64,000 nucleotides of DNA from Halorubrum sp. BOL3-1 (GTDB taxonomy: Archaea > Halobacteriota > Halobacteria > Halobacteriales > Haloferacaceae): contig NZ_CP034692.1 of the NCBI RefSeq assembly GCF_004114375.1, positions 1,488,001 through 1,552,000 of the forward strand, written 5' to 3'. The notes beneath the pieces were generated by a model. That model was not told the origin of the DNA, made no database searches, and worked only from the letters and a program-made list of their open reading frames with translations. Made by a program: the position numbers and the translations under genes. The stretch's first letter is position 1. Every line of letters starts with the position of its first letter. Of this stretch, positions 1-64,000 are shown piece after piece.

Positions 1-1066
1 CGGCGGTGTCGAAGTAGTCGGTGATGTGATACCCGTGCGTCGTCGGACTGGCGAGAACGGGCGTCAGCCAGAGGCAGTCGACCCCGAGGGACTCGAGGTA
101 CTCGACTCGGCGTTCTATCTCGTCGAACGTCGGCGGCAGGGTCTCACCGGCGAACGAGCGGACGAACATCTCGTACACTGTCGGCGACTCGGCCCACTCG
201 GGCGGGTCGTTCGGACGGACCACGGAGACGGAGTCGGAGCCGACCGCGCTGAGGACCACGGTGTCGCCGATGCTGCGACGCTCTCCCGCGGTGACGGCGT
301 GGATGCGGGCGCGCTCCGAGAGGGTATCGGCCGGCACGCGGAGTTCGCGACCGTCGACGGTCACGTCGCCGTCGTCGAGCTCGTCGCGCCCGTCGATGTA
401 GAACTCGACGGGGAGGTCGTCGTTCGAGTAGCCGCTGTCGGGAGCGCTCTCCGGCGTCGCCGCGACCACGACTTCGTCCCCTTGTGCCGTCGCGTCGAGC
501 CGGATGCGAGGACGCCCCGGCCCGTCGACCTCGGCGCTGGTCCCGACGCCTTCCGCGAGGTCGTCGTTCACCGCGAACGACGCGGTGTGTTCGCCCGGGA
601 GCAACCGCGCGTCGAGGACGTAGTCGTCGCCGACGCGTCGCGGGCGATCGGTGGCGAGCAGGTGATCGTTGAACGGACCGCTGACCGAGACGGGCGTCGA
701 GTCGCGTTCCGACGCCGATATCGGGAGGTCGTCCGCGGGGATCGAGAACCGCGCGTCGCGTCGCTCGTCGGGAAAGGCACGGACCGTCAGACCGTGGATT
801 CCGTCCGGAGCGTCGAGTTCGACGACGTACGTACCGGGGATGTCCGGATGGAAGTGGACGACCGGCCCCCGTTCGTTCTCGCGACGCTCGGGGACCGGAT
901 AGCCCGCGGGCGTGCCTACCGAGAGCTCGTCGCCGGCTTCGAAGGCGCTCTCGGCGGGCGCGGCGTCGACCGACCACCGGTACACCCCGTCGGGGTCGGG
1001 AGTTCGCGGGGCCAGTTCGACGGATTCACCGACCGAGACGAAGCGAGGTGGACCGGGATGGTGCAT
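1..1066 (-). CDS. GH13 alpha-amylase-family enzyme, N-terminal part (runs off the left edge)
   Basis: About 355 residues are visible, starting MHHPGPPRF. The first 300 or so form an acidic beta-rich N-terminal region. The (beta/alpha)8 barrel then begins near residue 305 with SPTVYEMFVRSF, followed by LESLGVDCLWLTPV and a GYHITDYF-like stretch, which are the hallmark first strands of glycoside hydrolase family 13. Catalytic residues lie beyond the edge. No signal peptide is seen, so the enzyme is probably cytoplasmic and acts on imported maltodextrin or a similar glucan. It lies 89 bases upstream of the permease genes on the same strand, supporting a role in the same sugar pathway. Substrate and exact activity cannot be told from this fragment. 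Confidence 0.85.
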   Translation of the reverse strand, partial: MHHPGPPRFVSVGESVELAPRTPDPDGVYRWSVDAAPAESAFEAGDELSVGTPAGYPVPERRENERGPVVHFHPDIPGTYVVELDAPDGIHGLTVRAFPDERRDARFSIPADDLPISASERDSTPVSVSGPFNDHLLATDRPRRVGDDYVLDARLLPGEHTASFAVNDDLAEGVGTSAEVDGPGRPRIRLDATAQGDEVVVAATPESAPDSGYSNDDLPVEFYIDGRDELDDGDVTVDGRELRVPADTLSERARIHAVTAGERRSIGDTVVLSAVGSDSVSVVRPNDPPEWAESPTVYEMFVRSFAGETLPPTFDEIERRVEYLESLGVDCLWLTPVLASPTTHGYHITDYFDTA

Positions 1067-1155
1067 ACACAGGGGGACGAGTGAAGATGTATCACGGTTG
1101 TGATTTGATAGAAACCCGAGAGAGAATCAAAAAAAGATCGTCAACGCGTGTGGTC

Positions 1156-2226
1156 TCACCCTTCCATTCCACCGAACGAGAGGCCGTCTTCGACGGACCG
1201 CTGTGCCGCGAAGTAGACGATCGCCACGGGGAGCGCGAACAGGTTCGCGAACGCCGCGAAGCGGGTCCACGGCGTCGAGAACCGGCCCTCGGTCGCGAGG
1301 TTGTACAGCTCGACCGAGAGCGGGTAGTTATCCGGCGAGAGCAGCGTCTGGGCGATAATGAACTCGTTCCACCCGGCGAGCCAGACGAAGATGAGGACGA
1401 CGGCGAGCCCCGGCTTCGTCAGCGGGAGGATGACCTCCCGGATCGTGTCGAGGAAGCTCGCGCCGTCGACCATCGCCGCCTCCTCGTAGGAGACGGGGAT
1501 GTTGTCCATGTACGTTTTCAGCAGCCAGGTGTTGAACGGGATCGCGCCGGCGGCGTAGAACAGCCCGAGGACGAACAGGTTGTTCGTCAGCCCGTAGCTG
1601 CTGAACAGTGAGTAGAGAGCGACGAGCGTCGCGATCGACAGCCCGGCACCGATCTGCGTGAACAGCACGTAGCCGTAGAGGATCCGCTTGCGGCCGATGA
1701 ACTGCCGACGCGAGAACGCGTACGCCGCCGGGACGATCATCCCGAATCCGGCGGCGATCGTCACGCTCACCAGGTAGAGGCTGTTGAACACGGCACCGGG
1801 ACCGGTCTCGGTGCCGGCCCAGCGGAAGCTCACGGGCAGCAACCCGCCCCCGCCGCCGATGACGAGCTGGGGGTACCCCCAGTCGCCGTCGGCGAAGAAG
1901 AAGTTGGACTCGAACAGTACCCACCGGTACGCGTCGAGGTTGTACGTCGTCGGGTCGGGGAAGATCCCGCCGGTGTTGAACAGCCGGGTCCCCTCGGCGA
2001 GCGACGCGGTGAAGATCCAGAACAGCGGGAACAGCAGGATCAGCACCATCGCGAGGCCGAACAGCGTCATCAGGATGCTCTTCGCGACGTCCCACGGGGT
2101 TCGCTCACCGGTCCGAAGGTCGTGGACCGCCCGCTGAACCGTCACGACGAACCGCTTCGGCGCCGTCGCGGCCCCGACGAGCTTCGCGCGGATCACCGCC
2201 AGCACGGAGGCGAGCGCGCTCATCAC
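1156..2226 (-). CDS. Carbohydrate ABC transporter permease, MalG type
   Basis: A 356-residue membrane protein of the binding-protein-dependent permease family. A hydrophobic segment near residues 50-75 is followed by a long extracytoplasmic loop and then a cluster of membrane helices. The cytoplasmic EAA loop that contacts the ABC ATPase is visible as EEAAMVDGASFLDTIREV, with the conserved G and downstream LP. Its start overlaps the stop of the MalF-type permease by four bases (ATGA), so the two are translationally coupled and form the heterodimeric channel. Length fits MalG-like proteins allowing for an N-terminal extension of about 50 residues. The neighbouring GH13 enzyme suggests an alpha-glucoside or maltodextrin substrate; this is inference. 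Confidence 0.9.
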   Translation of the reverse strand: MMSALASVLAVIRAKLVGAATAPKRFVVTVQRAVHDLRTGERTPWDVAKSILMTLFGLAMVLILLFPLFWIFTASLAEGTRLFNTGGIFPDPTTYNLDAYRWVLFESNFFFADGDWGYPQLVIGGGGGLLPVSFRWAGTETGPGAVFNSLYLVSVTIAAGFGMIVPAAYAFSRRQFIGRKRILYGYVLFTQIGAGLSIATLVALYSLFSSYGLTNNLFVLGLFYAAGAIPFNTWLLKTYMDNIPVSYEEAAMVDGASFLDTIREVILPLTKPGLAVVLIFVWLAGWNEFIIAQTLLSPDNYPLSVELYNLATEGRFSTPWTRFAAFANLFALPVAIVYFAAQRSVEDGLSFGGMEG

Positions 2227-3215
2227 TCGCCCACCCCCTCAGCGAGGCCGCCGTACCGCACGGCGACGTACATGAACACGCCGATGAACGCGATCGCGAC
2301 GATGAGGATCGCGGCCGAAAGCCCGAACTGGTTGAAGCTGATCGCCTCGCGGTAGCCGTACACGATGATGAGCTCGTTCTGCCGGGCCGGACCTCCCTGG
2401 TTGAACACCCACGGGATCAGAAACTGCTGGAACGACGTCGCGCCGGTGAGGATCGACGCGAACAGAACCGGCCGCCTGATCGCGGGGAGCGTCACGGTGC
2501 GGAACCGCTGGAGGAAGCCCGCCCCGTCGACCATCGCCGCCTCGTGGAGGTCGCGCGGCACGTCTTGGAGGGCGCTCACGATAATGATCACCATAAACGG
2601 GTACGCGAGCCACACCTCCGTGGTGACGTACGCGAAGAACGCCTCCCACCGGCCGCTGAGAAACCCGATCGGCACGTCGAAAAGCAGGAGTTCCGGGGCC
2701 GACAGCGACGACATGGCGTCGTTGTAGCGCCCCAGGATCGTGTTGAACACGCCGAATCGGGCGTCGCTGAACATCCCGCGCCAGACGGTGATCGTGAAGA
2801 TGCCGGGGAATCCGAGCGGGACGATGACCGCGGCGCGCATGTACCGCTTGCCGACGACGCGCGCGTGGTTCAACAGGAGCGCGATCCCGACGGCGACGAA
2901 CACCTTGATCACCAGCGAGACAGCCACGAACAGCCAGGTCGTCGACATCGACGTCCAGAACTGCGAGTCGGCCAGCAGCCGAGCGTAGTTGTCCAGCCCG
3001 ATCAGCTCGGCGCCGCCGCCGATCACCGACCCGGCGAACGTCGCGTCCGTCAGAGAGATGTAAAACAGGTAGAAGATCGGGTACAGCATGAAACTGGAGA
3101 ACAGAATCACGCCGGGAATCACGAGGAGGAGCCCCCAGTCGCGACTGGTGAACGGAAGCGCGGAGCGGAGTCGAGACCACCCGCCCGCGGCGGTGCCGGT
3201 GTGTAAAGAGGCCAT
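2223..3215 (-). CDS. Carbohydrate ABC transporter permease, MalF type
   Basis: A 330-residue integral membrane protein with about six predicted helices. The first is at residues 28-50 (LLLVIPGVILFSSFMLYPIF). The EAA loop reads HEAAMVDGAGFLQRF with a following LPAI, typical of sugar ABC permeases. It lies between the binding-protein gene (21 bases upstream) and the second permease, which it overlaps by four bases. Together with the divergent ATPase these genes give a complete uptake system, apart from the damaged binding protein. Confidence 0.9.
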   Translation of the reverse strand: MASLHTGTAAGGWSRLRSALPFTSRDWGLLLVIPGVILFSSFMLYPIFYLFYISLTDATFAGSVIGGGAELIGLDNYARLLADSQFWTSMSTTWLFVAVSLVIKVFVAVGIALLLNHARVVGKRYMRAAVIVPLGFPGIFTITVWRGMFSDARFGVFNTILGRYNDAMSSLSAPELLLFDVPIGFLSGRWEAFFAYVTTEVWLAYPFMVIIIVSALQDVPRDLHEAAMVDGAGFLQRFRTVTLPAIRRPVLFASILTGATSFQQFLIPWVFNQGGPARQNELIIVYGYREAISFNQFGLSAAILIVAIAFIGVFMYVAVRYGGLAEGVGE

Positions 3216-3236
3216 TGTGTCTGGGTGAGAGGCTGC

Positions 3237-4552
3237 CTACAGGTTCTCCCTGATCTCCGAGGCGGCCTGGTCGAGCGCGGGACCGCTCTCCTGATCGCCG
3301 TTGAAGACGCGCGTCAGCGCCTCGGTCAACGGCGTCCAGACGCTGTTCATGTCCGGATGGGTCGGGATCGGGACACCGTGGTCGACCTGTCGGGCGAACG
3401 CCTCGACCTCGGCCGAGACGTTCCCCTCGTCGACCACGGAGCTGAGCACTGGGATGTACCCCTGCTCGGCCGCGTTGGTCTCGATTATCTCCTCGTTCGT
3501 GGTGTACCACTCGGCCAGTCCGGTGGTCGCGTCGACCGTCGACTGGTCGGCGTCGTTCAGCATGGCGCTGAAGTAGAACGTCTGGATCCCGGAGTACGTC
3601 CGCGGGTTGTTGCCGTCGACCGTCGGGAGAGTCGTGACGCCGAGGTTGTCGATTTCGTCGGAGAGGTTCGCGAGCTCCCCGGGCCGTTGATCGCGAGCGG
3701 AGCGGCACCGTCCGCGAACGCGACGATCTGCGACTCGTAGCCGGGGTCGGCCGGGACGTAGTCGAACAGGGTTTCGAGCGCGTCCATTCCCTGCTTACAG
3801 GCGTCGCTATCGAGCGTGACTTCCAAGTTCTCCTCGTCGAAGATGTCGCCGCCGTACGCCTGGATGAACCCGCTGACGAAGTACGGGTTTGCAGCGGGGT
3901 ACGAGAGGCCGTACTCTCCGTTTTCGGGGTTATGGAAATCGTCCATGACCGAGACCATGTCGTCGAGGGTCTCCGGGGGCTCGTCGACCATGTCCTCGTT
4001 GTAAAACAGGGCGACGGTCTCTGAGGCGAACGGGAGCCCGTGGAGCGCGCCGCCGTACTGGACCGCCTGCTGTGCGGTCTCGGTGTAGGCGTCGAGCGAG
4101 TCGACATCGTCGCTCGCGTCGTAGAGGAACGGCGGCTCCTCGCGGACCGCGAACCGGCCGACCCAGTCGTGCGCCCAGATCCACGAGTCGGGGCCCTCGC
4201 CCGACGGGATTGCGGTCTCGAGCTGCTGGTCGAGCTCGCCGCCGGGCGCCTCCTTGTTGATCGTGTGACCCGTCTCCGACTCGAACTCGTCGACGTACGT
4301 CGACATGGCCTCGTCCTCGCCGTCGGAGAGGTCCGTCCACAGGGTTGCGGTTCCACTGGACCCGTCGGAGCCGTCAGAGCCGTCAGAGCCGTCGGACCCG
4401 CCAGAGCCGTCAGAGCCGTCGGACCCGCCAGAGCCGTCAGAGCCGTCGGACCCGTCGGACCCGTCACCGCCGGTACTGATACAGCCCGCGAGCGCCGCGA
4501 GCGCAGTCGATCCGCCCATCGTCTTGAGCAGCGTTCTACGTTTCTCGTTCAT
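3237..4552 (-). pseudogene. Sugar ABC transporter substrate-binding lipoprotein, frameshifted
   Basis: The N-terminus has a twin-arginine motif (MNEKRRTLLKTMGG) and a lipobox ending LAGC at Cys24, as in haloarchaeal Tat-exported lipoproteins. A Gly-Ser-Asp linker follows, then an extracellular solute-binding domain of the MalE class. The reading frame is intact to LAINGPG (near 3680), then shifts. The sequence resumes in the other frame as ELANLSDEIDNLG and continues to the stop at 3237. Adding one G to the run at 3677-3681 restores a full-length protein of about 438 residues. It is either a recent single-base loss or a sequence error. Without it the transporter should not capture substrate. 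Confidence 0.85.
4352..4471 (-). repeat. Gly-Ser-Asp tandem repeat linker in the binding lipoprotein
   Basis: About 40 codons (residues 28-67) repeat GSDGSD or GSGGSD, written in DNA as tandem 9-base units of the GGX-TCX-GAC kind. It sits right after the lipid-anchored cysteine and should act as a flexible tether lifting the binding domain off the membrane. Such repeats change length easily by slippage. Confidence 0.8.
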
Positions 4553-4580
4553 GTGATCAGAACAAATGATGAATTACATT

Positions 4581-4593
4581 ATCATATATTTAG
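4581..4593 (-). promoter_or_regulatory. TATA box of the binding-protein/permease operon
   Basis: An AT-rich CTAAATATATGAT on the minus strand centres near 4587. About 26 bases downstream gives a start near 4561, leaving a leader of some 9 bases before the ATG at 4552, as is usual for haloarchaea. Confidence 0.55.
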
Positions 4594-4617
4594 TGTTTGG
4601 GGTACATCCCGATCGAT

Positions 4618-4647
4618 CCGGATTGATACGGGTCGACCCGGATTGAT
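4618..4647. promoter_or_regulatory. Direct repeat between divergent promoters, possible operator
   Basis: CCGGATTGAT occurs twice, 20 bases apart start to start (two helical turns), between the TATA boxes of the two divergent transport units. This placement suits a sugar-responsive regulator controlling both directions. No TrmB-type site (TACT spaced from GAGTA) was found. The factor is unknown. Confidence 0.35.
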
Positions 4648-4723
4648 TGCCTGCCGATCGAGCCGTCCGACAACCGTGTCCGCCGCTACCGGCGAATATC
4701 AGTATTCGAGAAGAGATAGTTCA

Positions 4724-4733
4724 CCATATATCA
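4724..4733 (+). promoter_or_regulatory. TATA box of the ABC ATPase gene
   Basis: CCATATATCA on the plus strand lies about 50 bases before the chosen ATG. A start near 4755 would leave a leader of about 26 bases. Confidence 0.5.
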
Positions 4734-4780
4734 GGAAAACAGCAAAGAACTCATATGCCAGCGGACCAGTCTTCAGGGAA

Positions 4781-5914
4781 ATGGCACGCGTCACGCTCGA
4801 TACGCTCCGGAAAGAGTTCGACCGAGGGACCATCGTCGCCGTCGACGACCTCGACTTAGAGATCGACGACGGGGAGTTCGTGACCGTGGTCGGGCCGTCG
4901 GGGTGCGGAAAGACGACCACGCTCCGGATGGTGGCGGGACTCGAAGAGCCGACCTCGGGCACCGTCACCTTCGACGACGAGGACGTCACCGAGGTTCACG
5001 CGAAGGAGCGCCCGGTCGCGATGGTGTTCCAGAACTACGCGCTGTACCCGCACAAGACGGTCCGACAGAACATGGCGTTCGGGCTCAAGATGAGCACCGA
5101 GATGACGAAAGCGGAGCGCCACGAGCGGGTCCGCGAGATGGCGGAGATGATGGGGATCGCGGATCTCCTCGACGACAAGCCGGACGAGCTCTCCGGCGGG
5201 CAGAAGCAGCGCGTCGCCCTCGGGCGGGCTATCGCGCGCGAACCGGAGGTGTTCCTCTTCGACGAGCCGCTCAGCAACCTCGACGCGAAGCTCCGCACGG
5301 AGATGCGCGCGGAGATCCAGAAGCTACAAAATGAGTTCGGCGTCACCGCGATGTACGTCACCCACGACCAGGAGGAGGCTATGACGATGGGTGACCGCCT
5401 CGCGATCCTCAACGACGGGGAGCTCCAGCAGGTCGGCGCACCGACAGAGGTGTACCAGAATCCGGTGAACAAGTTCGTGGCCGGTTTCATCGGCTCGCCG
5501 TCGATGAACTTCCTCGACGTCGACGTCGAGACAGACGGGACGACCGCGACGGTCCGCGACGAGTCGTCGGGACTCTCCCTCACGCTCAGCCGGGAGTACG
5601 TTACGGGACACGACCTCGAAAGCGGTCCGTACACGCTCGGAATCCGCCCCGAGAACATCGGGGTCGTCGAGGACCCGACCGGCGAGGAGACGCTTACGGC
5701 CACCGTCGAGGTCGTCGAGCCGATCGGCTCCGACAACTACGTCCACCTCGACGTGAACGACGACTTCCTCGCGCGGGCGCCGGCTGACGTCCGGCCCGAG
5801 ACCGACGACGAGGTCGGCGTCACCTTCGAGGAGGAGAACCTCCACCTGTTCGACCCTGAGACCGGCGAGGACGTGTTCTTCACCGACGAGGAGATAGCGG
5901 CCGCGGTCGCTTAG
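4781..5914 (+). CDS. Sugar ABC transporter ATP-binding protein (MalK/UgpC/MsmX family)
   Basis: The 377-residue protein has Walker A GPSGCGKT at 38-45, Q-loop FQNYALYPHKT near 83-93, signature LSGGQ at 137-141, Walker B FLFDEP ending near residue 163 and switch His195. After about residue 235 comes a C-terminal MOBE regulatory domain (LGIRPENI near residues 286-294), the pattern of sugar-importing ATPases. The frame stays open far upstream, but the ATG at 4781 gives the expected MARVTLDTLRKEF start and suits the TATA box. It is divergent from the binding-protein and permease genes and would power those permeases. Such ATPases can serve several transporters, so it may be useful even if the local binding protein is dead. 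Confidence 0.93.
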   Translation: MARVTLDTLRKEFDRGTIVAVDDLDLEIDDGEFVTVVGPSGCGKTTTLRMVAGLEEPTSGTVTFDDEDVTEVHAKERPVAMVFQNYALYPHKTVRQNMAFGLKMSTEMTKAERHERVREMAEMMGIADLLDDKPDELSGGQKQRVALGRAIAREPEVFLFDEPLSNLDAKLRTEMRAEIQKLQNEFGVTAMYVTHDQEEAMTMGDRLAILNDGELQQVGAPTEVYQNPVNKFVAGFIGSPSMNFLDVDVETDGTTATVRDESSGLSLTLSREYVTGHDLESGPYTLGIRPENIGVVEDPTGEETLTATVEVVEPIGSDNYVHLDVNDDFLARAPADVRPETDDEVGVTFEEENLHLFDPETGEDVFFTDEEIAAAVA

Positions 5915-5920
5915 GTAAAG

Positions 5921-5936
5921 CCGATCTTCGGATCGG
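5921..5936 (+). terminator. Hairpin with TTCG loop just after the ATPase gene
   Basis: CCGATC and GATCGG form a 6-bp stem closed by the stable loop TTCG, six bases after the stop codon. No T-run follows directly, so it may be a 3'-end processing or stability element rather than a classical terminator. Confidence 0.4.
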
Positions 5937-6051
5937 GTCTTCAGCTGTGAACCGATCGTTCGTACTTTCTCTCCGTACCGAGATCGAACGCGATCGGAAC
6001 CCGGCAGGTCTGTCCGGAAACTGCTGACGCCGCGGTGGCTGCTTCCAGTGA

Positions 6052-6228
6052 CCCAGTCGGTCGTTTATAAGTAGTTGACAGCGAATCGACGCCGAACACC
6101 ACCGAATTCCCAGTCGGTCGTTTATATATTCCTAATAGCAGATCGGTGGCGAATACCTCCAAGCCCCCAGCCGCTCGGCTGTACGTACTTCCTTATACAT
6201 CTGCGATCAACACGGTGATCACCGAAGC
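6052..6228 (+). repeat. Tandem 57-63 bp units upstream of hairpin element copy A
   Basis: Units begin CCCAGTCGGTCG (6052, 6109), CCCAGCCGCTCG (6166) and CCCGGCCGCGAG (6229). Start-to-start distances are 57, 57 and 63 bases. The first two units carry TTTATA right after the motif and the third has a weaker TTATAC. Each ends in a degenerate ACCnCCnAAGC. The last unit runs straight into the hairpin core. It resembles a decayed array and not CRISPR, because the spacers are related to one another. The rest of 5915-6051 holds only the hairpin after the ATPase gene. Confidence 0.7.
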
Positions 6229-6461
6229 CCCGGCCGCGAGGCGGACAGACGCTCGCTGCGCTCCTCGTCGCTCGTTTCACTCGCTCCTGCGGTGCTTGCG
6301 TCGCCTCTGTCCGCCTCGCGACTGCCCCTTCGAGTCCCACCCCGCACCGCACAGCACCTCGCACCTCCCCAGCCTCGTCGGCGGCTCCCGACGGTCGCCG
6401 CCGACTCCCTCGCGCGTGCTGCTCGGCCGCAGGGCGGCCTCGCAGGCACGCGCCGCCGCAG
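6222..6461 (+). other. Multi-hairpin intergenic element, copy A (possible structured RNA)
   Basis: Order seen: conserved AAGCCCC-GCCG; stem H1, CGCGAGGCGGACAGA at 6235-6249 pairing perfectly with 6306-6320; conserved GACTGCCCCTTCGAGTCCCA; CCTCCCCAGCCTC; stem H2, GTCGGCGGC (6377-6385) with GCCGCCGAC (6397-6405); conserved TCCCTC; stem H3, GCGCGTGC (6412-6419) with GCACGCGC (6446-6453), which encloses a GGCCGC/GCGGCC hairpin; then CGCCGCAGTT. The same order occurs at three other places in the window with different but still complementary stems. Open frames across it are biased arginine/alanine-rich readings and are not convincing proteins. It lies about 100 bases before mutL. Whether it is transcribed is unknown. 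Confidence 0.75.
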
Positions 6462-6477
6462 TTCGATTGTTACGTGT

Positions 6478-6561
6478 TCGAACGTTCGACACGCCCCCCG
6501 TCTCGCGTCGCCGCCGCCGCCAACGGCTTCAAGTGCGCGCTCAACCGACCGGAGGGTAACA
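6478..6561 (+). promoter_or_regulatory. mutL upstream region: palindrome and ribosome binding site
   Basis: A perfect 12-base palindrome TCGAACGTTCGA (6478-6489) lies between the hairpin element and mutL. GGAGG at 6551-6555 sits six bases before the ATG at 6562, an unusually good Shine-Dalgarno match for this window, and decides the start. The frame is open for about 90 codons further upstream, but those run through the repeat element. Confidence 0.5.
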
Positions 6562-8880
6562 ATGGAGCCGCCAGACATCGAGCGATTGGACGAGCGGACC
6601 GTCCAACGCATCGCGGCCGGCGAGGTCGTCGAGCGGCCCGCGAGCGTCGTGAAGGAGTTGGTCGAGAACAGCCTCGACGCGGGCGCGACCCGCGTCGCCG
6701 TCTCGGTCGAGACCGGCGGCACCGAGGGGGTCCGCGTCCGCGACGACGGCGTCGGCATCCCGGCGGACCAGTTGGAGGCAGCCGTCGCGGAGCACGCGAC
6801 CTCGAAGATCGGCGACATCGAGGACCTCGACCGGGGCGTCGGCACCCTCGGATTCCGCGGCGAGGCGCTGTACACCGTCGGCGCCGTCTCGCGGCTTACC
6901 GTCCGTTCACGCCCCCCGGACGCGGAGGCCGGCGCGGAGATCGCGGTCGAGGGCGGCGACGTCGGAGCGGTCCGCCCGGCGGGCTGTCCCGCGGGGACGA
7001 CCGTCGAGGTCGACGACCTCTTTTATAATACCCCGGCCCGCGAGAAGTTCCTCAAGCGGACCGCCACCGAGTTCGACCACGTCAATACGGTCGTGACCGG
7101 CTACGCGCTGGCGAACCCCGACGTCGCGGTCTCGCTGGAACACGACGGCCGCGAGACGTTCGCGACCGAGGGGAACGGCGACCTCCGCTCGGCCGTCCTC
7201 GCCGTCTACGGCCGCGAGGTCGCCGAGTCGATGATCGACGTCGACTGGACGCCCGAAGGCGAGGGGCACGGAACCGGGACGGCGGACGAAGACGGGACGG
7301 CTGACGGCGCCCCGGTCGAGCGAGTCACGGGACTTGTTTCGCACCCGGAGACGGCCCGCTCGACCCGCGACTACCTCTCGACGTACGTCAACGGGCGGTA
7401 CGTCACCGCGGGCGCGCTCCGCGAGGCGACCCTCGACGCCTACGGCGGCCAGTTGGCTCCCGACCGGTACCCGTTCGCCGTCCTCTTCGTCGAAGTACCT
7501 GCGAGCGACGTCGACGTGAACGTCCACCCCCGCAAGCTGGAGGTCCGCTTCGACGAGGAGCCGGCGGTTCGGTCGGCGGTCGAGGCCGCCGTCGAGGACG
7601 CCTTGCTCGACCACGGCCTGGTCCGCTCGACGGCGCCCCGCGGGCGGTCGGCGCCCGACGAGACCGCCGTCAATCCGGAGACGCCCGACGACGAGGCCGT
7701 AGGGGGCGCAAACACGGACCACGAACGGGCCGCGCGCGAGGGGCGCGATGGGGGCGCCGAACGCGAGCCGGCGACGTCGGACGGGCCGACGGCGGCCGAG
7801 TCGACCGAATCGGTCGATTCCGATCGAACGGTCGAGGGGACGCCCGATACCGGTGAAGTACGGACGGAGAAGCGGGCGAGTCCGGTCGAAATGGACCCCG
7901 ACGACGACGCGGCGTGGGCGGTCGACGACCTGGGCGGCGGCGCGAACGGGGGCGCGAACGAGAGCGCCGACCGCGCCGTCGACTCGCCGGGCGCCGACGC
8001 AGCGGTCGGACCCCCTTCGATCGACGGCGAATCGGACCGAAACGAGGCGTCGGTCCGAGAGGGCATCCCGACCGCTGAAGAGGCGGAAGCCGACGACGAC
8101 GCCGCAGCGGAGAGCGCGAGGCGGGAAGCGCCGTCGGGCACGACACGGGCGGACACAGCGCAGGCGGACGCGACGCGGTCGGACGCGGCGCGGTCGACTC
8201 CCCGACCCGCGACGCGACAGCGGACCCTCGGCGGCGAGGCGACCGAGAGCGAGCGCGAGTTCGACTCGCTGCCCCCGCTGCGGGTACTCGGCCAGCTCCA
8301 CGAGACGTACGTCGTCGCGGAGGCGCCGGACGGTCTCGTGTTGATCGACCAGCACGCCGCCGACGAGCGGGTGAACTACGAGCGGCTCAAAGCCGTCTTC
8401 TCGGACGGCGCGGACGCGCAGGCGCTCGCGGAGCCGGTCCAGATTGAGCTGACCGCCCGCGAGGCGGCGCTGTTCGAGGAGTCCGTCGGCGACTTGGCCG
8501 AGATCGGATTCCGGGCCGAGCGGGCGGACGAGCGCGAGGTAGCGGTGACGGCCGTCCCGGCCGTCTTCGACGCCGCGCTCGACCCCGACCTCCTGCGGGA
8601 CACCCTGTCCGCGCTGGTCGACGGCGCCGCCGCGGGCGACGAACCGGTCGCGGACGCCGTCGACGAACTGCTCGCCGACCTCGCGTGTTACCCCTCGGTC
8701 ACGGGGAACACCTCGCTGACGGAGGGGCGCGTCGTCGACCTGCTCGACCGGCTCGACGACTGCGAGAACCCGTACGCCTGCCCGCACGGGCGGCCGGTCG
8801 TGATCCGGCTCGACCGCGAGGAGATCGGGTCGCGGTTCGAGCGCGACTACCCCGGCCACGCCGGGCGACGCGCGGAGTGA
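6562..8880 (+). CDS. mutL: DNA mismatch repair protein MutL
   Basis: The 772-residue protein has an N-terminal GHKL ATPase domain. Visible motifs are ENSLDAGAT, DDGVGI, TSKI and GFRGEAL within the first 105 residues, and the transducer domain extends to about 340. A long acidic, low-complexity linker (about 350-560) separates it from the C-terminal dimerisation domain. That domain carries DQHAADERVNYE near residue 596, matching the DQHA-x2-E-x4-E metal-binding motif of nicking MutL proteins, and CPHGRP near 753. It should therefore be an endonuclease-type MutL acting with MutS on mismatches. No mutS is visible next to it in this window. It is preceded by hairpin element copy A. Confidence 0.95.
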   Translation: MEPPDIERLDERTVQRIAAGEVVERPASVVKELVENSLDAGATRVAVSVETGGTEGVRVRDDGVGIPADQLEAAVAEHATSKIGDIEDLDRGVGTLGFRGEALYTVGAVSRLTVRSRPPDAEAGAEIAVEGGDVGAVRPAGCPAGTTVEVDDLFYNTPAREKFLKRTATEFDHVNTVVTGYALANPDVAVSLEHDGRETFATEGNGDLRSAVLAVYGREVAESMIDVDWTPEGEGHGTGTADEDGTADGAPVERVTGLVSHPETARSTRDYLSTYVNGRYVTAGALREATLDAYGGQLAPDRYPFAVLFVEVPASDVDVNVHPRKLEVRFDEEPAVRSAVEAAVEDALLDHGLVRSTAPRGRSAPDETAVNPETPDDEAVGGANTDHERAAREGRDGGAEREPATSDGPTAAESTESVDSDRTVEGTPDTGEVRTEKRASPVEMDPDDDAAWAVDDLGGGANGGANESADRAVDSPGADAAVGPPSIDGESDRNEASVREGIPTAEEAEADDDAAAESARREAPSGTTRADTAQADATRSDAARSTPRPATRQRTLGGEATESEREFDSLPPLRVLGQLHETYVVAEAPDGLVLIDQHAADERVNYERLKAVFSDGADAQALAEPVQIELTAREAALFEESVGDLAEIGFRAERADEREVAVTAVPAVFDAALDPDLLRDTLSALVDGAAAGDEPVADAVDELLADLACYPSVTGNTSLTEGRVVDLLDRLDDCENPYACPHGRPVVIRLDREEIGSRFERDYPGHAGRRAE

Positions 8881-8959
8881 GCGGCGACGGCGACCGGAGC
8901 GGACGAGAGCGACGACCGCGGAGAGGTACGCTTTAGTCGGGCGCCGCGGACCCACGCGT

Positions 8960-10117
8960 ATGGAACGCGTAGCGATCGTCGGCGCGTCGATGACCCGGTT
9001 CGGGCAGCGCGACGCCTGGGTGCGGGAGCTGCTGGCTGAGGCGGGGGCAGCCGCGCTCGATGAGGCCGGAATCGACGGCGACGACCTCGATCACCTGTAC
9101 GTCTCGAACATGGCCAGCGGCGAGTTCGAGGGCCAGACGGGGGTCCCGAACGCTCTCGCCCACGACCTCGCGGCGACGCCGGCGTACACCGCCCGGATCG
9201 ACCAGACCTCCTCCTCGGGCGGCGCGGGCGTGTACGCCGCGTGGCAGTCGGTCGCCTCCGGCGCGAGCGACCTCACGATGTTAGTCGGCGGCGAGAAGAT
9301 GACCCACCGGACGACGGCGGAGGCGACCGACGTGATCGCGTCGCTCACGCATCCGGTCGAGTACAAACAGGGCGTCACGCTCCCCTCCTTCGCGGGCCTC
9401 ACGGCGCGGCTCTACCTCGACGAGTACGACGCGCCCCGCGAGAGCCTCGGGAAGGTCGCGGTGAAGAATCACCGAAACGGCGTCGACAACCCCCATGCCC
9501 AGTTTCAGAAGGAGGTCGACCTCGATACGGTCCTCGACTCCCCGATCGTCGCGGACCCGCTCCGACTGTACGACTTCTGTCCGATCACGGACGGCTCCGC
9601 CGCGCTCGTGTTCTGCCCCGAGTCCGTGGCCGAGGAGTACGCCCCGGACGGCGACTACGCCGTGATCTCCGGCATCGGCGGCGCGACCGACACTCACGTC
9701 GTCCACGAGCGCGCGGACCCGACGACGATGGGCGGCGTCGTCGACTCCGCCGACGTCGCCTACGAGATGGCCGGAATCGGTCCGGACGACGTCGACGTCG
9801 CAGAGCTTCACGACATGTTCACCATCCTAGAGTTCCTCCAGTCGGAGGACCTCGGCTTCTTCGAGAAGGGCGAGGGGTGGAAGGCCGTCGAGGCGGGCGT
9901 CACCGACCGCGACGGCGACCTCCCGATCAACACCTCCGGCGGCCTCAAGTCGAAGGGCCACCCGCTCGGGGCCAGCGGCGTCGCACAGGTGTACGAGATA
10001 TTCAAGCAGGTCACGGACGACGCCGGCCCGCGACAGGTCGAGGCGGACACGGGACTCGCCTGTAATGTCGGCGGATTCGGGAACTGCGTGACCACCACCA
10101 TTCTGGAGGGCAACTGA
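8960..10117 (+). CDS. Thiolase-family protein (SCP2-type), nucleophile Cys replaced by Ser
   Basis: A 385-residue protein of the archaeal thiolase/SCPx group: MERVAIVGASMTRFG start, VGGEKMTHRT, ELHDMF, NTSGGLKSKGHPLGASG and a C-terminal NVGGFGNC. Family members form acyl-CoA C-C bonds through a cysteine in a (C)ASGG turn. Here the turn reads DQTSSSGGAG, with Ser84 in that place and clear codons TCC TCC TCG. The C-terminal GxAHN-like motif also differs (GLACNVGG). The stop overlaps the start of a DUF35-like gene (TGATG), matching known thiolase-DUF35 complexes. It may be catalytically altered, a scaffold, or use another residue. A TATA-like CTTTAG sits near the start. Confidence 0.85.
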   Translation: MERVAIVGASMTRFGQRDAWVRELLAEAGAAALDEAGIDGDDLDHLYVSNMASGEFEGQTGVPNALAHDLAATPAYTARIDQTSSSGGAGVYAAWQSVASGASDLTMLVGGEKMTHRTTAEATDVIASLTHPVEYKQGVTLPSFAGLTARLYLDEYDAPRESLGKVAVKNHRNGVDNPHAQFQKEVDLDTVLDSPIVADPLRLYDFCPITDGSAALVFCPESVAEEYAPDGDYAVISGIGGATDTHVVHERADPTTMGGVVDSADVAYEMAGIGPDDVDVAELHDMFTILEFLQSEDLGFFEKGEGWKAVEAGVTDRDGDLPINTSGGLKSKGHPLGASGVAQVYEIFKQVTDDAGPRQVEADTGLACNVGGFGNCVTTTILEGN

Positions 10118-10566
10118 TGAACGACACCGATCAGTCGACGGACGAACCGACCTTCGAAGCGGCGGAGTACGCGGACGGGACCGTTACGTACCCGCCCCAC
10201 ACCGTGAGCCCGGACGGAGCCGAGCGCGTCGAGGCGGTCGACCTCCGCGAGTACGAGGGGCAGGTCGTCACGTGGACGACCTCGACCGCGACGCCGCCGG
10301 GCGTCCGCGAGCCGAACACCCTCGCAATCGTCGAGTTCGAGATGGGTGACGGGTACGACGGGCCGCCGGTCCGCGCGCTCGGACAGATAGCCGAGGGCGG
10401 CGAGACCGAGGACGCCGCGGACGGTGACAGCGGGCAGTTCGATGTCGACATCGGCGATCGGGTCGAACCGGTCTACGCGGACGGACTCCGCGAGCCGGGC
10501 GCCGGCATCCGCGAACCCGAGAGCCAGGAGTGGGACGGGTTCCGGTTCCGGCCGGTCGAGGAGTAG
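10117..10566 (+). CDS. DUF35-like OB-fold partner of the thiolase, without zinc ribbon
   Basis: A 149-residue acidic protein starting one base inside the thiolase stop. The part from about residue 35 (EAVDLREYEGQVVTWTTST, LAIVEFEMGDG, ALGQI, DIGDRVEPV, WDGFRFRP) fits the beta-barrel of DUF35/OB-fold acyl-CoA-associated proteins. Normal members begin with a four-cysteine zinc ribbon; here there is no cysteine at all, and the region reads GTVTYPPHTVSPDG. Together with the changed thiolase active site this suggests a specialised pair. It likely binds the thiolase and channels acyl-CoA. Assignment rests on context and weak pattern, so moderate confidence. Confidence 0.7.
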   Translation: MNDTDQSTDEPTFEAAEYADGTVTYPPHTVSPDGAERVEAVDLREYEGQVVTWTTSTATPPGVREPNTLAIVEFEMGDGYDGPPVRALGQIAEGGETEDAADGDSGQFDVDIGDRVEPVYADGLREPGAGIREPESQEWDGFRFRPVEE

Positions 10567-10594
10567 CCGAGCACGTTTTCGGCGTCCCGTCGGT

Positions 10595-11400
10595 TCACAC
10601 TCGCCCGTAGTCCCCGAGCCGCGTCCCGTCGAGCAGGTACGCGTCCGCCGCGGGCAGCGCCGCGGGGAGGTACGGCGCGAGGAACGACTGGCCGTCGACG
10701 TTGACCCACGTCCCGCCGGAGCGTTCGTTGAACGCGGGGAAGACGACGATTTCGGGTGGATCTGTGGCGCGGTCGGCGGCGATTTCCGCTTCGCCCTCAA
10801 CGAGCGCGTCCGGATCGATCGCGCCTCGGAGCCACGCGCGCTCGACGCGCGAGCCGCCGACCGCGTCCTCCAGTCGCAGTCGGGGGTGTTCGTGGCCCGT
10901 ACAGATCACGTCCGCGTCGAGCAGTGCGGGGTCGGGCCACGTGTGGCCGTGGCAGACGGCGACGGTTCCCCCCGCTCGTCGGCCGACTCCTCCCCGAGCA
11001 GTCCGCCGGCGGGGTCGATCACGTCGAGGTCGTCGGCGAACGCCTCGGCGACGCCTGCGTCGTGGTTCCCCTCGACGAGCGTCATCGGCACGCGGTCGGT
11101 GACGGCGCGGATCAGCGCCGCCAACTCCTCGCGCTCGTCGCCCTCGGGCGCGCCGATGCGGTGCGCGAGGTCGCCGAGGACGACGAGCCGGTCGGCGTCG
11201 GTCTCGGTGACGAGGTCGCAGAGCCGCTCGCGGCGCGCGTCGGCCCGGGAGTCGAGTTCGACGCCGCGCTCGTAGCGCAGGCCGACCTCGATACCGGCGT
11301 GGACGTCCGCGACGAGGAGCGCGCGCTCGGTTCCGAGGTCGGCCACGGCCGCCGGCTCGCCGACGACCGGCTCGACGGCGGGTGACGCGGCGGGACCCAT
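10595..11400 (-). pseudogene. Calcineurin-like phosphoesterase of the RPA operon, frameshifted
   Basis: The N-terminal part shows the metallophosphoesterase motifs VADVHAG, VLGDLAH and VEGNHD. After DERG the frame breaks in a run of six C (10968-10973). In the other frame the protein continues GTVAVCHGHTWPD, CTGHEHPRL and so on to the stop, giving the missing GHxH motifs. One extra C on the + strand would restore a protein of about 268 residues. Its ATG overlaps the stop of the RPA-associated gene by one base. In Haloferax a phosphoesterase gene also ends the rpa1 operon. The break is in a homopolymer, so sequence error is a strong alternative to real inactivation. Confidence 0.85.
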
Positions 11401-13049
11401 CAGATCGGCTTCAACAGCTCGTCACCGGGTTCGTAACACTGCCCGCTCATCAGCGCGTCCTGGACGGCGTCCTCGACCGCCCCCGGTTCGACGCCGCGAT
11501 CGTCGGCGACGCGCTCGACGACTGCCTCGCGGGGCGCCCCGTCACCGTCGTCGAGGTTGGCCATGGCCTCGACCGCCGCGGCTTCGAGATCGACCTCGCC
11601 GTCGTCACCGTCGTCGGTCTCCGCGTCGCCGTCGGCGGTCGTCGATTCGGCGGTGTCAGCCCCACCGCCCTCGGAGACGACCGCGTCGTCCGCGGTCGAC
11701 CCGGGCTCGTCGACCGGTTCCTCGTCGAGGTCCTCCGGATCGGGCACGTCGATGTCAGCCTCGCCCGGCTCGTCGACCTCGGTCCCGGTCGCGAAGTCGG
11801 TGCCGAACTCCGACTCGATCTCTTCGCGCTCCTCGTCGTCGAGCTGGTACATGTCGTCGGCGTCCGCGTCCGGATCGGGTTCGACGGCCGCGCCCGAATC
11901 GGGTTCGGCGGTCGCGTCCGGATCTGCGTCTGTGGTCGCGTCCGTGTCTGTGGTCGCGTCCGCGTCGTCCGCGGTCACGTTCTCGTCGCCGCCGGCCGCG
12001 AAGTCACCGAGGCCGCCGTCGTCGGTCGCGGCATCGGCGGTATCGGCGGCAGCGTCGGCGGCGCCGGTTTCGTCGACGGTATCGGCCGCGTCAGCGACGC
12101 CGGTGGTCGAGTCCGAGTCGGTCGGTGACTCGGCGGATTCGTCGGGCGCCGCCTCGGTCGGGTCGTCGATCGAGGAGTCGGCGTCCGCGCTCGCTCCGGG
12201 GTCCGCCGTCGATTCGGAATCGGTCTCGATCGCGTCGTCGCCCGCCGTTGCGGACGGTTCCGGATCGGCCGGACCCTCGTCGGTGGCCCGGTCACCCTCG
12301 GTTCCCGCCGGCGCCTCGATCGTCACGTCGGTCTCGGGGAGGGGACCGACCTCGGCGTCGCCGCCCTCCTCGGGGAGCAGTTCGAGCGCTCGCACCTCGT
12401 CGCGGTCGCCCGCGATCAGGTCGAGGGCGTCGACCGCGAGCCGGCGGACCGCCTCGGCGTAGGCCGCGGTCGTTCCGTAGTGGTCGAGCGCCTTCGGGAT
12501 CCCGGCCGCCAGCGGCGCGGGCGCGCCGCCCGCCTCCAGCGCGGCGCGGAGGTCGTCGCCGCGCAGGTCGGCGTCGAGGGCCTTCGCGAACACCGCGAGG
12601 CGGTCGAGCGTCGCCTCCGCGGCCGAGACCACCCACCGGTCGCGGGTGTCGGCGTCGACCTCGCTGAGGCTCTCCGGGCGGACGGAGGTGAACACGCGGT
12701 CGGAGTCCTCCGGCTCGAAGGTGCGCGCCTTCCCGGTGAGCGCGACGAACGCGGGCGGATCGGCGCGCTCCAAGAAGGTCTGCGCCTCCGGCTGGTACTG
12801 GCCGGCATAGGTGACGAACGCCCCGGAGGGGTCGACGACGCGCCCGCGGCGCGTCTCGTCGTTCACGCGTTCGACCTCGGTGAGCACGCCCGCGGTGAAC
12901 AGGCGGTTGACGCGGGCGCCGGTGGGCGTGACCACGTAGTTCGGGGCGCGCTCCTCGTCGCTCTCGGAGTACGACAGCGAGGCGTCGTCGAACTCGGCCG
13001 CGAACACGCGGTAGGCGACCTCCCGGGCGCCCGGCCCGTCGTCGCTCAT
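11400..13049 (-). CDS. rpap1: RPA-associated protein (Rpap1-like)
   Basis: The 549-residue protein starts MSDDGPGAREVAYRVFAAEF and matches the haloarchaeal RPA-associated family (COG3390). The first 240 residues or so form an OB-fold-containing domain (APNYVVTPTGARVNRLF, DPSGAFVTYAG, PEAQTFLER, FVALTGKA, SVRPESLSEVDADTRDRWV). A very acidic, low-complexity stretch of about 200 residues follows. The C-terminal winged-helix-like segment of about 70 residues (AVEAMANLDDGDGAPREAV, DALMSGQCYEPGDELLKPI) may bind DNA or protein. The start overlaps the rpa stop by four bases (ATGA). In Haloferax such proteins bind their cognate RPA in single-stranded-DNA protection and repair. The internal acidic tract may vary in length. 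Confidence 0.9.
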   Translation of the reverse strand: MSDDGPGAREVAYRVFAAEFDDASLSYSESDEERAPNYVVTPTGARVNRLFTAGVLTEVERVNDETRRGRVVDPSGAFVTYAGQYQPEAQTFLERADPPAFVALTGKARTFEPEDSDRVFTSVRPESLSEVDADTRDRWVVSAAEATLDRLAVFAKALDADLRGDDLRAALEAGGAPAPLAAGIPKALDHYGTTAAYAEAVRRLAVDALDLIAGDRDEVRALELLPEEGGDAEVGPLPETDVTIEAPAGTEGDRATDEGPADPEPSATAGDDAIETDSESTADPGASADADSSIDDPTEAAPDESAESPTDSDSTTGVADAADTVDETGAADAAADTADAATDDGGLGDFAAGGDENVTADDADATTDTDATTDADPDATAEPDSGAAVEPDPDADADDMYQLDDEEREEIESEFGTDFATGTEVDEPGEADIDVPDPEDLDEEPVDEPGSTADDAVVSEGGGADTAESTTADGDAETDDGDDGEVDLEAAAVEAMANLDDGDGAPREAVVERVADDRGVEPGAVEDAVQDALMSGQCYEPGDELLKPI

Positions 13050-14320
13050 TCGCCCACCTCCGCGAGCGCCGCGCGGGCGGCGTCGCCCGGGTCGTCGTCC
13101 GCGAGTTCGAACACGTCCGCGTCGAGGTTGGCGCCGTAGTCGTCGACCGAGAGGTTCCCGCGAACGCGGTAGGCGCGTCCGACGAGCGCGTCGGCGATGT
13201 CGTCGGCGACGACCTCCTTGTCCATCGCGTCCTTCGCGGCGGCGAGGGCGTCGTCGAGGCCGCCGCCGTACACCTCGGCGGTGAGTTCGTCGTCGAGGAC
13301 GACGGTGACGGTGTCGGTACCGTCGTCGACGATCGCCTTCACCCGCAGGTCGTCCTCGCCGTCCACGTCGCCGTGGCTCCGGCACTGGCCGTTCTGGACC
13401 ACGCGGCCGCACTCCGGACAGCGCTCGATGAGTCCGGAGCCGTCCCGGATTTCGAGGACGTTGCCGACGACCTCGACGTCGAACATCCCGCCGGAGGCGA
13501 CCGCGTCGGCGACGGAGAGCCGCGGGGCGTCCTCCGCGACCTCGACGGGGTCGGGGAGCGGCGTCACCGTCGAGAACGCGGTGAGATTGAGGGAGGGGAC
13601 GCCGCGGAATTCTCGGACGTACACGTCCTCGATCCGGAGGTCGGCGCCGGCCTCGACCTCGGGGCGCGGCTGCCAGTCGGTGAAGGGGAGCTTCGCGGTC
13701 TCGTCGCCGACGACGCCCTCCAGGATCTCCGTCTCGCCGTCGCGCCCGGAGATGGTCTTCTCGTCGACCTCCAGCACGCGCACCTCGACGTTTCGCCCGC
13801 GGTCGCCGGCCGCGATGTCGACGAGGTCGCGGTCGCCGCCGACCCCGCGGTCGACTTCGACCGGTTCGTCCGCGATGGCGACGGTGGTCGAGTCGTTGAG
13901 GTTCAGCTCCGGTTCCCCCTCCCACTCGCGGACGCCGGCGTTGCCGATCGTCAGCGAGTCGCCCGGCTCGAACCCGAAGTCCTGCCACGCGGTATAGGAG
14001 ATGACGCCGGTCTCGTCCGCGAACTCGCCCTCGCGGATCGTGAGGTCGTCGCCCTGGTACCGGATCGTGCGCGTCCCCTGCGTGAGCACGCGGACCGTCA
14101 CCGTCACGCCGTCGTGGTCGGTGGTGATCTCGCCCGCGTCGACGGAATCGGGCGTCGGCGTCGAGCCGCCGCCACCGCCGCCGTGTTTCCGGCGGACGCT
14201 CTGTTTCGCCTCGTCGATCGGTACGCTGTACTCCAGTAGGTTCTGTAGGTCGGCTTCGACCTCCTCTCTGTCGACGCCGAGGTCGGAGGCGAGCTCCTCG
14301 GCATGGCTGTTGACGTCCAT
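13046..14320 (-). CDS. rpa1: Replication protein A, multi-OB-fold single-stranded-DNA-binding protein
   Basis: The 424-residue protein starts MDVNSHAEELASDLGVDREEV. After a short N-terminal helical domain and a GGGGGG linker it has three OB folds (about 65-165, 170-275, 285-410). Recognisable pieces are VTVRVLTQGTRTIRYQGDD, ISYTAWQDFGFEPGDSLTI, LPFTDWQPRPEV and DVYVREFRGVPSLNL. The last fold contains a zinc finger CPECGRVVQNGQCRSH (Cys-x2-Cys and Cys-x2-His). Gene order rpa, associated protein, phosphoesterase matches the rpa1 operon of Haloferax, which is why I use that symbol. It binds single-stranded DNA in replication, repair and recombination. Confidence 0.92.
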   Translation of the reverse strand: MDVNSHAEELASDLGVDREEVEADLQNLLEYSVPIDEAKQSVRRKHGGGGGGSTPTPDSVDAGEITTDHDGVTVTVRVLTQGTRTIRYQGDDLTIREGEFADETGVISYTAWQDFGFEPGDSLTIGNAGVREWEGEPELNLNDSTTVAIADEPVEVDRGVGGDRDLVDIAAGDRGRNVEVRVLEVDEKTISGRDGETEILEGVVGDETAKLPFTDWQPRPEVEAGADLRIEDVYVREFRGVPSLNLTAFSTVTPLPDPVEVAEDAPRLSVADAVASGGMFDVEVVGNVLEIRDGSGLIERCPECGRVVQNGQCRSHGDVDGEDDLRVKAIVDDGTDTVTVVLDDELTAEVYGGGLDDALAAAKDAMDKEVVADDIADALVGRAYRVRGNLSVDDYGANLDADVFELADDDPGDAARAALAEVGE

Positions 14321-14475
14321 CGCAGCGAGGTTCGGCGCGCCCGCACAAAAGGATTCACCACCGGCTGGACCCGCGGTACGTCGGGTTCGGTCGAGCCGTC
14401 GGCGCCCCGTATCCGATCGAGCCGTCGGCCCGTCCCGCCGGCACAGCTAAACCGCTCCCGGCCACAGGAGGCCAC

Positions 14476-14796
14476 ATGGACGACACCGACATCGAGGTCG
14501 ACGCGCGGGTCACGGAGGACCGCACCGTTATCGACGTGACAGGGACGCGGAACGTCGCCGTGGTCGTGCGCTCCGCGGACGGCGAGCGCATCTACCTCCC
14601 GCCGGAGGGGTTCGACGATCCGGTCTCCGGGTCGCCGTACACCTCGCCGTACCAGGGCGCCGGCGCCGGTGGCGAAGAGAGTCCGTACGGCGGGGGATCG
14701 GGGAGCACGCGAGGCGTGATCGAGACCGCCGACGGGTTCCGCGTCACACATCCGGAGCCGGTGACCGAGTTCGACATGTTCCGGGGCGACGACTGA
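14476..14796 (+). CDS. Small conserved haloarchaeal protein of unknown function
   Basis: A 106-residue acidic protein. The first 50 residues look like a small beta fold (EVDARVTEDRTVIDVTGTR, VAVVVRSADGERIYLPPEGF). A Gly/Ser/Tyr-rich middle (YTSPYQGAGAGGEESPYGGG) is followed by a conserved-looking tail (GVIETADGFRVTHPEPVTEFDMFR). There are no cysteines, signal peptide or membrane segment. It is divergent from the RPA operon with about 155 bases between. I do not recognise a function. Codon use matches its neighbours, supporting a real gene. Confidence 0.75.
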   Translation: MDDTDIEVDARVTEDRTVIDVTGTRNVAVVVRSADGERIYLPPEGFDDPVSGSPYTSPYQGAGAGGEESPYGGGSGSTRGVIETADGFRVTHPEPVTEFDMFRGDD

Positions 14797-14841
14797 GCGG
14801 CGATCATTTACAAAACGGTCGCGTGCTGATCGACACCAACA

Positions 14842-15042
14842 CCACCGAAGCCCCAGCCGCGAGAATCGGAGATTCTCTGGCAGCCGGCGCGCAGCGCCGG
14901 CGACTGCCCCTTCGAGTCCCGCCCCGCACCTCACGCCTCCCCAGCCTCGTCGGCTAGCCTTCGCTTCGCTCCGGCTAGCCGACTCCCTCGCGCGTGCTCC
15001 TCGCGCCCTACGGGGCGCTCGGAGGCACGCGCCGTCCGCAGT
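14842..15042 (+). other. Multi-hairpin intergenic element, copy B
   Basis: Same conserved segments as copy A: ACCGAAGCCCCAGCCGCGAG, CGACTGCCCCTTCGAGTCCC and CCTCCCCAGCCTCGTCGG. The H1 position is replaced by two short hairpins: GAGAATC with GATTCTC, and GCCGGCGC with GCGCCGGC. H2 is GTCGGCTAGCC (14949-14959) with GGCTAGCCGAC (14973-14983); H3 is GCGCGTGC (14990-14997) with GCACGCGC (15025-15032) around a GCGCCC/GGGCGC hairpin. It lacks a clear upstream tandem array and lies between the 3' ends of two convergent genes, unlike the other copies. The rest of 14797-15078 holds nothing else recognisable. Confidence 0.75.
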
Positions 15043-15078
15043 AGTCCGTTCGGCGACTGGGAAAGCGTCCGACGGCGG

Positions 15079-16125
15079 CTACGCGACGTCTTCGTACACG
15101 GCGAGCGTGTCGGCGGCGACCGCGGACCACTCGCGACGCTCGTACGTCGGCGGTTCCTCGCGGTCGAGCGCCTCGATCATCCCGTCGACGATCGACTCCG
15201 AGTCCGTCCGGACCTCTACGAGACAGTCGTCGGGCAGCACCTCCGCGACGCCCGAGCGAGTCGCGACGACCTGCGTCCCCGCCTCCAGCGCCTCGGTGAT
15301 GGTGATGCCGAACGGCTCCGCGTACGACGGCGAGACGAACGCGTCCGACGCGGCGTAGTAGTCGCCCAGCTCAACCTCGGGCACGTAGCCGACGAACTCG
15401 ACGCGGTCCTCGATACCGAGCAGCTCGACGAACCGCTTCAGCTGCTCGGTCTGGTGGCCCGACCCGCCGACGACGAGCGTCGCGTCGCGGCCGCGGAGCT
15501 TCTTCATCGCGTACAGGAGGTGCGAGATCCCCTTCTGGTCGGTGTGGCGCCCGACGAAGAACAGCATCTCGCCGTCGATCCCGAGGTCCGAACGGACGTC
15601 CTTCCCGGAGAACTCCGGCGTCGAGAAGCCGTTGTACACGACCCGCGAGTCCGCGTCGTACAGCTCTCTGATGTCCTCGCGGACGATCTCGCTGACCGCG
15701 ACGTTCGTGTCGGCGGCGTTCGCGAGCCGGCGCTCGGTCTCGACCTCGCGGCTCGGCGGGTCGATGTTGCGGTCGCTCGCCAGCGAGTGGAACGACGAGA
15801 CCCAGGTGGCGTCCGACTCGCGGGCGGCGGCGCGGCCGGGACCGTACCCGAACCAGTCGTGCGTGTGGATCACGTCGTGGTCGGACGCGAGTTCGACGAA
15901 GCGGTCGGAGAGTTCGCCCACGCGCGCGGCCACGTCGCCCTCGCCGGTCTCGACCGGTTCGAGTCCCGGCTCGTCGTCCGGGGCGAACTCCGCGGGCAAC
16001 ACCAGCGTGACGTCGACCCCGAGGTCGTCTCGCAGTCCGGTGAACAGTTCCCCGACGTGGACGTCGAGTCCGCCGGTGATGTTCGGCGGGAACCCCCATC
16101 CCAGCATGAGTACGCTCGGCGGCAT
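15079..16125 (-). CDS. Glycosyltransferase family 4 protein
   Basis: The 348-residue GT-B enzyme has N-terminal MLGWGFPPNITGGLDVHV (acceptor-side Gly loop), then VIHTHDWFGYGPGR and NVAVSEIVREDI, and the C-terminal nucleotide-sugar site FFVGRHTDQKGISHLLYAM, VGGSGHQTEQL, FVGYVPEVELGDYYAASDAFVSPSYAEPFGITITEALEAG broken here into motifs. The E-x7-E motif (EPFGITITE) is the family's donor-binding signature. No membrane segment is seen, so it is cytoplasmic. It may make glycans, glucan or a glycolipid; the substrate cannot be assigned. It transcribes toward repeat copy B. Confidence 0.88.
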   Translation of the reverse strand: MPPSVLMLGWGFPPNITGGLDVHVGELFTGLRDDLGVDVTLVLPAEFAPDDEPGLEPVETGEGDVAARVGELSDRFVELASDHDVIHTHDWFGYGPGRAAARESDATWVSSFHSLASDRNIDPPSREVETERRLANAADTNVAVSEIVREDIRELYDADSRVVYNGFSTPEFSGKDVRSDLGIDGEMLFFVGRHTDQKGISHLLYAMKKLRGRDATLVVGGSGHQTEQLKRFVELLGIEDRVEFVGYVPEVELGDYYAASDAFVSPSYAEPFGITITEALEAGTQVVATRSGVAEVLPDDCLVEVRTDSESIVDGMIEALDREEPPTYERREWSAVAADTLAVYEDVA

Positions 16126-16276
16126 ACCCCCCCGTTTCGGGAGTCACCACTTAGGTATGCCCCTCGCGGGGACGACGGCGCGGCGGTGAAAGCGGCAACG
16201 GCTCGGAGTGAGAGAATGACGGCTGTTCCGAGTGAGAGAACGACAGCGCTCGTTCAGAGTGAGAGAACGGAGGAGA

Positions 16277-16555
16277 TCAGGCCGCGCGAACCGCGTCGCG
16301 CAGCGCGCCCGTGCGATCGATGATCGACCCGGCGGCGTCCGCGAGCACGTCGAGCGGATCGCCCTCCTCCGACTTGACGGTGAGGACCGGCTCCGTCTGG
16401 CCGCCGGACTGCTCGGGGTTCACGTCGTAGGTCGCGGCCGTGACGTCTTCCGACTCCAGAAGGGCACCCTTCAGCACGTTCATGAACGTGTGGTCCTCGC
16501 CCGCGATCTCGATGTTGAGCTCCGTGTCGGTCTTCTCGATGACCCGCAGTTCCAT
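16277..16555 (-). CDS. rpoL: DNA-directed RNA polymerase subunit L
   Basis: A 92-residue protein, [45 protein letters not shown] split here as the typical Rpb11/RpoL opening. The LNIEI...[10 protein letters not shown] segment is the dimerisation helix region that pairs with RpoD in the alpha-like heterodimer. The frame stays open upstream, but the ATG at 16555 gives the normal family length. It stands alone and not in a transcription operon, with gene 5' ends of the GNAT pair beyond it. Confidence 0.93.
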
Positions 16556-16668
16556 ACCTGTCAGATCGGGCGAGCGGCGTTTCAAGCTTTCGTCTCCCGG
16601 TTCTCGGGAGGTGCGGACGGATCGCACGCGGCCGGAAAACACTTCTATCCTCGTCCGAGACGCCGGGT

Positions 16669-17226
16669 ATGGCTGACCGACCCGCGATCCGACGGCTCCC
16701 CCCCGACGACGAGGCCCTCCGCCGATACGCGGCCGACCTGTGGCTGCCCTACCACCGCGACCTCGCCGACACCGTCGCCGCCCACGCCCTCGTCGACTGG
16801 CCGGACGAGCGGTTCGTCGAGCGCAACGTCGAGTTCACTCGGAACCGACTGGAAGAAGACGGGACCCGAGTCTGGGTCGCCGCGACCGCCGCCGAGGATG
16901 CCGGTGTCGGCCCCGCAACCCCCGCCCTGACCGGTTCGGAACTCGACCTGGTCGGCCTTCTGTTGACGAGCGTCGACGAGTGTCCCGACCCGTTCGACCG
17001 CCCGGACCGGCTGGTGATCGGCGAACTCTACGTCGCGGAGCCGTACCGTGGCACCGGGCTCGCCGACCGGTTCGTCGAGCGCGCGGCGACCGACGCCGAC
17101 GACCACGACTGCGCGGAGCTGCGGCTCGACGTCGACGTCGACAACGAGCGTGCGGTCGCCTTCTACGAGAAGACCGGGTTCGAGGACTACCGAAGGCAGC
17201 TGACGGTCGCCGTCGACGACCTGTGA
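16669..17226 (+). CDS. GNAT family N-acetyltransferase (first of a tandem pair)
   Basis: A 185-residue protein with a late GNAT core: [21 protein letters not shown] is motif A with the acetyl-CoA-binding R-G-T-G-L-A loop, followed by [22 protein letters not shown] (motif B). It acetylates an amine from acetyl-CoA; the substrate is unknown. The next gene is a paralogue with the same opening pattern (LWLPYHRD versus LWLPFARE), showing local duplication. Confidence 0.88.
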
Positions 17227-17329
17227 CGTCGCGGTGGGCTCCGGCGGCGACGACCGACCCGGCCGGATCCGTGCGGGTCCCTCTCACGGTTCGGGCAGAC
17301 TTTTGCCGACGACCGCTGACCTCGGAGCC

Positions 17330-17812
17330 ATGAAGGTCCGGGAACTCCGTCGGGACGACGTCCGCCCACTAGTCGAAGACTTGTGGCTCCCGTTCGCCCG
17401 CGAGATGGAATCGGTCGCCCCTCGGAACCGCCTCGCCGAGGACGTCGACCTCGTCGCGGCCGGGATCAACTACCGAGAGGACCGGCTCGACGACCCCGAC
17501 GCCGCCACGTGGGTCGCTGTCGACGACGGAGAACTCGTCGGCCACGCCGCCGCGAGCGTCGAGTCGTCCGCGCCCGTGTTCGCGGCCGGCGACCGGCTCC
17601 ACCTCGGCGAACTCTACGTGTGCGAGCCGTATCGCGGTGAGGGCGTCGCGGACGAACTGCTCGACCGGGTCGTCGCGGCGGCCGCGGAGCGGGAGTGCGA
17701 CCGCGTGACGCTCAACGTCGATCGCGGGAACGACCGAGCGCACGCTTTCTACGAGAAGTCCGGGTTCGAGCCGCGTCGCACCCGGATGGCGCTGTCGCTC
17801 TCGAACCGATAA
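17330..17812 (+). CDS. GNAT family N-acetyltransferase (second of a tandem pair)
   Basis: The 160-residue paralogue of the preceding gene has ELYVCEPYRGEGVADELLDRV (acetyl-CoA loop) and LNVDRGNDRAHAFYEKSGFEPRR. It is shorter because it lacks the insert seen in the first copy around the middle strands. The ATG at 17330 follows a TTTTG-containing upstream stretch and gives MKVRELRRDDVRPLVEDLW, aligned with the start region of its twin. Substrate unknown. Confidence 0.88.
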   Translation: MKVRELRRDDVRPLVEDLWLPFAREMESVAPRNRLAEDVDLVAAGINYREDRLDDPDAATWVAVDDGELVGHAAASVESSAPVFAAGDRLHLGELYVCEPYRGEGVADELLDRVVAAAAERECDRVTLNVDRGNDRAHAFYEKSGFEPRRTRMALSLSNR

Positions 17813-17847
17813 ACCGGAGAAAGTCGGGTCGCGGGTCGGCGGCGCGG

Positions 17848-18489
17848 TTACTCGTCGACGGCCACTTCGTCGGCGTCGACCTCGACGGCCGCCTCCTCCT
17901 CGGCGGCGACCTCGCGCGGGCGCGCCTCCAGCGTCAGCTTCTGGACCTCGACGCGGCGCAGCGGGTAGATCTCCTTGGCGTCGCCGTAGATGGCCGACGA
18001 GAGGTTCCCGTCGACGATCGCGTCGACGAACGCCTCAAAGGTGCGCTCCTCGGCGGCGGCGTGGACCTTGTCGATCATCACGCGGCGGATCGCCTTCTCC
18101 TGAGAGCGGTCCGCTTTCTTCGTCGTCAGCGCGACGGGCTGGACGCGGATGCGGTAGTCGTCGGTCGTCAGCACCGTGATCGACGCCTCGACCTTCGAGG
18201 CGCCGCGGCGGACGAGCGAGCGCAGGTAGTCGCGCGTCAGCTCGTACTTGACGAACTCGGTGTACGCCGTGTCGCTGCCCACGTCGGTGATCTTGAAGGT
18301 CAGCTTCGTGTTGTTCGCGTTGGAGTCGCCCGTCAGCTGGTCGAGCGTCGTCGTGATCGTGCGCCCGACGACCTGCTGGGGCTCCTCGGCGAGAGTCTCG
18401 CCGAGCTCCTGTCGGTCGAACTGTTCGGGCGCCAGGATGCTGTACCAGCGCTTCTGTTCTCTGCTCTTGGATACGGATCGTTCGCTCAT
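17848..18489 (-). CDS. rps1e: 30S ribosomal protein S1e (S3Ae)
   Basis: The 213-residue protein starts MSERSVSKSREQKRWYSILAP, the classic archaeal S3Ae/S1e beginning, and has GRTITTTLDQLTGD, KLTFKITDV, TRDYLRSLVRRGASKVEAS and YPLRRVEVQKL. A haloarchaeal acidic tail ends the protein. Its start overlaps the pcc1 stop by four bases. It closes the conserved group rps15, RecJ-like, pcc1, rps1e. Confidence 0.96.
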   Translation of the reverse strand: MSERSVSKSREQKRWYSILAPEQFDRQELGETLAEEPQQVVGRTITTTLDQLTGDSNANNTKLTFKITDVGSDTAYTEFVKYELTRDYLRSLVRRGASKVEASITVLTTDDYRIRVQPVALTTKKADRSQEKAIRRVMIDKVHAAAEERTFEAFVDAIVDGNLSSAIYGDAKEIYPLRRVEVQKLTLEARPREVAAEEEAAVEVDADEVAVDE

Positions 18490-18887
18490 GTGTCGGTGAT
18501 TGTGTCGGTGTCGGTCGTCTGCGGTTCATCTGTGGCGTCGAATCGGTGCGTGGCGTCGGCGGCGTCCGCGGAGTCGGCGTTCGCGGAGTCGGCGTTCGCG
18601 GAGTCGTTCCCGAGGTGTGCGCGTGCGCGCTCGATCGCGCGATCTGCGACGCGCAGGTTCACGAGGTGATCGTCGACGGTGGCTTGGAGGCCGCTCGTCG
18701 TCGGTCGCGAGACGGTACAGGCGACGACGTCGCCGTCGACCCGGGTGCGCATCGAGTCGGTCTCGTCCGGGCCGAGCGCGGCCGCGACCGTCGCGGCGTC
18801 GGCGTGTTCGGTCCGAACGGTGGCGACCCGGTCTGCGTCGCCACCGCCCGGTGCGGCGTCGTCCGGAGACGGGGTATCGTCGACCAT
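18486..18887 (-). CDS. pcc1: KEOPS complex subunit Pcc1
   Basis: The 133-residue protein's core is RVATVRTEHADAATVAAALGPDET, then VACTVSRPTTSGLQATVDDHLVNLRVADRAIERA, the usual Pcc1 fold of about 80 residues that dimerises in the KEOPS complex making tRNA t6A37. An unusually long Asp/Ala/Asn/Ser-rich tail (ADSANADSADAADAT repeats) follows. The start codon lies one base after the RecJ-like stop. Synteny with rps1e and rps15 supports the call. Confidence 0.88.
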   Translation of the reverse strand: MVDDTPSPDDAAPGGGDADRVATVRTEHADAATVAAALGPDETDSMRTRVDGDVVACTVSRPTTSGLQATVDDHLVNLRVADRAIERARAHLGNDSANADSANADSADAADATHRFDATDEPQTTDTDTITDT

Positions 18888-18888
18888 C

Positions 18889-20184
18889 TCAGATCGCCTC
18901 CCGGAGCGCCGCCAGCGCCCTCGTGAGTCCGTCCCCGTCGGAATCATCGACCGCGATCGCGCCGCGCACGACGGTCCCCCAACCGTTGGCGCCGACCTCG
19001 CCCGCCGCGGTCCGGCAGGCGTTGCCGAGCCCGACCGGTTCGGTGGCCGCGTCGTCTCCCGTGTGGCCCCCGCCGGTCGCCGCGTCGCCAACCGCGCGGC
19101 GCCCACCAGTCCCGGCGGCCGCGAGCCGGCCCACGCTCTCGTCGACGGCGACCGCGACGGGTTCCGGCGACCGGAAATCGCGGACCAGTCGGGCGACCGT
19201 CGGCAGGACCGAGGGTTCGGCGTCGACCGCCGCGGCGTCGACGCGGGCGACGACGCAGCCGTCGTACCGACCGATCGTCGCCGCTTCGAGCGCGCTGTGC
19301 GCCGCCAGTCCGTGGCGGCGCCACGCGTCGAGCGCGGCCGTCCGAAGCGACTCGTCCGGGTCGGTCGCGAGCGCGAGCGCGATCCCCGTCCCGGGCGCCT
19401 CCCGGGCGAGCGCGTCGAGTACGTCGGCGTACCCGCCGACCGTCTCGAACGGCCCGTCCGTCGCGTACGGGCGGAGCACGCGCTCGGCCGACGAGGCCGC
19501 GCGGTCGCCCGCGCCGTCGCCGTCGGCCGCGTCGACCGCGACCAGCGACGCGAAGCGCCGGCGGTCGTCGGCGTCGAGGCCGGCCGGCAGCCCGAGGGGA
19601 GCGAGCGCGTCGCGCGCCGCCGCCGGGTCGCCGGAATAGCGCGTCGAGACGAGCGTCGAGGCCGCGAGGGCCTCGGCCCTCGACGGATCCGTGTCGGCAC
19701 CCGTCGACGCCGCGGCCGCGTCGGGGTCGCCCTCTCCCGCGACCGGGAGCGCGACGCCGGGCCGCCGCTCGACGCGGTCCGCCCGCTCCGCCGCCTCCAG
19801 CGCGTCGCCGGAGCCGTCGGCGCCCGGGATCGACCCGGCCGCGACGACGCCCGCGAGCGCGACCACGGGATCGGGTTCAACGCCGAGCGCGCGGGCGACG
19901 GCGAAGGCCGCCGTACTCGCCGGCCGTCCGGTCCCGGGGATCGCGTGCCGTCCGCGGTCGACGCCGACGGTCACCGCGACGCCGCCGTCGACGTCGTCGG
20001 GGACCGGGTCGGGGTCGACTCTCGCCTGAAACGGCGTGCCGGCCGCTCTGAGCGCTCGCGCGAGCAGCCCCGTGGCTGCCAGCGCGTCGCCGTCGTCGGT
20101 CGCGACGAGCCGGACGAACGGCGCGTCTGCGAGGACGCCGGCGAGCGCGTCGGGGGCGGGCGTCGCGGACGTGGCTTCGGTCAT
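18889..20184 (-). CDS. RecJ/GAN-like DHH-family protein with degenerate active site
   Basis: The 431-residue protein occupies the recJ/GAN position between rps15 and pcc1. The usual first DHH motif (SHxDxDG) is reduced to VATDDGDALAATG with Thr in place of His, and the DHH motif itself to VGVDRGRH. TGRPASTAAFAVARALG and a C-terminal DHHA1-like region (GYDGCVVARVDAAAVDAEPSV, a Gly-rich tail) remain. Archaeal relatives include the GAN/Cdc45-like proteins that bind GINS and MCM. This copy probably lacks nuclease activity and could be a structural Cdc45-like subunit. That role is inference. The protein is very Ala-rich. Confidence 0.8.
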   Translation of the reverse strand: MTEATSATPAPDALAGVLADAPFVRLVATDDGDALAATGLLARALRAAGTPFQARVDPDPVPDDVDGGVAVTVGVDRGRHAIPGTGRPASTAAFAVARALGVEPDPVVALAGVVAAGSIPGADGSGDALEAAERADRVERRPGVALPVAGEGDPDAAAASTGADTDPSRAEALAASTLVSTRYSGDPAAARDALAPLGLPAGLDADDRRRFASLVAVDAADGDGAGDRAASSAERVLRPYATDGPFETVGGYADVLDALAREAPGTGIALALATDPDESLRTAALDAWRRHGLAAHSALEAATIGRYDGCVVARVDAAAVDAEPSVLPTVARLVRDFRSPEPVAVAVDESVGRLAAAGTGGRRAVGDAATGGGHTGDDAATEPVGLGNACRTAAGEVGANGWGTVVRGAIAVDDSDGDGLTRALAALREAI

Positions 20185-20243
20185 GGGTGATGTGTCGTGA
20201 TGTCGTCGGGCGGCTCCGTCGCCGCTGCCGCGCTACCGCCGAG

Positions 20244-20711
20244 TCACTCCTCGAGGAGTTCGACGGCGTTCTCGTAGGTGTACGCGAACTCCTCGTCGAT
20301 CTTGTCGCCGCGGTAGTAGTCCGCGAGGCGACGGATCTTCGCTTCCGTGTTCTGGAGCGCGCGCTTGTTCTGATAGTCCTGTCCGTTCTCCTGCATGTGC
20401 TCGCGCAGGCGGATCGACTGCTCCATGAGGTTACGGAGGTCCGAGGGGATATCGGGGTCGGCGTCGTGCTCCTCTAAGATTTCGGTGAGCTTCTTGCCGG
20501 TCGCCTGCTTCACGTCGGGGACCGGGACGCCCTTGACGCCCTCGTCGCGCAGTTTGAGGCCGATGACGCTGGGGTCGTGGCCCTGCTCCGCCAGTTCGAC
20601 GACGCGGGACTCGATGTCCTCGGCGTCGACGTCGCTCCACTCCGGGGTCTCGTCCGTCGCCGGCTTGTCCGAACCGGACGAACCGCGACGGCGCGTGTGC
20701 ATTCGTGCCAT
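20244..20711 (-). CDS. rps15: 30S ribosomal protein S15
   Basis: The 155-residue protein starts MARMHTRRRGSSGSDKP, the eukaryote/archaeal-type S15 (S13e) N-terminus, with SVIGLKLRDEGVKGVPVPD, LRNLMEQSIRLREHM and NKRALQNTEAKIRRLADYYR, where the C-terminal helices bind 16S rRNA. A shorter start at the second Met is possible. It is the first gene of the operon leading to rps1e and has a long hairpin-rich leader. Confidence 0.96.
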   Translation of the reverse strand: MARMHTRRRGSSGSDKPATDETPEWSDVDAEDIESRVVELAEQGHDPSVIGLKLRDEGVKGVPVPDVKQATGKKLTEILEEHDADPDIPSDLRNLMEQSIRLREHMQENGQDYQNKRALQNTEAKIRRLADYYRGDKIDEEFAYTYENAVELLEE

Positions 20712-20930
20712 TGTCTGTGAGTTGGAACGGCACAACCGCAACGTGACCGCGACTCCGCGCGGCGCGGCTGACGGACGGCTCGCGAACCGGGCGGTCCGTC
20801 GTCGAGTCGCCCGCGAGAGCGGGGGACTCGGCCGCGACGCCGGAGGCGTCGGCGCACTGCTACATTCCCAAGCCGCGGGCAGAGAGGCCCCGGCACGTCG
20901 GATCTGCAGCTGTGCTGTTCCCGTTCGATC
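20712..20930 (-). ncRNA. Hairpin-rich leader of rps15, candidate structured RNA
   Basis: This intergenic stretch of about 330 bases (to 21047) has no open frame of interest. On the rps15 strand three hairpins follow each other. CGACGCC (20835-20841) pairs with GGCGTCG (20845-20851). GAGTC + CCCGC (20804-20814) pairs with GCGGG + GACTC (20819-20829), interrupted by one mismatch. ACGGAC (20771-20776) pairs with GTCCGT (20794-20799). A TATA-like CTTAAG near 20947-20952 would start a transcript near 20920. It may be an autoregulatory S15 leader or a guide RNA processed from it; the present evidence cannot decide. Confidence 0.35.
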
Positions 20931-21047
20931 CGTCACCGTCGGGGTTCTTAAGGGTGTTCTTGTCGCGCGAACGAGTGGATCGCGTCAGACCGAGCGGACA
21001 CGGGGATTTACGTAGGTCGTCGGTCTGCGGAGGTGTGTGAGAAACAG

Positions 21048-22619
21048 ATGACCGACACAGCAGACGGCGACCCGCCCGCGACGGACGGCGGAGAGCCGCC
21101 CGACGGCGGCGATTTCGGCGTCGGTACCGGCGGAGGCGGCGACGAGGGACCGCGAATCGAGTTTCGGGGGGGCAAGTGGGCGAGCACAGTCCCGCTCGTC
21201 TTCTTCATCGCCTGGGCGGTCCTCCAGAGCGGGATCCTCGGGATCGGAGACACGAACGGCCTCGTCGTCGGCGCCCTGATCGGGACGACGCTCGGAATGT
21301 TCCTCGTGCGCGGCGACTGGAAGGCGTACGCCGACACGATCTTCGAGGGGATGACCCAGCGCGTGGCCGCGACCGCGATCGTCGCGTGGCTGTGGGCCGG
21401 GATGTTCGCCGAGACGCTCCAAGTCGGCGGCTTCGTCGAGGGACTCATCTTCGCGGCCGACGCGCTGAACGTCGGCGCCGCGACGTTCCCGGCGGCCGCG
21501 TTCGTGCTTTGCGGCCTGCTCGCGACCGGGATCGGCACGGGGTACGGCGCGACCGTCGCGTTCGTGACACTCTTTTTCCCGGCCGGCGTCCTCATCGGCG
21601 CGAATCCGGTGTTGCTGTTCGCCGCGATCCTGTCCGGTGCCGTCTTCGGTGACAACCTCGCGCCCGTCAGCGACACGACGATCGTGAGCGCGGTGACACA
21701 GGACGCCGACATCGGCGGCGTCGTCGCCTCGCGGTTCAAGTACGCGATCGCGGCCGCGATCCCGGCGTTCGCGGCGTACCTGATCGCCGGCTCGGTCATG
21801 TCCGGCGTGAGCCTAGAGGGGGCGGTCGCACTCCGCGAGTCGGCGAACGCCCTCGGACTCGTCCACCTCCTCTCGATGGGGATCGTCATCGCAACGGCGG
21901 TCGCGGGCCGGCACATCGTCGAGGCGGTCTCGTGGGGGATCATCGTCGCCGTCGTCTTCAACCTCCTCTTCGGGCTGTCGAGCGCGAGCGACATCGTCGT
22001 CTTCACCGTCACCGAGGCCGGCTCACTCTCCGGGCTCCCGGTCGTCGAGGTCGGTGAGAGCGCCGGGGTCGGCGGGAGCCTCTACGCCGGCGCAGTCGGC
22101 TTCTTCCCGCTGATCGTCCTCACGTTGCTCATCGTCGCGATGGCGCAGATCATGATTCGCGGCGGCGGCTTCGCGGCGATCCAGGAGTTACTCCTGAACC
22201 GCGTCGCGACGACCGTCCGGCGCGCCGAGCTGACGATGGTCCTCGGCACCGCGACGATCAACGGGATGATCACGATCAACACCGCCGCCGAGATCGCGAT
22301 CGCGCCCTACGTCGCCCGCATCGGCGAGAAGTTCAACATCAACGGCTACCGGCGCGCGAACGTCTTGGACGCCAACACCTCCGCGCTCGGCTACATCTTC
22401 CCGTGGGCCGGCGGCGTCCTCGTCGGATACCAGGTGATGGTCGGTCCGGACGGTCTGAGGGCCGAATACGGTCCCGATATGGTCGTAAACCCCATCGAGG
22501 TCGTGCCCTACGTGTTCCACGGCTGGTTCCTCGTGGCGATCTTCGTCCTCGCCGCGATCACCGGCTTCGGTCGGGAGTACATTCCCGACCGCGTCTCCGA
22601 GGAGGTGTCGCGCGCGTGA
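21048..22619 (+). CDS. nhaC: Na+/H+ antiporter, NhaC family
   Basis: The 523-residue polytopic protein has about 12 membrane helices after an acidic N-terminal tail of about 45 residues. Family signatures include GTTLGMFLVRGDW, ATGIGTGYGATVAFVTLFFPAGVL, SGAVFGDNLAPVSDTTIVSA (the conserved GDNLSPxSDTT motif) and NGMITINTAAEIAIAPYV. It exchanges sodium for protons at the membrane, fitting a salt-loving cell. The GTG at 21033 could add five residues, but the ATG at 21048 is preferred. The stop overlaps the next gene's GTG by four bases. Confidence 0.92.
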   Translation: MTDTADGDPPATDGGEPPDGGDFGVGTGGGGDEGPRIEFRGGKWASTVPLVFFIAWAVLQSGILGIGDTNGLVVGALIGTTLGMFLVRGDWKAYADTIFEGMTQRVAATAIVAWLWAGMFAETLQVGGFVEGLIFAADALNVGAATFPAAAFVLCGLLATGIGTGYGATVAFVTLFFPAGVLIGANPVLLFAAILSGAVFGDNLAPVSDTTIVSAVTQDADIGGVVASRFKYAIAAAIPAFAAYLIAGSVMSGVSLEGAVALRESANALGLVHLLSMGIVIATAVAGRHIVEAVSWGIIVAVVFNLLFGLSSASDIVVFTVTEAGSLSGLPVVEVGESAGVGGSLYAGAVGFFPLIVLTLLIVAMAQIMIRGGGFAAIQELLLNRVATTVRRAELTMVLGTATINGMITINTAAEIAIAPYVARIGEKFNINGYRRANVLDANTSALGYIFPWAGGVLVGYQVMVGPDGLRAEYGPDMVVNPIEVVPYVFHGWFLVAIFVLAAITGFGREYIPDRVSEEVSRA

Positions 22620-22900
22620 GCGTCTTCGACAAGTTCCTCGCCGGCTGGTCGTTCCGGGGGTCAAGGCCGGACTACGCCGCCGGCGACACGATCGAAGTGA
22701 TGGTAACCGGGAGAGAGGGCGACGGCGGTGCGGCCGGCGGAACGGCGATCGCCCGCATCGGCGACTCGACGCTACGGATCGAGGGCGCGCCGGAAGACGC
22801 GATCAACACTCGGATCATCGTCGACGTGGAGTCGTGGGACGGCTCGGCGCACGCCGGCAGGGCGACCTACCGGAAGACGGTGGGCGAGAGCGCGTTCTAG
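22616..22900 (+). CDS. Small conserved haloarchaeal protein coupled to the antiporter
   Basis: A 94-residue protein beginning with GTG that overlaps the nhaC stop (GTGA). Sequence VSVFDKFLAGWSFRGSRPDY is followed by DTIEVMVTGREG, GTAIARIGDSTLRIEGAPE and RIIVDVESWD, suggesting a small beta barrel of TRAM-like character. Similar short genes follow transporters in haloarchaea. No cysteines or membrane segments. Function unknown. Confidence 0.75.
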   Translation: MSVFDKFLAGWSFRGSRPDYAAGDTIEVMVTGREGDGGAAGGTAIARIGDSTLRIEGAPEDAINTRIIVDVESWDGSAHAGRATYRKTVGESAF

Positions 22901-22994
22901 ATCGATTCGCGGGGATTCGTTTTTCCGAGTTCGTCGATCCGGCTGTTCGCTCATAGATAGACGGCGGCGAAGCGGCGGTGAACACCGCTGACAT

Positions 22995-23110
22995 CCCGGC
23001 CCTTATTTATAACCGATCGATACTCAGTTGGCGGAGAACACCGTCAAAGCCCCAGCCGTTCATGTATAAATAACCGACTGTGGATCGGCGGCGACTACCG
23101 CCAAAGTCCC
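22995..23110 (+). repeat. Tandem 56-57 bp units upstream of hairpin element copy C
   Basis: Unit starts CCCGGCC (22995), CCCAGCCGTTC (23051) and CCCAGTCCCGAGG (23108) are 56 and 57 bases apart. Each of the first two holds a TATA-like stretch (TTATTTATAACC at about 23002-23013; GTATAAATAACC at about 23064-23075). Related GATCGGCGGCGACTACCGCC matches the end of copy A units. The 22901-22994 stretch before it shows no gene. Confidence 0.65.
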
Positions 23111-23408
23111 AGTCCCGAGGCGGGCGCACGCTCGCCGTCGCCCGAAACTCGAAGATTTTCGGGATGACGAGAGGGCTCCGCTCTCTCGAACCACGCTCCT
23201 CGTCACTCGCTTCGCTCGTTCCTGCGGTGCTTACGTCGCTTACGCCCGCCTCGCGACTGCCCCTTTGGGTCCCACCCGACCGCAACCGCACAGCGCCTCG
23301 CGCCTCCCCAGCCTCGTCGGTGGCCCTCCGCTTCGCTCCGGGCCACCGACTCCCTCGCGCGTGTGACTCGCGCCCTGTCGGGCGCTCGTCGACACGCGCC
23401 GCCGCAGT
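23102..23408 (+). other. Multi-hairpin intergenic element, copy C (longest)
   Basis: H1 is CGAGGCGGGCG (23116-23126) with CGCCCGCCTCG (23243-23253). Between them sit extra hairpins, CCCGAAA with TTTCGGG and GAGAG with CTCTC. The conserved joining segment is changed to GACTGCCCCTTTGGGTCCC, and CGCCTCCCCAGCCTC is kept. H2 is GTCGGTGGCCC (23316-23326) with GGGCCACCGAC (23340-23350). H3 is GCGCGTGT (23357-23364) with ACACGCGC (23392-23399). The last pair differs from copies A, B and D (GCGCGTGC/GCACGCGC) by a compensating C:G to T:A change. It ends about 80 bases before the PHP gene. Confidence 0.75.
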
Positions 23409-23487
23409 TATATTAGATGTCACGTCGCCGGAGCGAGGTTTAACCGCCGCGAATCGGCTGGAACCGGCGCGGACCGGGGCGCTTTTT

Positions 23488-24195
23488 ATGACCACGCTCG
23501 AATCAGGGGACGTGATATCGGTCGAGCTCCACGCGCACTCTGCGCTGTCGTACGACGGGCGCGACCCGGTCGACCTCCTCTTAGAGCAGGCGGCCGGGGT
23601 CGGGCTCGACGCGCTCGCCGTCACCGACCACGACGAGATCGACGCCAGCGTCGAGGCGGCCGAGAAGGCCGCCGACTACGGCCTCGTCGGCATCGTCGGC
23701 ATGGAGGTGACCTCGGCGGTCGGCCACGTCCTCGCGTTCGGCATCGAGGAGCGCGTCGAGAGCGGCCTCCCCTTCGACGAGACGCTCGACCGGATCCGCG
23801 ACCAGGGCGGGATCGCGGTCGTTCCCCACCCCTTCCAGAAGTCCCGCCACGGCGTCGCCGCCCACATCACGGACGACCAACTGGCGAGCGCCGACGCCAT
23901 CGAGGTGTACAACTCCCGGCTGTTCACCGGGCGCTCGAACCGGCAGGCCGAGAAGTTCGCGGTCCGCAACGGGGTTCCGATGACCGCGGGTAGCGACGCT
24001 CACATCTCCGAGATGGTCGGCCAGGCGGTGACCGAGGTGGGCGCCGACGAGCGCTCCGCCGCGGCGATTCTCCGAGGGATCGCGGCCGGCCGGACCAGCG
24101 TCGTCGGGAAGCGCACCCCGTGGCGGATCTCGCTCAGGCAGTTCGGCGGGGGGGCCAAGCGCCGCGCCCTCCGGGCGCTCGACTCGCTCCGATGA
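23488..24195 (+). CDS. PHP-domain metal-dependent phosphoesterase
   Basis: The 235-residue protein starts just after a TTTTTATG context. VELHAHSALSYDGRDP (HxH), AVTDHDEID (DHD), GMEVTSAVGHVLAF (E and H), VVPHPFQKSRHG (HPF) and TAGSDAHIS (SDAH) are the metal-binding motifs of PHP phosphoesterases. It hydrolyses a phosphoester or nucleotide; the substrate is not evident. It overlaps the following asparagine-synthetase-like gene by four bases (ATGA), so the two are made together. Confidence 0.9.
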   Translation: MTTLESGDVISVELHAHSALSYDGRDPVDLLLEQAAGVGLDALAVTDHDEIDASVEAAEKAADYGLVGIVGMEVTSAVGHVLAFGIEERVESGLPFDETLDRIRDQGGIAVVPHPFQKSRHGVAAHITDDQLASADAIEVYNSRLFTGRSNRQAEKFAVRNGVPMTAGSDAHISEMVGQAVTEVGADERSAAAILRGIAAGRTSVVGKRTPWRISLRQFGGGAKRRALRALDSLR

Positions 24196-25454
24196 CCCCG
24201 ATGCCGCCGGCCACGCCGCCCGACGACGGGTCCGCCCTCCGAGGAGCCGCCGCCGACCGCGTTCGCGCCGCCCTCCGCGACGACGACTCCCTCCCGGACG
24301 GGCGCGGCTTCGCCGGGCTGCTCGCGGACCCGCCGGCCCGGAGCGGGGCGGACCGCGAGGGCCCGGTCCTCGTCCGCGACATCCTCGGTCGGCAGCCGCT
24401 GTTCGTCGAGCGCGAGGCGATCGCCCCCGAGACCGACCGAGACCCGACCGCACCCGGCGCGTGGGACTTCGACCGGAACGCCCTCGACGACCCAGAACCC
24501 GTCCCGGCCGGTGGCGTCGTCTCGTCGGCCGGAGCCGAGCGGGTCTGGCGGCTCCCGGATCCCGCGGTGACCGCGGACCGCGAGGCCGCACAGGCCGCCG
24601 TCGACGGCGCGGTGAGCGCCGCGCTCGACGACCTCGCGGCCTCGCGGTCCGCGAGCGCGGGCGACAGTGACGAGGGCGACATCGGTGACCTCGCAGTCGC
24701 CTTCTCCGGCGGCGTCGACTCCGGAGTCGTCGCGAGCGCCGTCCCCGAGGCCCCCTGCTACGTCGCCGGCTTCGAGGGGAGCCACGACGTCGCCGCGGCG
24801 CGCGAGGCGGCGAGCGCGATGGACCGCGACCTGCGGATCGTCGAGATCACACACGACGGCCTCAAGCGCGCCGCGCGCGCGGTCGCGGCCGCCACGGGCC
24901 GTCGGAACCCGATGGACGTCGCCATCGCGGTGCCGCTGTTCCTGACCGCCGAGGCGGCCGCAGCGGACGGGTTCGACCGGCTCGCGGTCGGGCAGGGGGC
25001 AGACGAGCTGTTCGGCGGGTACAGCAAGGTCGTCGATCCCGCACGGGACTCCCGGGTCGACGCCGACACCGTCCGCGGGGCGCGGACGGAGACCGTCCGC
25101 ACGCTGCCCGACCAACTGGAACGGGACATCCCCGCGCTCCGCGCCGCCGGCGTCGACCCGGTGACGCCGCTGCTCGACGGCCGGGTCGTCGCGGCCGCGC
25201 TGGCGCTCCCCAACGACCTGCTCGTCGCTGGCGACGAGCGGAAGGTCGCGCTCCGCCGCGCAGCGATCGGGCGCGTTCCGGAGCCGATCCACGCCGCGGA
25301 CAAGAAGGCGGTCCAGTACGGCACGTACGTCTCCCGCGAGCTCGACCGCCTCGCGCGGCGGGCGGGCTACAAGCGACGGATGGACGACCACGTCGGAAAG
25401 TACGTCGAGACGCTGTGTGCCGAGGAAAAACCGGCCGACGAGGGCCGGAACTGA
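24192..25454 (+). CDS. Asparagine-synthetase-domain protein without glutaminase domain
   Basis: The 420-residue protein carries the adenylating PP-loop domain of asparagine synthetase: AFSGGVDSGVVAS near residues 174-186, AVGQGADELFGGYSK, LLDGRVVAAAL and HAADKKAVQYGTYVSREL. The N-terminal 150 residues resemble a shrunken Ntn-like region but lack the catalytic Cys2 needed to take ammonia from glutamine. It may use free ammonia or transfer another amine. It is co-translated with the PHP protein. True substrate unknown. Confidence 0.85.
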   Translation: MTPMPPATPPDDGSALRGAAADRVRAALRDDDSLPDGRGFAGLLADPPARSGADREGPVLVRDILGRQPLFVEREAIAPETDRDPTAPGAWDFDRNALDDPEPVPAGGVVSSAGAERVWRLPDPAVTADREAAQAAVDGAVSAALDDLAASRSASAGDSDEGDIGDLAVAFSGGVDSGVVASAVPEAPCYVAGFEGSHDVAAAREAASAMDRDLRIVEITHDGLKRAARAVAAATGRRNPMDVAIAVPLFLTAEAAAADGFDRLAVGQGADELFGGYSKVVDPARDSRVDADTVRGARTETVRTLPDQLERDIPALRAAGVDPVTPLLDGRVVAAALALPNDLLVAGDERKVALRRAAIGRVPEPIHAADKKAVQYGTYVSRELDRLARRAGYKRRMDDHVGKYVETLCAEEKPADEGRN

Positions 25455-25488
25455 CCAAGTCGCCGCGTGGAGTACCAGTCCTGCGGCC

Positions 25489-25510
25489 GACGCCCGATCG
25501 ATCGGGCGTC
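25489..25510. promoter_or_regulatory. Perfect 22-base palindrome after the asparagine-synthetase-like gene
   Basis: Arms GACGCCCGATC and GATCGGGCGTC meet without a loop. It sits 34 bases after the preceding stop and about 25 bases before a strong TATA box, so it could be a regulator site for the small downstream frame or a termination hairpin. Confidence 0.4.
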
Positions 25511-25532
25511 TACTAAGAGATCGACAGGGCGG

Positions 25533-25540
25533 ATATAAAA
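25533..25540 (+). promoter_or_regulatory. TATA box ATATAAAA
   Basis: Lies 25 bases before an ATG at 25561, the spacing of leaderless haloarchaeal transcripts. It is one of the clearest TATA boxes in the window, but its downstream gene is uncertain. Confidence 0.5.
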
Positions 25541-25560
25541 TCCGGGCAGTAGCGACAAAT

Positions 25561-25701
25561 ATGACACACTTTCGGTCGAGAGAAAAACGATCGTACGTAG
25601 ACGAGGCCGATTACTGCCGTATCTCCGCATCAGGGGCACACTTCACCGAGGAAAATTCACGTCTATCCGGGCAAAGCCTAGATACTCCCGGTGTTCGCTG
25701 A
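25561..25701 (+). CDS. Possible leaderless microprotein, 46 residues
   Basis: The frame reads MTHFRSREKRSYVDEADYCR, then ISASGAHFTEENSRLSGQ and a short tail. The ATG is exactly where a leaderless message from the ATATAAAA box should begin. Codon use is less GC-rich at third positions than in neighbours, which argues either for a young or foreign gene or for no gene at all. It is hydrophilic with a single cysteine. The only other content in 25455-25710 is the palindrome and TATA box. Confidence 0.3.
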   Translation: MTHFRSREKRSYVDEADYCRISASGAHFTEENSRLSGQSLDTPGVR

Positions 25702-25710
25702 GTCGCCGCG

Positions 25711-26376
25711 TCAGCGGACCAGATACGTCTCGCTGCCGGCGACGAACCGACCGAGATCGCTCTCGCGGCGGAAGTCGGTCGACCGGAGCTCCCTCAGCGA
25801 GGCGACGAGCCGGTCGGGGTCGCCGGCGGTCCAGTCGGCGGGGTCTCTGATCGGCACGACGAGCCACCCGGCGCCGAGCAGCTCCTCGCCGTGAAGCGCG
25901 TCCATGTCGATTTCGGTCTTCCAAGCCCGCGCGGTGTGGGTTTCGAGGACGTGTTCGGTCGCGCGCGCCCCCACCGGGAGCAGCACGTGGGCCGCGATGG
26001 CGCGGAGTTCTGCGTCGAAGAACCGCTCCATGTCGGCGTACGAGTCCTCGTCCGGCGGTCCCTCGCTCGCGCACGTGTGGAGATATGAAAAGAAGGTTCG
26101 GTCGGTCTCGATCGGGTCGCCCTCGCGCGCGACGCCGTCGGGGTCGACTCCGTCCGCGACCCCCGCGATCAGTCCGGCCGCCGACAGCGCCGACAGGAAC
26201 GCGGGCGACCACGGTTCGCCGGTGAAGGGGACGCCGGCCGCGGTCCCGCCGTGGACGCCCGGGCGGTCCCCGACGACGTGGAAGTCGGCGTTGGCGTCGC
26301 CGTATCCCGGGACGAACGACGGGCAGTCGGGGCGCATCCCGAACGGGTTGCGGATCCGGTCCGTGACGTTCTGCAC
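25711..26376 (-). CDS. Uracil-DNA glycosylase superfamily protein
   Basis: The 221-residue protein starts MQNVTDRIRNPFGMRPDCPS. HVVGDRPGVHGGTAAGVPFTGE corresponds to the UDG motif 1 region (G-D-x-P plus G-x-P-F-x-G), and HVLLPVGARATEHVL to the strand before the C-terminal motif. The four cysteines of Fe-S family 4/5 enzymes are not present. It probably acts on uracil or another damaged base. Typical UDG active-site Asp/Asn is not clear, so the activity is uncertain. It is convergent with the preceding genes. Confidence 0.75.
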   Translation of the reverse strand: MQNVTDRIRNPFGMRPDCPSFVPGYGDANADFHVVGDRPGVHGGTAAGVPFTGEPWSPAFLSALSAAGLIAGVADGVDPDGVAREGDPIETDRTFFSYLHTCASEGPPDEDSYADMERFFDAELRAIAAHVLLPVGARATEHVLETHTARAWKTEIDMDALHGEELLGAGWLVVPIRDPADWTAGDPDRLVASLRELRSTDFRRESDLGRFVAGSETYLVR

Positions 26377-26602
26377 GCGACGTGGTAGGCGCGCATCCGG
26401 TTATATTCCGTTCGGTCCGAGACGGCTCGATGCGAGGCGCACGAACCGCCGTGAATTCACATAACTTACGAGGACGACTCGGGTCAACCCGGCCTTGGAT
26501 ACGCGGCGGTCGCCCCGAGACGCAATATGTTTCAGGATCGTTAATTTATAACCCCGAATCGCACGACTGCGACGATATTGTCTCGACATTCTCCGCGGAA
26601 GG

Positions 26603-26611
26603 TATTTATAT
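26603..26611 (+). promoter_or_regulatory. TATA box TATTTATAT of the small membrane protein gene
   Basis: Expected transcription start is near 26633, leaving about 9 bases before the ATG at 26642. A second TATA-like TAATTTATAA near 26540-26549 has no matching gene start. Confidence 0.5.
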
Positions 26612-26641
26612 CTCCCCGCGTTCGGGTCGGGCAGAAGTCCA

Positions 26642-26818
26642 ATGTTCGACCGCATCCGAACGGCGGCCCTCTTCGGGCTCCACCAAGCGACCGTCGCCGC
26701 CGGAATCTCGCTGTTCCCGGTGGCCGTCTTCGCGCGTCAGCGACTCGGTATCAACGTCCCGATCGGCCGGCTCGTCGAGACCACCACCGAGGCGTTCGAG
26801 ACCGCCGACGAGGAGTGA
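26642..26818 (+). CDS. Small haloarchaeal membrane protein, 58 residues
   Basis: MFDRIRTAALFGLHQATVAA opens the protein, then GISLFPVAVFARQRLGINVP and a short acidic tail ending FETADEE. Residues 8-31 form one hydrophobic segment. Third-position GC is high as in the neighbours, and a good TATA box lies at the right distance, so I regard this short gene as real. Function unknown. The 26377-26641 region otherwise shows only promoter-like AT-rich patches. Confidence 0.7.
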   Translation: MFDRIRTAALFGLHQATVAAGISLFPVAVFARQRLGINVPIGRLVETTTEAFETADEE

Positions 26819-27048
26819 TCGATCGACGGTAGCGACTCGTTTTCCGTAGCCGACGAACGACGAACGGACCCCGAGCGGCCGCGTTACCGACTCCCTCGAC
26901 CGTGTTATCCCTATCGTCACCCACCTGCGATACTGCGGGTTCCGTCGCTGTCGGCCGGTCGCGGCCCGGCGACGGATAGGCCCGTCGGAACCGGTTGGCG
27001 GCCCCCGAAGGGTTGCCTTTATCCGCGCGCCGGGCCAACAAACGCGTA

Positions 27049-27780
27049 ATGCGAACACCGACTGACAACCTCTCGGACGGCCAGTCCGTCGAACTCGGCC
27101 GCGACCAGCCGGTCTTCGGACCGGAGCTCGGCGAGTTCGACCAGAGCGAGCAGCGCGCCGCCGCCGGCGGCGAGGGCGAAGGCATGAAGACGGGGACGAC
27201 GACCGTCGGCATCAAGACGGCCGACGGCGTCGTCCTCGCGACGGACATGCGAGCCTCGCTCGGCGGGATGGTCTCGTCGAAGGACGTCCAGAAGGTCGAG
27301 GAAGTCCACCCCCGCGGCGCCCTCACCATCGCCGGCTCCGTCTCCCCGGCTCAGAACCTGATCTCGACGCTCCGCGCCGAGACGAGTCTCTACGAGGCCC
27401 GCCGCGGAAAGGACATGTCGATGGAAGCGCTGTCGACGCTAACGGGGAACCTCCTCCGCTCCGGCGCGTTCTTCGTCGTCAGCCCGATCCTCGGCGGCGT
27501 CGACGACGAGGGCTCACACATCTACTCCATCGACCCACTCGGCGGCACGACCGAGGAGGAGTACACCGTCACCGGCTCCGGGTCGCAGTACGCGCTCGGG
27601 GTCTTAGAACAGGAGTACGGCGACGATGTCGCCATCGAGGAGGCGAAGACCATCGCCGCGAAGGCGATCCAGTCCGCCGTCGAGCGCGACCTCGCGTCCG
27701 GCAACGGGATCAACGTCGCCGTCGTCACCAAGGATGGCGTCGACATCACCCGGTACAAGGACTTCGACGGCCTGCTGTAG
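27049..27780 (+). CDS. psmB: Proteasome beta subunit
   Basis: The 243-residue protein has an acidic propeptide of 49 residues ending MKTG. Self-cleavage exposes Thr50 of TTTVGIKTADGVVLATDMRAS, the N-terminal nucleophile of the 20S core; the Asp and Lys of this region (TADG, MRAS neighbourhood) are conserved. AGSVSPAQNLIS, YSIDPLGGTTEEEY, TGSGSQYALGVLE and AIQSAVERDLASGNGI follow. The ATG at 27049 is preceded by CTTTATCC, a promoter-like box. Length and propeptide fit haloarchaeal PsmB. Confidence 0.96.
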   Translation: MRTPTDNLSDGQSVELGRDQPVFGPELGEFDQSEQRAAAGGEGEGMKTGTTTVGIKTADGVVLATDMRASLGGMVSSKDVQKVEEVHPRGALTIAGSVSPAQNLISTLRAETSLYEARRGKDMSMEALSTLTGNLLRSGAFFVVSPILGGVDDEGSHIYSIDPLGGTTEEEYTVTGSGSQYALGVLEQEYGDDVAIEEAKTIAAKAIQSAVERDLASGNGINVAVVTKDGVDITRYKDFDGLL

Positions 27781-27887
27781 GCGGTCTCCCGCTCCCCGGT
27801 TCCCGGTATTCCTCACTCGGAGAGCGGTACGCTTACCGGTCGCGGCGCGAGTTCCGATCGGCGGCGCGCGTGCCGACCGACGCGCAC

Positions 27888-28628
27888 TCACCGGCGTAGA
27901 CTCGGCGGCGCGCGGATCCCGTCCCCCCAGTAGAAGCGCGGGCCGAGGAGGAGGTATCCACAGGAGAGGAACAGCAGCGCGAACGCGAACCCCTCCCCGA
28001 TCCACGCGGGCAGCGCTTCCGTCGCCATATGACCGACGGGGGTGAGAATCACCGCCGCCTGAACGACGCCCATCACGAGCGCGTCCTGCGCGTGGAGGTC
28101 CGGGTACGTGACCGTCGATCCCATGAGCAGCGCGAAGGCCGCCGTCGCCGCGACGAGGAGGAGCGGAGCGGTGTAGCCGGCGATGACGGCGGCCGCGAGC
28201 ACCGTCGCCGCCAGCGTGGTCGGGACGCCGACGGTCTCGCGGGACCCGTCCTCGTCGGCGGTGTAGAGTCCGAGCCGGGCGACCGCGGCGGCGACGAACA
28301 GCGCACCCGCGCCGACGCCGGCGGCGACGAGGACGGGATCGGTCGCGAACGAGCGCCCGTCGCCGACGACCGCGGCGACCATCGCGGCGGGCGCGACCCC
28401 GAAGGAGGCGACGTCCGCCAGCGAGTCGAGGTACGGGCCGGCCGGCGTCGACCCGCGGTGCCGGGCGACGACGCCGTCGAGTCCGTCCGCGACGGCGGCG
28501 AGGAGGACGAGCCGGGCCGCGAGCGCGACGTCGACCGTCGCGGCGGCGACGGCGAGGAAGCCGACGGCGGCGTTGGCCACGGTCACCGCGTCCGCGAGGC
28601 CGAGCCGCCGGGCGAACCGCAGAGGCAT
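27888..28628 (-). CDS. pssA: CDP-alcohol phosphatidyltransferase, archaetidylserine synthase PssA type
   Basis: The 246-residue membrane protein has about six to eight helices. The CDP-alcohol phosphotransferase signature is seen as DGLDGVVARHRG, then GPYLDSLADVASFG (D-G-x2-A-R...G-x3-D-x3-D). In haloarchaea this enzyme makes archaetidylserine needed for archaetidylethanolamine. That lipid is used by archaeosortase ArtA to anchor PGF-CTERM proteins, one of which lies at the other end of this window. Head-group specificity is inferred from family resemblance. Confidence 0.85.
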   Translation of the reverse strand: MPLRFARRLGLADAVTVANAAVGFLAVAAATVDVALAARLVLLAAVADGLDGVVARHRGSTPAGPYLDSLADVASFGVAPAAMVAAVVGDGRSFATDPVLVAAGVGAGALFVAAAVARLGLYTADEDGSRETVGVPTTLAATVLAAAVIAGYTAPLLLVAATAAFALLMGSTVTYPDLHAQDALVMGVVQAAVILTPVGHMATEALPAWIGEGFAFALLFLSCGYLLLGPRFYWGDGIRAPPSLRR

Positions 28629-28695
28629 ACCGTGTCGGTCGACGAGACGGGTTTTATGGCTTGTTATCTCGTCGACCGGGACCGGTTACCGGACG

Positions 28696-29748
28696 TCAGG
28701 GCACGTGCCAGATGCCCCGCCCGAAGTCGAGCCACTCTCCGACCACGACGTGCGGGAGCGCGATGACGCAGACGAAGATGGTGTAGAAGGCGACGGCGCC
28801 CGACAGCGTCGAGCCGCCGGCCATCGGGTTCGGGGCGACGGTCCACAGGGCGACGGCGACGGTCGCCGTGGCCAGCGCGCCGACGACGAGGACTCCCCAC
28901 GCGACGACGAGCGAGACGCCCTCGGTCCGGCTGGGGAGCTCGCGCTCGACGGCCATGCTCCGGGCCGACTGGCGCATCGAGTACCACAGCGGAAAGTAAA
29001 GACCGATGGCGACGATCACGGGCACGAGCGCGAAGTACGCGACGAGCAGCAGCGTCTCCGCGGCGTCGAGGAGCCACGACCGGCTGACCCCGCCAGTCGA
29101 GCGCCAGCCGGTCGCGAGCCCACCGCCGAGGTGTGCGAGCACCGCGAGTCCGTACCCCGCGCCGAGCGCCGTTGTGAACGCCTCGGGGGACGACGCGGCC
29201 GGCCCGGCTAGCTGCCCGTCGAAGACGCCGAGCATGATGCCGGTGAAGCCGTAGAAGGTGTCGGTCCAGAAGACGGCAGGGACGATCATCACGGCCCCGC
29301 CGCGGACCAGAGCTGCGAGCGCGCGCTGGGGACGGGTCGGCAGGTGGTCGGTCCCGACCAGCGCGTCCATCACGCGGAGGTCCCCGTGTCCGCCCTTCGC
29401 GACCGCCGTCCCGAACGCGAGCGCGAGCGCGGGCAGCGGCGCGACGACGAAGAGCGCCACGAACGTCGCGACGAAACCGAGGTACAACCCCACGTACCGC
29501 GCGCCGAACGGGAGTCCGCGACGGCGGAGATTCGAGAAGTGTTCGTACCCCCCGTGCGGGAGGTTCAGCGCGACCATCCCGACGAGGTACGCGATCAGCT
29601 GCGTTCGGAGCGACACGTCGGTGCCGACCGCGGACAGCGCGCCGAACCCCACCGCAAGCAGGAGCAGGGCCGCACGCGATGCCCCGATCGCCGTCCGTTC
29701 CGGTTCACCGAGAAGCCGCTGTACCGGACTTGCCGTCGTCGTCGACAT
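28696..29748 (-). CDS. blh: Brp/Blh family beta-carotene 15,15'-dioxygenase
   Basis: The 350-residue membrane protein has eight or more helices. Conserved His-containing motifs LPHGGYEHF, AKGGHGDLRVMDAL, AVLAHLGGG and ALPHVVVGEWLDFG match Brp/Blh proteins, which cleave beta-carotene into two retinals. It supplies the chromophore for the archaerhodopsin encoded about 700 bases away. It has its own promoter (TATATAAAA on the minus strand near 29805-29815) and leader. Confidence 0.92.
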   Translation of the reverse strand: MSTTTASPVQRLLGEPERTAIGASRAALLLLAVGFGALSAVGTDVSLRTQLIAYLVGMVALNLPHGGYEHFSNLRRRGLPFGARYVGLYLGFVATFVALFVVAPLPALALAFGTAVAKGGHGDLRVMDALVGTDHLPTRPQRALAALVRGGAVMIVPAVFWTDTFYGFTGIMLGVFDGQLAGPAASSPEAFTTALGAGYGLAVLAHLGGGLATGWRSTGGVSRSWLLDAAETLLLVAYFALVPVIVAIGLYFPLWYSMRQSARSMAVERELPSRTEGVSLVVAWGVLVVGALATATVAVALWTVAPNPMAGGSTLSGAVAFYTIFVCVIALPHVVVGEWLDFGRGIWHVP

Positions 29749-29870
29749 GGTGAGACATACGGCTCTAACGGAGTTATGGCCTCGTCGTCATTATTGGGCG
29801 TTTTATATATCGGTCCGCCCCGTCGTGCCTGCCGGCTCTCGGCCGTTCCGGGGGGAGGCCCGAGAGGATC

Positions 29871-30251
29871 TCAGTACGTGTGGATCACTTCGCCGCAGCG
29901 CGTACACTCGATCGTGTCCGACCTGAACAGCCGCTCCTTCTTTTCGGTCGGGCCGTTACACTCGGGGCAGACCCCGAGGTTGCGGCCGTCCGCGACCCGA
30001 GCGGACAGGTCCAGGAACCGGTTTTCGAGCTTGTCGATCTGTTCGGACTGCGCTTCGACGACCGACTGAAGCTCCTCGATCGTTTCCTCGCGCTCCTCGA
30101 CCGCGGTGGACAGCTCCTCGATGCGCTGTTCGTACGCGTCGATCGCCCCGACATCGATGGTGACGTCGTCGGTCGCTTCCGCCTCGATCTCCCGTTCCGC
30201 GGTTGTCTCGACGGTCGATTCCGCTTCCGCCTCGGTGTCGTCGTCTACCAT
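29871..30251 (-). CDS. Coiled-coil zinc-ribbon protein beside archaerhodopsin
   Basis: The 126-residue protein has three parts: an acidic N-terminal part (MVDDDTEAEAESTVETT), a coiled coil of about residues 38-85 (YEQRIEELSTAVEEREETIE, LQSVVEAQSEQIDKLENRF), and a C-terminal zinc ribbon VCPECNGPTEKKERLFRSDTIECTRCG (two Cys-x2-Cys pairs). It is divergent from the rhodopsin gene. Halobacterium has small zinc-finger regulators near bop, but similarity is not enough to call this one of them. A regulatory or adaptor role is inference. Confidence 0.75.
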   Translation of the reverse strand: MVDDDTEAEAESTVETTAEREIEAEATDDVTIDVGAIDAYEQRIEELSTAVEEREETIEELQSVVEAQSEQIDKLENRFLDLSARVADGRNLGVCPECNGPTEKKERLFRSDTIECTRCGEVIHTY

Positions 30252-30373
30252 ACGGGATACGTGGGTCCCCAGGGTCATTACTTTCGGGTCGACAAGGTCT
30301 CCTCCGAAGGGGGATCCGACGGCGGCGGCGACGGTCGAGGCGCCCCCGTGACCGAGCGTGCGCTGGCGCCGAT

Positions 30374-30388
30374 ACCTGACTGGGTTGG
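30374..30388 (+). promoter_or_regulatory. bop-type upstream activating site
   Basis: ACCTGACTGGGTTGG matches most of the published haloarchaeal bop UAS pattern (ACC-cn-actag-TTnG). It lies 16-30 bases before the TATA box, in the same geometry as in Halobacterium bop. It is the expected target of the Bat activator, encoded 3.4 kb downstream. Confidence 0.6.
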
Positions 30389-30400
30389 CATCGATCTCAA

Positions 30401-30414
30401 TAGGGTATATACCG
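30401..30414 (+). promoter_or_regulatory. TATA box of the archaerhodopsin gene
   Basis: TAGGGTATATACCG is centred about 22 bases before the ATG, giving a nearly leaderless message like that of Halobacterium bop. Confidence 0.65.
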
Positions 30415-30429
30415 TATATGTATTCGCGC

Positions 30430-31206
30430 ATGGATCCGACAATACTACAGGCGGGATACGACCTGTTCGGGGACGGCCGCCCCGAGACGCTCTGGTTGGG
30501 TATCGGCACGCTAATGATGCTCATCGGGACCTTCTACTTCATCGTCCGTGGCTGGGGGGTCACGGACAAGGAGGCCCGCGAGTACTACTCGATCACGATC
30601 CTCGTTCCCGGGATTGCATCGGCGGCCTATCTGTCGATGTTCTTCGGTATCGGTCTGACGGAGGTCGCAGTCGGTGGCGAAATGCTCGACATCTACTACG
30701 CGCGGTACGCGGACTGGCTGTTCACCACGCCGCTGCTGCTGCTTGACCTCGCGCTCCTCGCGAAGGTCGACCGCGCGACCATCGGGACGCTCATCGGCGT
30801 CGACGCGCTGATGATCGTCACCGGTCTCGTCGGCGCGCTCTCCCACACGCCGCTCGCGCGGTACACCTGGTGGCTGGTCAGTACGATCGCGATGATCGTC
30901 GTGCTGTTCTTCCTCGCCACGAGCCTCCGCAGCGCGGCGAAGGAGCGCTCGGCTGACGTCCAGAGCACGTTCAACACGCTGACCGCGCTGACGCTGGTCC
31001 TCTGGACTGCGTACCCGATCCTGTGGATCGTCGGCACTGAGGGTGCCGGCGTCGTCGGTCTCGGCGTCGAGACCCTCCTGTTCATGGTGCTCGACGTGAG
31101 CGCGAAGGTCGGGTTCGGATTCATCCTGCTCCGCAGCCGCGCCGTCCTCGGCGGAACCGAGGCGCCGGAGCCCTCCGCGGGCGCCGACGCGCAGGCCGCG
31201 GACTGA
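30430..31206 (+). CDS. bop: Archaerhodopsin, light-driven outward proton pump
   Basis: The 258-residue seven-helix retinal protein starts [19 protein letters not shown]; in archaerhodopsins the first six residues are removed and the new Gln becomes pyroglutamate. Key residues are proton acceptor Asp95 and Thr99 in ADWLFTT and proton donor Asp106 in LLLLD, plus Schiff-base Lys in DVSAKVGFG near 226. This D-T-D arrangement marks an outward proton pump, not a halide pump or sensory form. Sequence is very close to archaerhodopsin-3 of Halorubrum, the best genus clue in the window. It makes proton-motive force in light. Confidence 0.97.
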
Positions 31207-31270
31207 TCGGCTAGCGGATCCGGAGAGACCGAACAGCAGATAAATAACGGTTCGCGGTTCACTTTTTGAC

Positions 31271-31495
31271 GTGACCGACGCTACCTCCGGACAGGCACCG
31301 GTGTTGAACACCCGGTCCGTCGTCGGGATAGCCGTCTGCCTGGTGACCGCTCTCGCCGGAATATTCGTGATCCCAACGCTACAGGAGCCGGCGGGCGAAT
31401 TCAACGTGCTGTTCTGGACGATGGCGGCGATGGAGCTGCTCGCGATGGGCGGCGTCGTCTACTTCGTCCTCAACCTCCACGAAGAGCCGAGCTAG
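31271..31495 (+). CDS. Small membrane protein downstream of archaerhodopsin
   Basis: 74 residues from a GTG start, with two hydrophobic segments (about residues 17-35 and 46-66): VVGIAVCLVTALAGIFVIPT and LFWTMAAMELLAMGGVVYFV. It lies 64 bases after the rhodopsin gene on the same strand and could share its message. Possibly a subunit or assembly partner of the pump; no direct evidence. The N-terminus MTDATSGQAP is soluble. Confidence 0.65.
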   Translation: MTDATSGQAPVLNTRSVVGIAVCLVTALAGIFVIPTLQEPAGEFNVLFWTMAAMELLAMGGVVYFVLNLHEEPS

Positions 31496-31514
31496 CGGGG
31501 GCGTGGCCGGCGTC

Positions 31515-33581
31515 TCACTCCGCCGACCGCTCGGGGTCGCCGCGCCCGTCCCGGGTCGACGGCGACGTCTCCGCCAGCGCCCGCTCGAAGTGACCGGCAG
31601 CGACGACGGGGTCGCTGGCGGGCGCTCCGCCGTCGACGATCGCGTCCTCGATCGCGAGCAGCCCGGCCTCCCGGACCAGCGCCGCGAGGTCACCGCCGCT
31701 GTATCCGGCGGTGCGGTCCGCGAGGGCGTCGAGGTCGACGCCGGGCGCTGTCGGCGTCTCTCTGGCGTGGATGTCCAGTATCTCGCGGCGCGCGTCCCGG
31801 CCGGGGAGCGGCGTCTCGACCGTCTTCTCGATCCGTCCCGGTCGGAGCAGCGCCTCGTCGATGTTGTCGGGACGGTTCGTCGCCGCGATCACAACGACGT
31901 CAGTGAGCGGTTCCAACCCGTCGAGTTCGGTCAGGAGCTGCGACACGACGCGCTCGCCGGCCCCCGTGTCGTTGCTCCGGCGCTTCGGTGAGACGGCGTC
32001 AACCTCGTCGAAGAAGACCACCGCCGGGGCGTTCTCGCGCGCGGTGGCGAACAGGTCCCGGACCGCCTGCTCGCTCGCGCCGACGTACTTGTCGAGTAGT
32101 TCCGGCCCGTTCACCGGGATGAAGTTCGCGTCGCTGAGGCTCGCCGCCGCCCGCGCGAGCAGCGTCTTCCCGGTCCCGGGCGGCCCGTGTAACAGCACGC
32201 CTGACGGGGGGTCGATCCCCATCTCCGCGAACCGGTCGGCGTACTCCAGCGGCCAGTATACCGCGCGTACCAGTTCGCGTTTGGCCGCCTCCAACCCGCC
32301 GACCTCGTCCCAGCCGACCGCGGGGAACTCCACCGTGACTTCCCGGAGGCCGGTCGGCTCGACGTCGTCGAGCGCGGCGTCAAAGTCGGCCATCCGGATC
32401 GCTGTCCGGCCGTCGCGGCGGACCGCCCGCTCCAACGCCGCGTCGACGAGGACGGCAAAGTCGGCGAACACGTAGCCGTTGAGCCGCGAGGCGACCGACT
32501 CGAAGTCGACATCCATCGCGAGCGACGCGCCCTCGCACAGCGATTCGAGGGCGTCTCGCCGTTCCGCGGTCGTCAGCGGTTCGACCTCCATCTCACGGTC
32601 GAACCGCCCGCCGCGGCGCAGTGCCGACGACACGGTACTCGGGTCGGTGGTCGCGCCGATCACGACCGTCCGATTCCCGGCACGGAGTTGGTCGACGGTC
32701 GAGCGGAGCCGGTCAGCCGTCGCGGAGCCGGCGCCGTCGTCGGTCCCGAGCGCGTCGAGGTCGTCAAAGAGGACCACGGTCGGCTCTCCCTCCGGGACGG
32801 TCTCGACGACGCGGTCGAGTCGCTCCGTCTGGTCTCCGGCCCGCTCGCCGCGAAGCCCAGCCGCCGAGACGCGGACGAGCGTCGCGCCGGTCGCGGCCGC
32901 GACGGCCTCGACGAGCGTCGTCTTCCCCGACCCGCGCGGCCCGTGGAGGAGCAGCCCCAGCGTCGGGTACCCCGCCGACTCGAAGGTGTCGGCGGCGTCG
33001 AACCGGGTCGCGACCGCGTCGCGGAGGCGCTCGAACGTCGCCGTCGGGACGACCCCCTCTGCGGCGTCGCCCGGGTGCTCGGCGGCAACGTCCGGCGTCT
33101 CGTCGGCGGCCGCGACGGTGACCTCCGTCTCGTCACCGACGACCGCGGGCGACGACGGGGCCACGTCCCGCACGTCGAACCGGAGCGTGAGGGCGCCGCC
33201 GAGGCGGGTGACCGCGACCTCGTCGCCGACGGCGACCGCCCGGCGGTCGAGCCGGCGGCGGATGGCGTCCTCGCTCCGCGCCACGTCGACCGACCGGCGG
33301 ACTCGGAGGCTGACCGCCGACGCGACCGGGAGGTCCGACGCCGCCGCGGTCGCGGTCTCGCCCGGTTCGACCCCCGCAGTCCGGCGGAGTCGCTCCGGGA
33401 GGAAGACGCCTCGCTCCCCGTCGTCGGCCGCGACGGCCGGGGCGACGACGCGATGCGCGCCCTCGACGGCGACCGAGTCACCGACACCGATACCGAGGTC
33501 TGCGAGGACGCTCTGCGGGAGTCCGACGCGGTCTCCGGGGACCGACGTGGGAGGTTCCCGGACTGGGACGCGCACGGTCAT
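31515..33581 (-). CDS. CDC48/VAT-like AAA+ ATPase with two ATPase domains
   Basis: The 688-residue protein has an N-terminal double-psi-barrel-like domain (about 1-170; LPQSVLADLGIGVGDSVAVEG). D1 has Walker A GPRGSGKTT and Walker B VVLFDDLDAL, in which the catalytic Glu is Asp, and R-finger region LRRGGRFDREME. D2 has GPPGTGKTLLARA, FFDEVDAVSPKR and LLRPGRIEKTVE, all intact. D2 drives unfolding in such proteins. D1 is divergent, so this is a paralogue and not the main CDC48. The ATG at 33581 gives MTVRVPVREPP; the frame stays open 24 codons upstream. It is convergent with the rhodopsin unit. Confidence 0.88.
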   Translation of the reverse strand: MTVRVPVREPPTSVPGDRVGLPQSVLADLGIGVGDSVAVEGAHRVVAPAVAADDGERGVFLPERLRRTAGVEPGETATAAASDLPVASAVSLRVRRSVDVARSEDAIRRRLDRRAVAVGDEVAVTRLGGALTLRFDVRDVAPSSPAVVGDETEVTVAAADETPDVAAEHPGDAAEGVVPTATFERLRDAVATRFDAADTFESAGYPTLGLLLHGPRGSGKTTLVEAVAAATGATLVRVSAAGLRGERAGDQTERLDRVVETVPEGEPTVVLFDDLDALGTDDGAGSATADRLRSTVDQLRAGNRTVVIGATTDPSTVSSALRRGGRFDREMEVEPLTTAERRDALESLCEGASLAMDVDFESVASRLNGYVFADFAVLVDAALERAVRRDGRTAIRMADFDAALDDVEPTGLREVTVEFPAVGWDEVGGLEAAKRELVRAVYWPLEYADRFAEMGIDPPSGVLLHGPPGTGKTLLARAAASLSDANFIPVNGPELLDKYVGASEQAVRDLFATARENAPAVVFFDEVDAVSPKRRSNDTGAGERVVSQLLTELDGLEPLTDVVVIAATNRPDNIDEALLRPGRIEKTVETPLPGRDARREILDIHARETPTAPGVDLDALADRTAGYSGGDLAALVREAGLLAIEDAIVDGGAPASDPVVAAGHFERALAETSPSTRDGRGDPERSAE

Positions 33582-33843
33582 CGTTCGTCGAGCGGTTCGC
33601 AGGACCCCTCGCGGGCGACGGTCGTCGACAGCATACGTCGGTTCTACGCGCATCGATCACAAAGTAATCACGGCCTGACTGGACACGGTCACCGTCCGGC
33701 GACGCCCGTCCGGCGCGGTCGGGACCGGCGCCACCGTCGGGACGATCCGGAGACGACGGTTCCTCGGACGCGACCGAGAGGCCCCGAGCTAGCCCACAGG
33801 CAAACCGGCAAGCATTAACTCGTATCGCGACAAACGACCGGAC

Positions 33844-35847
33844 ATGGCGAACGCTCGGGCTCTGCTCGTCCACCCGGACGAGGGGAGCGATCGGATCGAG
33901 ACGGCGCTCAATGCCGCGGGATTCGACGTGACGCGCACGGAGACCGCGGCGTCCGGAGTCGCGAAGGCGACGGCGGGCGAGTACGACTGCGTCGTCAGCG
34001 AGTACGCGCTGGCCGGGGACGACGGCGTCGAGTTAGCGACCGCGATCGAGGAGTCCGACGCCGGCGTGCCCGTGGTGATGTTCACCGAGACGGACGAGGA
34101 TGGCGTCCCCGAGGCGGCCTTCGAGAACGGTGTCGACCGCTTTCTCCAGAAGAACGGGTCGGCGTCGATCGAGCGGCTCGTCGCCGACGTCTCCGCGGTC
34201 TCTTCGGGATCCGGCGCCGTAGAGCCGCGACAGGACATCTCCGACCACGAGCCGTCCGCGACGGAGGTGACGCGGGCCGTCGAGGACGCGCCGATCGGGA
34301 TCAGCATCAGCGACCCGGACGTCCAGGACTACCCGCTCGTGTACATCAACGACGCCTGGGAGGAACACACCGGCTATCCGGTCGAGGAGGCGCTCGGTCG
34401 GAACCCCCGGTTCCTTCAGGGGCCCGGGACGGACGCGGAGACCGTCGAGGAGATCGCTGAGGCGATCGGGAACGAAGAGCAGGTGACCGTCGAGATCCGC
34501 AACTACCGACGCGACGGAACGCCCTTCTGGAACGAGTTGACGGTGGCCCCCGTCTACGACGAGGAGGGTGACTTGGCCCACTACGTCGGGTTCCAGAACG
34601 ACGTCAGCGAGCGGAAGGCGGCCGAGAATCTCGCGACGGAGCGGGCCGAGAAGCTCGCGACGGAGCGCCGAGCGCTCGACAGGCTTCTCGGCCGGGTGAA
34701 CGGTCTTCTCAGCGATATCAGCCGGATCCTCGTCGAGAACTGGGACCCGGACGTCATCCCGGAGCGGGTCTGCGAGGTCGTCGCCGACGAGCCGGGGTAC
34801 GTCGGCGCCTGGATCGGGGAGGTCTCCTCGGCGACCGGGCGGTTCGAGGTAGGCGCCGCGAGCGGCGTCGCGGTCGAGCCGGGAACGACGCTCGACGTCG
34901 GGGAGACACCGGTCGAGGTCCGAGAGGCGATAGAGACGGAGGAGCTTCGAGGCGGGTCGATAGAGGGGGGCGACGGCGGGCCGCTCTCGCCGGAGTCCGC
35001 CGGCGGGACGCAGCTGCTCGTCGTCCCGCTCACCTACGGGAAGCGTCGGTACGGGGTGTTGGGGATCTACGGGAACGGCGCGAACGTCCTCGACCGACGG
35101 GAGCGGAAGGTGTGCGAGTCGGTCGGCAAGATGATCGCCAACGGTCTCCACTCCGTCGAGACGACGCAGATCCTCACAACCGATCGCGTCTGCGAAATCG
35201 TCGTGGAGATCAGCGATCCGTCGTCGTCGCTCACGCGGATCGCGGACGCGGTCGGCGGGGCGGTAGAACACCTCGGGACGACGCGGCTCGACGACGACGC
35301 CGGCGAGCTGTACTTCCGGGTTGACGGCGGCGACGCTGACCTCGACCAGCTCTCGGAGCTGCCGTTCGTCGAGTCGATGCGGCCGGTCTCGGAGACGAAC
35401 GACGGCGTCAGCTTCGCCGTCACTATCACGGAGTCGCCGCCGCTCGCGCAGTTGGCCGATCACGGCGGCGTCGTCACCGAGGCGACCGCCACGGCGGACG
35501 CGGCGACGCTGACGATAGAGGCTCCTCCCGAGCGCGACGTCCGTTCGATCCTCGACGTGTTCCGCGACGAGTACGAGGGCGTCGAACTCCGGTCGCGCGT
35601 CGAGCGCGAGAGCCGCGACCGCACCGTCGCGGAGTTCGCGGCGGCGGTCGACGAGCAGCTCACCGAGCGACAGCGCGCGGCGCTGAAGACCGCCGAGCTG
35701 AACGGCTACTTCGAGTGGCCGCGACCGGTCGACGGGTCGGAGATCGCGGAGCGGATGGATATCACCCGGCAGACGTTCCACCAGCACCTCCGCGCGGCCG
35801 AGCGGAAGCTGGTCGAGGCGTACGTCGATCCCCGGTCGGACGAATGA
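33844..35847 (+). CDS. bat: Bat-type activator: receiver-like, PAS/LOV, GAF, HTH-10 domains
   Basis: The 667-residue protein begins with a response-regulator-like domain (1-115), but its phosphoacceptor region reads CVVSEYALAGDDG without the usual Asp. A LOV-like PAS domain (140-260) has GRNPRFLQG where Pro188 replaces the flavin-binding Cys. A GAF-like domain (about 290-430) and a Bat beta domain follow. The C-terminal HTH-10 (ERQRAALKTAELNGYFEWPR, ITRQTFHQHLRAAERKL) completes the protein. Bat of Halobacterium senses oxygen/light and turns on bop, brp and crtB1. The UAS before archaerhodopsin makes that the likely main target. Confidence 0.9.
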   Translation: MANARALLVHPDEGSDRIETALNAAGFDVTRTETAASGVAKATAGEYDCVVSEYALAGDDGVELATAIEESDAGVPVVMFTETDEDGVPEAAFENGVDRFLQKNGSASIERLVADVSAVSSGSGAVEPRQDISDHEPSATEVTRAVEDAPIGISISDPDVQDYPLVYINDAWEEHTGYPVEEALGRNPRFLQGPGTDAETVEEIAEAIGNEEQVTVEIRNYRRDGTPFWNELTVAPVYDEEGDLAHYVGFQNDVSERKAAENLATERAEKLATERRALDRLLGRVNGLLSDISRILVENWDPDVIPERVCEVVADEPGYVGAWIGEVSSATGRFEVGAASGVAVEPGTTLDVGETPVEVREAIETEELRGGSIEGGDGGPLSPESAGGTQLLVVPLTYGKRRYGVLGIYGNGANVLDRRERKVCESVGKMIANGLHSVETTQILTTDRVCEIVVEISDPSSSLTRIADAVGGAVEHLGTTRLDDDAGELYFRVDGGDADLDQLSELPFVESMRPVSETNDGVSFAVTITESPPLAQLADHGGVVTEATATADAATLTIEAPPERDVRSILDVFRDEYEGVELRSRVERESRDRTVAEFAAAVDEQLTERQRAALKTAELNGYFEWPRPVDGSEIAERMDITRQTFHQHLRAAERKLVEAYVDPRSDE

Positions 35848-35878
35848 ACCGGCGGCCGACGAGCGAGTCCAACGAGAG

Positions 35879-36328
35879 ATGAGCGACGACCCGTTCGCCG
35901 CGAGCGACGCGGTCGTCGTCGCGGCCGACCCCGAAACCGTGTTCGCGTTCCTCGACGAGCCGGCGAACCACGCGGCGATCACCCCCGGACTCGCGGACGT
36001 GAGGGACATCGAATCGCTGGCGAACGGCGGGAAGCGCCTCTCGTACACCTACCGGATAGCGGGTGTCGGAATCGACGGCGAGATCGTCCAGACCGTCCAC
36101 GACCCGCCAGCGCGCCACGCCTTCGAACTCCGGGGACGGCTCTCCGGGACCATCGACCTCCGGCTCGGACCCGTCGACAGCGGGACGGAGCTGACGTACG
36201 CCGCGACGTACGATCTGCCGGAGAACGCGCTCGCGAGGGTCGGAGCGCCCGTGGTTCGCCGGTTCAACGAGCGACAACTCCGGGCGGCGCTGGAGAGCGT
36301 CGCGGCGCGGTTCGACGGAAGCGAGTGA
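35879..36328 (+). CDS. SRPBCC (START-like) domain protein
   Basis: The 149-residue protein has VVVAADPETVFAFLDEPANHAAITPGL near the start, then LSYTYRIAGVGIDGEIVQ, HAFELRGRLSGTIDLRLGPV and a long C-terminal helix RVGAPVVRRFNERQLRAALE. This is the helix-grip fold of polyketide cyclase/CoxG-like proteins, which bind a hydrophobic ligand. It lies 31 bases after bat, so it may be co-transcribed. Ligand unknown. Confidence 0.82.
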   Translation: MSDDPFAASDAVVVAADPETVFAFLDEPANHAAITPGLADVRDIESLANGGKRLSYTYRIAGVGIDGEIVQTVHDPPARHAFELRGRLSGTIDLRLGPVDSGTELTYAATYDLPENALARVGAPVVRRFNERQLRAALESVAARFDGSE

Positions 36329-36390
36329 CTGCGAGGCGATCCGGCCGTCAACGTGCGAACTATTAAGCGTGCGATGTCCCAATAGCGGGC

Positions 36391-37527
36391 ATGGATCCGA
36401 CTCCCCTCCAGTCCGGCCTCGGCTTCGGTCTCGTGAGCGTCGGCCTGCTCGCGCTGCTCCTCGTGGTCGTCACTCTCTGGCAGTCGTTCGAGATCGTCGA
36501 CGCCTACGAAAAGAAGACGCTCACCGTCTTCGGTGAGTACCGCAAGCTGCTTGAACCGGGTATCAACCTCATCCCGCCGTTCGTCTCGCGGGCGTACGCG
36601 TTCGACATGCGGACCCAGACGCTGGACGTGCCCCGCCAGGAAGCGATCACGCGAGACAACTCCCCGGTGACGGCGGACGCGGTCGTCTACATCAAGGTGA
36701 TGGACGCCAAGAAGGCTTTCTTAGAGGTCGACAATTACAAGAAGGCCGTCTCGAACCTCGCGCAGACCACGCTCCGGGCCATCCTCGGAGACATGGAGCT
36801 CGACGACACGCTGAACAAGCGCCAGGAGATCAACGCGAAGATCCGTCGCGAACTCGACGAGCCGACCGACGAGTGGGGGATCCGCGTCGAGAGCGTCGAG
36901 GTCCGGGAGGTCAACCCCTCGAAGGACGTCCAGCAGGCGATGGAACAGCAGACCTCCGCCGAGCGCCGCCGGCGCGCGATGATCCTCGAAGCGCAGGGGG
37001 AACGCCGCTCCGCGGTCGAGCAGGCGGAGGGTGACAAGCAGTCGAACATCATCCGCGCGCAGGGCGAAAAGCAGTCCCAGATCCTCGAAGCGCAGGGGGA
37101 CGCGATCTCGACGGTCCTCCGCGCCCGCTCGGCCGAGTCGATGGGCGAACGCGCCATCATCGAGCGCGGTATGGAGACCTTAGAAGAGATCGGGAAAGGC
37201 GAGTCCACCACCTTCGTCCTCCCCCAGGAGCTGACGAGTCTGGTCGGCCGCTACGGCAAGGCGCTCTCCGGCTCCGACGTTCAGGAGATGGAGGGACTCG
37301 ACGGGAAGGAGTTCGACGACGACACGCGGAAGATGCTCGGACTCGACGACATCGACGAGATCCTCGGCCAGATCGAGGAGTCCGCAGAGATGGACGTCGA
37401 GGAGCTCGAGAAGGAGGCCGAGGCCGTGAAGGCGGGCGACGCCGGCGCGAGCATCAAGTCCGCCGACGAGGTCATCGAAGAGATGGACGACGAGGAGGCG
37501 GCCGCGGAAATGGAAAAAGAGGAGTAA
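36391..37527 (+). CDS. SPFH/band 7 domain protein (stomatin-prohibitin family)
   Basis: The 378-residue protein has an N-terminal membrane anchor at about 12-35 (GFGLVSVGLLALLLVVVTLW), SPFH domain 40-200 (FGEYRKLLEPGINLIPPFV, DVPRQEAITRDNSPVTADAVV, VRAxL-like TTLRAILGDMELDD) and a long coiled coil with QGE/EAQG repeats (RAMILEAQGERRSAVEQAEG, NIIRAQGEKQSQILEAQGDA). An acidic tail ends it. Such proteins form membrane rings that organise microdomains and membrane protein turnover. No NfeD partner is visible here. Confidence 0.92.
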   Translation: MDPTPLQSGLGFGLVSVGLLALLLVVVTLWQSFEIVDAYEKKTLTVFGEYRKLLEPGINLIPPFVSRAYAFDMRTQTLDVPRQEAITRDNSPVTADAVVYIKVMDAKKAFLEVDNYKKAVSNLAQTTLRAILGDMELDDTLNKRQEINAKIRRELDEPTDEWGIRVESVEVREVNPSKDVQQAMEQQTSAERRRRAMILEAQGERRSAVEQAEGDKQSNIIRAQGEKQSQILEAQGDAISTVLRARSAESMGERAIIERGMETLEEIGKGESTTFVLPQELTSLVGRYGKALSGSDVQEMEGLDGKEFDDDTRKMLGLDDIDEILGQIEESAEMDVEELEKEAEAVKAGDAGASIKSADEVIEEMDDEEAAAEMEKEE

Positions 37528-37617
37528 CGCGGCGCGAGACGCCGCGAACACCGGCGTTTCGTCCCGGTTCGGTCCCCGAGCGAAGTGCTTTTGTCGCGGC
37601 GTAGTCTAACGTGTAGC

Positions 37618-38223
37618 GTGACAGAGGGGTTCGACGGACGGAAACGCGAGACGCTACGGCGGTTCGCCGCGGTCGGAGCCGCCGCGCCGTTCGTCGGAAC
37701 CGCGAGCGCGAGCGACGGCGACGCCAACGAGACGCGAGAGGCGATCCGCGGCTACGTGCCGACGACCCCCGGCGCACACTTCTCGAAGCTCCGCGACGAC
37801 CTCCGGCTCGGCACCGGCGAGGCGCAGCACCACCTCCGGAAGCTCGAGGCGGCGGGGACCATCGAGTCGGTGAAAGACGCCGACTACCGACGGTTCTTTC
37901 CGGCGGGCCGGTTCGACGAGACCGACAAGCGCGCGCTCGGCTACCTCCGTCGGGAGACGCCGCGGGGAATGGTCCTCGCGCTGTTGCGCGACCCGGACGC
38001 GACCGGCGCCGACCTCGCGAGCGCGCTCGACGTCTCCCGGCCGACGATAAGCGCCGCGGCCGCGGACCTGGAGACCGCGGGCCTGCTCGACCGGACCGAC
38101 GGCTACGCGCTGACCGAGCCGGAGCGCCTGCTCACGCTCGTCGTTCGGTACGCGGACTCCTTCGACGCCGAGGCGGTCGCGCTCGCGGACGACGCCGCGT
38201 CGCTGGTCGCGTACGACCCGTAG
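37618..38223 (+). CDS. Two-winged-helix transcriptional regulator with Tat-like N-terminus
   Basis: 201 residues from a GTG. Two winged-helix units are seen: PTTPGAHFSKLRDDLRLGTGE/AQHHLRKLEAAGTIES (about 55-95), and GADLASALDVSRPTISAAAADLETAG (about 135-165). The N-terminus RKRETLRRFAAVGAAAPFVG ends in TASASD, which looks like a twin-arginine signal followed by an Ala-x-Ala site. That is strange for a DNA-binding protein and may be a membrane anchor. No downstream target is obvious. Confidence 0.75.
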   Translation: MTEGFDGRKRETLRRFAAVGAAAPFVGTASASDGDANETREAIRGYVPTTPGAHFSKLRDDLRLGTGEAQHHLRKLEAAGTIESVKDADYRRFFPAGRFDETDKRALGYLRRETPRGMVLALLRDPDATGADLASALDVSRPTISAAAADLETAGLLDRTDGYALTEPERLLTLVVRYADSFDAEAVALADDAASLVAYDP

Positions 38224-38248
38224 GGCACGCCGCGGGATCGGCGTCCGA

Positions 38249-38503
38249 TCAGGCGGTGACCATCCACGTCGTTCCCGACGAGTAGCCCCACTTCTCGACG
38301 GCGACTTCGGTAGCCGCGTCGGCCACGGCACCCATGTTCGCGCCGACTTCCTTCGCGGAGAGGTCGAGGTCGTCCGCGATCAGCCGCGATTTGAAGTACG
38401 TCCGGTCGCCCGCGTTCTCGCGGAGGTACCGCAGGATACGCGCCTGTTTCGCGGAGAGGCCGGCCGATTCGGCTGCGACCGCGTCCGGTTGGGCAGTGCT
38501 CAT
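38249..38503 (-). CDS. Small winged-helix protein, haloarchaeal conserved
   Basis: An 84-residue protein reading MSTAQPDAVAAESAGLSAKQ, then ARILRYLRENAGDRTYFKSRLIADDLDLSAKEVG in motif form and a C-terminal WGYSSGTTWMVTA. The segment LSAKQARILRYLRENAG...SRLIADDLDLSAKEVGANM is a helix-turn-helix. A promoter-like GCTTATGC lies about 28 bases before the start codon. Likely a DNA-binding regulator; target unknown. Convergent with the preceding wHTH gene. Confidence 0.78.
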   Translation of the reverse strand: MSTAQPDAVAAESAGLSAKQARILRYLRENAGDRTYFKSRLIADDLDLSAKEVGANMGAVADAATEVAVEKWGYSSGTTWMVTA

Positions 38504-38651
38504 ACGGGTAGCAGGTGGTCACCCCGCATAAGCCGGTTGGTAGACCGGGTTAACACGGCGCAGTCGTGCGATTTTCCCGAAAACGACGGGGGAGAGGGAC
38601 GGTTCACCGCCGCGTACAGGTACGGTCTTCGAACCCGGACGGCGGCCCGGA

Positions 38652-39206
38652 TCAGTACGACTCCGAGACGAACGGCCCGAGCGCGCCGCTCACCGCGGCC
38701 GCGAGCGCCTCGGCGCGTTCGACGCGACCGTCGGTGAGCGCGCCGGCCGCGCCGCCGCGCTTCGCGACCCCGTCGGTGCCGAGGCGGTCGTCCATCACGG
38801 GACCGAGCTCCTCCCCGTCGTCGATTCGAGCGGCGACGTCCGCCGGGAGCGGGAGGCTCGGCCCGGCGGCGCGACCGACGCGGTCGCCGTCCGTCGCCGC
38901 CGCCCACATGATCAGGTAGCGGCCGTCGGCGCCGTCGAACCGTGCGACGCCGCCCTCAATGCCGACGCCGAGGTCGTAGCCGGTGTCGGCTTCGAGGACC
39001 GCCGCGGCGCGGTTCTCGGCGCCCGCAACCGTCTCCGCGTGGCCCGTCGGCTGTTCGCTCACGCCGGAGTCGACGGGGACCGATTCGATCGCGACGCCCG
39101 TCGGGTCGCGGGGAAGGTCCGCGTCCGCCGCGGAGCCGAGCGACAGTTCGACCGCGCGCCGCTTCACCGGGTTGCCGCTACCGACGCCGATTCGCAGGGT
39201 CGTCAT
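38652..39206 (-). CDS. Inosine/xanthosine triphosphatase, YjjX/DUF84 family
   Basis: The 184-residue protein has the typical MTTLRIGVGSGNPVKRRAV opening (SGNPxK phosphate-binding motif), VDSGVSEQPTGHAETVAGAENRAAAVL, DLGVGIEGGVARFDG and GTDGVAKRGGAAGALTDG. It removes ITP/XTP from the nucleotide pool. It overlaps the cobalamin-binding-like gene start-to-stop by four bases, so both are on one message. Confidence 0.87.
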   Translation of the reverse strand: MTTLRIGVGSGNPVKRRAVELSLGSAADADLPRDPTGVAIESVPVDSGVSEQPTGHAETVAGAENRAAAVLEADTGYDLGVGIEGGVARFDGADGRYLIMWAAATDGDRVGRAAGPSLPLPADVAARIDDGEELGPVMDDRLGTDGVAKRGGAAGALTDGRVERAEALAAAVSGALGPFVSESY

Positions 39207-40003
39207 ACGTCGGCGTCGTCGCCGGCGACCGAAAACGCCTCGGGATGGAGCAACCGCGCCAGCCGCTCGACGCCGTCGAGGAGGGCGGGGCTCGGCTGGT
39301 TGAGGAGCGAGTCGTCGATCACGCTGACTGGGGCGTCGACGGCCCAGTCGCGCGATTCCACCGTTTCGGGGTCGACGCGGTCGCCGCGGCCGCAGACGTG
39401 GACGACGACGTGGTCGGGGTCGGCGGCCGCGACCGCGGCGGGATCGACCTCCCGAGAGCGCTCGCCCGGGTCGACGAACGGGTAGCGACCCCCCGCGGCG
39501 CGCACGGCGTCGGGGACCCAGTTGCCGGCCGCCATCGGCGGGTCGGACCACTCCTCGCAGTACACCGTCGGCCGGGGGCGGTCCGCGACCGCCCCGGCGA
39601 CCCGGTCGAGTCGGTCGCGGGTGTCGGCCGCGAGTCGCTCCCCCGCCTCGGGCCGGGCGACGTCGCTCCCGCGGGCGGCAAACCCGTCGACCGCGTCGTC
39701 GAGGGTCGACGGCTCGCGGTGCGCGACGTCGAGACCGCGGTCGCGACAGGCGTCCGCGAGGTCGGCTTGAAGCGCGTCGCTCGTGAGGACGACCGCGGGA
39801 TCGAGGGCGACGACGCGGTCGAGGTCGGGGTTCAGCCAGCCGCCGACGACGGTCGGGGACCCGTCGCCGTGCGCGGACCCGGGGGCCGCGTCGTCCGGGA
39901 GATCGCAGTGAGCGGTGACGCCGACGAGGTGGTCGGCCGCCCCGAGCGCGGCGACCGTCGCGGTCGCGCTCGGGGCGAGCGAGACGACCCGGGGGGCGGA
40001 CAT
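39203..40003 (-). CDS. Cobalamin/metal-chelate-binding-like protein (BtuF fold), no signal peptide
   Basis: The 266-residue protein runs VVSLAPSATATVAALGAADHLVGVTAHC, VVGGWLNPDLDRVVALDPAVVLTSD, then VYCEEWSDPPMAAGNWVPDAVRAAGG in pieces, and PDHVVVHVCGRG. This is the two-lobe helical-backbone fold of class III binding proteins. There is no signal or lipobox, so it is probably cytoplasmic; such proteins are common in haloarchaea and may handle cobalamin. The ATG at 40003 is preferred over 40024, seven residues upstream. Confidence 0.8.
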   Translation of the reverse strand: MSAPRVVSLAPSATATVAALGAADHLVGVTAHCDLPDDAAPGSAHGDGSPTVVGGWLNPDLDRVVALDPAVVLTSDALQADLADACRDRGLDVAHREPSTLDDAVDGFAARGSDVARPEAGERLAADTRDRLDRVAGAVADRPRPTVYCEEWSDPPMAAGNWVPDAVRAAGGRYPFVDPGERSREVDPAAVAAADPDHVVVHVCGRGDRVDPETVESRDWAVDAPVSVIDDSLLNQPSPALLDGVERLARLLHPEAFSVAGDDADV

Positions 40004-40290
40004 GCGGTCGCGGGACGCAGGCATGCGGTTCGATCGGGTCGCGACCCTGTCAACGGTTTCGATCCCGACGGTGCGAGGCGGACCGGCCCGGGCGAGACCG
40101 GACGGGATCGGGCGGCGTCGACCGCGACCGAGCGCGCATTCGTCGACCGAGAGAACGGCGAAAACGCGTGATAGATCGTGTCCTTTCGTCGGGTTTCGAG
40201 CGACACGTTCCGGTCATTTTAAGTTGTGTTCGATCGATGATAACGTAAGACCGCCCTCGGGCAGTTTGGGTTTCCGGGGGCTACCGAGCT

Positions 40291-41265
40291 ATGAGTGAAC
40301 GAGTACACACACGGGGGAGTCGCTCCCGAACGGAGACGAACGAGGAAGCATCGGAAGAGACCGACGAGACGCTGAGCTGTCCGGAGTGCGACGGCAACGT
40401 CATCAACGACGAGGAACACGGCGAGACGGTCTGTAGCGACTGCGGGCTCGTCGTCGAGGCGGACTCGGTCGACCGCGGGCCGGAGTGGCGCGCGTTCGAC
40501 TCCCGCGAGAAGGACGAGAAGAGCCGCGTCGGCGCCCCGACGACGAACACGATGCACGACAAGGGGCTGTCGACGAACATCGACTGGCGCGACAAGGACG
40601 CCTACGGGCGGTCGCTCGGCGCGCGCCAGCGCCAGAAGATGCAGCGGCTCCGCAAGTGGAACGAGCGGTTCCGCACCCGCGACTCCAAGGAGCGCAACCT
40701 CAAGCAGGCGCTCGGTGAGATCGACCGAATGGCCTCCGCACAGGGCCTGCCGGACAACGTCCGCGAGACCGCGTCGGTCATCTACCGCCGCGCGCTCGAC
40801 GAGGACCTCCTGCCCGGTCGCTCCATCGAGGGTGTCTCCACCTCCTGCGTGTACGCCGCCGCGCGGATGGCCGGCGTCCCCCGGAGTCTCGACGAGATCG
40901 CCGACGTCTCCCGGGTCGAGAAGGCGGAGATCGCCCGAACGTACCGCTACGTCGTCCGCGAGCTGAAGCTCGAAGTGAAGCCCGCCGACCCCGAGCAGTA
41001 CGTCCCGCGGTTCGCCTCCGACCTCGAACTGAGCGAGGAGTCGGAGATGCGCGCGAAGAGCCTCCTGCGCAACGCCAAGGAGAAGGGCGTCCACTCGGGC
41101 AAATCTCCCGTCGGTCTCGCCGCGGCCGCCGTCTACGCCGCCGCGCTGCTCACCAACGAGAAGACGACGCAGGCCGCGGTCTCGGAGGTCGCGGACATCT
41201 CCGAGGTCACCATCCGGAACCGGTACCACGAGCTGCTCGAAGCCGAGGACGGCCTCGTCGCGTAA
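40291..41265 (+). CDS. tfb: Transcription initiation factor TFB (TFIIB)
   Basis: The 324-residue protein has an N-terminal zinc ribbon with Cys30, Cys33, Cys48 and Cys51 (LSCPECDGNVINDEEHGETV, CSDCGLVVE) and B-reader DRGPEWRAFDSREKDEKSRV. Two cyclin-like repeats follow (about 120-205 and 215-310), containing IYRRALDEDLLPGRSIEGVS and SPVGLAAAAVYAAALLTNEK. The last helix-turn-helix (QAAVSEVADISEVTIRNRY) reads the BRE. Haloarchaea carry several TFBs; which paralogue this is cannot be told. A TATA-like TTTTAAG lies about 75 bases upstream, giving a leader of about 50 bases. Confidence 0.96.
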   Translation: MSERVHTRGSRSRTETNEEASEETDETLSCPECDGNVINDEEHGETVCSDCGLVVEADSVDRGPEWRAFDSREKDEKSRVGAPTTNTMHDKGLSTNIDWRDKDAYGRSLGARQRQKMQRLRKWNERFRTRDSKERNLKQALGEIDRMASAQGLPDNVRETASVIYRRALDEDLLPGRSIEGVSTSCVYAAARMAGVPRSLDEIADVSRVEKAEIARTYRYVVRELKLEVKPADPEQYVPRFASDLELSEESEMRAKSLLRNAKEKGVHSGKSPVGLAAAAVYAAALLTNEKTTQAAVSEVADISEVTIRNRYHELLEAEDGLVA

Positions 41266-41349
41266 GCGGGCCTCCTTTTCGTCGGCCGACCGAGCGCCGG
41301 CCTCACTCCGACCCGACCAGCTAAGTCGCCGGCCGCGGAACCGCCGGGC

Positions 41350-42069
41350 ATGTTCGACGACTTCGTCCTCGCCGCGAGCACGGCCGACCTCTCCGAGGAG
41401 CCGGCGGCTCGCGAGCACGCCGACGCGGTGGAGTTCCGCATGGACCTCGCGGACGCCCCGCTCGACCAGCTGGCGAGCTACGGCGGCGACCTCCCGCTGC
41501 TCGTCACGAACCGGGCGTCGTGGGAGGGCGGCGATGCCGACGGGCTCGGGCGGTACGACGCGCTCTCGGACGCGATCGGTCGCGACGCGGTCGCCGCGGT
41601 CGACGTCGAACTCGCGGCGCTGCGCGGGACGCACCTCGGCCCGACCGAGGCGTCGCACGCGACTGCGCTCCGCGACGCGGCCCGCGAGGAGGGCGTCGCG
41701 GTCGTCGCGTCCGTCCACGACTTCGAGTCGACCCCCGAGCCCGCCGCGCTCGTGGACCTGCTCGCGGACGCCGCGAGCGAGGGCGACGTGGGGAAACTGG
41801 CGACGACCGCCACCGCCCCGACCGACGCGCTCGCCATGCTGGAGGCCACCCACGAGGCGACCGCGGCCGGCCACCGCGTCGCGACGATGTGCATGGGCGA
41901 ACCGGGGCGTCACACCCGTGCCGTCGCGCCCGTCTACGGCTCCAAGATCGGGTACGCGCCGGTCGATGCCGCGGACGCGACCGCGCCCGGCCAGTACCCG
42001 CTCGCGACGCTCCGGCGGCTCGTGGACGACCTACGGGCGAGCGACGCCGGGGAGCCGAGCGACGACTGA
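41350..42069 (+). CDS. aroD: 3-dehydroquinate dehydratase, type I
   Basis: The 239-residue (beta/alpha)8 enzyme carries VEFRMDL (substrate Arg), VASVHDFESTP (general base His), GKLATTATAP (Schiff-base Lys), MCMGEPGRHTR and YGSKIGYAPV...ATAPGQYPL. It dehydrates 3-dehydroquinate in the shikimate pathway. Length is normal. Confidence 0.95.
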   Translation: MFDDFVLAASTADLSEEPAAREHADAVEFRMDLADAPLDQLASYGGDLPLLVTNRASWEGGDADGLGRYDALSDAIGRDAVAAVDVELAALRGTHLGPTEASHATALRDAAREEGVAVVASVHDFESTPEPAALVDLLADAASEGDVGKLATTATAPTDALAMLEATHEATAAGHRVATMCMGEPGRHTRAVAPVYGSKIGYAPVDAADATAPGQYPLATLRRLVDDLRASDAGEPSDD

Positions 42070-42198
42070 CTCCGTCTCTGCGGTGGCGCGAGGCGGTCCC
42101 GGTCACGGAGTCGACCGCTTCGCGTTCTCGCTCTCCGACGACGGTCCGCAGACGCCCCCGAGAGCAGCGCTTTTGATCGTGGGGAACGAGGCTCTGGC

Positions 42199-43509
42199 AT
42201 GGTCGAAACGATCGCCGCCGCCGAGTTCCGTGACATGCTTGACGCCCGCCACCGCGGTGACCGCTCGTTCGCTGTGGTCGACACGCGGCCCGAGGAGAGC
42301 TTCGCGGGGTGGCGCGTGGCCGGCTCGGTCCACTACTTCTACAAGCCGTTCCACGGGTTCGACCGCGACGACTTCGAGCGCGAGACCGGGCTCTCGCCCG
42401 CCGACACCGTCGTCACGCTGTGCGCGAAGGGGAAGGCGTCGCACGACTTCGCCGCAGAACTCGACGCCGCCGGCTACGAGGACGTGGTGGTCGTCGGCGA
42501 CGGCATGCGCGGCTGGTCCGCCGTCTACGACCGGACCGCGGTGCCGCTGTCCGACGCGCCCGGCTCCGCCCCGTCGCTCGACGTCGTCCAGATCCAGCGC
42601 CGCGCGAAGGGATGTCTCGGGTATCTCGCGGTCGGCGGCCGCCAACCGGGCGAGGCGGACCACGTGCCGGGCGAGGCAGTCAGAGACGACCGTGTCGCCG
42701 TCGCTCGTTCCGACGGCTCCAACCGCGTCGCCGTCGCTGTCGACGTCTCCAGACACGGCGACGAGTGGGTCGACGCGGCCGCCGAGCGCGACGCGTCGAT
42801 CGCGGCGGTCCTCGACACCCACGTCCACGCCGACCACCTCTCCGGCGGTCGGGCGCTCGCGGACGAACTGGGCGTTCCCTACTACCTGCCCGCCGCGGCC
42901 GCCGCCCGCGACGTGGCCGTCGACTTCGAACTGATCGGGCGCAACGAGACGCTCGACATCGGCGGGGTCGACCTGAAGGCGCTCGCGACGCCCGGCCACA
43001 CCGACGACGGCGCGAGCTACCTCATCGGCGGAAGCGCGGTCCTCACTGGCGACACGCTCTTCACCGACAGCGTCGGCCGGACGGAACTCCAGTTCTCCGC
43101 GGGCGATGAGGAGGGGGACACCGGCGGGGGCGCGGCGAGTGCGGCCCGCCGTCTCTACGACTCGCTCTACGGGACGCTGCTCGCGGAGCCGGACCGCGTC
43201 GTCGTCTGTCCCGGCCACTTCGCGGTCGCGAGCGACGGGACGACCGGCGACGCCGTCCCGGGCGAACCGGTCGTCACGACGGTCGGGACCGCGCGCCGCG
43301 GGATCGGGGTCCTCGACCTCGACCGGGAGGCGTTCGTCGAGCGGGTCACCCGAACGCTCCCCGAGAAGCCGCCGAACTACGAGTCGGTGATCGCGGCCAA
43401 CCGCGGCGTCGAGTCGCCGCCGGACGAGGCCGCGGCGATCGAACTCGAACTCGGGCCGAACCGCTGTGCGGCCGAGCCGGACGAGGCGTCGACCGCGGAC
43501 GACGACTGA
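42199..43509 (+). CDS. Rhodanese - metallo-beta-lactamase fusion (persulfide dioxygenase-like)
   Basis: The 436-residue protein has an N-terminal rhodanese domain (about 1-115) with active Cys in VTLCAKGKASHDFA. A linker and then an MBL domain follow, with DTHVHADHLSGG (HxHxDH), TPGHTDDGASY, LTGDTLF and VCPGHFAV for metal binding. It resembles ETHE1-type sulfur dioxygenases but with domains in the reverse order and a long middle (130-205). It probably handles persulfide sulfur. The C-terminal 60 residues are acidic. A weak TATA-like TTTTGAT lies just upstream. Confidence 0.87.
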   Translation: MVETIAAAEFRDMLDARHRGDRSFAVVDTRPEESFAGWRVAGSVHYFYKPFHGFDRDDFERETGLSPADTVVTLCAKGKASHDFAAELDAAGYEDVVVVGDGMRGWSAVYDRTAVPLSDAPGSAPSLDVVQIQRRAKGCLGYLAVGGRQPGEADHVPGEAVRDDRVAVARSDGSNRVAVAVDVSRHGDEWVDAAAERDASIAAVLDTHVHADHLSGGRALADELGVPYYLPAAAAARDVAVDFELIGRNETLDIGGVDLKALATPGHTDDGASYLIGGSAVLTGDTLFTDSVGRTELQFSAGDEEGDTGGGAASAARRLYDSLYGTLLAEPDRVVVCPGHFAVASDGTTGDAVPGEPVVTTVGTARRGIGVLDLDREAFVERVTRTLPEKPPNYESVIAANRGVESPPDEAAAIELELGPNRCAAEPDEASTADDD

Positions 43510-43533
43510 GTCGGCGGCGGGCGATTCGAGCCG

Positions 43534-43806
43534 CTACTCGTCGTGGATGAAGACGAGCCGCTTCGACTCCGTGTTGACGAGACAGAGGTCGATCCCGTCG
43601 CGGGTCGCGCCGATCTGCTGCCAGCCGTGGTCGCTGACGAACAGCGTCTGGAACACCCCGCGGTCGCAGTCGGGGTTCGGACAGCCGACCCCCGCAGCGT
43701 TCTTGTACACGGTCGTCCCGCCGCCGGAGCTTTGTCGCACCAGCCCGTCGGTCAGCGAGCGGAACTCCTCGGCGGACATCGGACCTTTCCGGTCGTCGTC
43801 TCCCAT
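43534..43806 (-). CDS. Small conserved haloarchaeal protein with CPNPDC motif
   Basis: The 90-residue protein starts MGDDDRKGPMSAEEFRSLTD. KNAAGVGCPNPDCDRGVFQT has Cys-x4-Cys, and GIDLCLVNTESKRLVFIHDE ends it. With only three cysteines, full zinc binding is unsure. The family is widespread in haloarchaea and uncharacterised. A longer start would add 16 residues; the ATG at 43806 seems better because AT-rich promoter-like sequence covers the upstream part. Confidence 0.75.
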   Translation of the reverse strand: MGDDDRKGPMSAEEFRSLTDGLVRQSSGGGTTVYKNAAGVGCPNPDCDRGVFQTLFVSDHGWQQIGATRDGIDLCLVNTESKRLVFIHDE

Positions 43807-43907
43807 ACGTTCAGCTTCACGAGCGATCGCATAAAAACCGCCCGTCTGTGGCAACAGTTCACACGATCAGACGCGGCTCCGCGACGGCGGGCGGGGCGTG
43901 CCGGAAC

Positions 43908-44768
43908 TCACTCCGCGTCCCGCTTCGCGGCGTCGGCGTGCGCGTCAGCGAACCGCGTCGGCTCGGGGAGCTTGTAGCCCGCACACAGCGCCTTGACGAG
44001 GCCGGTCGCGGTCGCGGCCGACACGCGGTGACCGGGGCTGACGTACAGCGGGTTCACACGCCGGCTGTTCGGGTACTGTCGCGACTGGAGCGCGTGGCCG
44101 ATCGCGGTTCCCGGCTCGGCGGTCGTCACCGAATCGTCGGCGCGAATCGGCGTCCGCCAGCCTTCGAGGCGCTCGTCGGTCGGCTCGTCCGGCTCGCCAC
44201 AGAGGAGGCGCTTCGCGACGCCGACGCTCGGGACGTCGCGGAGGACGCCGACGTGGGTCGCGAGCCCGGCCTCGCGGAAGTGGATCCGCCCTGACCCGTC
44301 ACAGGCCAGCAGGTCGGGACCCGCGTCGAGACGGTCGAGAGCGGCCAGTATCGGCTCGCCCTCCCGAAACGCGAGCAGCCCGGGAACGTACGGGATCGAC
44401 AGCGGCGTCGTCGCGCTCGCGTACTCGACGACGTCGCCGTCGCGGAACGCCACCGCGGCCGAGACGGCGGCGTCGGGCGCGTCGTCGCGGTCGGTGAGAA
44501 ACGCCTGGTCGACCCCGACCACCACGGGGGCGTCCGGGTCGTGGTCGTTCCCTGAGGCGGGTCCCGTGTCGAGTCGTTCCTGCGGGCCGTCGCGCGCCGG
44601 CGGCAGGCCGTCACCGAGCGACGTGGCCCCGTCGACGGCGACCGCGTCGGGCGTCAGGCCGTGCTCGTCGTCGAACGTCGCGGCCGCCGCGACCTCGCGC
44701 TGTAGGGACTCCATCTCGTCGCGCGAGAGGGACGGGTCCGGTCGGAGGTCGGGCCGCGCGAGGTCCAT
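43908..44768 (-). CDS. nfi: Endonuclease V
   Basis: The 286-residue protein has VVVGVDQAFL (first metal Asp), YVPGLLAFREGEPILAAL, LLACDGSGRIHFREAGLATH (second metal Asp, changed from the common VDGHG) and VGVLRDVPSVGVAKRLLCGE. Endonuclease V cuts next to deoxyinosine. The middle contains an extra acidic insert (about 45-85). The gene is joined to the rhomboid gene by a one-base stop/start overlap. Confidence 0.88.
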   Translation of the reverse strand: MDLARPDLRPDPSLSRDEMESLQREVAAAATFDDEHGLTPDAVAVDGATSLGDGLPPARDGPQERLDTGPASGNDHDPDAPVVVGVDQAFLTDRDDAPDAAVSAAVAFRDGDVVEYASATTPLSIPYVPGLLAFREGEPILAALDRLDAGPDLLACDGSGRIHFREAGLATHVGVLRDVPSVGVAKRLLCGEPDEPTDERLEGWRTPIRADDSVTTAEPGTAIGHALQSRQYPNSRRVNPLYVSPGHRVSAATATGLVKALCAGYKLPEPTRFADAHADAAKRDAE

Positions 44769-45751
44769 CAGAACCGCCCGCCGGGACCGCCCGGGCCTCC
44801 GGGACCGCCGGGACCGCGCGCGCCGCCCATCGAGACGCCGCCCGCGCCGCCCGCCGAGCGCGCGAGCCCCTCGTTGCGCTTGCCGAACGCGAGGCCGATT
44901 CCGAACCCGATCAGGTGCGCGAGGTGGGCGATACCGCCGACGCCGCCGGTGCCGCTCTGGACGACGAGGACCGCGGATATCACCGCGATCCCCCACGTGA
45001 GGTACTTGATCTTCATCGGAACCACGAAAAAGAGGAGCACCTGCATGTTCGGCCGCCAGACGGTGAGCACGCCCAGAATCGCGAACCCGGCGCCGCTGGC
45101 GCCGAGGACGCCCGTCGTCGGGGCGTTCGTCGCGACCGCGAAGAGCACGTGGCCGAGACCGGCGAGCATCCCCGAGACGAAGAAGAACCCGACGAACTTC
45201 TTCGAGCCCACGGCGCGCTCGACGAGGGGACCGAAGAACAGGATGACGATGCTGTTGCCGATGATGTGGAACAGCCCGAACCGCGAGTGCGACAGCACCG
45301 ACGTGGCCCACGTCCACACGCGCCCGATCGCGTCCGATCTGAGGACGAAGATCTGGCTGTGTGTGACTTCTCCGAGCGTCAGCGTCACGACCCACTGCGC
45401 GAGGAACGTGACCCACATTGCCAGCAGGATCGCGTACGTCGCGTTGTTGCGGAAGTAACCCACGATCCCCCCAGTGCCGGTCTCGCGGTCGATCCGGCGC
45501 TTGACGCGGTCGATCGCGCCCCCGCCGCCGCTCCCGGCTCCGCCGCCCGCGCCGCCGGTGCCGCCCGCGGCCCCGGCCTCGACGCTCTCGTCGAAGCCGC
45601 TGTCGAAGACGCCGCCGGGGTCGTTCCACTCTGCGAGGCCCGGGCAGTCGTGGTTCTCCGGTAGTCGGTGTTCGGCACAGAACGTCTGGCCGCACCGCTT
45701 ACACTGGTACGGGAGGTTCTCGTACTCCCCGCACACGTCGCACGTCGCCAT
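44768..45751 (-). CDS. Rhomboid intramembrane serine protease with N-terminal zinc finger
   Basis: In this 327-residue protein the first 40 residues form an AN1-like zinc finger (MATCDVCGEYENLPYQCKRC, CAEHRLPENHDCPG). A Gly-rich linker (GAAGGTGGAGGGAGSGGG) leads to six helices. Catalytic Ser is in GVLGASGAGF and His in IAHLAHLIGFG, with the preceding HIIGN loop. The tail is Gly-Pro-rich (GPGGPGGPGG). It cleaves membrane proteins within the bilayer. The finger on a rhomboid is a haloarchaeal feature and may recruit ubiquitin-like or other substrates; this is inference. Confidence 0.92.
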   Translation of the reverse strand: MATCDVCGEYENLPYQCKRCGQTFCAEHRLPENHDCPGLAEWNDPGGVFDSGFDESVEAGAAGGTGGAGGGAGSGGGGAIDRVKRRIDRETGTGGIVGYFRNNATYAILLAMWVTFLAQWVVTLTLGEVTHSQIFVLRSDAIGRVWTWATSVLSHSRFGLFHIIGNSIVILFFGPLVERAVGSKKFVGFFFVSGMLAGLGHVLFAVATNAPTTGVLGASGAGFAILGVLTVWRPNMQVLLFFVVPMKIKYLTWGIAVISAVLVVQSGTGGVGGIAHLAHLIGFGIGLAFGKRNEGLARSAGGAGGVSMGGARGPGGPGGPGGPGGRF

Positions 45752-45876
45752 TGCCGTCACTTACGGGGGCGGTGGTAAAGCGGTTTGGCTCTTTAGGTAG
45801 TATCCCGAGCGACCGTCGGCGGCCGTTATGCTGGGTTAAAAAAAGGACTCGGGAAACACAGCCGTGAACGCCTCCA

Positions 45877-46048
45877 AAGCCCCAGCCGCTCGATTGTACG
45901 TGGCTGCCCTCGTTGAGAGCGATTCCGCGACGGAGACCGCCGAAGCCCCAGCCGCTCGGTACGACGAAACTTCTACCGTGAACACGACTGCCGAAGCCCC
46001 AGCCGCTCGGTACGACGAAACTTCTACCGTGAACACGACTACCGAAGC
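45877..46048 (+). repeat. Tandem 66/51/51 bp units upstream of hairpin element copy D
   Basis: AAGCCCCAGCCGCTCG occurs at 45877, 45943 and 45994, and the core start at 46045 follows. Spacing is 66, 51 and 51 bases. The two 51-base units differ at a single base (CTGCCG versus CTACCG), so this is a recent duplication. Unlike copies A and C these units lack a TATA-like hexamer. The rest of 45752-45876 holds the rhomboid promoter region and nothing else seen. Confidence 0.75.
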
Positions 46049-46290
46049 CCCAGCCGCGAGGACTCGCGCGACTCGCTGCGCTCCTCGCTCAATCACTGCG
46101 TTCCTTCGCTGCGGTGCTTGCGTCGTCGTGCTTCGTCCTCGCGACTGCCCCTTCGAGTCCCACCCACCGCACAGCGACAGCACCCCACACCTCCCCAGCC
46201 TCGTCGGCGGCTCCCGATGGTCGCCGCCGACTCCCTCGCGCGTGCTGTCTCGCGCCCTTCGGGCGCTCGCAGGCACGCGCCACCGCGACT
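46043..46290 (+). other. Multi-hairpin intergenic element, copy D
   Basis: H1 outer stem CGCGAGGAC (46055-46063) pairs with GTCCTCGCG (46135-46143). GACTGCCCCTTCGAGTCCCA follows as in copy A. H2 is GTCGGCGGC (46203-46211) with GCCGCCGAC (46223-46231) around TCCCGATGGT-C. H3 is GCGCGTGC (46238-46245) with GCACGCGC (46273-46280) and an inner GCGCCC-TTC-GGGCGC hairpin. H1 here shares only its base with copy A; the rest of the arm is different but still pairs. It ends about 70 bases before the MinD-like gene. Confidence 0.75.
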
Positions 46291-46357
46291 GATCAACGGA
46301 TAGAGTTCGCGACCGGCGATGGATAGGTTTTAGCCCGGTCGCCCGGAGAGCGAGCGT

Positions 46358-47125
46358 ATGGTCGAGGCGTTCGCCGTCGCCAGCGGGAAGGGCGGCACGG
46401 GGAAGACGACGAGCACGCTCGCGCTCGGGATGGCGCTCGCGGCCGACCACGACGTGACGGTCGTGGACGCCGACACCGGGATGGCGAACCTCCTCTTTCA
46501 CGCCGGACTCGACGACGCGGCGGTCACCCTCCACGACCTGCTCGTCGAGGGGACCGCGACGGGCGTGAGCGAGGCGACCTACGAGCGGTTCGGTCTCTCG
46601 GTCGTCCCCTGTGGCACCTCGCTCGCGGGCTTCGAGGCCGCGGAACCGGAGCGGCTCCGCGACGTGGTGGCGGAGCTCGCGCGCGACACGGACGTCCTGC
46701 TGCTCGACTCGCCGGCCGCGCTGGGGTCGAAGTCGGCCGTGCTGCCGGTCGTGTTGGCAGACCGCGTCGTCGTCGTCGTCGAGCCGACGATCCCCGCGCT
46801 CTCGGACGGGCTGAAGGTCCAGGAGTACGCGCGCTCGTACGGCACCGAGACCGCCGGGGTCCTGTTCAACAAGGTCCGGAGCGAGGCCGACGACGTCGCC
46901 GCGAAGGCGGAGCGGCACTTCGGCGGTCCCGTCCTCGCGAACGTCCCCGAGAGCGACGCGGTCCGGGCGGCGCGCCGAGCGGGGAAGCCCCTGCTCGCGC
47001 ACGCCCCGGAGAGCGAGGCCGCGGCGCGCTACCGCCGGGCCGCCGACCGGCTCGACGTGCGCGACGGCGACGGCGACGCGGTGGCGGACCGGTTCCGGAG
47101 CGCGGTGGTCCCGGACACGCCATGA
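46358..47125 (+). CDS. MinD/ParA-like P-loop ATPase
   Basis: The 255-residue protein has deviant Walker A SGKGGTGKTTST, VVDADTGMANLLFHAG (A' motif), LLLDSPAALG (Walker B) and a C-terminal NVPESDAVRAARRAGKPLL. This is the MinD subgroup, which in archaea includes several paralogues for chemotaxis, cell shape and plasmid-like functions. The C-terminal amphipathic helix used for membrane binding in classical MinD is not obvious. It overlaps the next gene by four bases. Confidence 0.88.
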   Translation: MVEAFAVASGKGGTGKTTSTLALGMALAADHDVTVVDADTGMANLLFHAGLDDAAVTLHDLLVEGTATGVSEATYERFGLSVVPCGTSLAGFEAAEPERLRDVVAELARDTDVLLLDSPAALGSKSAVLPVVLADRVVVVVEPTIPALSDGLKVQEYARSYGTETAGVLFNKVRSEADDVAAKAERHFGGPVLANVPESDAVRAARRAGKPLLAHAPESEAAARYRRAADRLDVRDGDGDAVADRFRSAVVPDTP

Positions 47126-47766
47126 GCGGAGAATCTGAGGACTCGCCCGCGGACTCAGCCACCCTCACCGTCCCGCGCGGGACCCTCCTGCGCTCGCGCG
47201 TGGTCTCGGACGTGGGGACGACGCTCTCTCGCGCGCTCGACCGCGGACTCACCGGCTACGCGACGCTCGTCCCCCAGGAGACGCTACTGCTGTCCGGCGA
47301 GGCCCGCGGCGTGATCACGTTCGCGGACGGCGTTCCCGTGTTGGCGTACAACACGGTGACGGACAGCGGCGGCCCGGACGCGCTCGCGGAGCTTGCGGTC
47401 CCCGGGCCGTACCGCGTCGAGCTGTACGCCGTCGACGCCGACGAGCTGGCGGCGGCCCACGAGGAGGACGCGCTTCGGGTCGCACCCGACGCGGCCGCGA
47501 CCGAGCTGGCCGACGACGCCGACCTCGCCGGGCGGACCCGGGAGGCGGCGCCCGACGAGCGCCTGCGCGACGCCGACGACGAGGACGACGCCGTCGCGGC
47601 CTTCCTCGCGGACGACGACCGGATCGACGCGATCCGCGAGCAGGCGCGGTCGGAGGCCCGCGACCGCGCCGCGGAGTGGGGTCTCGACGACGCCCTCGAC
47701 GGATCGAACGGGGTAGGAGAACTCGGCGGTTCAAGCGGGACGGGCGGGAGCAACGCCGGCGGGTGA
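47122..47766 (+). CDS. Unknown haloarchaeal protein coupled to MinD-like ATPase
   Basis: 214 residues. The first 110 residues are a compact domain (TLTVPRGTLLRSRVVSDVGT, TGYATLVPQETLLLSGEARG, VITFADGVPVLAYNTVTDSG) reminiscent of DUF4388-type sensor domains. Then come an acidic helical part (DEDDAVAAFLADDDRIDAIR, EQARSEARDRAAEWGLDDAL) and a Gly/Ser tail. ATGA overlap with the ATPase gene implies joint function, perhaps as its adaptor. No cysteines or membrane segments. Confidence 0.7.
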   Translation: MSGESEDSPADSATLTVPRGTLLRSRVVSDVGTTLSRALDRGLTGYATLVPQETLLLSGEARGVITFADGVPVLAYNTVTDSGGPDALAELAVPGPYRVELYAVDADELAAAHEEDALRVAPDAAATELADDADLAGRTREAAPDERLRDADDEDDAVAAFLADDDRIDAIREQARSEARDRAAEWGLDDALDGSNGVGELGGSSGTGGSNAGG

Positions 47767-47860
47767 GACGGGTGACGCGGGACCGGAAGCAAGTTCGACG
47801 CATGTTTTGGATGTCATTTCACCGGTAATTTTTTGTCCACAGCCTATGTGAAGCTACAAC

Positions 47861-48583
47861 ATGTCACTCGGAGGGAACGTAGCGGCAGAGAAACGAGAGA
47901 GTGGGAGCGAAGAGGAGTCAGCGGGCTCCGGAGACGGGGCGAACGTCGGTACACCGACGGGCGACGGGGAGTCCTCCGGCGACGCGGACGCGGTCGAAGC
48001 GACGGCGGGCGGCGGAGACACGGCCGCTGGCGGCGACGACGGCGACGAAGACGTCGGCGCGAACGAGCTGTTGGAGCTGCTCGGGAACCGGCGACGGCGG
48101 CTCCTGTGGCGACACCTCCGCACGGAGGAGGCGGAGGCGGCGCTGTCCGACGCGTCGCGGCGGATCGCGGCCTGGGAGAACGACGTCGACCCCGGCGACG
48201 TCGAGTACGACCAGCGCAAGAGCGTGTACACCTCGCTACGGCAGTTCCACTGCCCGAAGATGGCCGACGCGGGACTCATCGAGTTCGACGACCGCGACGG
48301 GACGGTCCGCCTGACCTCGGACCTCCCCGACGAGCTGGTGATCGAGATCGAGCCGGACACGGAGAATATCAGACGGACCGCCCTCGGCGCCCTCACGCTG
48401 TCGACCGGAGCTATCTTCGGCTCGTGGGCCGTCGGACTCCCGGTGTTCGGTCCGCTCTCGTTCGGCGGCGTCGTGTTCGCCGTCGCGGCCGCGGTCGTCG
48501 CCGCCGGCCTCGTGTACGGCGTCGCCGTCCGCTCGGACCACGGGGTGTCGCTCGGCGACGCGCTGGCCCGGGTCGACGGATAG
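47861..48583 (+). CDS. DUF7344-type winged-helix membrane protein, paralogue 1
   Basis: A 240-residue protein with an acidic, low-complexity N-terminus (1-65), then the wHTH domain (ELLELLGNRRRRLLWRHLRT, SRRIAAWENDVDPGDVEYDQ, RKSVYTSLRQFHCPKMADAG, LIEFDDRDGTV) and two C-terminal membrane helices (about 170-192 and 194-215). The helices imply a membrane-tethered DNA-binding protein. The same architecture occurs at 57003 and at the right edge, so this window holds three paralogues. Targets are unknown. Confidence 0.8.
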   Translation: MSLGGNVAAEKRESGSEEESAGSGDGANVGTPTGDGESSGDADAVEATAGGGDTAAGGDDGDEDVGANELLELLGNRRRRLLWRHLRTEEAEAALSDASRRIAAWENDVDPGDVEYDQRKSVYTSLRQFHCPKMADAGLIEFDDRDGTVRLTSDLPDELVIEIEPDTENIRRTALGALTLSTGAIFGSWAVGLPVFGPLSFGGVVFAVAAAVVAAGLVYGVAVRSDHGVSLGDALARVDG

Positions 48584-48649
48584 CCGGGGCTTTCGAGCGG
48601 TCGCACGGAGCGACCAGCTTCGACGCGTCGGTAACCGCGAGCGGTCCCG

Positions 48650-48657
48650 TTTATATC
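48650..48657 (+). promoter_or_regulatory. TATA box TTTATATC of the histidine kinase gene
   Basis: Lies about 27 bases before the ATG at 48680, so the message should be leaderless and start there, not at the GTG at 48659. Confidence 0.55.
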
Positions 48658-48679
48658 GGTGTATCCTCTTAGCGCCCCC

Positions 48680-49786
48680 ATGTGGAACCGGCGTCGCGCG
48701 ACCGTCATCGAGACGCTTCACGACGTCGCAACGACGATACAGACCGAGGAGACCGCGGAGGCCGTCTGCGAACGGACCGTGGCGGCGGCCGCGGACCTGC
48801 TCGATTTTAACCTGTGTACCGTCGTCGTCCGCGAGGGCGAGTGGCTCGTCCCGTACGCCACCTCCGCGGACGCGCCGCCCGACGGCAGCCGGAAGATGCG
48901 GATCGACGAGGGACTGGCCGGGAAGACCTACCGGACCGGGCGGTCGCACACGGTCGCGGAGGTGACCTCCGGAGACGAGACGCGTCCCGCCGACGCGTCG
49001 TACCGGTCCGGGATCAGCGTTCCGATCGGTGACCACGGCGTCTTTCAAGCGGTCGAGACGACGCCGGGAGCGTTCGACGACGGCGACGCCGAGCCGGCGG
49101 AGCTGCTCGTCACCCACGCCGCGACGGCGCTCGACCGACTCGAACGCGAAGCGGAGCTCCGGCGGCAGAACGAACGGCTCGACCGGTTCGCGTCGGCGGT
49201 GAGCCACGACCTCCGGAACCCGCTCTCGGTCGCGACGGGACGGTTACAGCTGGTCGCCGAGGAGTGTTCGAGTCCGCACGTCGAAGGGGTCGCGGACGCC
49301 CACGAGCGCATGGAGCGGCTCATCGACGACCTCCTGCTGTTCGCGCAGGCGGGCAGCGAATCGCTCACGTACACCGAGGTGGACCTGTCGCGGCTCGCTA
49401 CCGACTGCTGGGGGTCGCCGCCGACCGCCGGCGCCGCGCTCAGCGCCGACGCGGGGGTCGCGGTCCCCGCGGACCGCGACCGGCTGCGCCAGCTCGTCGA
49501 GAACGTGTTGAAAAACGCCGTCGACCACGGGGGATCCGACGTCTCCGTGACTGTGGGCGGTCTCGACGACGGATTTTACGTGGCCGACGACGGTCGGGGG
49601 ATTCCGCCCGAAGATCGAGACGACGTACTGACGGCGGGCTACACGTCCGCCGCCGACGGGACGGGGTTCGGGCTGTCGATCGCCTCGCAGGTCGTCGAGG
49701 CCCACGGCCGGGAGATATCGGTGTCCGAGAGCGCGTCCGGCGGCGCTCGCTTCGACGTGCGGGGCGTGGACGTCGTCGAGCCGTGA
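48680..49786 (+). CDS. GAF-domain sensor histidine kinase
   Basis: The 368-residue protein has a GAF domain (about 1-150; TIQTEETAEAVCERTVAAAA, AGKTYRTGRSHTV, GISVPIGDHGVFQ). HisKA has the H-box FASAVSHDLRNPLSVATG, and HATPase has ENVLKNAVDHGG (N-box), VADDGRGIPPED (G1) and GTGFGLSIASQVVEAHG (G2). No membrane segment is seen, so it senses a cytoplasmic signal. No response regulator is adjacent. Confidence 0.92.
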   Translation: MWNRRRATVIETLHDVATTIQTEETAEAVCERTVAAAADLLDFNLCTVVVREGEWLVPYATSADAPPDGSRKMRIDEGLAGKTYRTGRSHTVAEVTSGDETRPADASYRSGISVPIGDHGVFQAVETTPGAFDDGDAEPAELLVTHAATALDRLEREAELRRQNERLDRFASAVSHDLRNPLSVATGRLQLVAEECSSPHVEGVADAHERMERLIDDLLLFAQAGSESLTYTEVDLSRLATDCWGSPPTAGAALSADAGVAVPADRDRLRQLVENVLKNAVDHGGSDVSVTVGGLDDGFYVADDGRGIPPEDRDDVLTAGYTSAADGTGFGLSIASQVVEAHGREISVSESASGGARFDVRGVDVVEP

Positions 49787-49927
49787 GGCACCCTCCGGAG
49801 CAGTTATTCCGATTCGGTCCCTCCGATCGGTATCACCGTCCTCCGACTCCTGCGACTGACGACTCCAGCCGACTTCGCGGCCTGGTACGCCGCCGGCCGC
49901 GCGTACACGACCGAGGTCGCGGAGGGG

Positions 49928-50557
49928 ATGGGGTTTTCCGGGGTCGACACGCTCGATTCCGACGGAGTCGTCCGTCGCCTCCGAACGGCGCCCGACGAGC
50001 TGACCCCGGCCGAGGCGCGCTCGGTCGCGGCGACACTACTCGCCGACGGCGCGTTCTCGGAGCCGTACTGCGAGTGGCTGCCGACCTGGTACGAGCTGGC
50101 GCTGATCGCGCCGGTCCGGTACGCCGACCGACGGCTGCGACGGGTCGCCGCCGCGGTCACCGAGGGGGCGTCCGTCACCGCGACCGCGCCGCGGTTCTCG
50201 CGACCGACCGACGTTCGCATCGACGGCGCGCCGGCGCTGTCGCGGGTCTCCGGCTTCCGCGAGCGGTTCCTCCTCGCCGACTCGCTGCTCCACCTGGAGT
50301 GGTTCGACCACGTCGCCGCCGCCGACGGGATCGAGGTGTCCACCGACCTCGTCGCTCGGACTCGCGAGGAGTCGCTGTCGTACTACGGCGGCGACCGCGA
50401 CCGGTTCTCGCCCGACGTACGGCGGTTCCAGCGCCACCTGTTCGCGGACGACCGCTGGGTCCGGCGGGTCGACGAGGCGTACAGTCTTGACAGCCGGCTG
50501 TTCGGGCTGTGGGAGCGGCTGCTGCGAGACGAGCGGCGGCGGCTCGCGGCCGACTGA
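49928..50557 (+). CDS. Haloarchaeal protein of unknown function; true start uncertain
   Basis: 209 residues from the ATG, mostly helical: ELTPAEARSVAATLLADGAF, YCEWLPTWYELALIAPVRYA, RVSGFRERFLLADSLLHLEW, RRFQRHLFADDRWVRRVDEA. No cofactor motif recognised. The frame is open and coding-like for about 26 codons upstream (LRLLRLTTPADFAAWYAAGR, AYTTEVAEG precede the ATG), but no ATG or GTG is found before the stop at 49784-49786. The start may have been lost or lie at an unusual codon. Confidence 0.72.
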   Translation: MGFSGVDTLDSDGVVRRLRTAPDELTPAEARSVAATLLADGAFSEPYCEWLPTWYELALIAPVRYADRRLRRVAAAVTEGASVTATAPRFSRPTDVRIDGAPALSRVSGFRERFLLADSLLHLEWFDHVAAADGIEVSTDLVARTREESLSYYGGDRDRFSPDVRRFQRHLFADDRWVRRVDEAYSLDSRLFGLWERLLRDERRRLAAD

Positions 50558-50609
50558 GGTCCGGTTCGCCACCGACTAAAGCCCGGTTCGGCGTCGTGAG
50601 TCGAACAGA

Positions 50610-50628
50610 TGTTACAGGTACTGTAACA
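50610..50628. promoter_or_regulatory. Inverted repeat between convergent genes
   Basis: TGTTACAG-gta-CTGTAACA is perfect and followed by a further GTTAC. It lies between the 3' ends of the 49928 gene and protease 1. It could be a regulator site or a bidirectional 3'-end signal. No start codon with a promoter was found for anything else in 50558-50856, about 300 bases that otherwise look empty. Confidence 0.35.
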
Positions 50629-50856
50629 AGTTACGGGTGATGATCGCGAAACGGGGGGTAAGTATAGGCTGACCGGTCTACTACGGAGTGGTACGAACCG
50701 CAGTTCGGTTCGCTGTCCCCGACGTTTCGGCCCTCGCTTCGTTCGCACCTGCCACGGATCCGTCCCGGTTTCTCTTCCGCTCGCGTTCGCCGGATCGATA
50801 GCCGACGGTCAGCGAACGCGTCAATAAAAAAGTCCGCGTCGGAACGCGAGCGCCCG

Positions 50857-53800
50857 TCAGACGGCGGGAGCCGCGACCGGCGCGACGCTGGCCTGTTCGT
50901 CCGTCTCCTCGTCTTCTTCCGCGGCGGAGCCGCCGTCGGCCGACGCCGCCATGCTCGCGGCCTCCTCGACGGAGTTCGCGAACAGGGTGAGGCCGGCGTC
51001 GGTGAAGTCGGCCGGGTCGTCGTGGAAGAAGTCCATCGCGATCGCCGTGTTCAGGACCTCGTTACGGTCCTCGTCGATCGCGACGCCGGGACCCTCGAAC
51101 TCGCCCTCGTCGCTCGGGCTGAAGTCCGAGTGGCCGAGCACCTGACCGTCGTAGTCGTTGAACCACGAGCCCCAGGTGATCCCGGAGTCGACGACCGCGA
51201 CCGACTCGCCCTCGCTGCCGACGCCGTCGAAGATCGGGTGGTCCGACTCGATGTCGACCTCGACGGGCTGGTCGTCGGCGTCGAGCGAGACGGAGTCGCG
51301 CTCGGCCGGATCGTCGCGGACGTTGTTCAGCCGGTAGATGCCGTCGGCGTACGCCTCGGCGGAGGCACCCTGATCGGAGTCCAGGTAGACGACCGCCTGG
51401 TCGTCACCGAGCGCGTCCGCGAAGTCGGACGCCAGCGAGTCGCTGCCGAAGCGCTGAACGACGAACACGTCGTAGCCGCCCATCTCGTCGAGCAGCTCGT
51501 CCGCGGTCAGCGTGTCGACGTTGGTGTAGGTGCCGTCGTCGAGTTCCTCGGAGAGCGCGCTCGCGATGGCGCCCTCGTGGTAGTCGTTCTCGTCGACGAC
51601 CGCGACCGAGACGTCCTCGGGTTCGCTCGGTCCCTCACCCGGACCCTCGCCCGGCGGCTGCGGGGCGCTCGGGGTCTCCGGGTCGAGCATCGCTTCGTAG
51701 TCGTCGAGGGCCGGGTCCTGCTCCATCTCGGAGAAGAGGGTGTAGCCGTCACCCTCCGCGCCGATGCCGACCCAGTATCCGCCGAACGGGTTGACCGCTG
51801 AACTCATGTCGACGTCGCCCTCGCCGATGTGACCGTCGGCGTGGGAGTCGGCGACCATCCACGTGCTCGGCGTGTAGTAGTCGCCGTCGCCCTTGTTCGT
51901 GCCGTCGGTCCAGAACGCGTGCTCCTCGTCGTGGTACGCCGACGGGCTCACCAGGTTCCACCCGTTGTGGAGGTCGACCTGACCCGGGCTGGCGGGCCCG
52001 TCTCCGGACTGGAATTCGAACGTGGCGTAGGTGTCCTCCTCTGCGACGACGAGGACGGCCGAGAGCGCGCTGAGGCTGTCGTTCGCCGTCAGCATCTGCC
52101 AGTCACCGATCTCGGCGTCGTAGCCGTAGATGGCGCCCTCGAACCCGTCGTCGAACGCGTCACCGACCGTCTGGTCGGTGGCAGCCGGGACGCCGACGGT
52201 GTAGGTCTCGTTGGCCTCCATCGTCAGGTCCACGGCGATCTGCGTCGTGTTCGTGTCGACCTCGCCGAGGTCCGCGGTGAGGAACGGCGAGTAGCGCACG
52301 TCGCCATCGACGCCGTTGTTGGCCTGCGGGCCGTCCGCACCGAACCAGTTGAGCGGCGCCTCGAAGGCCCCGCTCTCCGCGACCATCGCCGTCTCGGTGG
52401 CGACGAGGTCGTTGAAGTGGAAGGTGAGGTCGCTGCCCGCGTCGGACGCCAGCACGCCGGTCGTGGCGTTGACGTCGTTGTTCGCGAACTCGCCGCTCGT
52501 TGCGCTGCCGGAGAACGCGAAGCCGGTAGTGGCGTTCGTGATCTCGTTGTGCGCGGCGTTGGCGACGGCGGCGCCGCCCTCCGCGGCGATGCCGTGCTCG
52601 CTGTCGCTGACGGAGGCGTCGGTCAGGTTACTGACCGAGCCGCCGTCGACGCGGACGCCGGTGCCGGCGTCGGTCACCGTCGCGTCGGTGATGTCGACGC
52701 CGATCGAACTCATCGACGCGACGCCGGTCTCGCCGGCACCGTCGACTTCGGCCCCGGTGACGTCGACGTCGGTCGCGCCGTCGAGCATCACGCCGTACGA
52801 GACGTTCGTCGCGGTGGACGCGTCGACTGCGACATCCGCGCTGTCGGCGATCCGAACGCCGGTGCCGGCGTCGGTCGCCTCGGCGTTCGAGACGGAGACG
52901 GCGTCGCTACCGGCGACGTGGACGCCGTTCGCGGCGGCGCCCGTGGCGCTGGCGTTCGTCACCGTCACGTCGCTGCTCTCGACGACCTGCACCGCGTCGG
53001 AGGCGCCGGTGACCGAGACGTCAGCGATGTCGACATCGCTCGCGGCGGAGACGCCGACGCTCGCGAGGCCCTCGGGCGTTTCGAGGTCGAAGCCCTCGAA
53101 GTGGGTCCCGCTGGCCTGGATGTCGACGTGGGCGTGGCCGTCGGCGGCGCCCGAGTCGGGCGCGACGATCGTGACGTTCTCGCCGGTGATCGTGAGGTTC
53201 GCGGTGTCCTCGATCGAGACCGTCTCGGCGTAGGTGCCGTCGGTGACCTCGATCTCGGCCCCGTCGGGCGCGAGGTTCACGGCCTCCTGGATGGTCTCGA
53301 CGTCCTCGCTGTCGCCGACCGTCAGCGGCGCGTCGTACACCGCGGTCGGGCCGGTGGTGATCGCCACTTCGTGGGAGTCCTCGGGGGCGATGTCCTCGCC
53401 GTCACCCACCGCGTCCGGGTTGTTGGCGAAGGTGAACGTCGCCTCGAGGACCACCGATCCCACGGTGTCCTCCTCGGACTCGACTTCGACCATGTAGTCG
53501 TCGTCGGTCAGCGGGGGCGAGTAGGCGCGCCACTCGTCCCACGCGTTGACCGTTCCGCCGACGTAGAGGTCGAGCTCGGACTGGTTCGCGGTGCTGTCCT
53601 CGTGGAGCGACACCTTCACTTTCTCCAGCTCCTGGACGGCGTACTCGGAGCCGAAGGTGTCACCGGGCGCGTCCTGTGCGGGCTGGCCCTCGTTCAGGAC
53701 GACCGGCGGCGTGGTCGCGGCCCACTCGGCCGCGTTCGCGAGCACGGCGTCGGCGTCGTCGCTGTAGTCGCCGGGCTCGACGAAGGTGGTCGATCCGAAC

Positions 53801-56556
53801 GTCGACAGGAGCACCTCGCGCTCCTGCTGGTGCGTCGCGGCGGCGGGACCGTCAGTCACGCCGCCGGCCTGGACGTAGCCGACCGTCTGGAAGTCGGTGT
53901 CCTCGAACCAGGCGTGGTCCGCGAACCCGGCGGAGTGGATGCCGAAGCTGTCGCCGACCTCGCCGACGCCCTCGAAGATCGGGCTGTCGGCGACGATCTC
54001 CATCTCGGGGTTCGGCGAGGCGAAGCTGTCGAACGTCTCGGCCGGGTCGCCGAGCGCGCTCGACCGGGCGGGGACGCCGGTGCTCCCGCTGCCCCACTGG
54101 TCGAGCCACACGACGCCCGTCGAGGCGCCCGCGGTGTTGTTCTTCAGGTCCTCGACGTGCGTCTCGTCGACGTCCTGGACGACGTAGGCCTCGTACTCGT
54201 CGTTCGCCGAGGCGTCGACGGCCTCGCTGCCGGTGAGCAGCGAGATCTCGTACGACGCCGGCAGCTGGTCCGTGAGCCGGTCGACGACGGCGTCGCCGAA
54301 GGTACCGTCGTCGACGACGGCGATCGGCGTGAACTCGGCGAACACGGTCGTCGGCCCGGTCGTCACGGAGACCGTGTCGCCCGCGCCGGAGAACGTGTGG
54401 TCAAGGGCGAGGTCGCCATCGGTGTTCTGTTCGGTGGTGACGGTGACGTTGGCGAGGCCCGTGTAGTCGCCCACGGAGACGTCCTCGCCCTCCTCGATCT
54501 CCGCACCGTTGAGTTCGACGGTGAGGTCGCCCTCGTAGGTGCCGTTGCGCTCGACCGAGTAGGTCTCGAGGTTGGCGACGTTCACCCGGACCTCGAACTG
54601 CTGACCGCCCTCGATCGCCTCGGGCTGGCCCGCGACGGGCTCGACGCCGAGCGCGTCGGCCAGCGTGATGTTCTGCTCGACGAACGTCTCGTTGTCCGGG
54701 ATCGAGACGCTCTCGCTGGTCTCCTCGTAGCCGAAGCCGCTCGCGGTCACCGTGTAGTTGCCGGGCGGCGAGAGCACGGTGTACTCGCCGTCAGCGCCGG
54801 TCTCGGCCGAGAAGCCGGTCTCCTCGACCTCGACGCTAGCGCCCTCGACGGCGTCTCCGCCGGAGTCAGTCACCGTACCGGTGACGCCGCTGTCGAGTGC
54901 GACCTGGTCGGCCGCCGCCTTGACGTCGATGATCCCGTACCCGTAGCGGATGTCGGGGACGCCCTCGGGCTCGTCGGCGTCGTCCGGCTTCCAAGCGGTG
55001 TCCTCGAACGTCTCCATCGCCGTCTCGCGGTCGACGCTACCGCCGGCCGCGGACAGCATCAGCGCGAACGCCCCCGTCTTGTGGGGCGCGGACATCGACG
55101 TACCGGAGATGGTCTCGTAGTCGCCGTCGTTCCACGAACTCAGCACGTCCACGCCGGGCGCGGCCGCGTTCGGCACGACGTACTCGTCGGGCCAGTCGTC
55201 GGGGGCGTCGTCGCCCCACGCGGAGTCGGTGTCGACCGTCTCCCCGCCGGAGAAGCCCGCGACATCGGCGTCCTCGTTGACCGCGCCGCTCGCGAAGTTC
55301 GGGTAGACGTTACCGGGCGATCCGGTGGTTCCCTCGCCGCCGTTACCGGCCGACGCGACGAGGATGACGCCCGCGTCGCGCGCGTTCTCGGACGGCTCGA
55401 TCATCTCGGTGAAGTAGCCGCCCGCACCGAGGCTCATCGAGATGATGTCGACCTCGGCGGTGTCGACGGCCCACTCCATACCAGCGGCAACACGTGCGAA
55501 GGTACCGCCCCCGTCGTCGCCCAGTACCTTCCCGTGGTACAGTTCGGCCTCGGGTGCGACCCCGAAGGCGGGGGTACCGTTGCCGTCCGGATCGTCGGAA
55601 CCGACGACGGTACCGGAGGTATGGGTCCCGTGTCCGTCGCCGTCGTTCGGCTCGCTTTCGATCGGATTACCGCTGCCGTCCCACGACTGCCACTGCTCGT
55701 CACTGAGCTCCGGCAGGTCGGGATGGTCGTCGTTGACTCCGGTGTCGAGCACGGCGACCTCGACGCCGTCACCCTGGGTGTTGTACGCGTCCCAGACCTC
55801 GGTCGCGTTGATCATGTCGAGGCCGTACGTCGTGTCGTAGTCCTCCGCCTGCATCGACGACGGGGCGATCGGCTCGGCGTCGACCGACGCGTCGTCGGAC
55901 GTCGAGTCCGTCTCGGCGGACTCCTCACTCGTCTCGTTCGCGGCGGTCGCGCCGTCGCTCGACGAGTCGTCACCGCTCGCCGAGTCGTCGCCGTCCGCCT
56001 GCTGTGGCACTGTGACCTCGAAGTTCACGTGCATGCGTTCGACGCCCTCGGCGGACGCGATCTCCTCAGGCGAGATCCGGTCGGGGTTCACCTCGAGGAG
56101 CACGGCGTTCGTGATCCAGAACTGCCGCTCAAGCTCGACGTGTTCCGACGTCTGCGCGAAGCGGACGACGTTCTGCTGAGACTCGGCGGCGTGGTCTTTC
56201 AGCGCGTCGACCGTCGCCTCCTGCCCCTGAACGTCGCTCGTATCCGCGGGAGAGAGCCTGACGACGACGTCTACGGTGTCCCCGTCGGACTCCGCGTCGC
56301 CCTCGAAATTCCGTTCGAGCGCGTCGTCGATCTCGACGTCGTCCGCGTCCTGCTGTGCGAACTCGCCGTCGCTCGTCTGTTCGTACGATACCTCGTCGGA
56401 GAACGCCGGCGCGTCGCCGGCTCCCTCTATCGTGGGTGCGGCGTCGCCCGCGTCCGCGGCAACGGAGGCCCCTGCGACGGGGGCCATCATGGAGACGACC
56501 ATGAATACCGCGAACAGCGCGGCGAGCGCCTTCGTGTAGTTGGTGGTGCGTATCAT
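50857..56556 (-). CDS. Giant secreted subtilisin-like protease with beta-helix (protease 1)
   Basis: The 1,899-residue protein has a Sec signal peptide 1-30 (ALFAVFMVVSMMAPVAGA) and a propeptide to about 190. S8 domain: Asp271 (AVLDTGVN), His309 (GHGTHTSG), Asn405 (SAGNGG), Ser487 (GTSMSAP). A carboxypeptidase-regulatory-like beta domain (about 550-640; GTVTDSGGDAVEGASVEVEE) follows. An unassigned domain of about 200 residues appears twice (about 745-950 and 1650-1870). Between them are a right-handed parallel beta-helix (about 1080-1430; repeated ADVAVDAST-type rungs) and a Pro/Gly linker (PGEGPGEGPSEPE). No PGF-CTERM tail or dockerin. It should be free or surface-adherent outside the cell. 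The ATG at 56556 gives the signal peptide. Confidence 0.9.
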   Translation of the reverse strand: MIRTTNYTKALAALFAVFMVVSMMAPVAGASVAADAGDAAPTIEGAGDAPAFSDEVSYEQTSDGEFAQQDADDVEIDDALERNFEGDAESDGDTVDVVVRLSPADTSDVQGQEATVDALKDHAAESQQNVVRFAQTSEHVELERQFWITNAVLLEVNPDRISPEEIASAEGVERMHVNFEVTVPQQADGDDSASGDDSSSDGATAANETSEESAETDSTSDDASVDAEPIAPSSMQAEDYDTTYGLDMINATEVWDAYNTQGDGVEVAVLDTGVNDDHPDLPELSDEQWQSWDGSGNPIESEPNDGDGHGTHTSGTVVGSDDPDGNGTPAFGVAPEAELYHGKVLGDDGGGTFARVAAGMEWAVDTAEVDIISMSLGAGGYFTEMIEPSENARDAGVILVASAGNGGEGTTGSPGNVYPNFASGAVNEDADVAGFSGGETVDTDSAWGDDAPDDWPDEYVVPNAAAPGVDVLSSWNDGDYETISGTSMSAPHKTGAFALMLSAAGGSVDRETAMETFEDTAWKPDDADEPEGVPDIRYGYGIIDVKAAADQVALDSGVTGTVTDSGGDAVEGASVEVEETGFSAETGADGEYTVLSPPGNYTVTASGFGYEETSESVSIPDNETFVEQNITLADALGVEPVAGQPEAIEGGQQFEVRVNVANLETYSVERNGTYEGDLTVELNGAEIEEGEDVSVGDYTGLANVTVTTEQNTDGDLALDHTFSGAGDTVSVTTGPTTVFAEFTPIAVVDDGTFGDAVVDRLTDQLPASYEISLLTGSEAVDASANDEYEAYVVQDVDETHVEDLKNNTAGASTGVVWLDQWGSGSTGVPARSSALGDPAETFDSFASPNPEMEIVADSPIFEGVGEVGDSFGIHSAGFADHAWFEDTDFQTVGYVQAGGVTDGPAAATHQQEREVLLSTFGSTTFVEPGDYSDDADAVLANAAEWAATTPPVVLNEGQPAQDAPGDTFGSEYAVQELEKVKVSLHEDSTANQSELDLYVGGTVNAWDEWRAYSPPLTDDDYMVEVESEEDTVGSVVLEATFTFANNPDAVGDGEDIAPEDSHEVAITTGPTAVYDAPLTVGDSEDVETIQEAVNLAPDGAEIEVTDGTYAETVSIEDTANLTITGENVTIVAPDSGAADGHAHVDIQASGTHFEGFDLETPEGLASVGVSAASDVDIADVSVTGASDAVQVVESSDVTVTNASATGAAANGVHVAGSDAVSVSNAEATDAGTGVRIADSADVAVDASTATNVSYGVMLDGATDVDVTGAEVDGAGETGVASMSSIGVDITDATVTDAGTGVRVDGGSVSNLTDASVSDSEHGIAAEGGAAVANAAHNEITNATTGFAFSGSATSGEFANNDVNATTGVLASDAGSDLTFHFNDLVATETAMVAESGAFEAPLNWFGADGPQANNGVDGDVRYSPFLTADLGEVDTNTTQIAVDLTMEANETYTVGVPAATDQTVGDAFDDGFEGAIYGYDAEIGDWQMLTANDSLSALSAVLVVAEEDTYATFEFQSGDGPASPGQVDLHNGWNLVSPSAYHDEEHAFWTDGTNKGDGDYYTPSTWMVADSHADGHIGEGDVDMSSAVNPFGGYWVGIGAEGDGYTLFSEMEQDPALDDYEAMLDPETPSAPQPPGEGPGEGPSEPEDVSVAVVDENDYHEGAIASALSEELDDGTYTNVDTLTADELLDEMGGYDVFVVQRFGSDSLASDFADALGDDQAVVYLDSDQGASAEAYADGIYRLNNVRDDPAERDSVSLDADDQPVEVDIESDHPIFDGVGSEGESVAVVDSGITWGSWFNDYDGQVLGHSDFSPSDEGEFEGPGVAIDEDRNEVLNTAIAMDFFHDDPADFTDAGLTLFANSVEEAASMAASADGGSAAEEDEETDEQASVAPVAAPAV

Positions 56557-56576
56557 GTCTTCGTCGCGTCGTGACA

Positions 56577-56592
56577 CCTCCCGTGCGGGAGG
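56577..56592 (-). promoter_or_regulatory. 5'-leader hairpin of protease 1 holding GGAGG
   Basis: On the minus strand CCTCCCG-CA-CGGGAGG forms a 7-bp stem. Its 3' arm contains GGAGG, about 20 bases before the ATG. The second protease has a similar hairpin. Confidence 0.5.
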
Positions 56593-56620
56593 ATACCGAG
56601 GAGACGGCACCGTTCACCCG

Positions 56621-56630
56621 TAGTTATTAA
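56621..56630 (-). promoter_or_regulatory. TATA-like box of protease 1
   Basis: TTAATAACTA on the minus strand would start a message near 56601, giving a leader of about 45 bases that includes the hairpin. Confidence 0.4.
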
Positions 56631-56706
56631 CGCAATGTGGGAACGCAACCCGCGGTTGCGTCGTCGAAATCGGCGGTGTCGACGGCGGGGATTACGCCCC
56701 TCGACC

Positions 56707-56893
56707 CCGTAATGACCCGTGACGACCCGGACGTATCACGTGTCGAACGCGACGAGAGAGGGAGTTCCGGGCGTAAACGCTCGTTACGGCGCGGGTGATC
56801 GACCGGCTTCCGGAACCGTAATGAGGAGATCCGCACATCAGACCCCGAACTCGGTTACTCATCGACGGGCGAGACATCGAACGGACGGTAACG
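56707..56893. promoter_or_regulatory. Cluster of CCGTAA/TTACGG-like sites
   Basis: CCGTAATGA occurs at 56707 and 56816, TTACGG at 56784 and CGGTAACG at 56886, all in the 446-base gap between protease 1 and the DUF7344-type gene. Such clustering suggests a regulator binding upstream of both divergent genes. Otherwise this gap holds only promoters and the leader hairpin. Confidence 0.3.
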
Positions 56894-57002
56894 CGATATT
56901 ATAGCCGTGTCCCGCACAGCGAGCGTCGGTCACGACGAGGGACCGAACAACATGGCAGCGAGCCAAGAAGTTATGTACATAGAATATAATTGAAACGTAT
57001 CG

Positions 57003-57776
57003 ATGCGCCTCCGAAATCTGGATCCGAGGGACACGACCGGCAACGATCGGAACGGGACGGGCGCACGCGACCGCGACGGTCGGACGGGACGGGACGAGGG
57101 GGAGCCGGCCGCCAACGGTTCGGGAGAGACGACGGCCGCCCGGTCCGCGAGCGCGACCGACGACGCCGCGATCGACGCCCCTCTAGCGACCGATTCCGCG
57201 CCCGACGCCCCCCGGACTGACGGCGGCGGCCGGTCCGCCGCGGACGTGGCCGCCGACGACCTGCTCGAACTGCTGAGCAACCGACGACACCGGTACCTCT
57301 GGCGCGCCCTGCGGCGCGAGGGAAGGGACATGGAGCTGTCCGAAGCCTCCCGCCGGATCGCGGCGTGGGAGAACGGCGTCGACGTCGAGAGCGTCGAGTA
57401 CGACCAGCGGAAGAGCGTGTACAACTCGCTTCACCAGTTCCACTGTCCGAAGATGGCCGACGCGGGATTAGTCGAGTTCGACAAGCGCAGTTCGACGGTC
57501 CGGCTCGCGACGGAGCTGCCGCCGCAGCTGACGGTGACGGTGGAGCCGGACACCGAGGACGTCCGCAACACGGCGTGCGGGGCGCTCGCGCTCGCTGGCG
57601 GCGCCGTCCTCGGCGCGTGGGCGCTCCGACTACCCGTCTTCGGGACGCTGTCGCTGGCCGCGGTCGGTCTCTCCCTCGGCATCGGCGCGAGCGCGGCCCT
57701 GCTCGTCTACTCGCTTTTCGTCCGGACCGAGTACGGCCTGTCGCTCGCGGACGCGCTCAGCCGCGTCGACGGCTGA
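57003..57776 (+). CDS. DUF7344-type winged-helix membrane protein, paralogue 2
   Basis: A 257-residue protein closely related to the 47861 gene. The wHTH has DLLELLSNRRHRYLWRALRR, SRRIAAWENGVDVESVEYDQ and RKSVYNSLHQFHCPKMADAG, followed by the two membrane helices (GALALAGGAVLGAWALRLPV and a second to VYSLFV). It is divergent from protease 1 and convergent with the cohesin gene, so it is well placed to regulate the extracellular genes. TTATGTACAT about 26 bases before the ATG suggests a leaderless start. A longer acidic N-terminus (1-80) is low-complexity. Confidence 0.82.
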   Translation: MRLRNLDPRDTTGNDRNGTGARDRDGRTGRDEGEPAANGSGETTAARSASATDDAAIDAPLATDSAPDAPRTDGGGRSAADVAADDLLELLSNRRHRYLWRALRREGRDMELSEASRRIAAWENGVDVESVEYDQRKSVYNSLHQFHCPKMADAGLVEFDKRSSTVRLATELPPQLTVTVEPDTEDVRNTACGALALAGGAVLGAWALRLPVFGTLSLAAVGLSLGIGASAALLVYSLFVRTEYGLSLADALSRVDG

Positions 57777-57790
57777 GCAGGAGAGCGTGC

Positions 57791-59233
57791 TCAGCGGCGC
57801 CGGGCGAGCAGCGCGACACCGATCGCCGCGAGCAGCGCCGTGAAGACGCCGAATCCCGGCGTCTGCTCTTCGAGGACCGGGTCGTCTCCCCCGCTCCCGT
57901 CGTCGGTCCCGGAGCCGGAGGCGTCGCCGGCGTCGTCGCCCGATCCGGAGCTGCCGTCACCCGCGTCGTCGCCGCCCGCGTCGTCCCCGGAATCGGACGA
58001 CCCCGCTGAGCCGTCGCCGTCCGCCGAGTCCGAGCCGCCGGCGTCGTCGGTCGCCCCCGAGACGGCGAAGTAGGAGAAGCCCGGCGTCTCGGCCGTGTAG
58101 ACGCCGTCGCCCTCGTGGGTCGTCTCCAACCCGGTCCACTCGCCGTCGACCAAGCGGAGCAGCCGCACGTCCTCCGGCGCCGCGCCGAGCGCGTCGGCGT
58201 CGGCGGTGAAGGAGACGGCGGCGCCCGCGACGTCTTCGGACGCCGCGTTCGTCTCGAACTCGACGTACGAGGCCGCGTCGCCGCCGAGAACGGGCGCTCC
58301 CTCCGGGAGGTCGGCCGCGTCGACCGACCGCGCCTCGACGGTGAGCGAGTCGAGCGCGCTCGCGGTCTCGATCGACAGGTCGTCGACCGTGACGGTCTCG
58401 TCGCCGACCGCGTCACCGAAGTCGGCCTCGACGGTCGACCCGGCCTCGATGTCCGCGGCCGAGAGCGTCACGCCGCCGTCGACCGGGGTCACGTCCGCGT
58501 CGACCGTCGCCACCTCGTCGTCGGCGGACGGGGCGGTGCCGTCGGTCGCGCCGTCACCGCTTCCGCCGTCGCTACCGTCTCCGCCATCACTTCCGTCGCC
58601 ACCGTCGCCGCCGTCGCTACCGTCACCACCATCGCTTCCATCTCCGCCGTCACTTCCGTCACCGCCATCGCTACCGTCACCGCCATCGCTTCCGTCGCCA
58701 CCGTCACCACCGTCGCTTCCGTCGAGAGTGACGCCGTCGCGCACGAGGTCGGTGACGGACTCCGCGTCGGTCGTCGCGACGAGCGAGTCCTCCGCGACGA
58801 ACGTCACGTCGGTCGACGAGTCGGGCGCCGCGAAGACGACCGTCGCCATCGTCGGCGCGTCCGCTCCACCGGAGGTGTTTTCGGCGACCTGATTGAAGTT
58901 CAGGGAGCCGTTCTCGTTGTCGACGTTGGTCACGGGATCAGCCGAGAACTGCCCCTCGCCGCCGGAGACGCTCTGGACCGCCGTGTCCTCCGGGTCGAAC
59001 GTCAGCTCCGCCTGATACCCCGCGACGTCCTCGACCGTCGTCGAGAGCGTCACGGTCACCGTGTCTTCCGTCTCGTCCGTTACGTTCAGCGTCAGTTCGC
59101 CCGCCGAGTCCGCCTGTTCGGCGGTCGCCGTCCCCGTCGCGGCCGCGGCGGCGCCGACGGTGAGCGGCGCGAGCGCGACGGTCGCGACGACGAGGCAGAC
59201 GAGCAGGCGTTCGTGTGTTGTGTGGGTCGTCAT
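57791..59233 (-). CDS. Secreted cohesin-domain protein with PGF-CTERM cell-surface anchor
   Basis: The 480-residue protein has a signal peptide 1-31 (LLVCLVVATVALAPLTVGAA). Cohesin-like domain 44-171 (LTLNVTDETEDTVTVTLSTT, DVAGYQAELTFDPEDTAVQS, NVDNENGSLNFNQVA) comes next, then a Gly-Ser-Asp linker. A second beta domain (about 250-395, PGF-pre-PGF-like) follows, and finally PGF-CTERM at 458-480 (TPGFGVFTALLAAIGVALLARRR in motif order: PGF, hydrophobic helix, Arg cluster). Archaeosortase ArtA should cut there and attach the protein to a lipid. It lies next to a dockerin-bearing protease, so it is likely the anchor scaffold for it. Confidence 0.87.
   Translation of the reverse strand: MTTHTTHERLLVCLVVATVALAPLTVGAAAAATGTATAEQADSAGELTLNVTDETEDTVTVTLSTTVEDVAGYQAELTFDPEDTAVQSVSGGEGQFSADPVTNVDNENGSLNFNQVAENTSGGADAPTMATVVFAAPDSSTDVTFVAEDSLVATTDAESVTDLVRDGVTLDGSDGGDGGDGSDGGDGSDGGDGSDGGDGSDGGDGSDGGDGGDGSDGGDGSDGGSGDGATDGTAPSADDEVATVDADVTPVDGGVTLSAADIEAGSTVEADFGDAVGDETVTVDDLSIETASALDSLTVEARSVDAADLPEGAPVLGGDAASYVEFETNAASEDVAGAAVSFTADADALGAAPEDVRLLRLVDGEWTGLETTHEGDGVYTAETPGFSYFAVSGATDDAGGSDSADGDGSAGSSDSGDDAGGDDAGDGSSGSGDDAGDASGSGTDDGSGGDDPVLEEQTPGFGVFTALLAAIGVALLARRR
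58538..58720 (-). repeat. Gly-Ser-Asp tandem repeat linker in the cohesin protein
   Basis: About 60 codons repeat GSDGGD and GDGSDGG (residues 172-232), seen as DNA repeats of 9 and 18 bases with third-position variation. A flexible spacer between the cohesin domain and the wall-proximal domain. Number of repeats probably varies between strains. Confidence 0.85.
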
Positions 59234-59310
59234 TTGGTGTGGTGTGGTCGGTGTCCGGGTCGGAGCTCCGGACCGGGTCCGCAGCGTTGAAAAGCCGGTT
59301 CGACTACCAC

Positions 59311-59321
59311 GGTATAAAAAT
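59311..59321 (-). promoter_or_regulatory. TATA box of the cohesin gene
   Basis: ATTTTTATACC on the minus strand gives a start near 59290 and a leader of about 57 bases containing the palindrome CGGAGCTCCG. It shows the cohesin gene can be expressed separately from the upstream protease gene. Confidence 0.5.
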
Positions 59322-59417
59322 CGCCGCGCGAGCGGCGACGGATGTGTGGTAGCGTTCGATACCGGAGCGCAGCACGCTCGACCGCGTTACGGGCGGTCGC
59401 GCGGGTCGCAAACGGGG

Positions 59418-62400
59418 TTACGCCGGCGGCGCGGCCAGCGAGGCCGCGTCGGTGCCGTTCACCTCCGTTGCGGTCGCTCCCGGTGAGGTCGAGTCGTTGC
59501 CGGCGGTGACCTCGTCGAGGACGGCGAGCACGTCGGAGATATCGACGGAGCCGTCACCGTTGACATCGGCCAGCGCCAGGTTGAATTCACCGGACGGTTC
59601 CTGTTCGGCAACGTGCTGCTGTATCAGGATCGCGTCGCTGACGTCGACCTCGCCGTCGAGGTTTACGTCACCGAGTTCGCCGCTGGTGACCGTGCCGTCA
59701 CTGTAGTCGACCTCCAGCGTCTCGGTGTCGGCGTTCAGCACCTCGGAGTCCTCGGCGTCGAACGCGAGGCTGGCCGAGTCGCCCTCGTCGCCCACGTAGG
59801 TGACGTCGAGTTCGAAGAGGGCCGGCTCGGAGACACCGTTGGCCGCCACTTCCGCGACGGTGACGGTGCCGTTATCGTTGTCGATGTTCCGCGAGATCGA
59901 GCCGGAGAGGTTGGCGCTCTCGGCGCTCTCGACCTCGATCCGGTCCGGATCGAACTCAAGCTGGATCTCGTAGCCGGCGACGTTCTCCGCGTTCGTCTCG
60001 ACCGTCAGCGTGGGGGTCTCGTCGGGACCGACCACGTACTCGTCCTGCCCGAACTGGACCGTTCCGTCACCCTCGGGGGTGGCGTACTTGACCGAGTTCG
60101 CGAGGATCGCGTTCGCCTCGGCGGTGAAGTCCTCCGAGTTGACGAACGCGCTGTACCCGAGCGTCGAGGCGAGCACCGTGTTGTTCGCCTCGTCGACGGC
60201 GAACGCGTCGCCGGCGGTGACAGCGCCGCCGTCGGCCGCGACGGTCGCGAGCACGTCGGCGTCGGTGTCGTTAAACCACGCGTGGTCACCGAACGTGCCG
60301 GTGTGGATCGGGACGGACTCGCCGGACGCGGCGACCCCGTCGAAGATCGGGTGGTCCGCCTGGACGTTGTAGGCGATCGGCGTCGGGACCGCGTCGCCAT
60401 CGAACGTCTCGGCCGGGTCACCCGTCACGTCGGACCGCGCCGGGACGCCGTTGCTGCCGCCGCCCCAGTTGTCGAGCCAGACGGCGCCGACGCTGTCGCC
60501 CTCGACTGCGTCGACGAGGCCGGGAGCGGCCGTCGGTTCGACGTTCTGGACGACGACGACGTCGGCGTCGACGTCGCCGTTCGCGACGGCGCCGGACGTC
60601 GTCGTGGAGACGTTGTAGTTCACCGGCAGTTGCGCGTCGAGCGCGTCAGAGACGGCCCCGCCGAAGTCACCGCTGTCGTCGACGACTGCGACGGACGGCG
60701 TCGGGACATCGCCGACGGCAATCTGTGCGGTCTGGCTGTCGTTCGCCGTGAACACGCCGTGTTCGAAGATGCCGTCCGCGTCCGGCAGTTCCACGTCCTC
60801 GAAGGTGACCGTCCGGGTCTCCGTCGAGTCGAGCGAGACGTCCTGGCTCGCGGCGACGGCGTCGTCGAAGACGAAGTCGACGGACTGCTCGCCGGCGTCG
60901 GAGCCGAGGTTGGTCACGTTCGCGCTCACGTCGATCGGGGCGCCGGAGTCGGCCGATTCGGGCGCGTCGAGGTCGCTCACCTCGAAGACGGTTCCCTCTT
61001 CGATGACCGTGAACGGCGCGGTGGCCTCGTCCTCAACGACCGGGTCTGGCGAGGCCGTCGGGTCGAGGTTCGACCCGACCTGCTGGACCGCCTCCAGCTC
61101 GTCGCCGGGACCGAAGTCGGTCCCGAGCGCGGCGTTTATCGCCGCGATCGAGCCGAAGTTCGTCTCGAACGTCTGCGTCTCGCCCGGCGCGAGGTTCGAG
61201 ACGTCGCTCGGCGGGAAGAAGATGAAGTTCTCCTCGCCGCCCGTGGCCGCGTCCTGGATCGCGGTGATCGTCTGCGTCGAGCCGGTCTGGTCGCCCACGT
61301 TCTCGACGGTCGCCGTGATGAAGATCGACTCCTCCGGCGTGACGTCGTCCTGAACGTCGATGGACGTGACCTCGAACTCGGGACCCTGAAGCTCGTCGAC
61401 GGTCTCCGTCGGGCCGGTCACGACCGTGACCGAGTCACCGAGACCGGCGAAGGTGTGTTCGAGCGCGAACGTCTCGCCGGTCGGCGCGTCGTCCGCGATC
61501 TCGACCGTGACCGGAACGGCGTCGACCGAGAGGCCGTCGAACGTCGTCTCGTTGCCGAGCTCGACCTCGGTCCCGTTGACCGAGACCGTCAGGTCGGAAG
61601 CGTTGAGCCCGGAGTCGTCCGTGAGGTCGATCGTCAGCGAATCGAGATTACGGACGTCGAGGGTGAGATCGACGGATTCCCCGGTCTCGGCGAAGCCCGG
61701 CTGACCGTCGATCAGGTCGACGGCGAGCTGCGGTTCGAGCGCGAAGTCGGTCGTCGCACCCCCGCTCACCTCGGTCGTCTGCTCGGCGTAGCCGAACTGG
61801 TCGACCGTGACCGTCGCCGGATCTTCCGTGGTTTCGAGGACGTACGAGCCGTTCTCGTCGGTCGTCGTCAGCGCGCCGGCGTCGGTGGCGACGGTCGCGC
61901 CGACGACCGCGTCGCCGGTCGCGTTGTCCGTGACCGTGCCCTCGACCGTCTGCGTCTCGTTCAGCGCCTGCGCGGCCGCGTTGACGTCGATGATCCCGGT
62001 CCCGTACCGGATGTCGCGGCCGTCGGCGCTCGGGAACTCGTTGTCCGGCTTCTCGGCCGTCTCCGCGAGCGCGGCCTGGATCAGCCCGGGCGAGAGCTCC
62101 TCGTCCGTGGCCGACTGGAGCAGCGCGACGGCCCCCGCGTAGTGCGGGGCCGCCATCGACGTGCCGCTGGCGGTCGAGTACGTCGCGTTGTCGTCGCCGA
62201 CGTCGCCGCCGAGCGGTCCGGAGCTCAGCACGTTCGCGCCGGGCGCCGAGACGTCGGGTTGGACGTATCGGTGCGGGAAGGTGTCCGGAAGGGTACCGTT
62301 CTCGGGGCCGACGATCTCGACGTCGTCGTCGGTGATCACGTCGCCGCTGGAGAACGCTGCGATCGTCCCGGCCGAGTTGGACGCGCCGATCGCCGCCGAG

Positions 62401-63584
62401 CGGAAGTTCGTCGCCGGCGACGTGACCGGCCCGCCGCCGTCGCCGCTGCCGGAGTTCCCGGCGGAGACGACCGCGACGGTGCCGGCCGCGTTCACGTCTT
62501 GGATCGTCTCGACGTAGGCCGGCTGGAACGTCGACAGTCCCGTGCTGGACGGGAAGCCGAGGCTGAAGCTCGCGACGTCGGCGTCGTTCTCTGCCGCCCA
62601 CTGCATCGAGGCGATGATGTCCTCGGAGAACGCGCCGCCCGCGAACACGTCGGCCATCAGCAGGTCGGCCTCGGGCGCGACGCCGTACCGCGGCACGTCG
62701 CCGGCCGGATGGGCCGCACCGGTCGCGGTGCCGGCGGTGTGCTCGCCGTGCGAGCCCGCGCTGCCGCCGACGAGGGTGCCCTCGTCGACGGTCCCGTTCT
62801 CGACGATCGCCTCCGTGGCGAACTCGAGGTCGGGGTGTCCCTCCTCGGGGTTCGAGATGCCGTTGTCGCCGATCATGACGGTAGCGCCCTCGCCCTGAGT
62901 GTCGAACTCGTCTTCGAACTCGGGGACGTTGATCTGTTCGAGCCCGTAGGTGTAGCTCCCGTTGTGGTTCGCGGGCGCGGCGCCGGCGTCGCTCCCGGTC
63001 GCCGGCGGGTCGGGCCGCTCGTACCGGACGTTCGGGGAGACGGATTTGACGCCGTCGATCTTCTCCGCCAGTACCCGTATGTCGACCTCGCTGAGGTCGA
63101 CCTCGGCGGTGACGACGTTTCCAGCCCAGAACCGGTTCCGGACGTCGGCGTCGAACTCCGTTTCGAGCGCGTCGACGACCGGCTGCTGGGTCGCGTCGGA
63201 GTCGTCTTTGATCGCGTCGAGCGCCGCCGATGAATCGGCGGGCAGGGTCTGCGGGTCGAGCCCGCGCTCAACGGAGATCACGACCACCGTCTCGCCGCTG
63301 GCCGACCGGAGGGCCGGATGGACTCCCGACCGGTCCGCCCCGGGCGCGAGCCGCGTCCCGCGGTCGAGCGCGTCCGCCTTGCGCTCGGCTCGGTCACTCT
63401 GGTTCGTCTCCGCCGTCGTTTCTGTCTGCTGCTGTACCTCTGAGTCGACGTCGGCTGCGCCGGCGTCGACCGCGTCGCCGCCGGTCCCGTCCATGACTGC
63501 CGCCGCACCCGCGGTCGGCGCGAACATGGACGCGACCATGACGGCCGCGAATAGCGTCGCAAAGAGTGTTTTCCGTCGTACCAT
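59418..63584 (-). CDS. Secreted subtilisin-like protease with cohesin-like and dockerin domains (protease 2)
   Basis: The 1,388-residue protein has a signal peptide 1-27 (TLFATLFAAVMVASMFAPTA). S8 domain: Asp240 (MIGDNGIS), His279 (SHGEHTAG), Asn377 (SAGNSG), Ser476 (GTSMAAP). A carboxypeptidase-regulatory-like domain (about 545-610) and several beta-sandwich domains follow. Then come the unassigned domain of about 200 residues (965-1170), a cohesin-like domain (about 1176-1298; NVAGYEIQLEFDPDRIEVES) and a dockerin. The dockerin has two calcium-binding loops: GDVNLDGEVDVSDAILIQ (about 1303) and ADVNGDGSVDISDVLAVLDE (about 1335). The tail has no sorting signal. It should bind a cohesin, probably the anchored one encoded just downstream. 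Confidence 0.9.
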   Translation of the reverse strand: MVRRKTLFATLFAAVMVASMFAPTAGAAAVMDGTGGDAVDAGAADVDSEVQQQTETTAETNQSDRAERKADALDRGTRLAPGADRSGVHPALRSASGETVVVISVERGLDPQTLPADSSAALDAIKDDSDATQQPVVDALETEFDADVRNRFWAGNVVTAEVDLSEVDIRVLAEKIDGVKSVSPNVRYERPDPPATGSDAGAAPANHNGSYTYGLEQINVPEFEDEFDTQGEGATVMIGDNGISNPEEGHPDLEFATEAIVENGTVDEGTLVGGSAGSHGEHTAGTATGAAHPAGDVPRYGVAPEADLLMADVFAGGAFSEDIIASMQWAAENDADVASFSLGFPSSTGLSTFQPAYVETIQDVNAAGTVAVVSAGNSGSGDGGGPVTSPATNFRSAAIGASNSAGTIAAFSSGDVITDDDVEIVGPENGTLPDTFPHRYVQPDVSAPGANVLSSGPLGGDVGDDNATYSTASGTSMAAPHYAGAVALLQSATDEELSPGLIQAALAETAEKPDNEFPSADGRDIRYGTGIIDVNAAAQALNETQTVEGTVTDNATGDAVVGATVATDAGALTTTDENGSYVLETTEDPATVTVDQFGYAEQTTEVSGGATTDFALEPQLAVDLIDGQPGFAETGESVDLTLDVRNLDSLTIDLTDDSGLNASDLTVSVNGTEVELGNETTFDGLSVDAVPVTVEIADDAPTGETFALEHTFAGLGDSVTVVTGPTETVDELQGPEFEVTSIDVQDDVTPEESIFITATVENVGDQTGSTQTITAIQDAATGGEENFIFFPPSDVSNLAPGETQTFETNFGSIAAINAALGTDFGPGDELEAVQQVGSNLDPTASPDPVVEDEATAPFTVIEEGTVFEVSDLDAPESADSGAPIDVSANVTNLGSDAGEQSVDFVFDDAVAASQDVSLDSTETRTVTFEDVELPDADGIFEHGVFTANDSQTAQIAVGDVPTPSVAVVDDSGDFGGAVSDALDAQLPVNYNVSTTTSGAVANGDVDADVVVVQNVEPTAAPGLVDAVEGDSVGAVWLDNWGGGSNGVPARSDVTGDPAETFDGDAVPTPIAYNVQADHPIFDGVAASGESVPIHTGTFGDHAWFNDTDADVLATVAADGGAVTAGDAFAVDEANNTVLASTLGYSAFVNSEDFTAEANAILANSVKYATPEGDGTVQFGQDEYVVGPDETPTLTVETNAENVAGYEIQLEFDPDRIEVESAESANLSGSISRNIDNDNGTVTVAEVAANGVSEPALFELDVTYVGDEGDSASLAFDAEDSEVLNADTETLEVDYSDGTVTSGELGDVNLDGEVDVSDAILIQQHVAEQEPSGEFNLALADVNGDGSVDISDVLAVLDEVTAGNDSTSPGATATEVNGTDAASLAAPPA

Positions 63585-63594
63585 CGATAGTTCG

Positions 63595-63613
63595 CCTCCA
63601 CCGTGCGCGGAGG
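63595..63613 (-). promoter_or_regulatory. 5'-leader hairpin of protease 2 holding its ribosome binding site
   Basis: On the minus strand CCTCC (63613-63609) can pair with GGAGG (63599-63595), which lies 10 bases before the ATG, an ideal Shine-Dalgarno distance. The stem would hide the site until opened. Confidence 0.5.
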
Positions 63614-63650
63614 TGTACCGACACAGCGGTCGAGGGGGCGTGGTTATTCG

Positions 63651-63675
63651 GATTATACGCCGTTCTCACGGCGTA
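63651..63675 (-). promoter_or_regulatory. Promoter and overlapping inverted repeat of protease 2
   Basis: GTATAATC (minus strand, 63651-63658) is the TATA box. The perfect inverted repeat TACGCCG-N6-CGGCGTA (63656-63675) overlaps its upstream edge where TFB would bind. This is the arrangement of a repressor or activator operator. The predicted leader is about 44 bases long. Confidence 0.5.
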
Positions 63676-63780
63676 AAAACACCACAATGAGCCGTTCTTA
63701 ACGCCGAATTCGAGGGAATGAGAGAATCGGAATGCTCGGCGGGTGACGAGGGGGACGGGGTGACGGGGGGCTGAGGGGAG

Positions 63781-64000
63781 CTACCGGAGCCGACGGAGTA
63801 CCTCGTCGAAACCGACCGCGCGAGGGGACCTGACGACGCTGTAGTAGAGGGCGACCGCGACCGTCGCAGCGATACCGAGGGAGACGGCGAGCGCTCGGAG
63901 GCTGAGCGCGCCGAACACCGGGAGGTCAAGCCGCCACGCGCCGACCGTGACGAGCGTCGACAGGCCGACCGCGACGACGACGGTCGTCGCCACCCGCCGC
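63781..64000 (-). CDS. DUF7344-type membrane protein, paralogue 3, C-terminal part (runs off the right edge)
   Basis: Only the last 73 codons are inside the window. VATTVVVAVGLSTLVTVGAW, LDLPVFGALSLRALAVSLGI, then AATVAVALYYSVV and the short tail GFDEVLRRLR match the two membrane helices and the LPVFG-LSL spacing of the two full-length paralogues. The wHTH part lies beyond the edge. It is upstream of protease 2 in the same direction, with 196 bases between. Confidence 0.7.
   Translation of the reverse strand, partial: RRVATTVVVAVGLSTLVTVGAWRLDLPVFGALSLRALAVSLGIAATVAVALYYSVVRSPRAVGFDEVLRRLR

Follow-up and report, generated by a model that had tools for sequence, protein, structure and literature searches.

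Introduction

Class I glutamine amidotransferases (GATases; PF00117), among them PurQ and the GATase of GMP synthase, carry a Cys-His-Glu catalytic triad, need the Cys with which strand 4 ends, and hold their active site in a cleft at the C-terminal edge of the parallel strands. The middle domain of the GH42 galactosidases and the N-terminal domain of IFT52 have a GATase-like fold and no amidotransferase chemistry, and their role is structural or binding; the GH42 domain is a trimerisation domain. ThuA (PF06283) belongs to the GATase1-like superfamily.

The S8 proteases of haloarchaea and their accessory domains are represented by the halolysin SptA, whose C-terminal extension, a disulfide-containing beta-jelly-roll of about 110 residues, lets the protease bind protein substrates more tightly and makes it more stable (PMC3158780). 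In Clostridium thermocellum, S8 proteases bear dockerins and are possibly attached to the cell surface (PMC12484212). Multi-cohesin scaffoldins have rarely been reported from archaea; their general absence has been cited, and up to five cohesins are described in ANME (PMC9012536). Haloarchaeal dockerins have been described as substrate-binding, with cohesins unmentioned (PMC10963439, PMC13260240).

Here we describe two S8 subtilases, P1 and P2, encoded in the window, by which we mean the whole 64-kb stretch of Halorubrum sp. BOL3-1 DNA that was analysed. Both contain an uncatalogued module of ~200 residues for which we use the name GDOM. How does GDOM compare with the domains above? It shares its predicted fold with the class I GATases, but it lacks their catalytic Cys and its profile match to them is not significant. 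It is like ThuA in fold class and in a profile match over the C-terminal half, where both have HPI..G and terminal N-A-V-x-(W/Y) motifs; unlike ThuA, it has no Pfam match, its N-terminal half is unmatched, and it occurs in a setting of secreted multidomain proteases, in Halobacteria only in what was searched. Its structural matches to the GH42 and IFT52 domains are weaker, and the organisms and hosts differ. Finally, like the SptA extension it is an accessory domain of haloarchaeal S8 proteases, but the two folds are unrelated.

Results

A genome search identified two PF00082 subtilases, P1 and P2, both within the window. The features of P1 and P2, all on the minus strand and in window coordinates, are as follows.

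50857..56556 (-), P1 gene, 1899 aa from the ATG at 56556
P1 module order: signal peptide, S8 subtilase, CarboxypepD_reg, Ig-like, GDOM a, Ig-like, NosD-type beta-helix, unassigned region, GDOM b
54934..55773 (-), P1 Peptidase_S8, PF00082 E 1.5e-38
53683..54339 (-), GDOM copy P1a, P1 residues 759-977 (phmmer)
52456..53292 (-), P1 NosD/beta-helix region, TIGR04247 and PF05048 matches
50923..51621 (-), GDOM copy P1b, placed in a distinct subfamily, P1 residues 1665-1897 (phmmer, tree)
59418..63584 (-), P2 gene, 1388 aa
P2 module order: S8, CarboxypepD_reg, Ig-like, CARDB, GDOM, cohesin, dockerin
62043..62894 (-), P2 Peptidase_S8, PF00082 E 1.7e-32
60045..60704 (-), GDOM copy in P2, P2 residues 961-1180, the sequence used for the structure model

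The P1 open reading frame opens at GTG 56610, giving 1917 aa, and the ATG at 56556 stands before a clear signal peptide (MIRTTNYTKALAALFAVFMVVSMMAPVAGA). P1 residues are numbered here on the 1917-aa frame; subtracting 18 gives the protease 1 positions of the original prediction. Read from the translation, the D/H/S motifs of the S8 domain are all present in P1 (VLDTG, GHGTHTSG, GTSMSAPH), and the S8 domain of P2 likewise has D/H/S motifs.

The three GDOM copies, two in P1 and one in P2, are ~207-220 aa long and are the only ones in the genome. Compared with one another by phmmer, P1a and P2 match with E 4e-48, P2 and P1b with E 5e-21, and P1a and P1b with E 3e-15, values so far beyond chance that the three copies are homologous. 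The original prediction of a ~200-residue domain occurring three times in two giant proteases is thereby borne out (phmmer E 1e-48 to 1e-15), although the span given for it covered protease 1 and the third copy lies outside, at about 60045-60704. The predicted order of motifs also holds across the copies, with a substitution in P1a and losses in P1b. Every motif named is common to P1a and P2, except that P1a reads SPIFEGV where the pattern is HPIFDGV; P1b retains AVVDE, VVQ, (V)YLD, DPAE, HPIFDGV, GES, SWF.DYD, VLNTA and LFAN, and is without GVPARS and DHAWF. P1b does depart from the motifs, as its earlier description as the most diverged copy implied, but the tree gives it a well-supported subfamily of its own and it is not simply a drifted P1a.

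In that tree, P1a groups with first-copy orthologues, while P1b falls in an 11-row clade (support 100/99), where it is joined by, among others, domains that other proteases have in single copy. Judged by these placements, P1b belongs to a distinct subfamily and is not a decayed duplicate. P1 is a combination of two GDOM subfamilies, and the same combination occurs in G413, from another family. A tandem duplication within P1 was considered and is rejected by the tree. Over copy P1a, a close P1 orthologue from Halorubrum tebenquichense (L005) shows 91% identity.

Single-sequence and profile searches with the three copies and a 42-member alignment returned no GDOM match in Pfam, NCBIfam or the PDB sequences. 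A weak, scattered match to DUF6440 (E 0.0014, 3 members) and a weak lone match to Sul2 (E 0.0021, one member) were judged to be chance. Likewise, no description of the domain was found in the literature searched, in which few subscription journals were within reach. An iterative search of fetched regions yielded 48 copies in 39 ORFs, all from Halobacteria, across which the distribution is patchy: relatives occur in 8 of 52 genomes of the genus, in 17 of 99 of the order, in 15 of 393 across the phylum (every match within the same order), and on nine plasmids, all haloarchaeal, among the 72,556 searched. None were found in phages or viral contigs. A fold search of BFVD gave weak matches only, including viral amidotransferases and FGARAT-type proteins; no sign of a bacterial origin was found, the plasmid matches being haloarchaeal only and the bacterial chromosomes having been covered by one pattern-based scan. 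In what was searched, GDOM is a new haloarchaea-restricted family of known fold.

An S8 domain stands alongside GDOM in 30 of the 39 ORFs. Among the nine ORFs without one, four are broken pieces of one MAG and one is truncated where its contig stops, leaving four that are truly without S8 (L049:14806-16479, L055, L058 and L066). L055, L058 and L066 are large; the first two contain LamG lectin-type domains and the third GLUG repeats. In the MAG of halophilic archaeon J07HX64 (L004, L006), two loci lying 30 kb apart contain several copies of GDOM, along with CARDB repeats, in disrupted reading frames, which reflect either assembly errors or decay.

What fold does GDOM adopt? An AlphaFold2 model built on the 42-sequence alignment, with the P2 copy as query, has a pLDDT of 93.9 and a pTM of 0.91, and its top PDB matches by Foldseek are class I GATases (TM 0.57-0.72). 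PurQ 3d54 leads (E 7.7e-7), the GATase of GMP synthase 2a9v follows with E 1.8e-6 and TM up to 0.67, and the M. jannaschii GATase reaches a TM of 0.72; nearly all PDB matches with E <1e-3 are class I GATases, aminodeoxychorismate and anthranilate synthases included. Further down the list are GH42 5xb7 (E 4e-3) and IFT52 5fms (E 3e-2), both known as non-catalytic users of the GATase-like fold. The predicted fold of GDOM is thus class I glutamine-amidotransferase-like. Structure prediction and fold comparison, suggested earlier as a check, agree with the initial guess of a Rossmann-like fold of GATase or ThuA type, the GATases topping the Foldseek list and ThuA emerging by profile. The earlier remark that the domain has no name in S8 proteases has stood as well, the profile search having given no Pfam family; a clear match to a family of assigned function was looked for in Pfam and none was found.

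By profile comparison (hhalign), haloarchaeal ThuA matches the 42-row GDOM profile with E 2.4e-4 over query columns 114-214, a similarity limited to about 95 columns of the C-terminal half, the N-terminal half being unmatched. Of 59 column-shuffled decoys the best scored 0.13, and the reversed profile 0.5. Under subsampling the match ranged from E 1e-5 to 0.05, weak in some subsamples, with the register usually unchanged. None of the 42 members exceeds the Pfam gathering cut-off for ThuA PF06283. ThuA appears to be the nearest family by profile, weakly and over the C-terminal half only; because no shuffle surpassed the ThuA score, and given the range across subsamples, kinship with ThuA is likely but not proven. 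GATase PF00117 (no hmmscan match; hhalign E 0.3, not significant) and DUF4350 PF14258 (E 0.13) were rejected as the closest family against the 2.4e-4 of ThuA; the cohesin profile gave 0.09.

The catalytic nucleophile of the GATases is lost in GDOM. Cys is absent altogether from 41 of the 42 aligned copies, no Ser column reaches 60% in the 42-row alignment, and the nucleophile site reads (V)YLDQ. In the numbering of the model, the conserved residues are D9 (86%), Q53 (76%), D78 (83%), H118 (86%) and N203 (98%), together with W143. D9, Q53 and D78, which are D969, Q1013 and D1038 of P2, are present in all three window copies and are found at the C-terminal end of strand 1 (E4-9), strand 3 (E49-54) and strand 4 (E73-78), respectively. 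From this secondary structure and conservation we infer a retained cleft with a role other than that of a GATase.

Orthologues of P2 differ in whether they contain the module. In the G290 orthologue (L178 7688-11209, 1174 aa, 76% identical), CARDB runs straight into the cohesin with GDOM precisely missing, while the G470 orthologue (L180), 81% identical overall, has kept it. On this comparison of orthologues, GDOM is self-contained, gained or lost as a unit, and dispensable. It appears to be an exchangeable accessory module, mostly of giant S8 subtilases, and it recurs with other accessory domains.

P2 ends in a cohesin and a dockerin, and the next gene downstream encodes a second cohesin:

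59682..60050 (-), P2 cohesin, PF00963 E 8.5e-5, which for the P2 copy falls narrowly short of the cut-off
59520..59675 (-), P2 type I dockerin, PF00404 E 2.6e-10, over the Pfam cut-off
57791..59233 (-), anchor gene, next downstream of P2: signal peptide, cohesin, G/D/S linker, PGF-CTERM
58718..59095 (-), anchor cohesin, 33% identical to that of P2 (blastp E 7e-17)
57794..57868 (-), PGF-CTERM archaeosortase sorting signal, TIGR04126 29.4 bits, cut-off 24.5

A DUF7344 protein (PF24035) is encoded on the opposite strand, at 57003-57776 (+), between the anchor gene and P1. We call the P2 domain a cohesin because PF00963 matches in 25 of 28 relatives (best 2e-11) and because cohesins, including Archaeoglobus 2xdh, are the top PDB matches of its AlphaFold2 model (pLDDT 91). 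In the anchor protein itself, PF00963 scores under the Pfam threshold. The P2 dockerin has two Ca-binding loops (DVNLDGEVDVSD, DVNGDGSVDISD) and is the only dockerin found by the genome search; an order-wide profile search found exactly two cohesins in the genome, those of P2 and the anchor protein.

The combination of a cohesin-dockerin protease with a neighbouring cohesin anchor recurs in G004, G290, G470, G464, G466, G350, G429 and G087, with some of the anchors ending in a plain hydrophobic C-terminus instead of PGF-CTERM. The P2-type protease of G004 (L177 2866-7275) is without GDOM and has its cohesin-dockerin mid-protein, followed by CARDB repeats. The cluster of G087, a relative within the Natrialbaceae, the family of Natrialba magadii, spans L049 2986-19901 and L050 1-8206. 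It encodes six dockerin proteins, five of them with S8, and beside these three single-cohesin anchors and a scaffoldin of 1260 aa that has eight cohesins and whose PGF-type C-terminus scores below the TIGR04126 cut-off; Pfam recognises seven of the cohesins (E 3.9e-44, 1146 of the 1260 aa searched). This cluster is a candidate archaeal surface protease complex, and together with the P2 and anchor genes it suggests that haloarchaea assemble proteases at their surface in a cellulosome-like manner.

Discussion

What might GDOM contribute to these proteases? We propose, with a probability of roughly 0.6, that it is a new haloarchaeal family of GATase/ThuA-like fold that has lost its nucleophile and serves as an exchangeable, non-catalytic binding accessory of secreted proteins, and that P2 is probably docked. 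The binding role, its ligand and the docking partner are what we infer. The S8 domains of P1 and P2, on their predicted activity, most likely degrade extracellular protein. GDOM would act as an accessory module for binding or positioning, as would the Ig-like, CARDB and beta-helix modules. The putative ligand could be a protein or glycan of the substrate, the S-layer or cell surface, or a neighbouring module, and putative binding would be through the strand-end cleft with D9, Q53 and D78. Such binding would help the protease to catch large substrates or remain close to them, and the unrelated SptA extension provides a precedent (PMC3158780). Finally, the P2 dockerin probably clips P2 to the PGF-CTERM-anchored cohesin protein encoded by the neighbouring gene, with which it forms a predicted pair.

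GDOM might instead have no ligand and serve structure alone, as a rigid spacer or through self-association, like the GH42 middle domain. The presence of GH42 5xb7 and IFT52 5fms in the Foldseek list, the position of GDOM between Ig, CARDB, beta-helix and cohesin modules, and the undisturbed flanking domains where it is absent (L178) would all suit such a role; however, the conservation of D/Q/D at the strand C-termini and of H118 and N203 goes beyond the needs of a spacer, and the strand-end cleft is kept in both subfamilies, so that we regard this explanation as unlikely. Could GDOM still be an enzyme, ThuA-like or with a repurposed Cys-free active site whose substrate would be a sugar or peptide? 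Here the family has no Cys or Ser nucleophile column, and its multiple copies inside proteases and its secondary loss fit an accessory module better. We therefore hold a surviving activity to be distinctly improbable, even though ThuA is nearest by profile, GDOM occurs together with LamG lectin-type domains, and the conserved polar residues, which sit at the canonical edge of the active site, might just as well be those of an active site that has gone unrecognised.

We give very little credence to the suggestion that GDOM regulates the protease by packing on the S8 domain, whether as an inhibitory or chaperone-like element or as protection from autolysis. While 30 of 39 hosts are subtilases and accessory extensions stabilise halolysins (PMC3158780), GDOM is present in four proteins without S8, its distance from S8 varies, and P1 contains two copies.

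To return to the binding module that we favour, it may be part of a larger assembly. At somewhat less than even odds, the window would encode a minimal haloarchaeal cellulosome-like surface proteolytic complex, with one dockerin and one anchor, in which GDOM subtilases would dock via dockerins onto PGF-CTERM-anchored cohesins and GDOM, descended from a dead ThuA-like enzyme, would be a new module for binding substrate or surface. Cohesin-dockerin protease systems are of a known kind, since the S8 dockerin proteases of Clostridium thermocellum (PMC12484212) and the scaffoldins of ANME (PMC9012536) have been described; no haloarchaeal, protease-dedicated cohesin-dockerin complex was described in the literature searched, with few subscription journals within reach. 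This arrangement is arguably a more interesting discovery than GDOM.

What had been an unassigned stretch recurring in the S8 proteases of haloarchaea can now be read as an extracellular family of dead GATase/ThuA-like domains. The clean presence or absence of GDOM between orthologues makes its contribution directly testable, and the anchored cohesin next door is a concrete candidate for what haloarchaeal dockerins bind.
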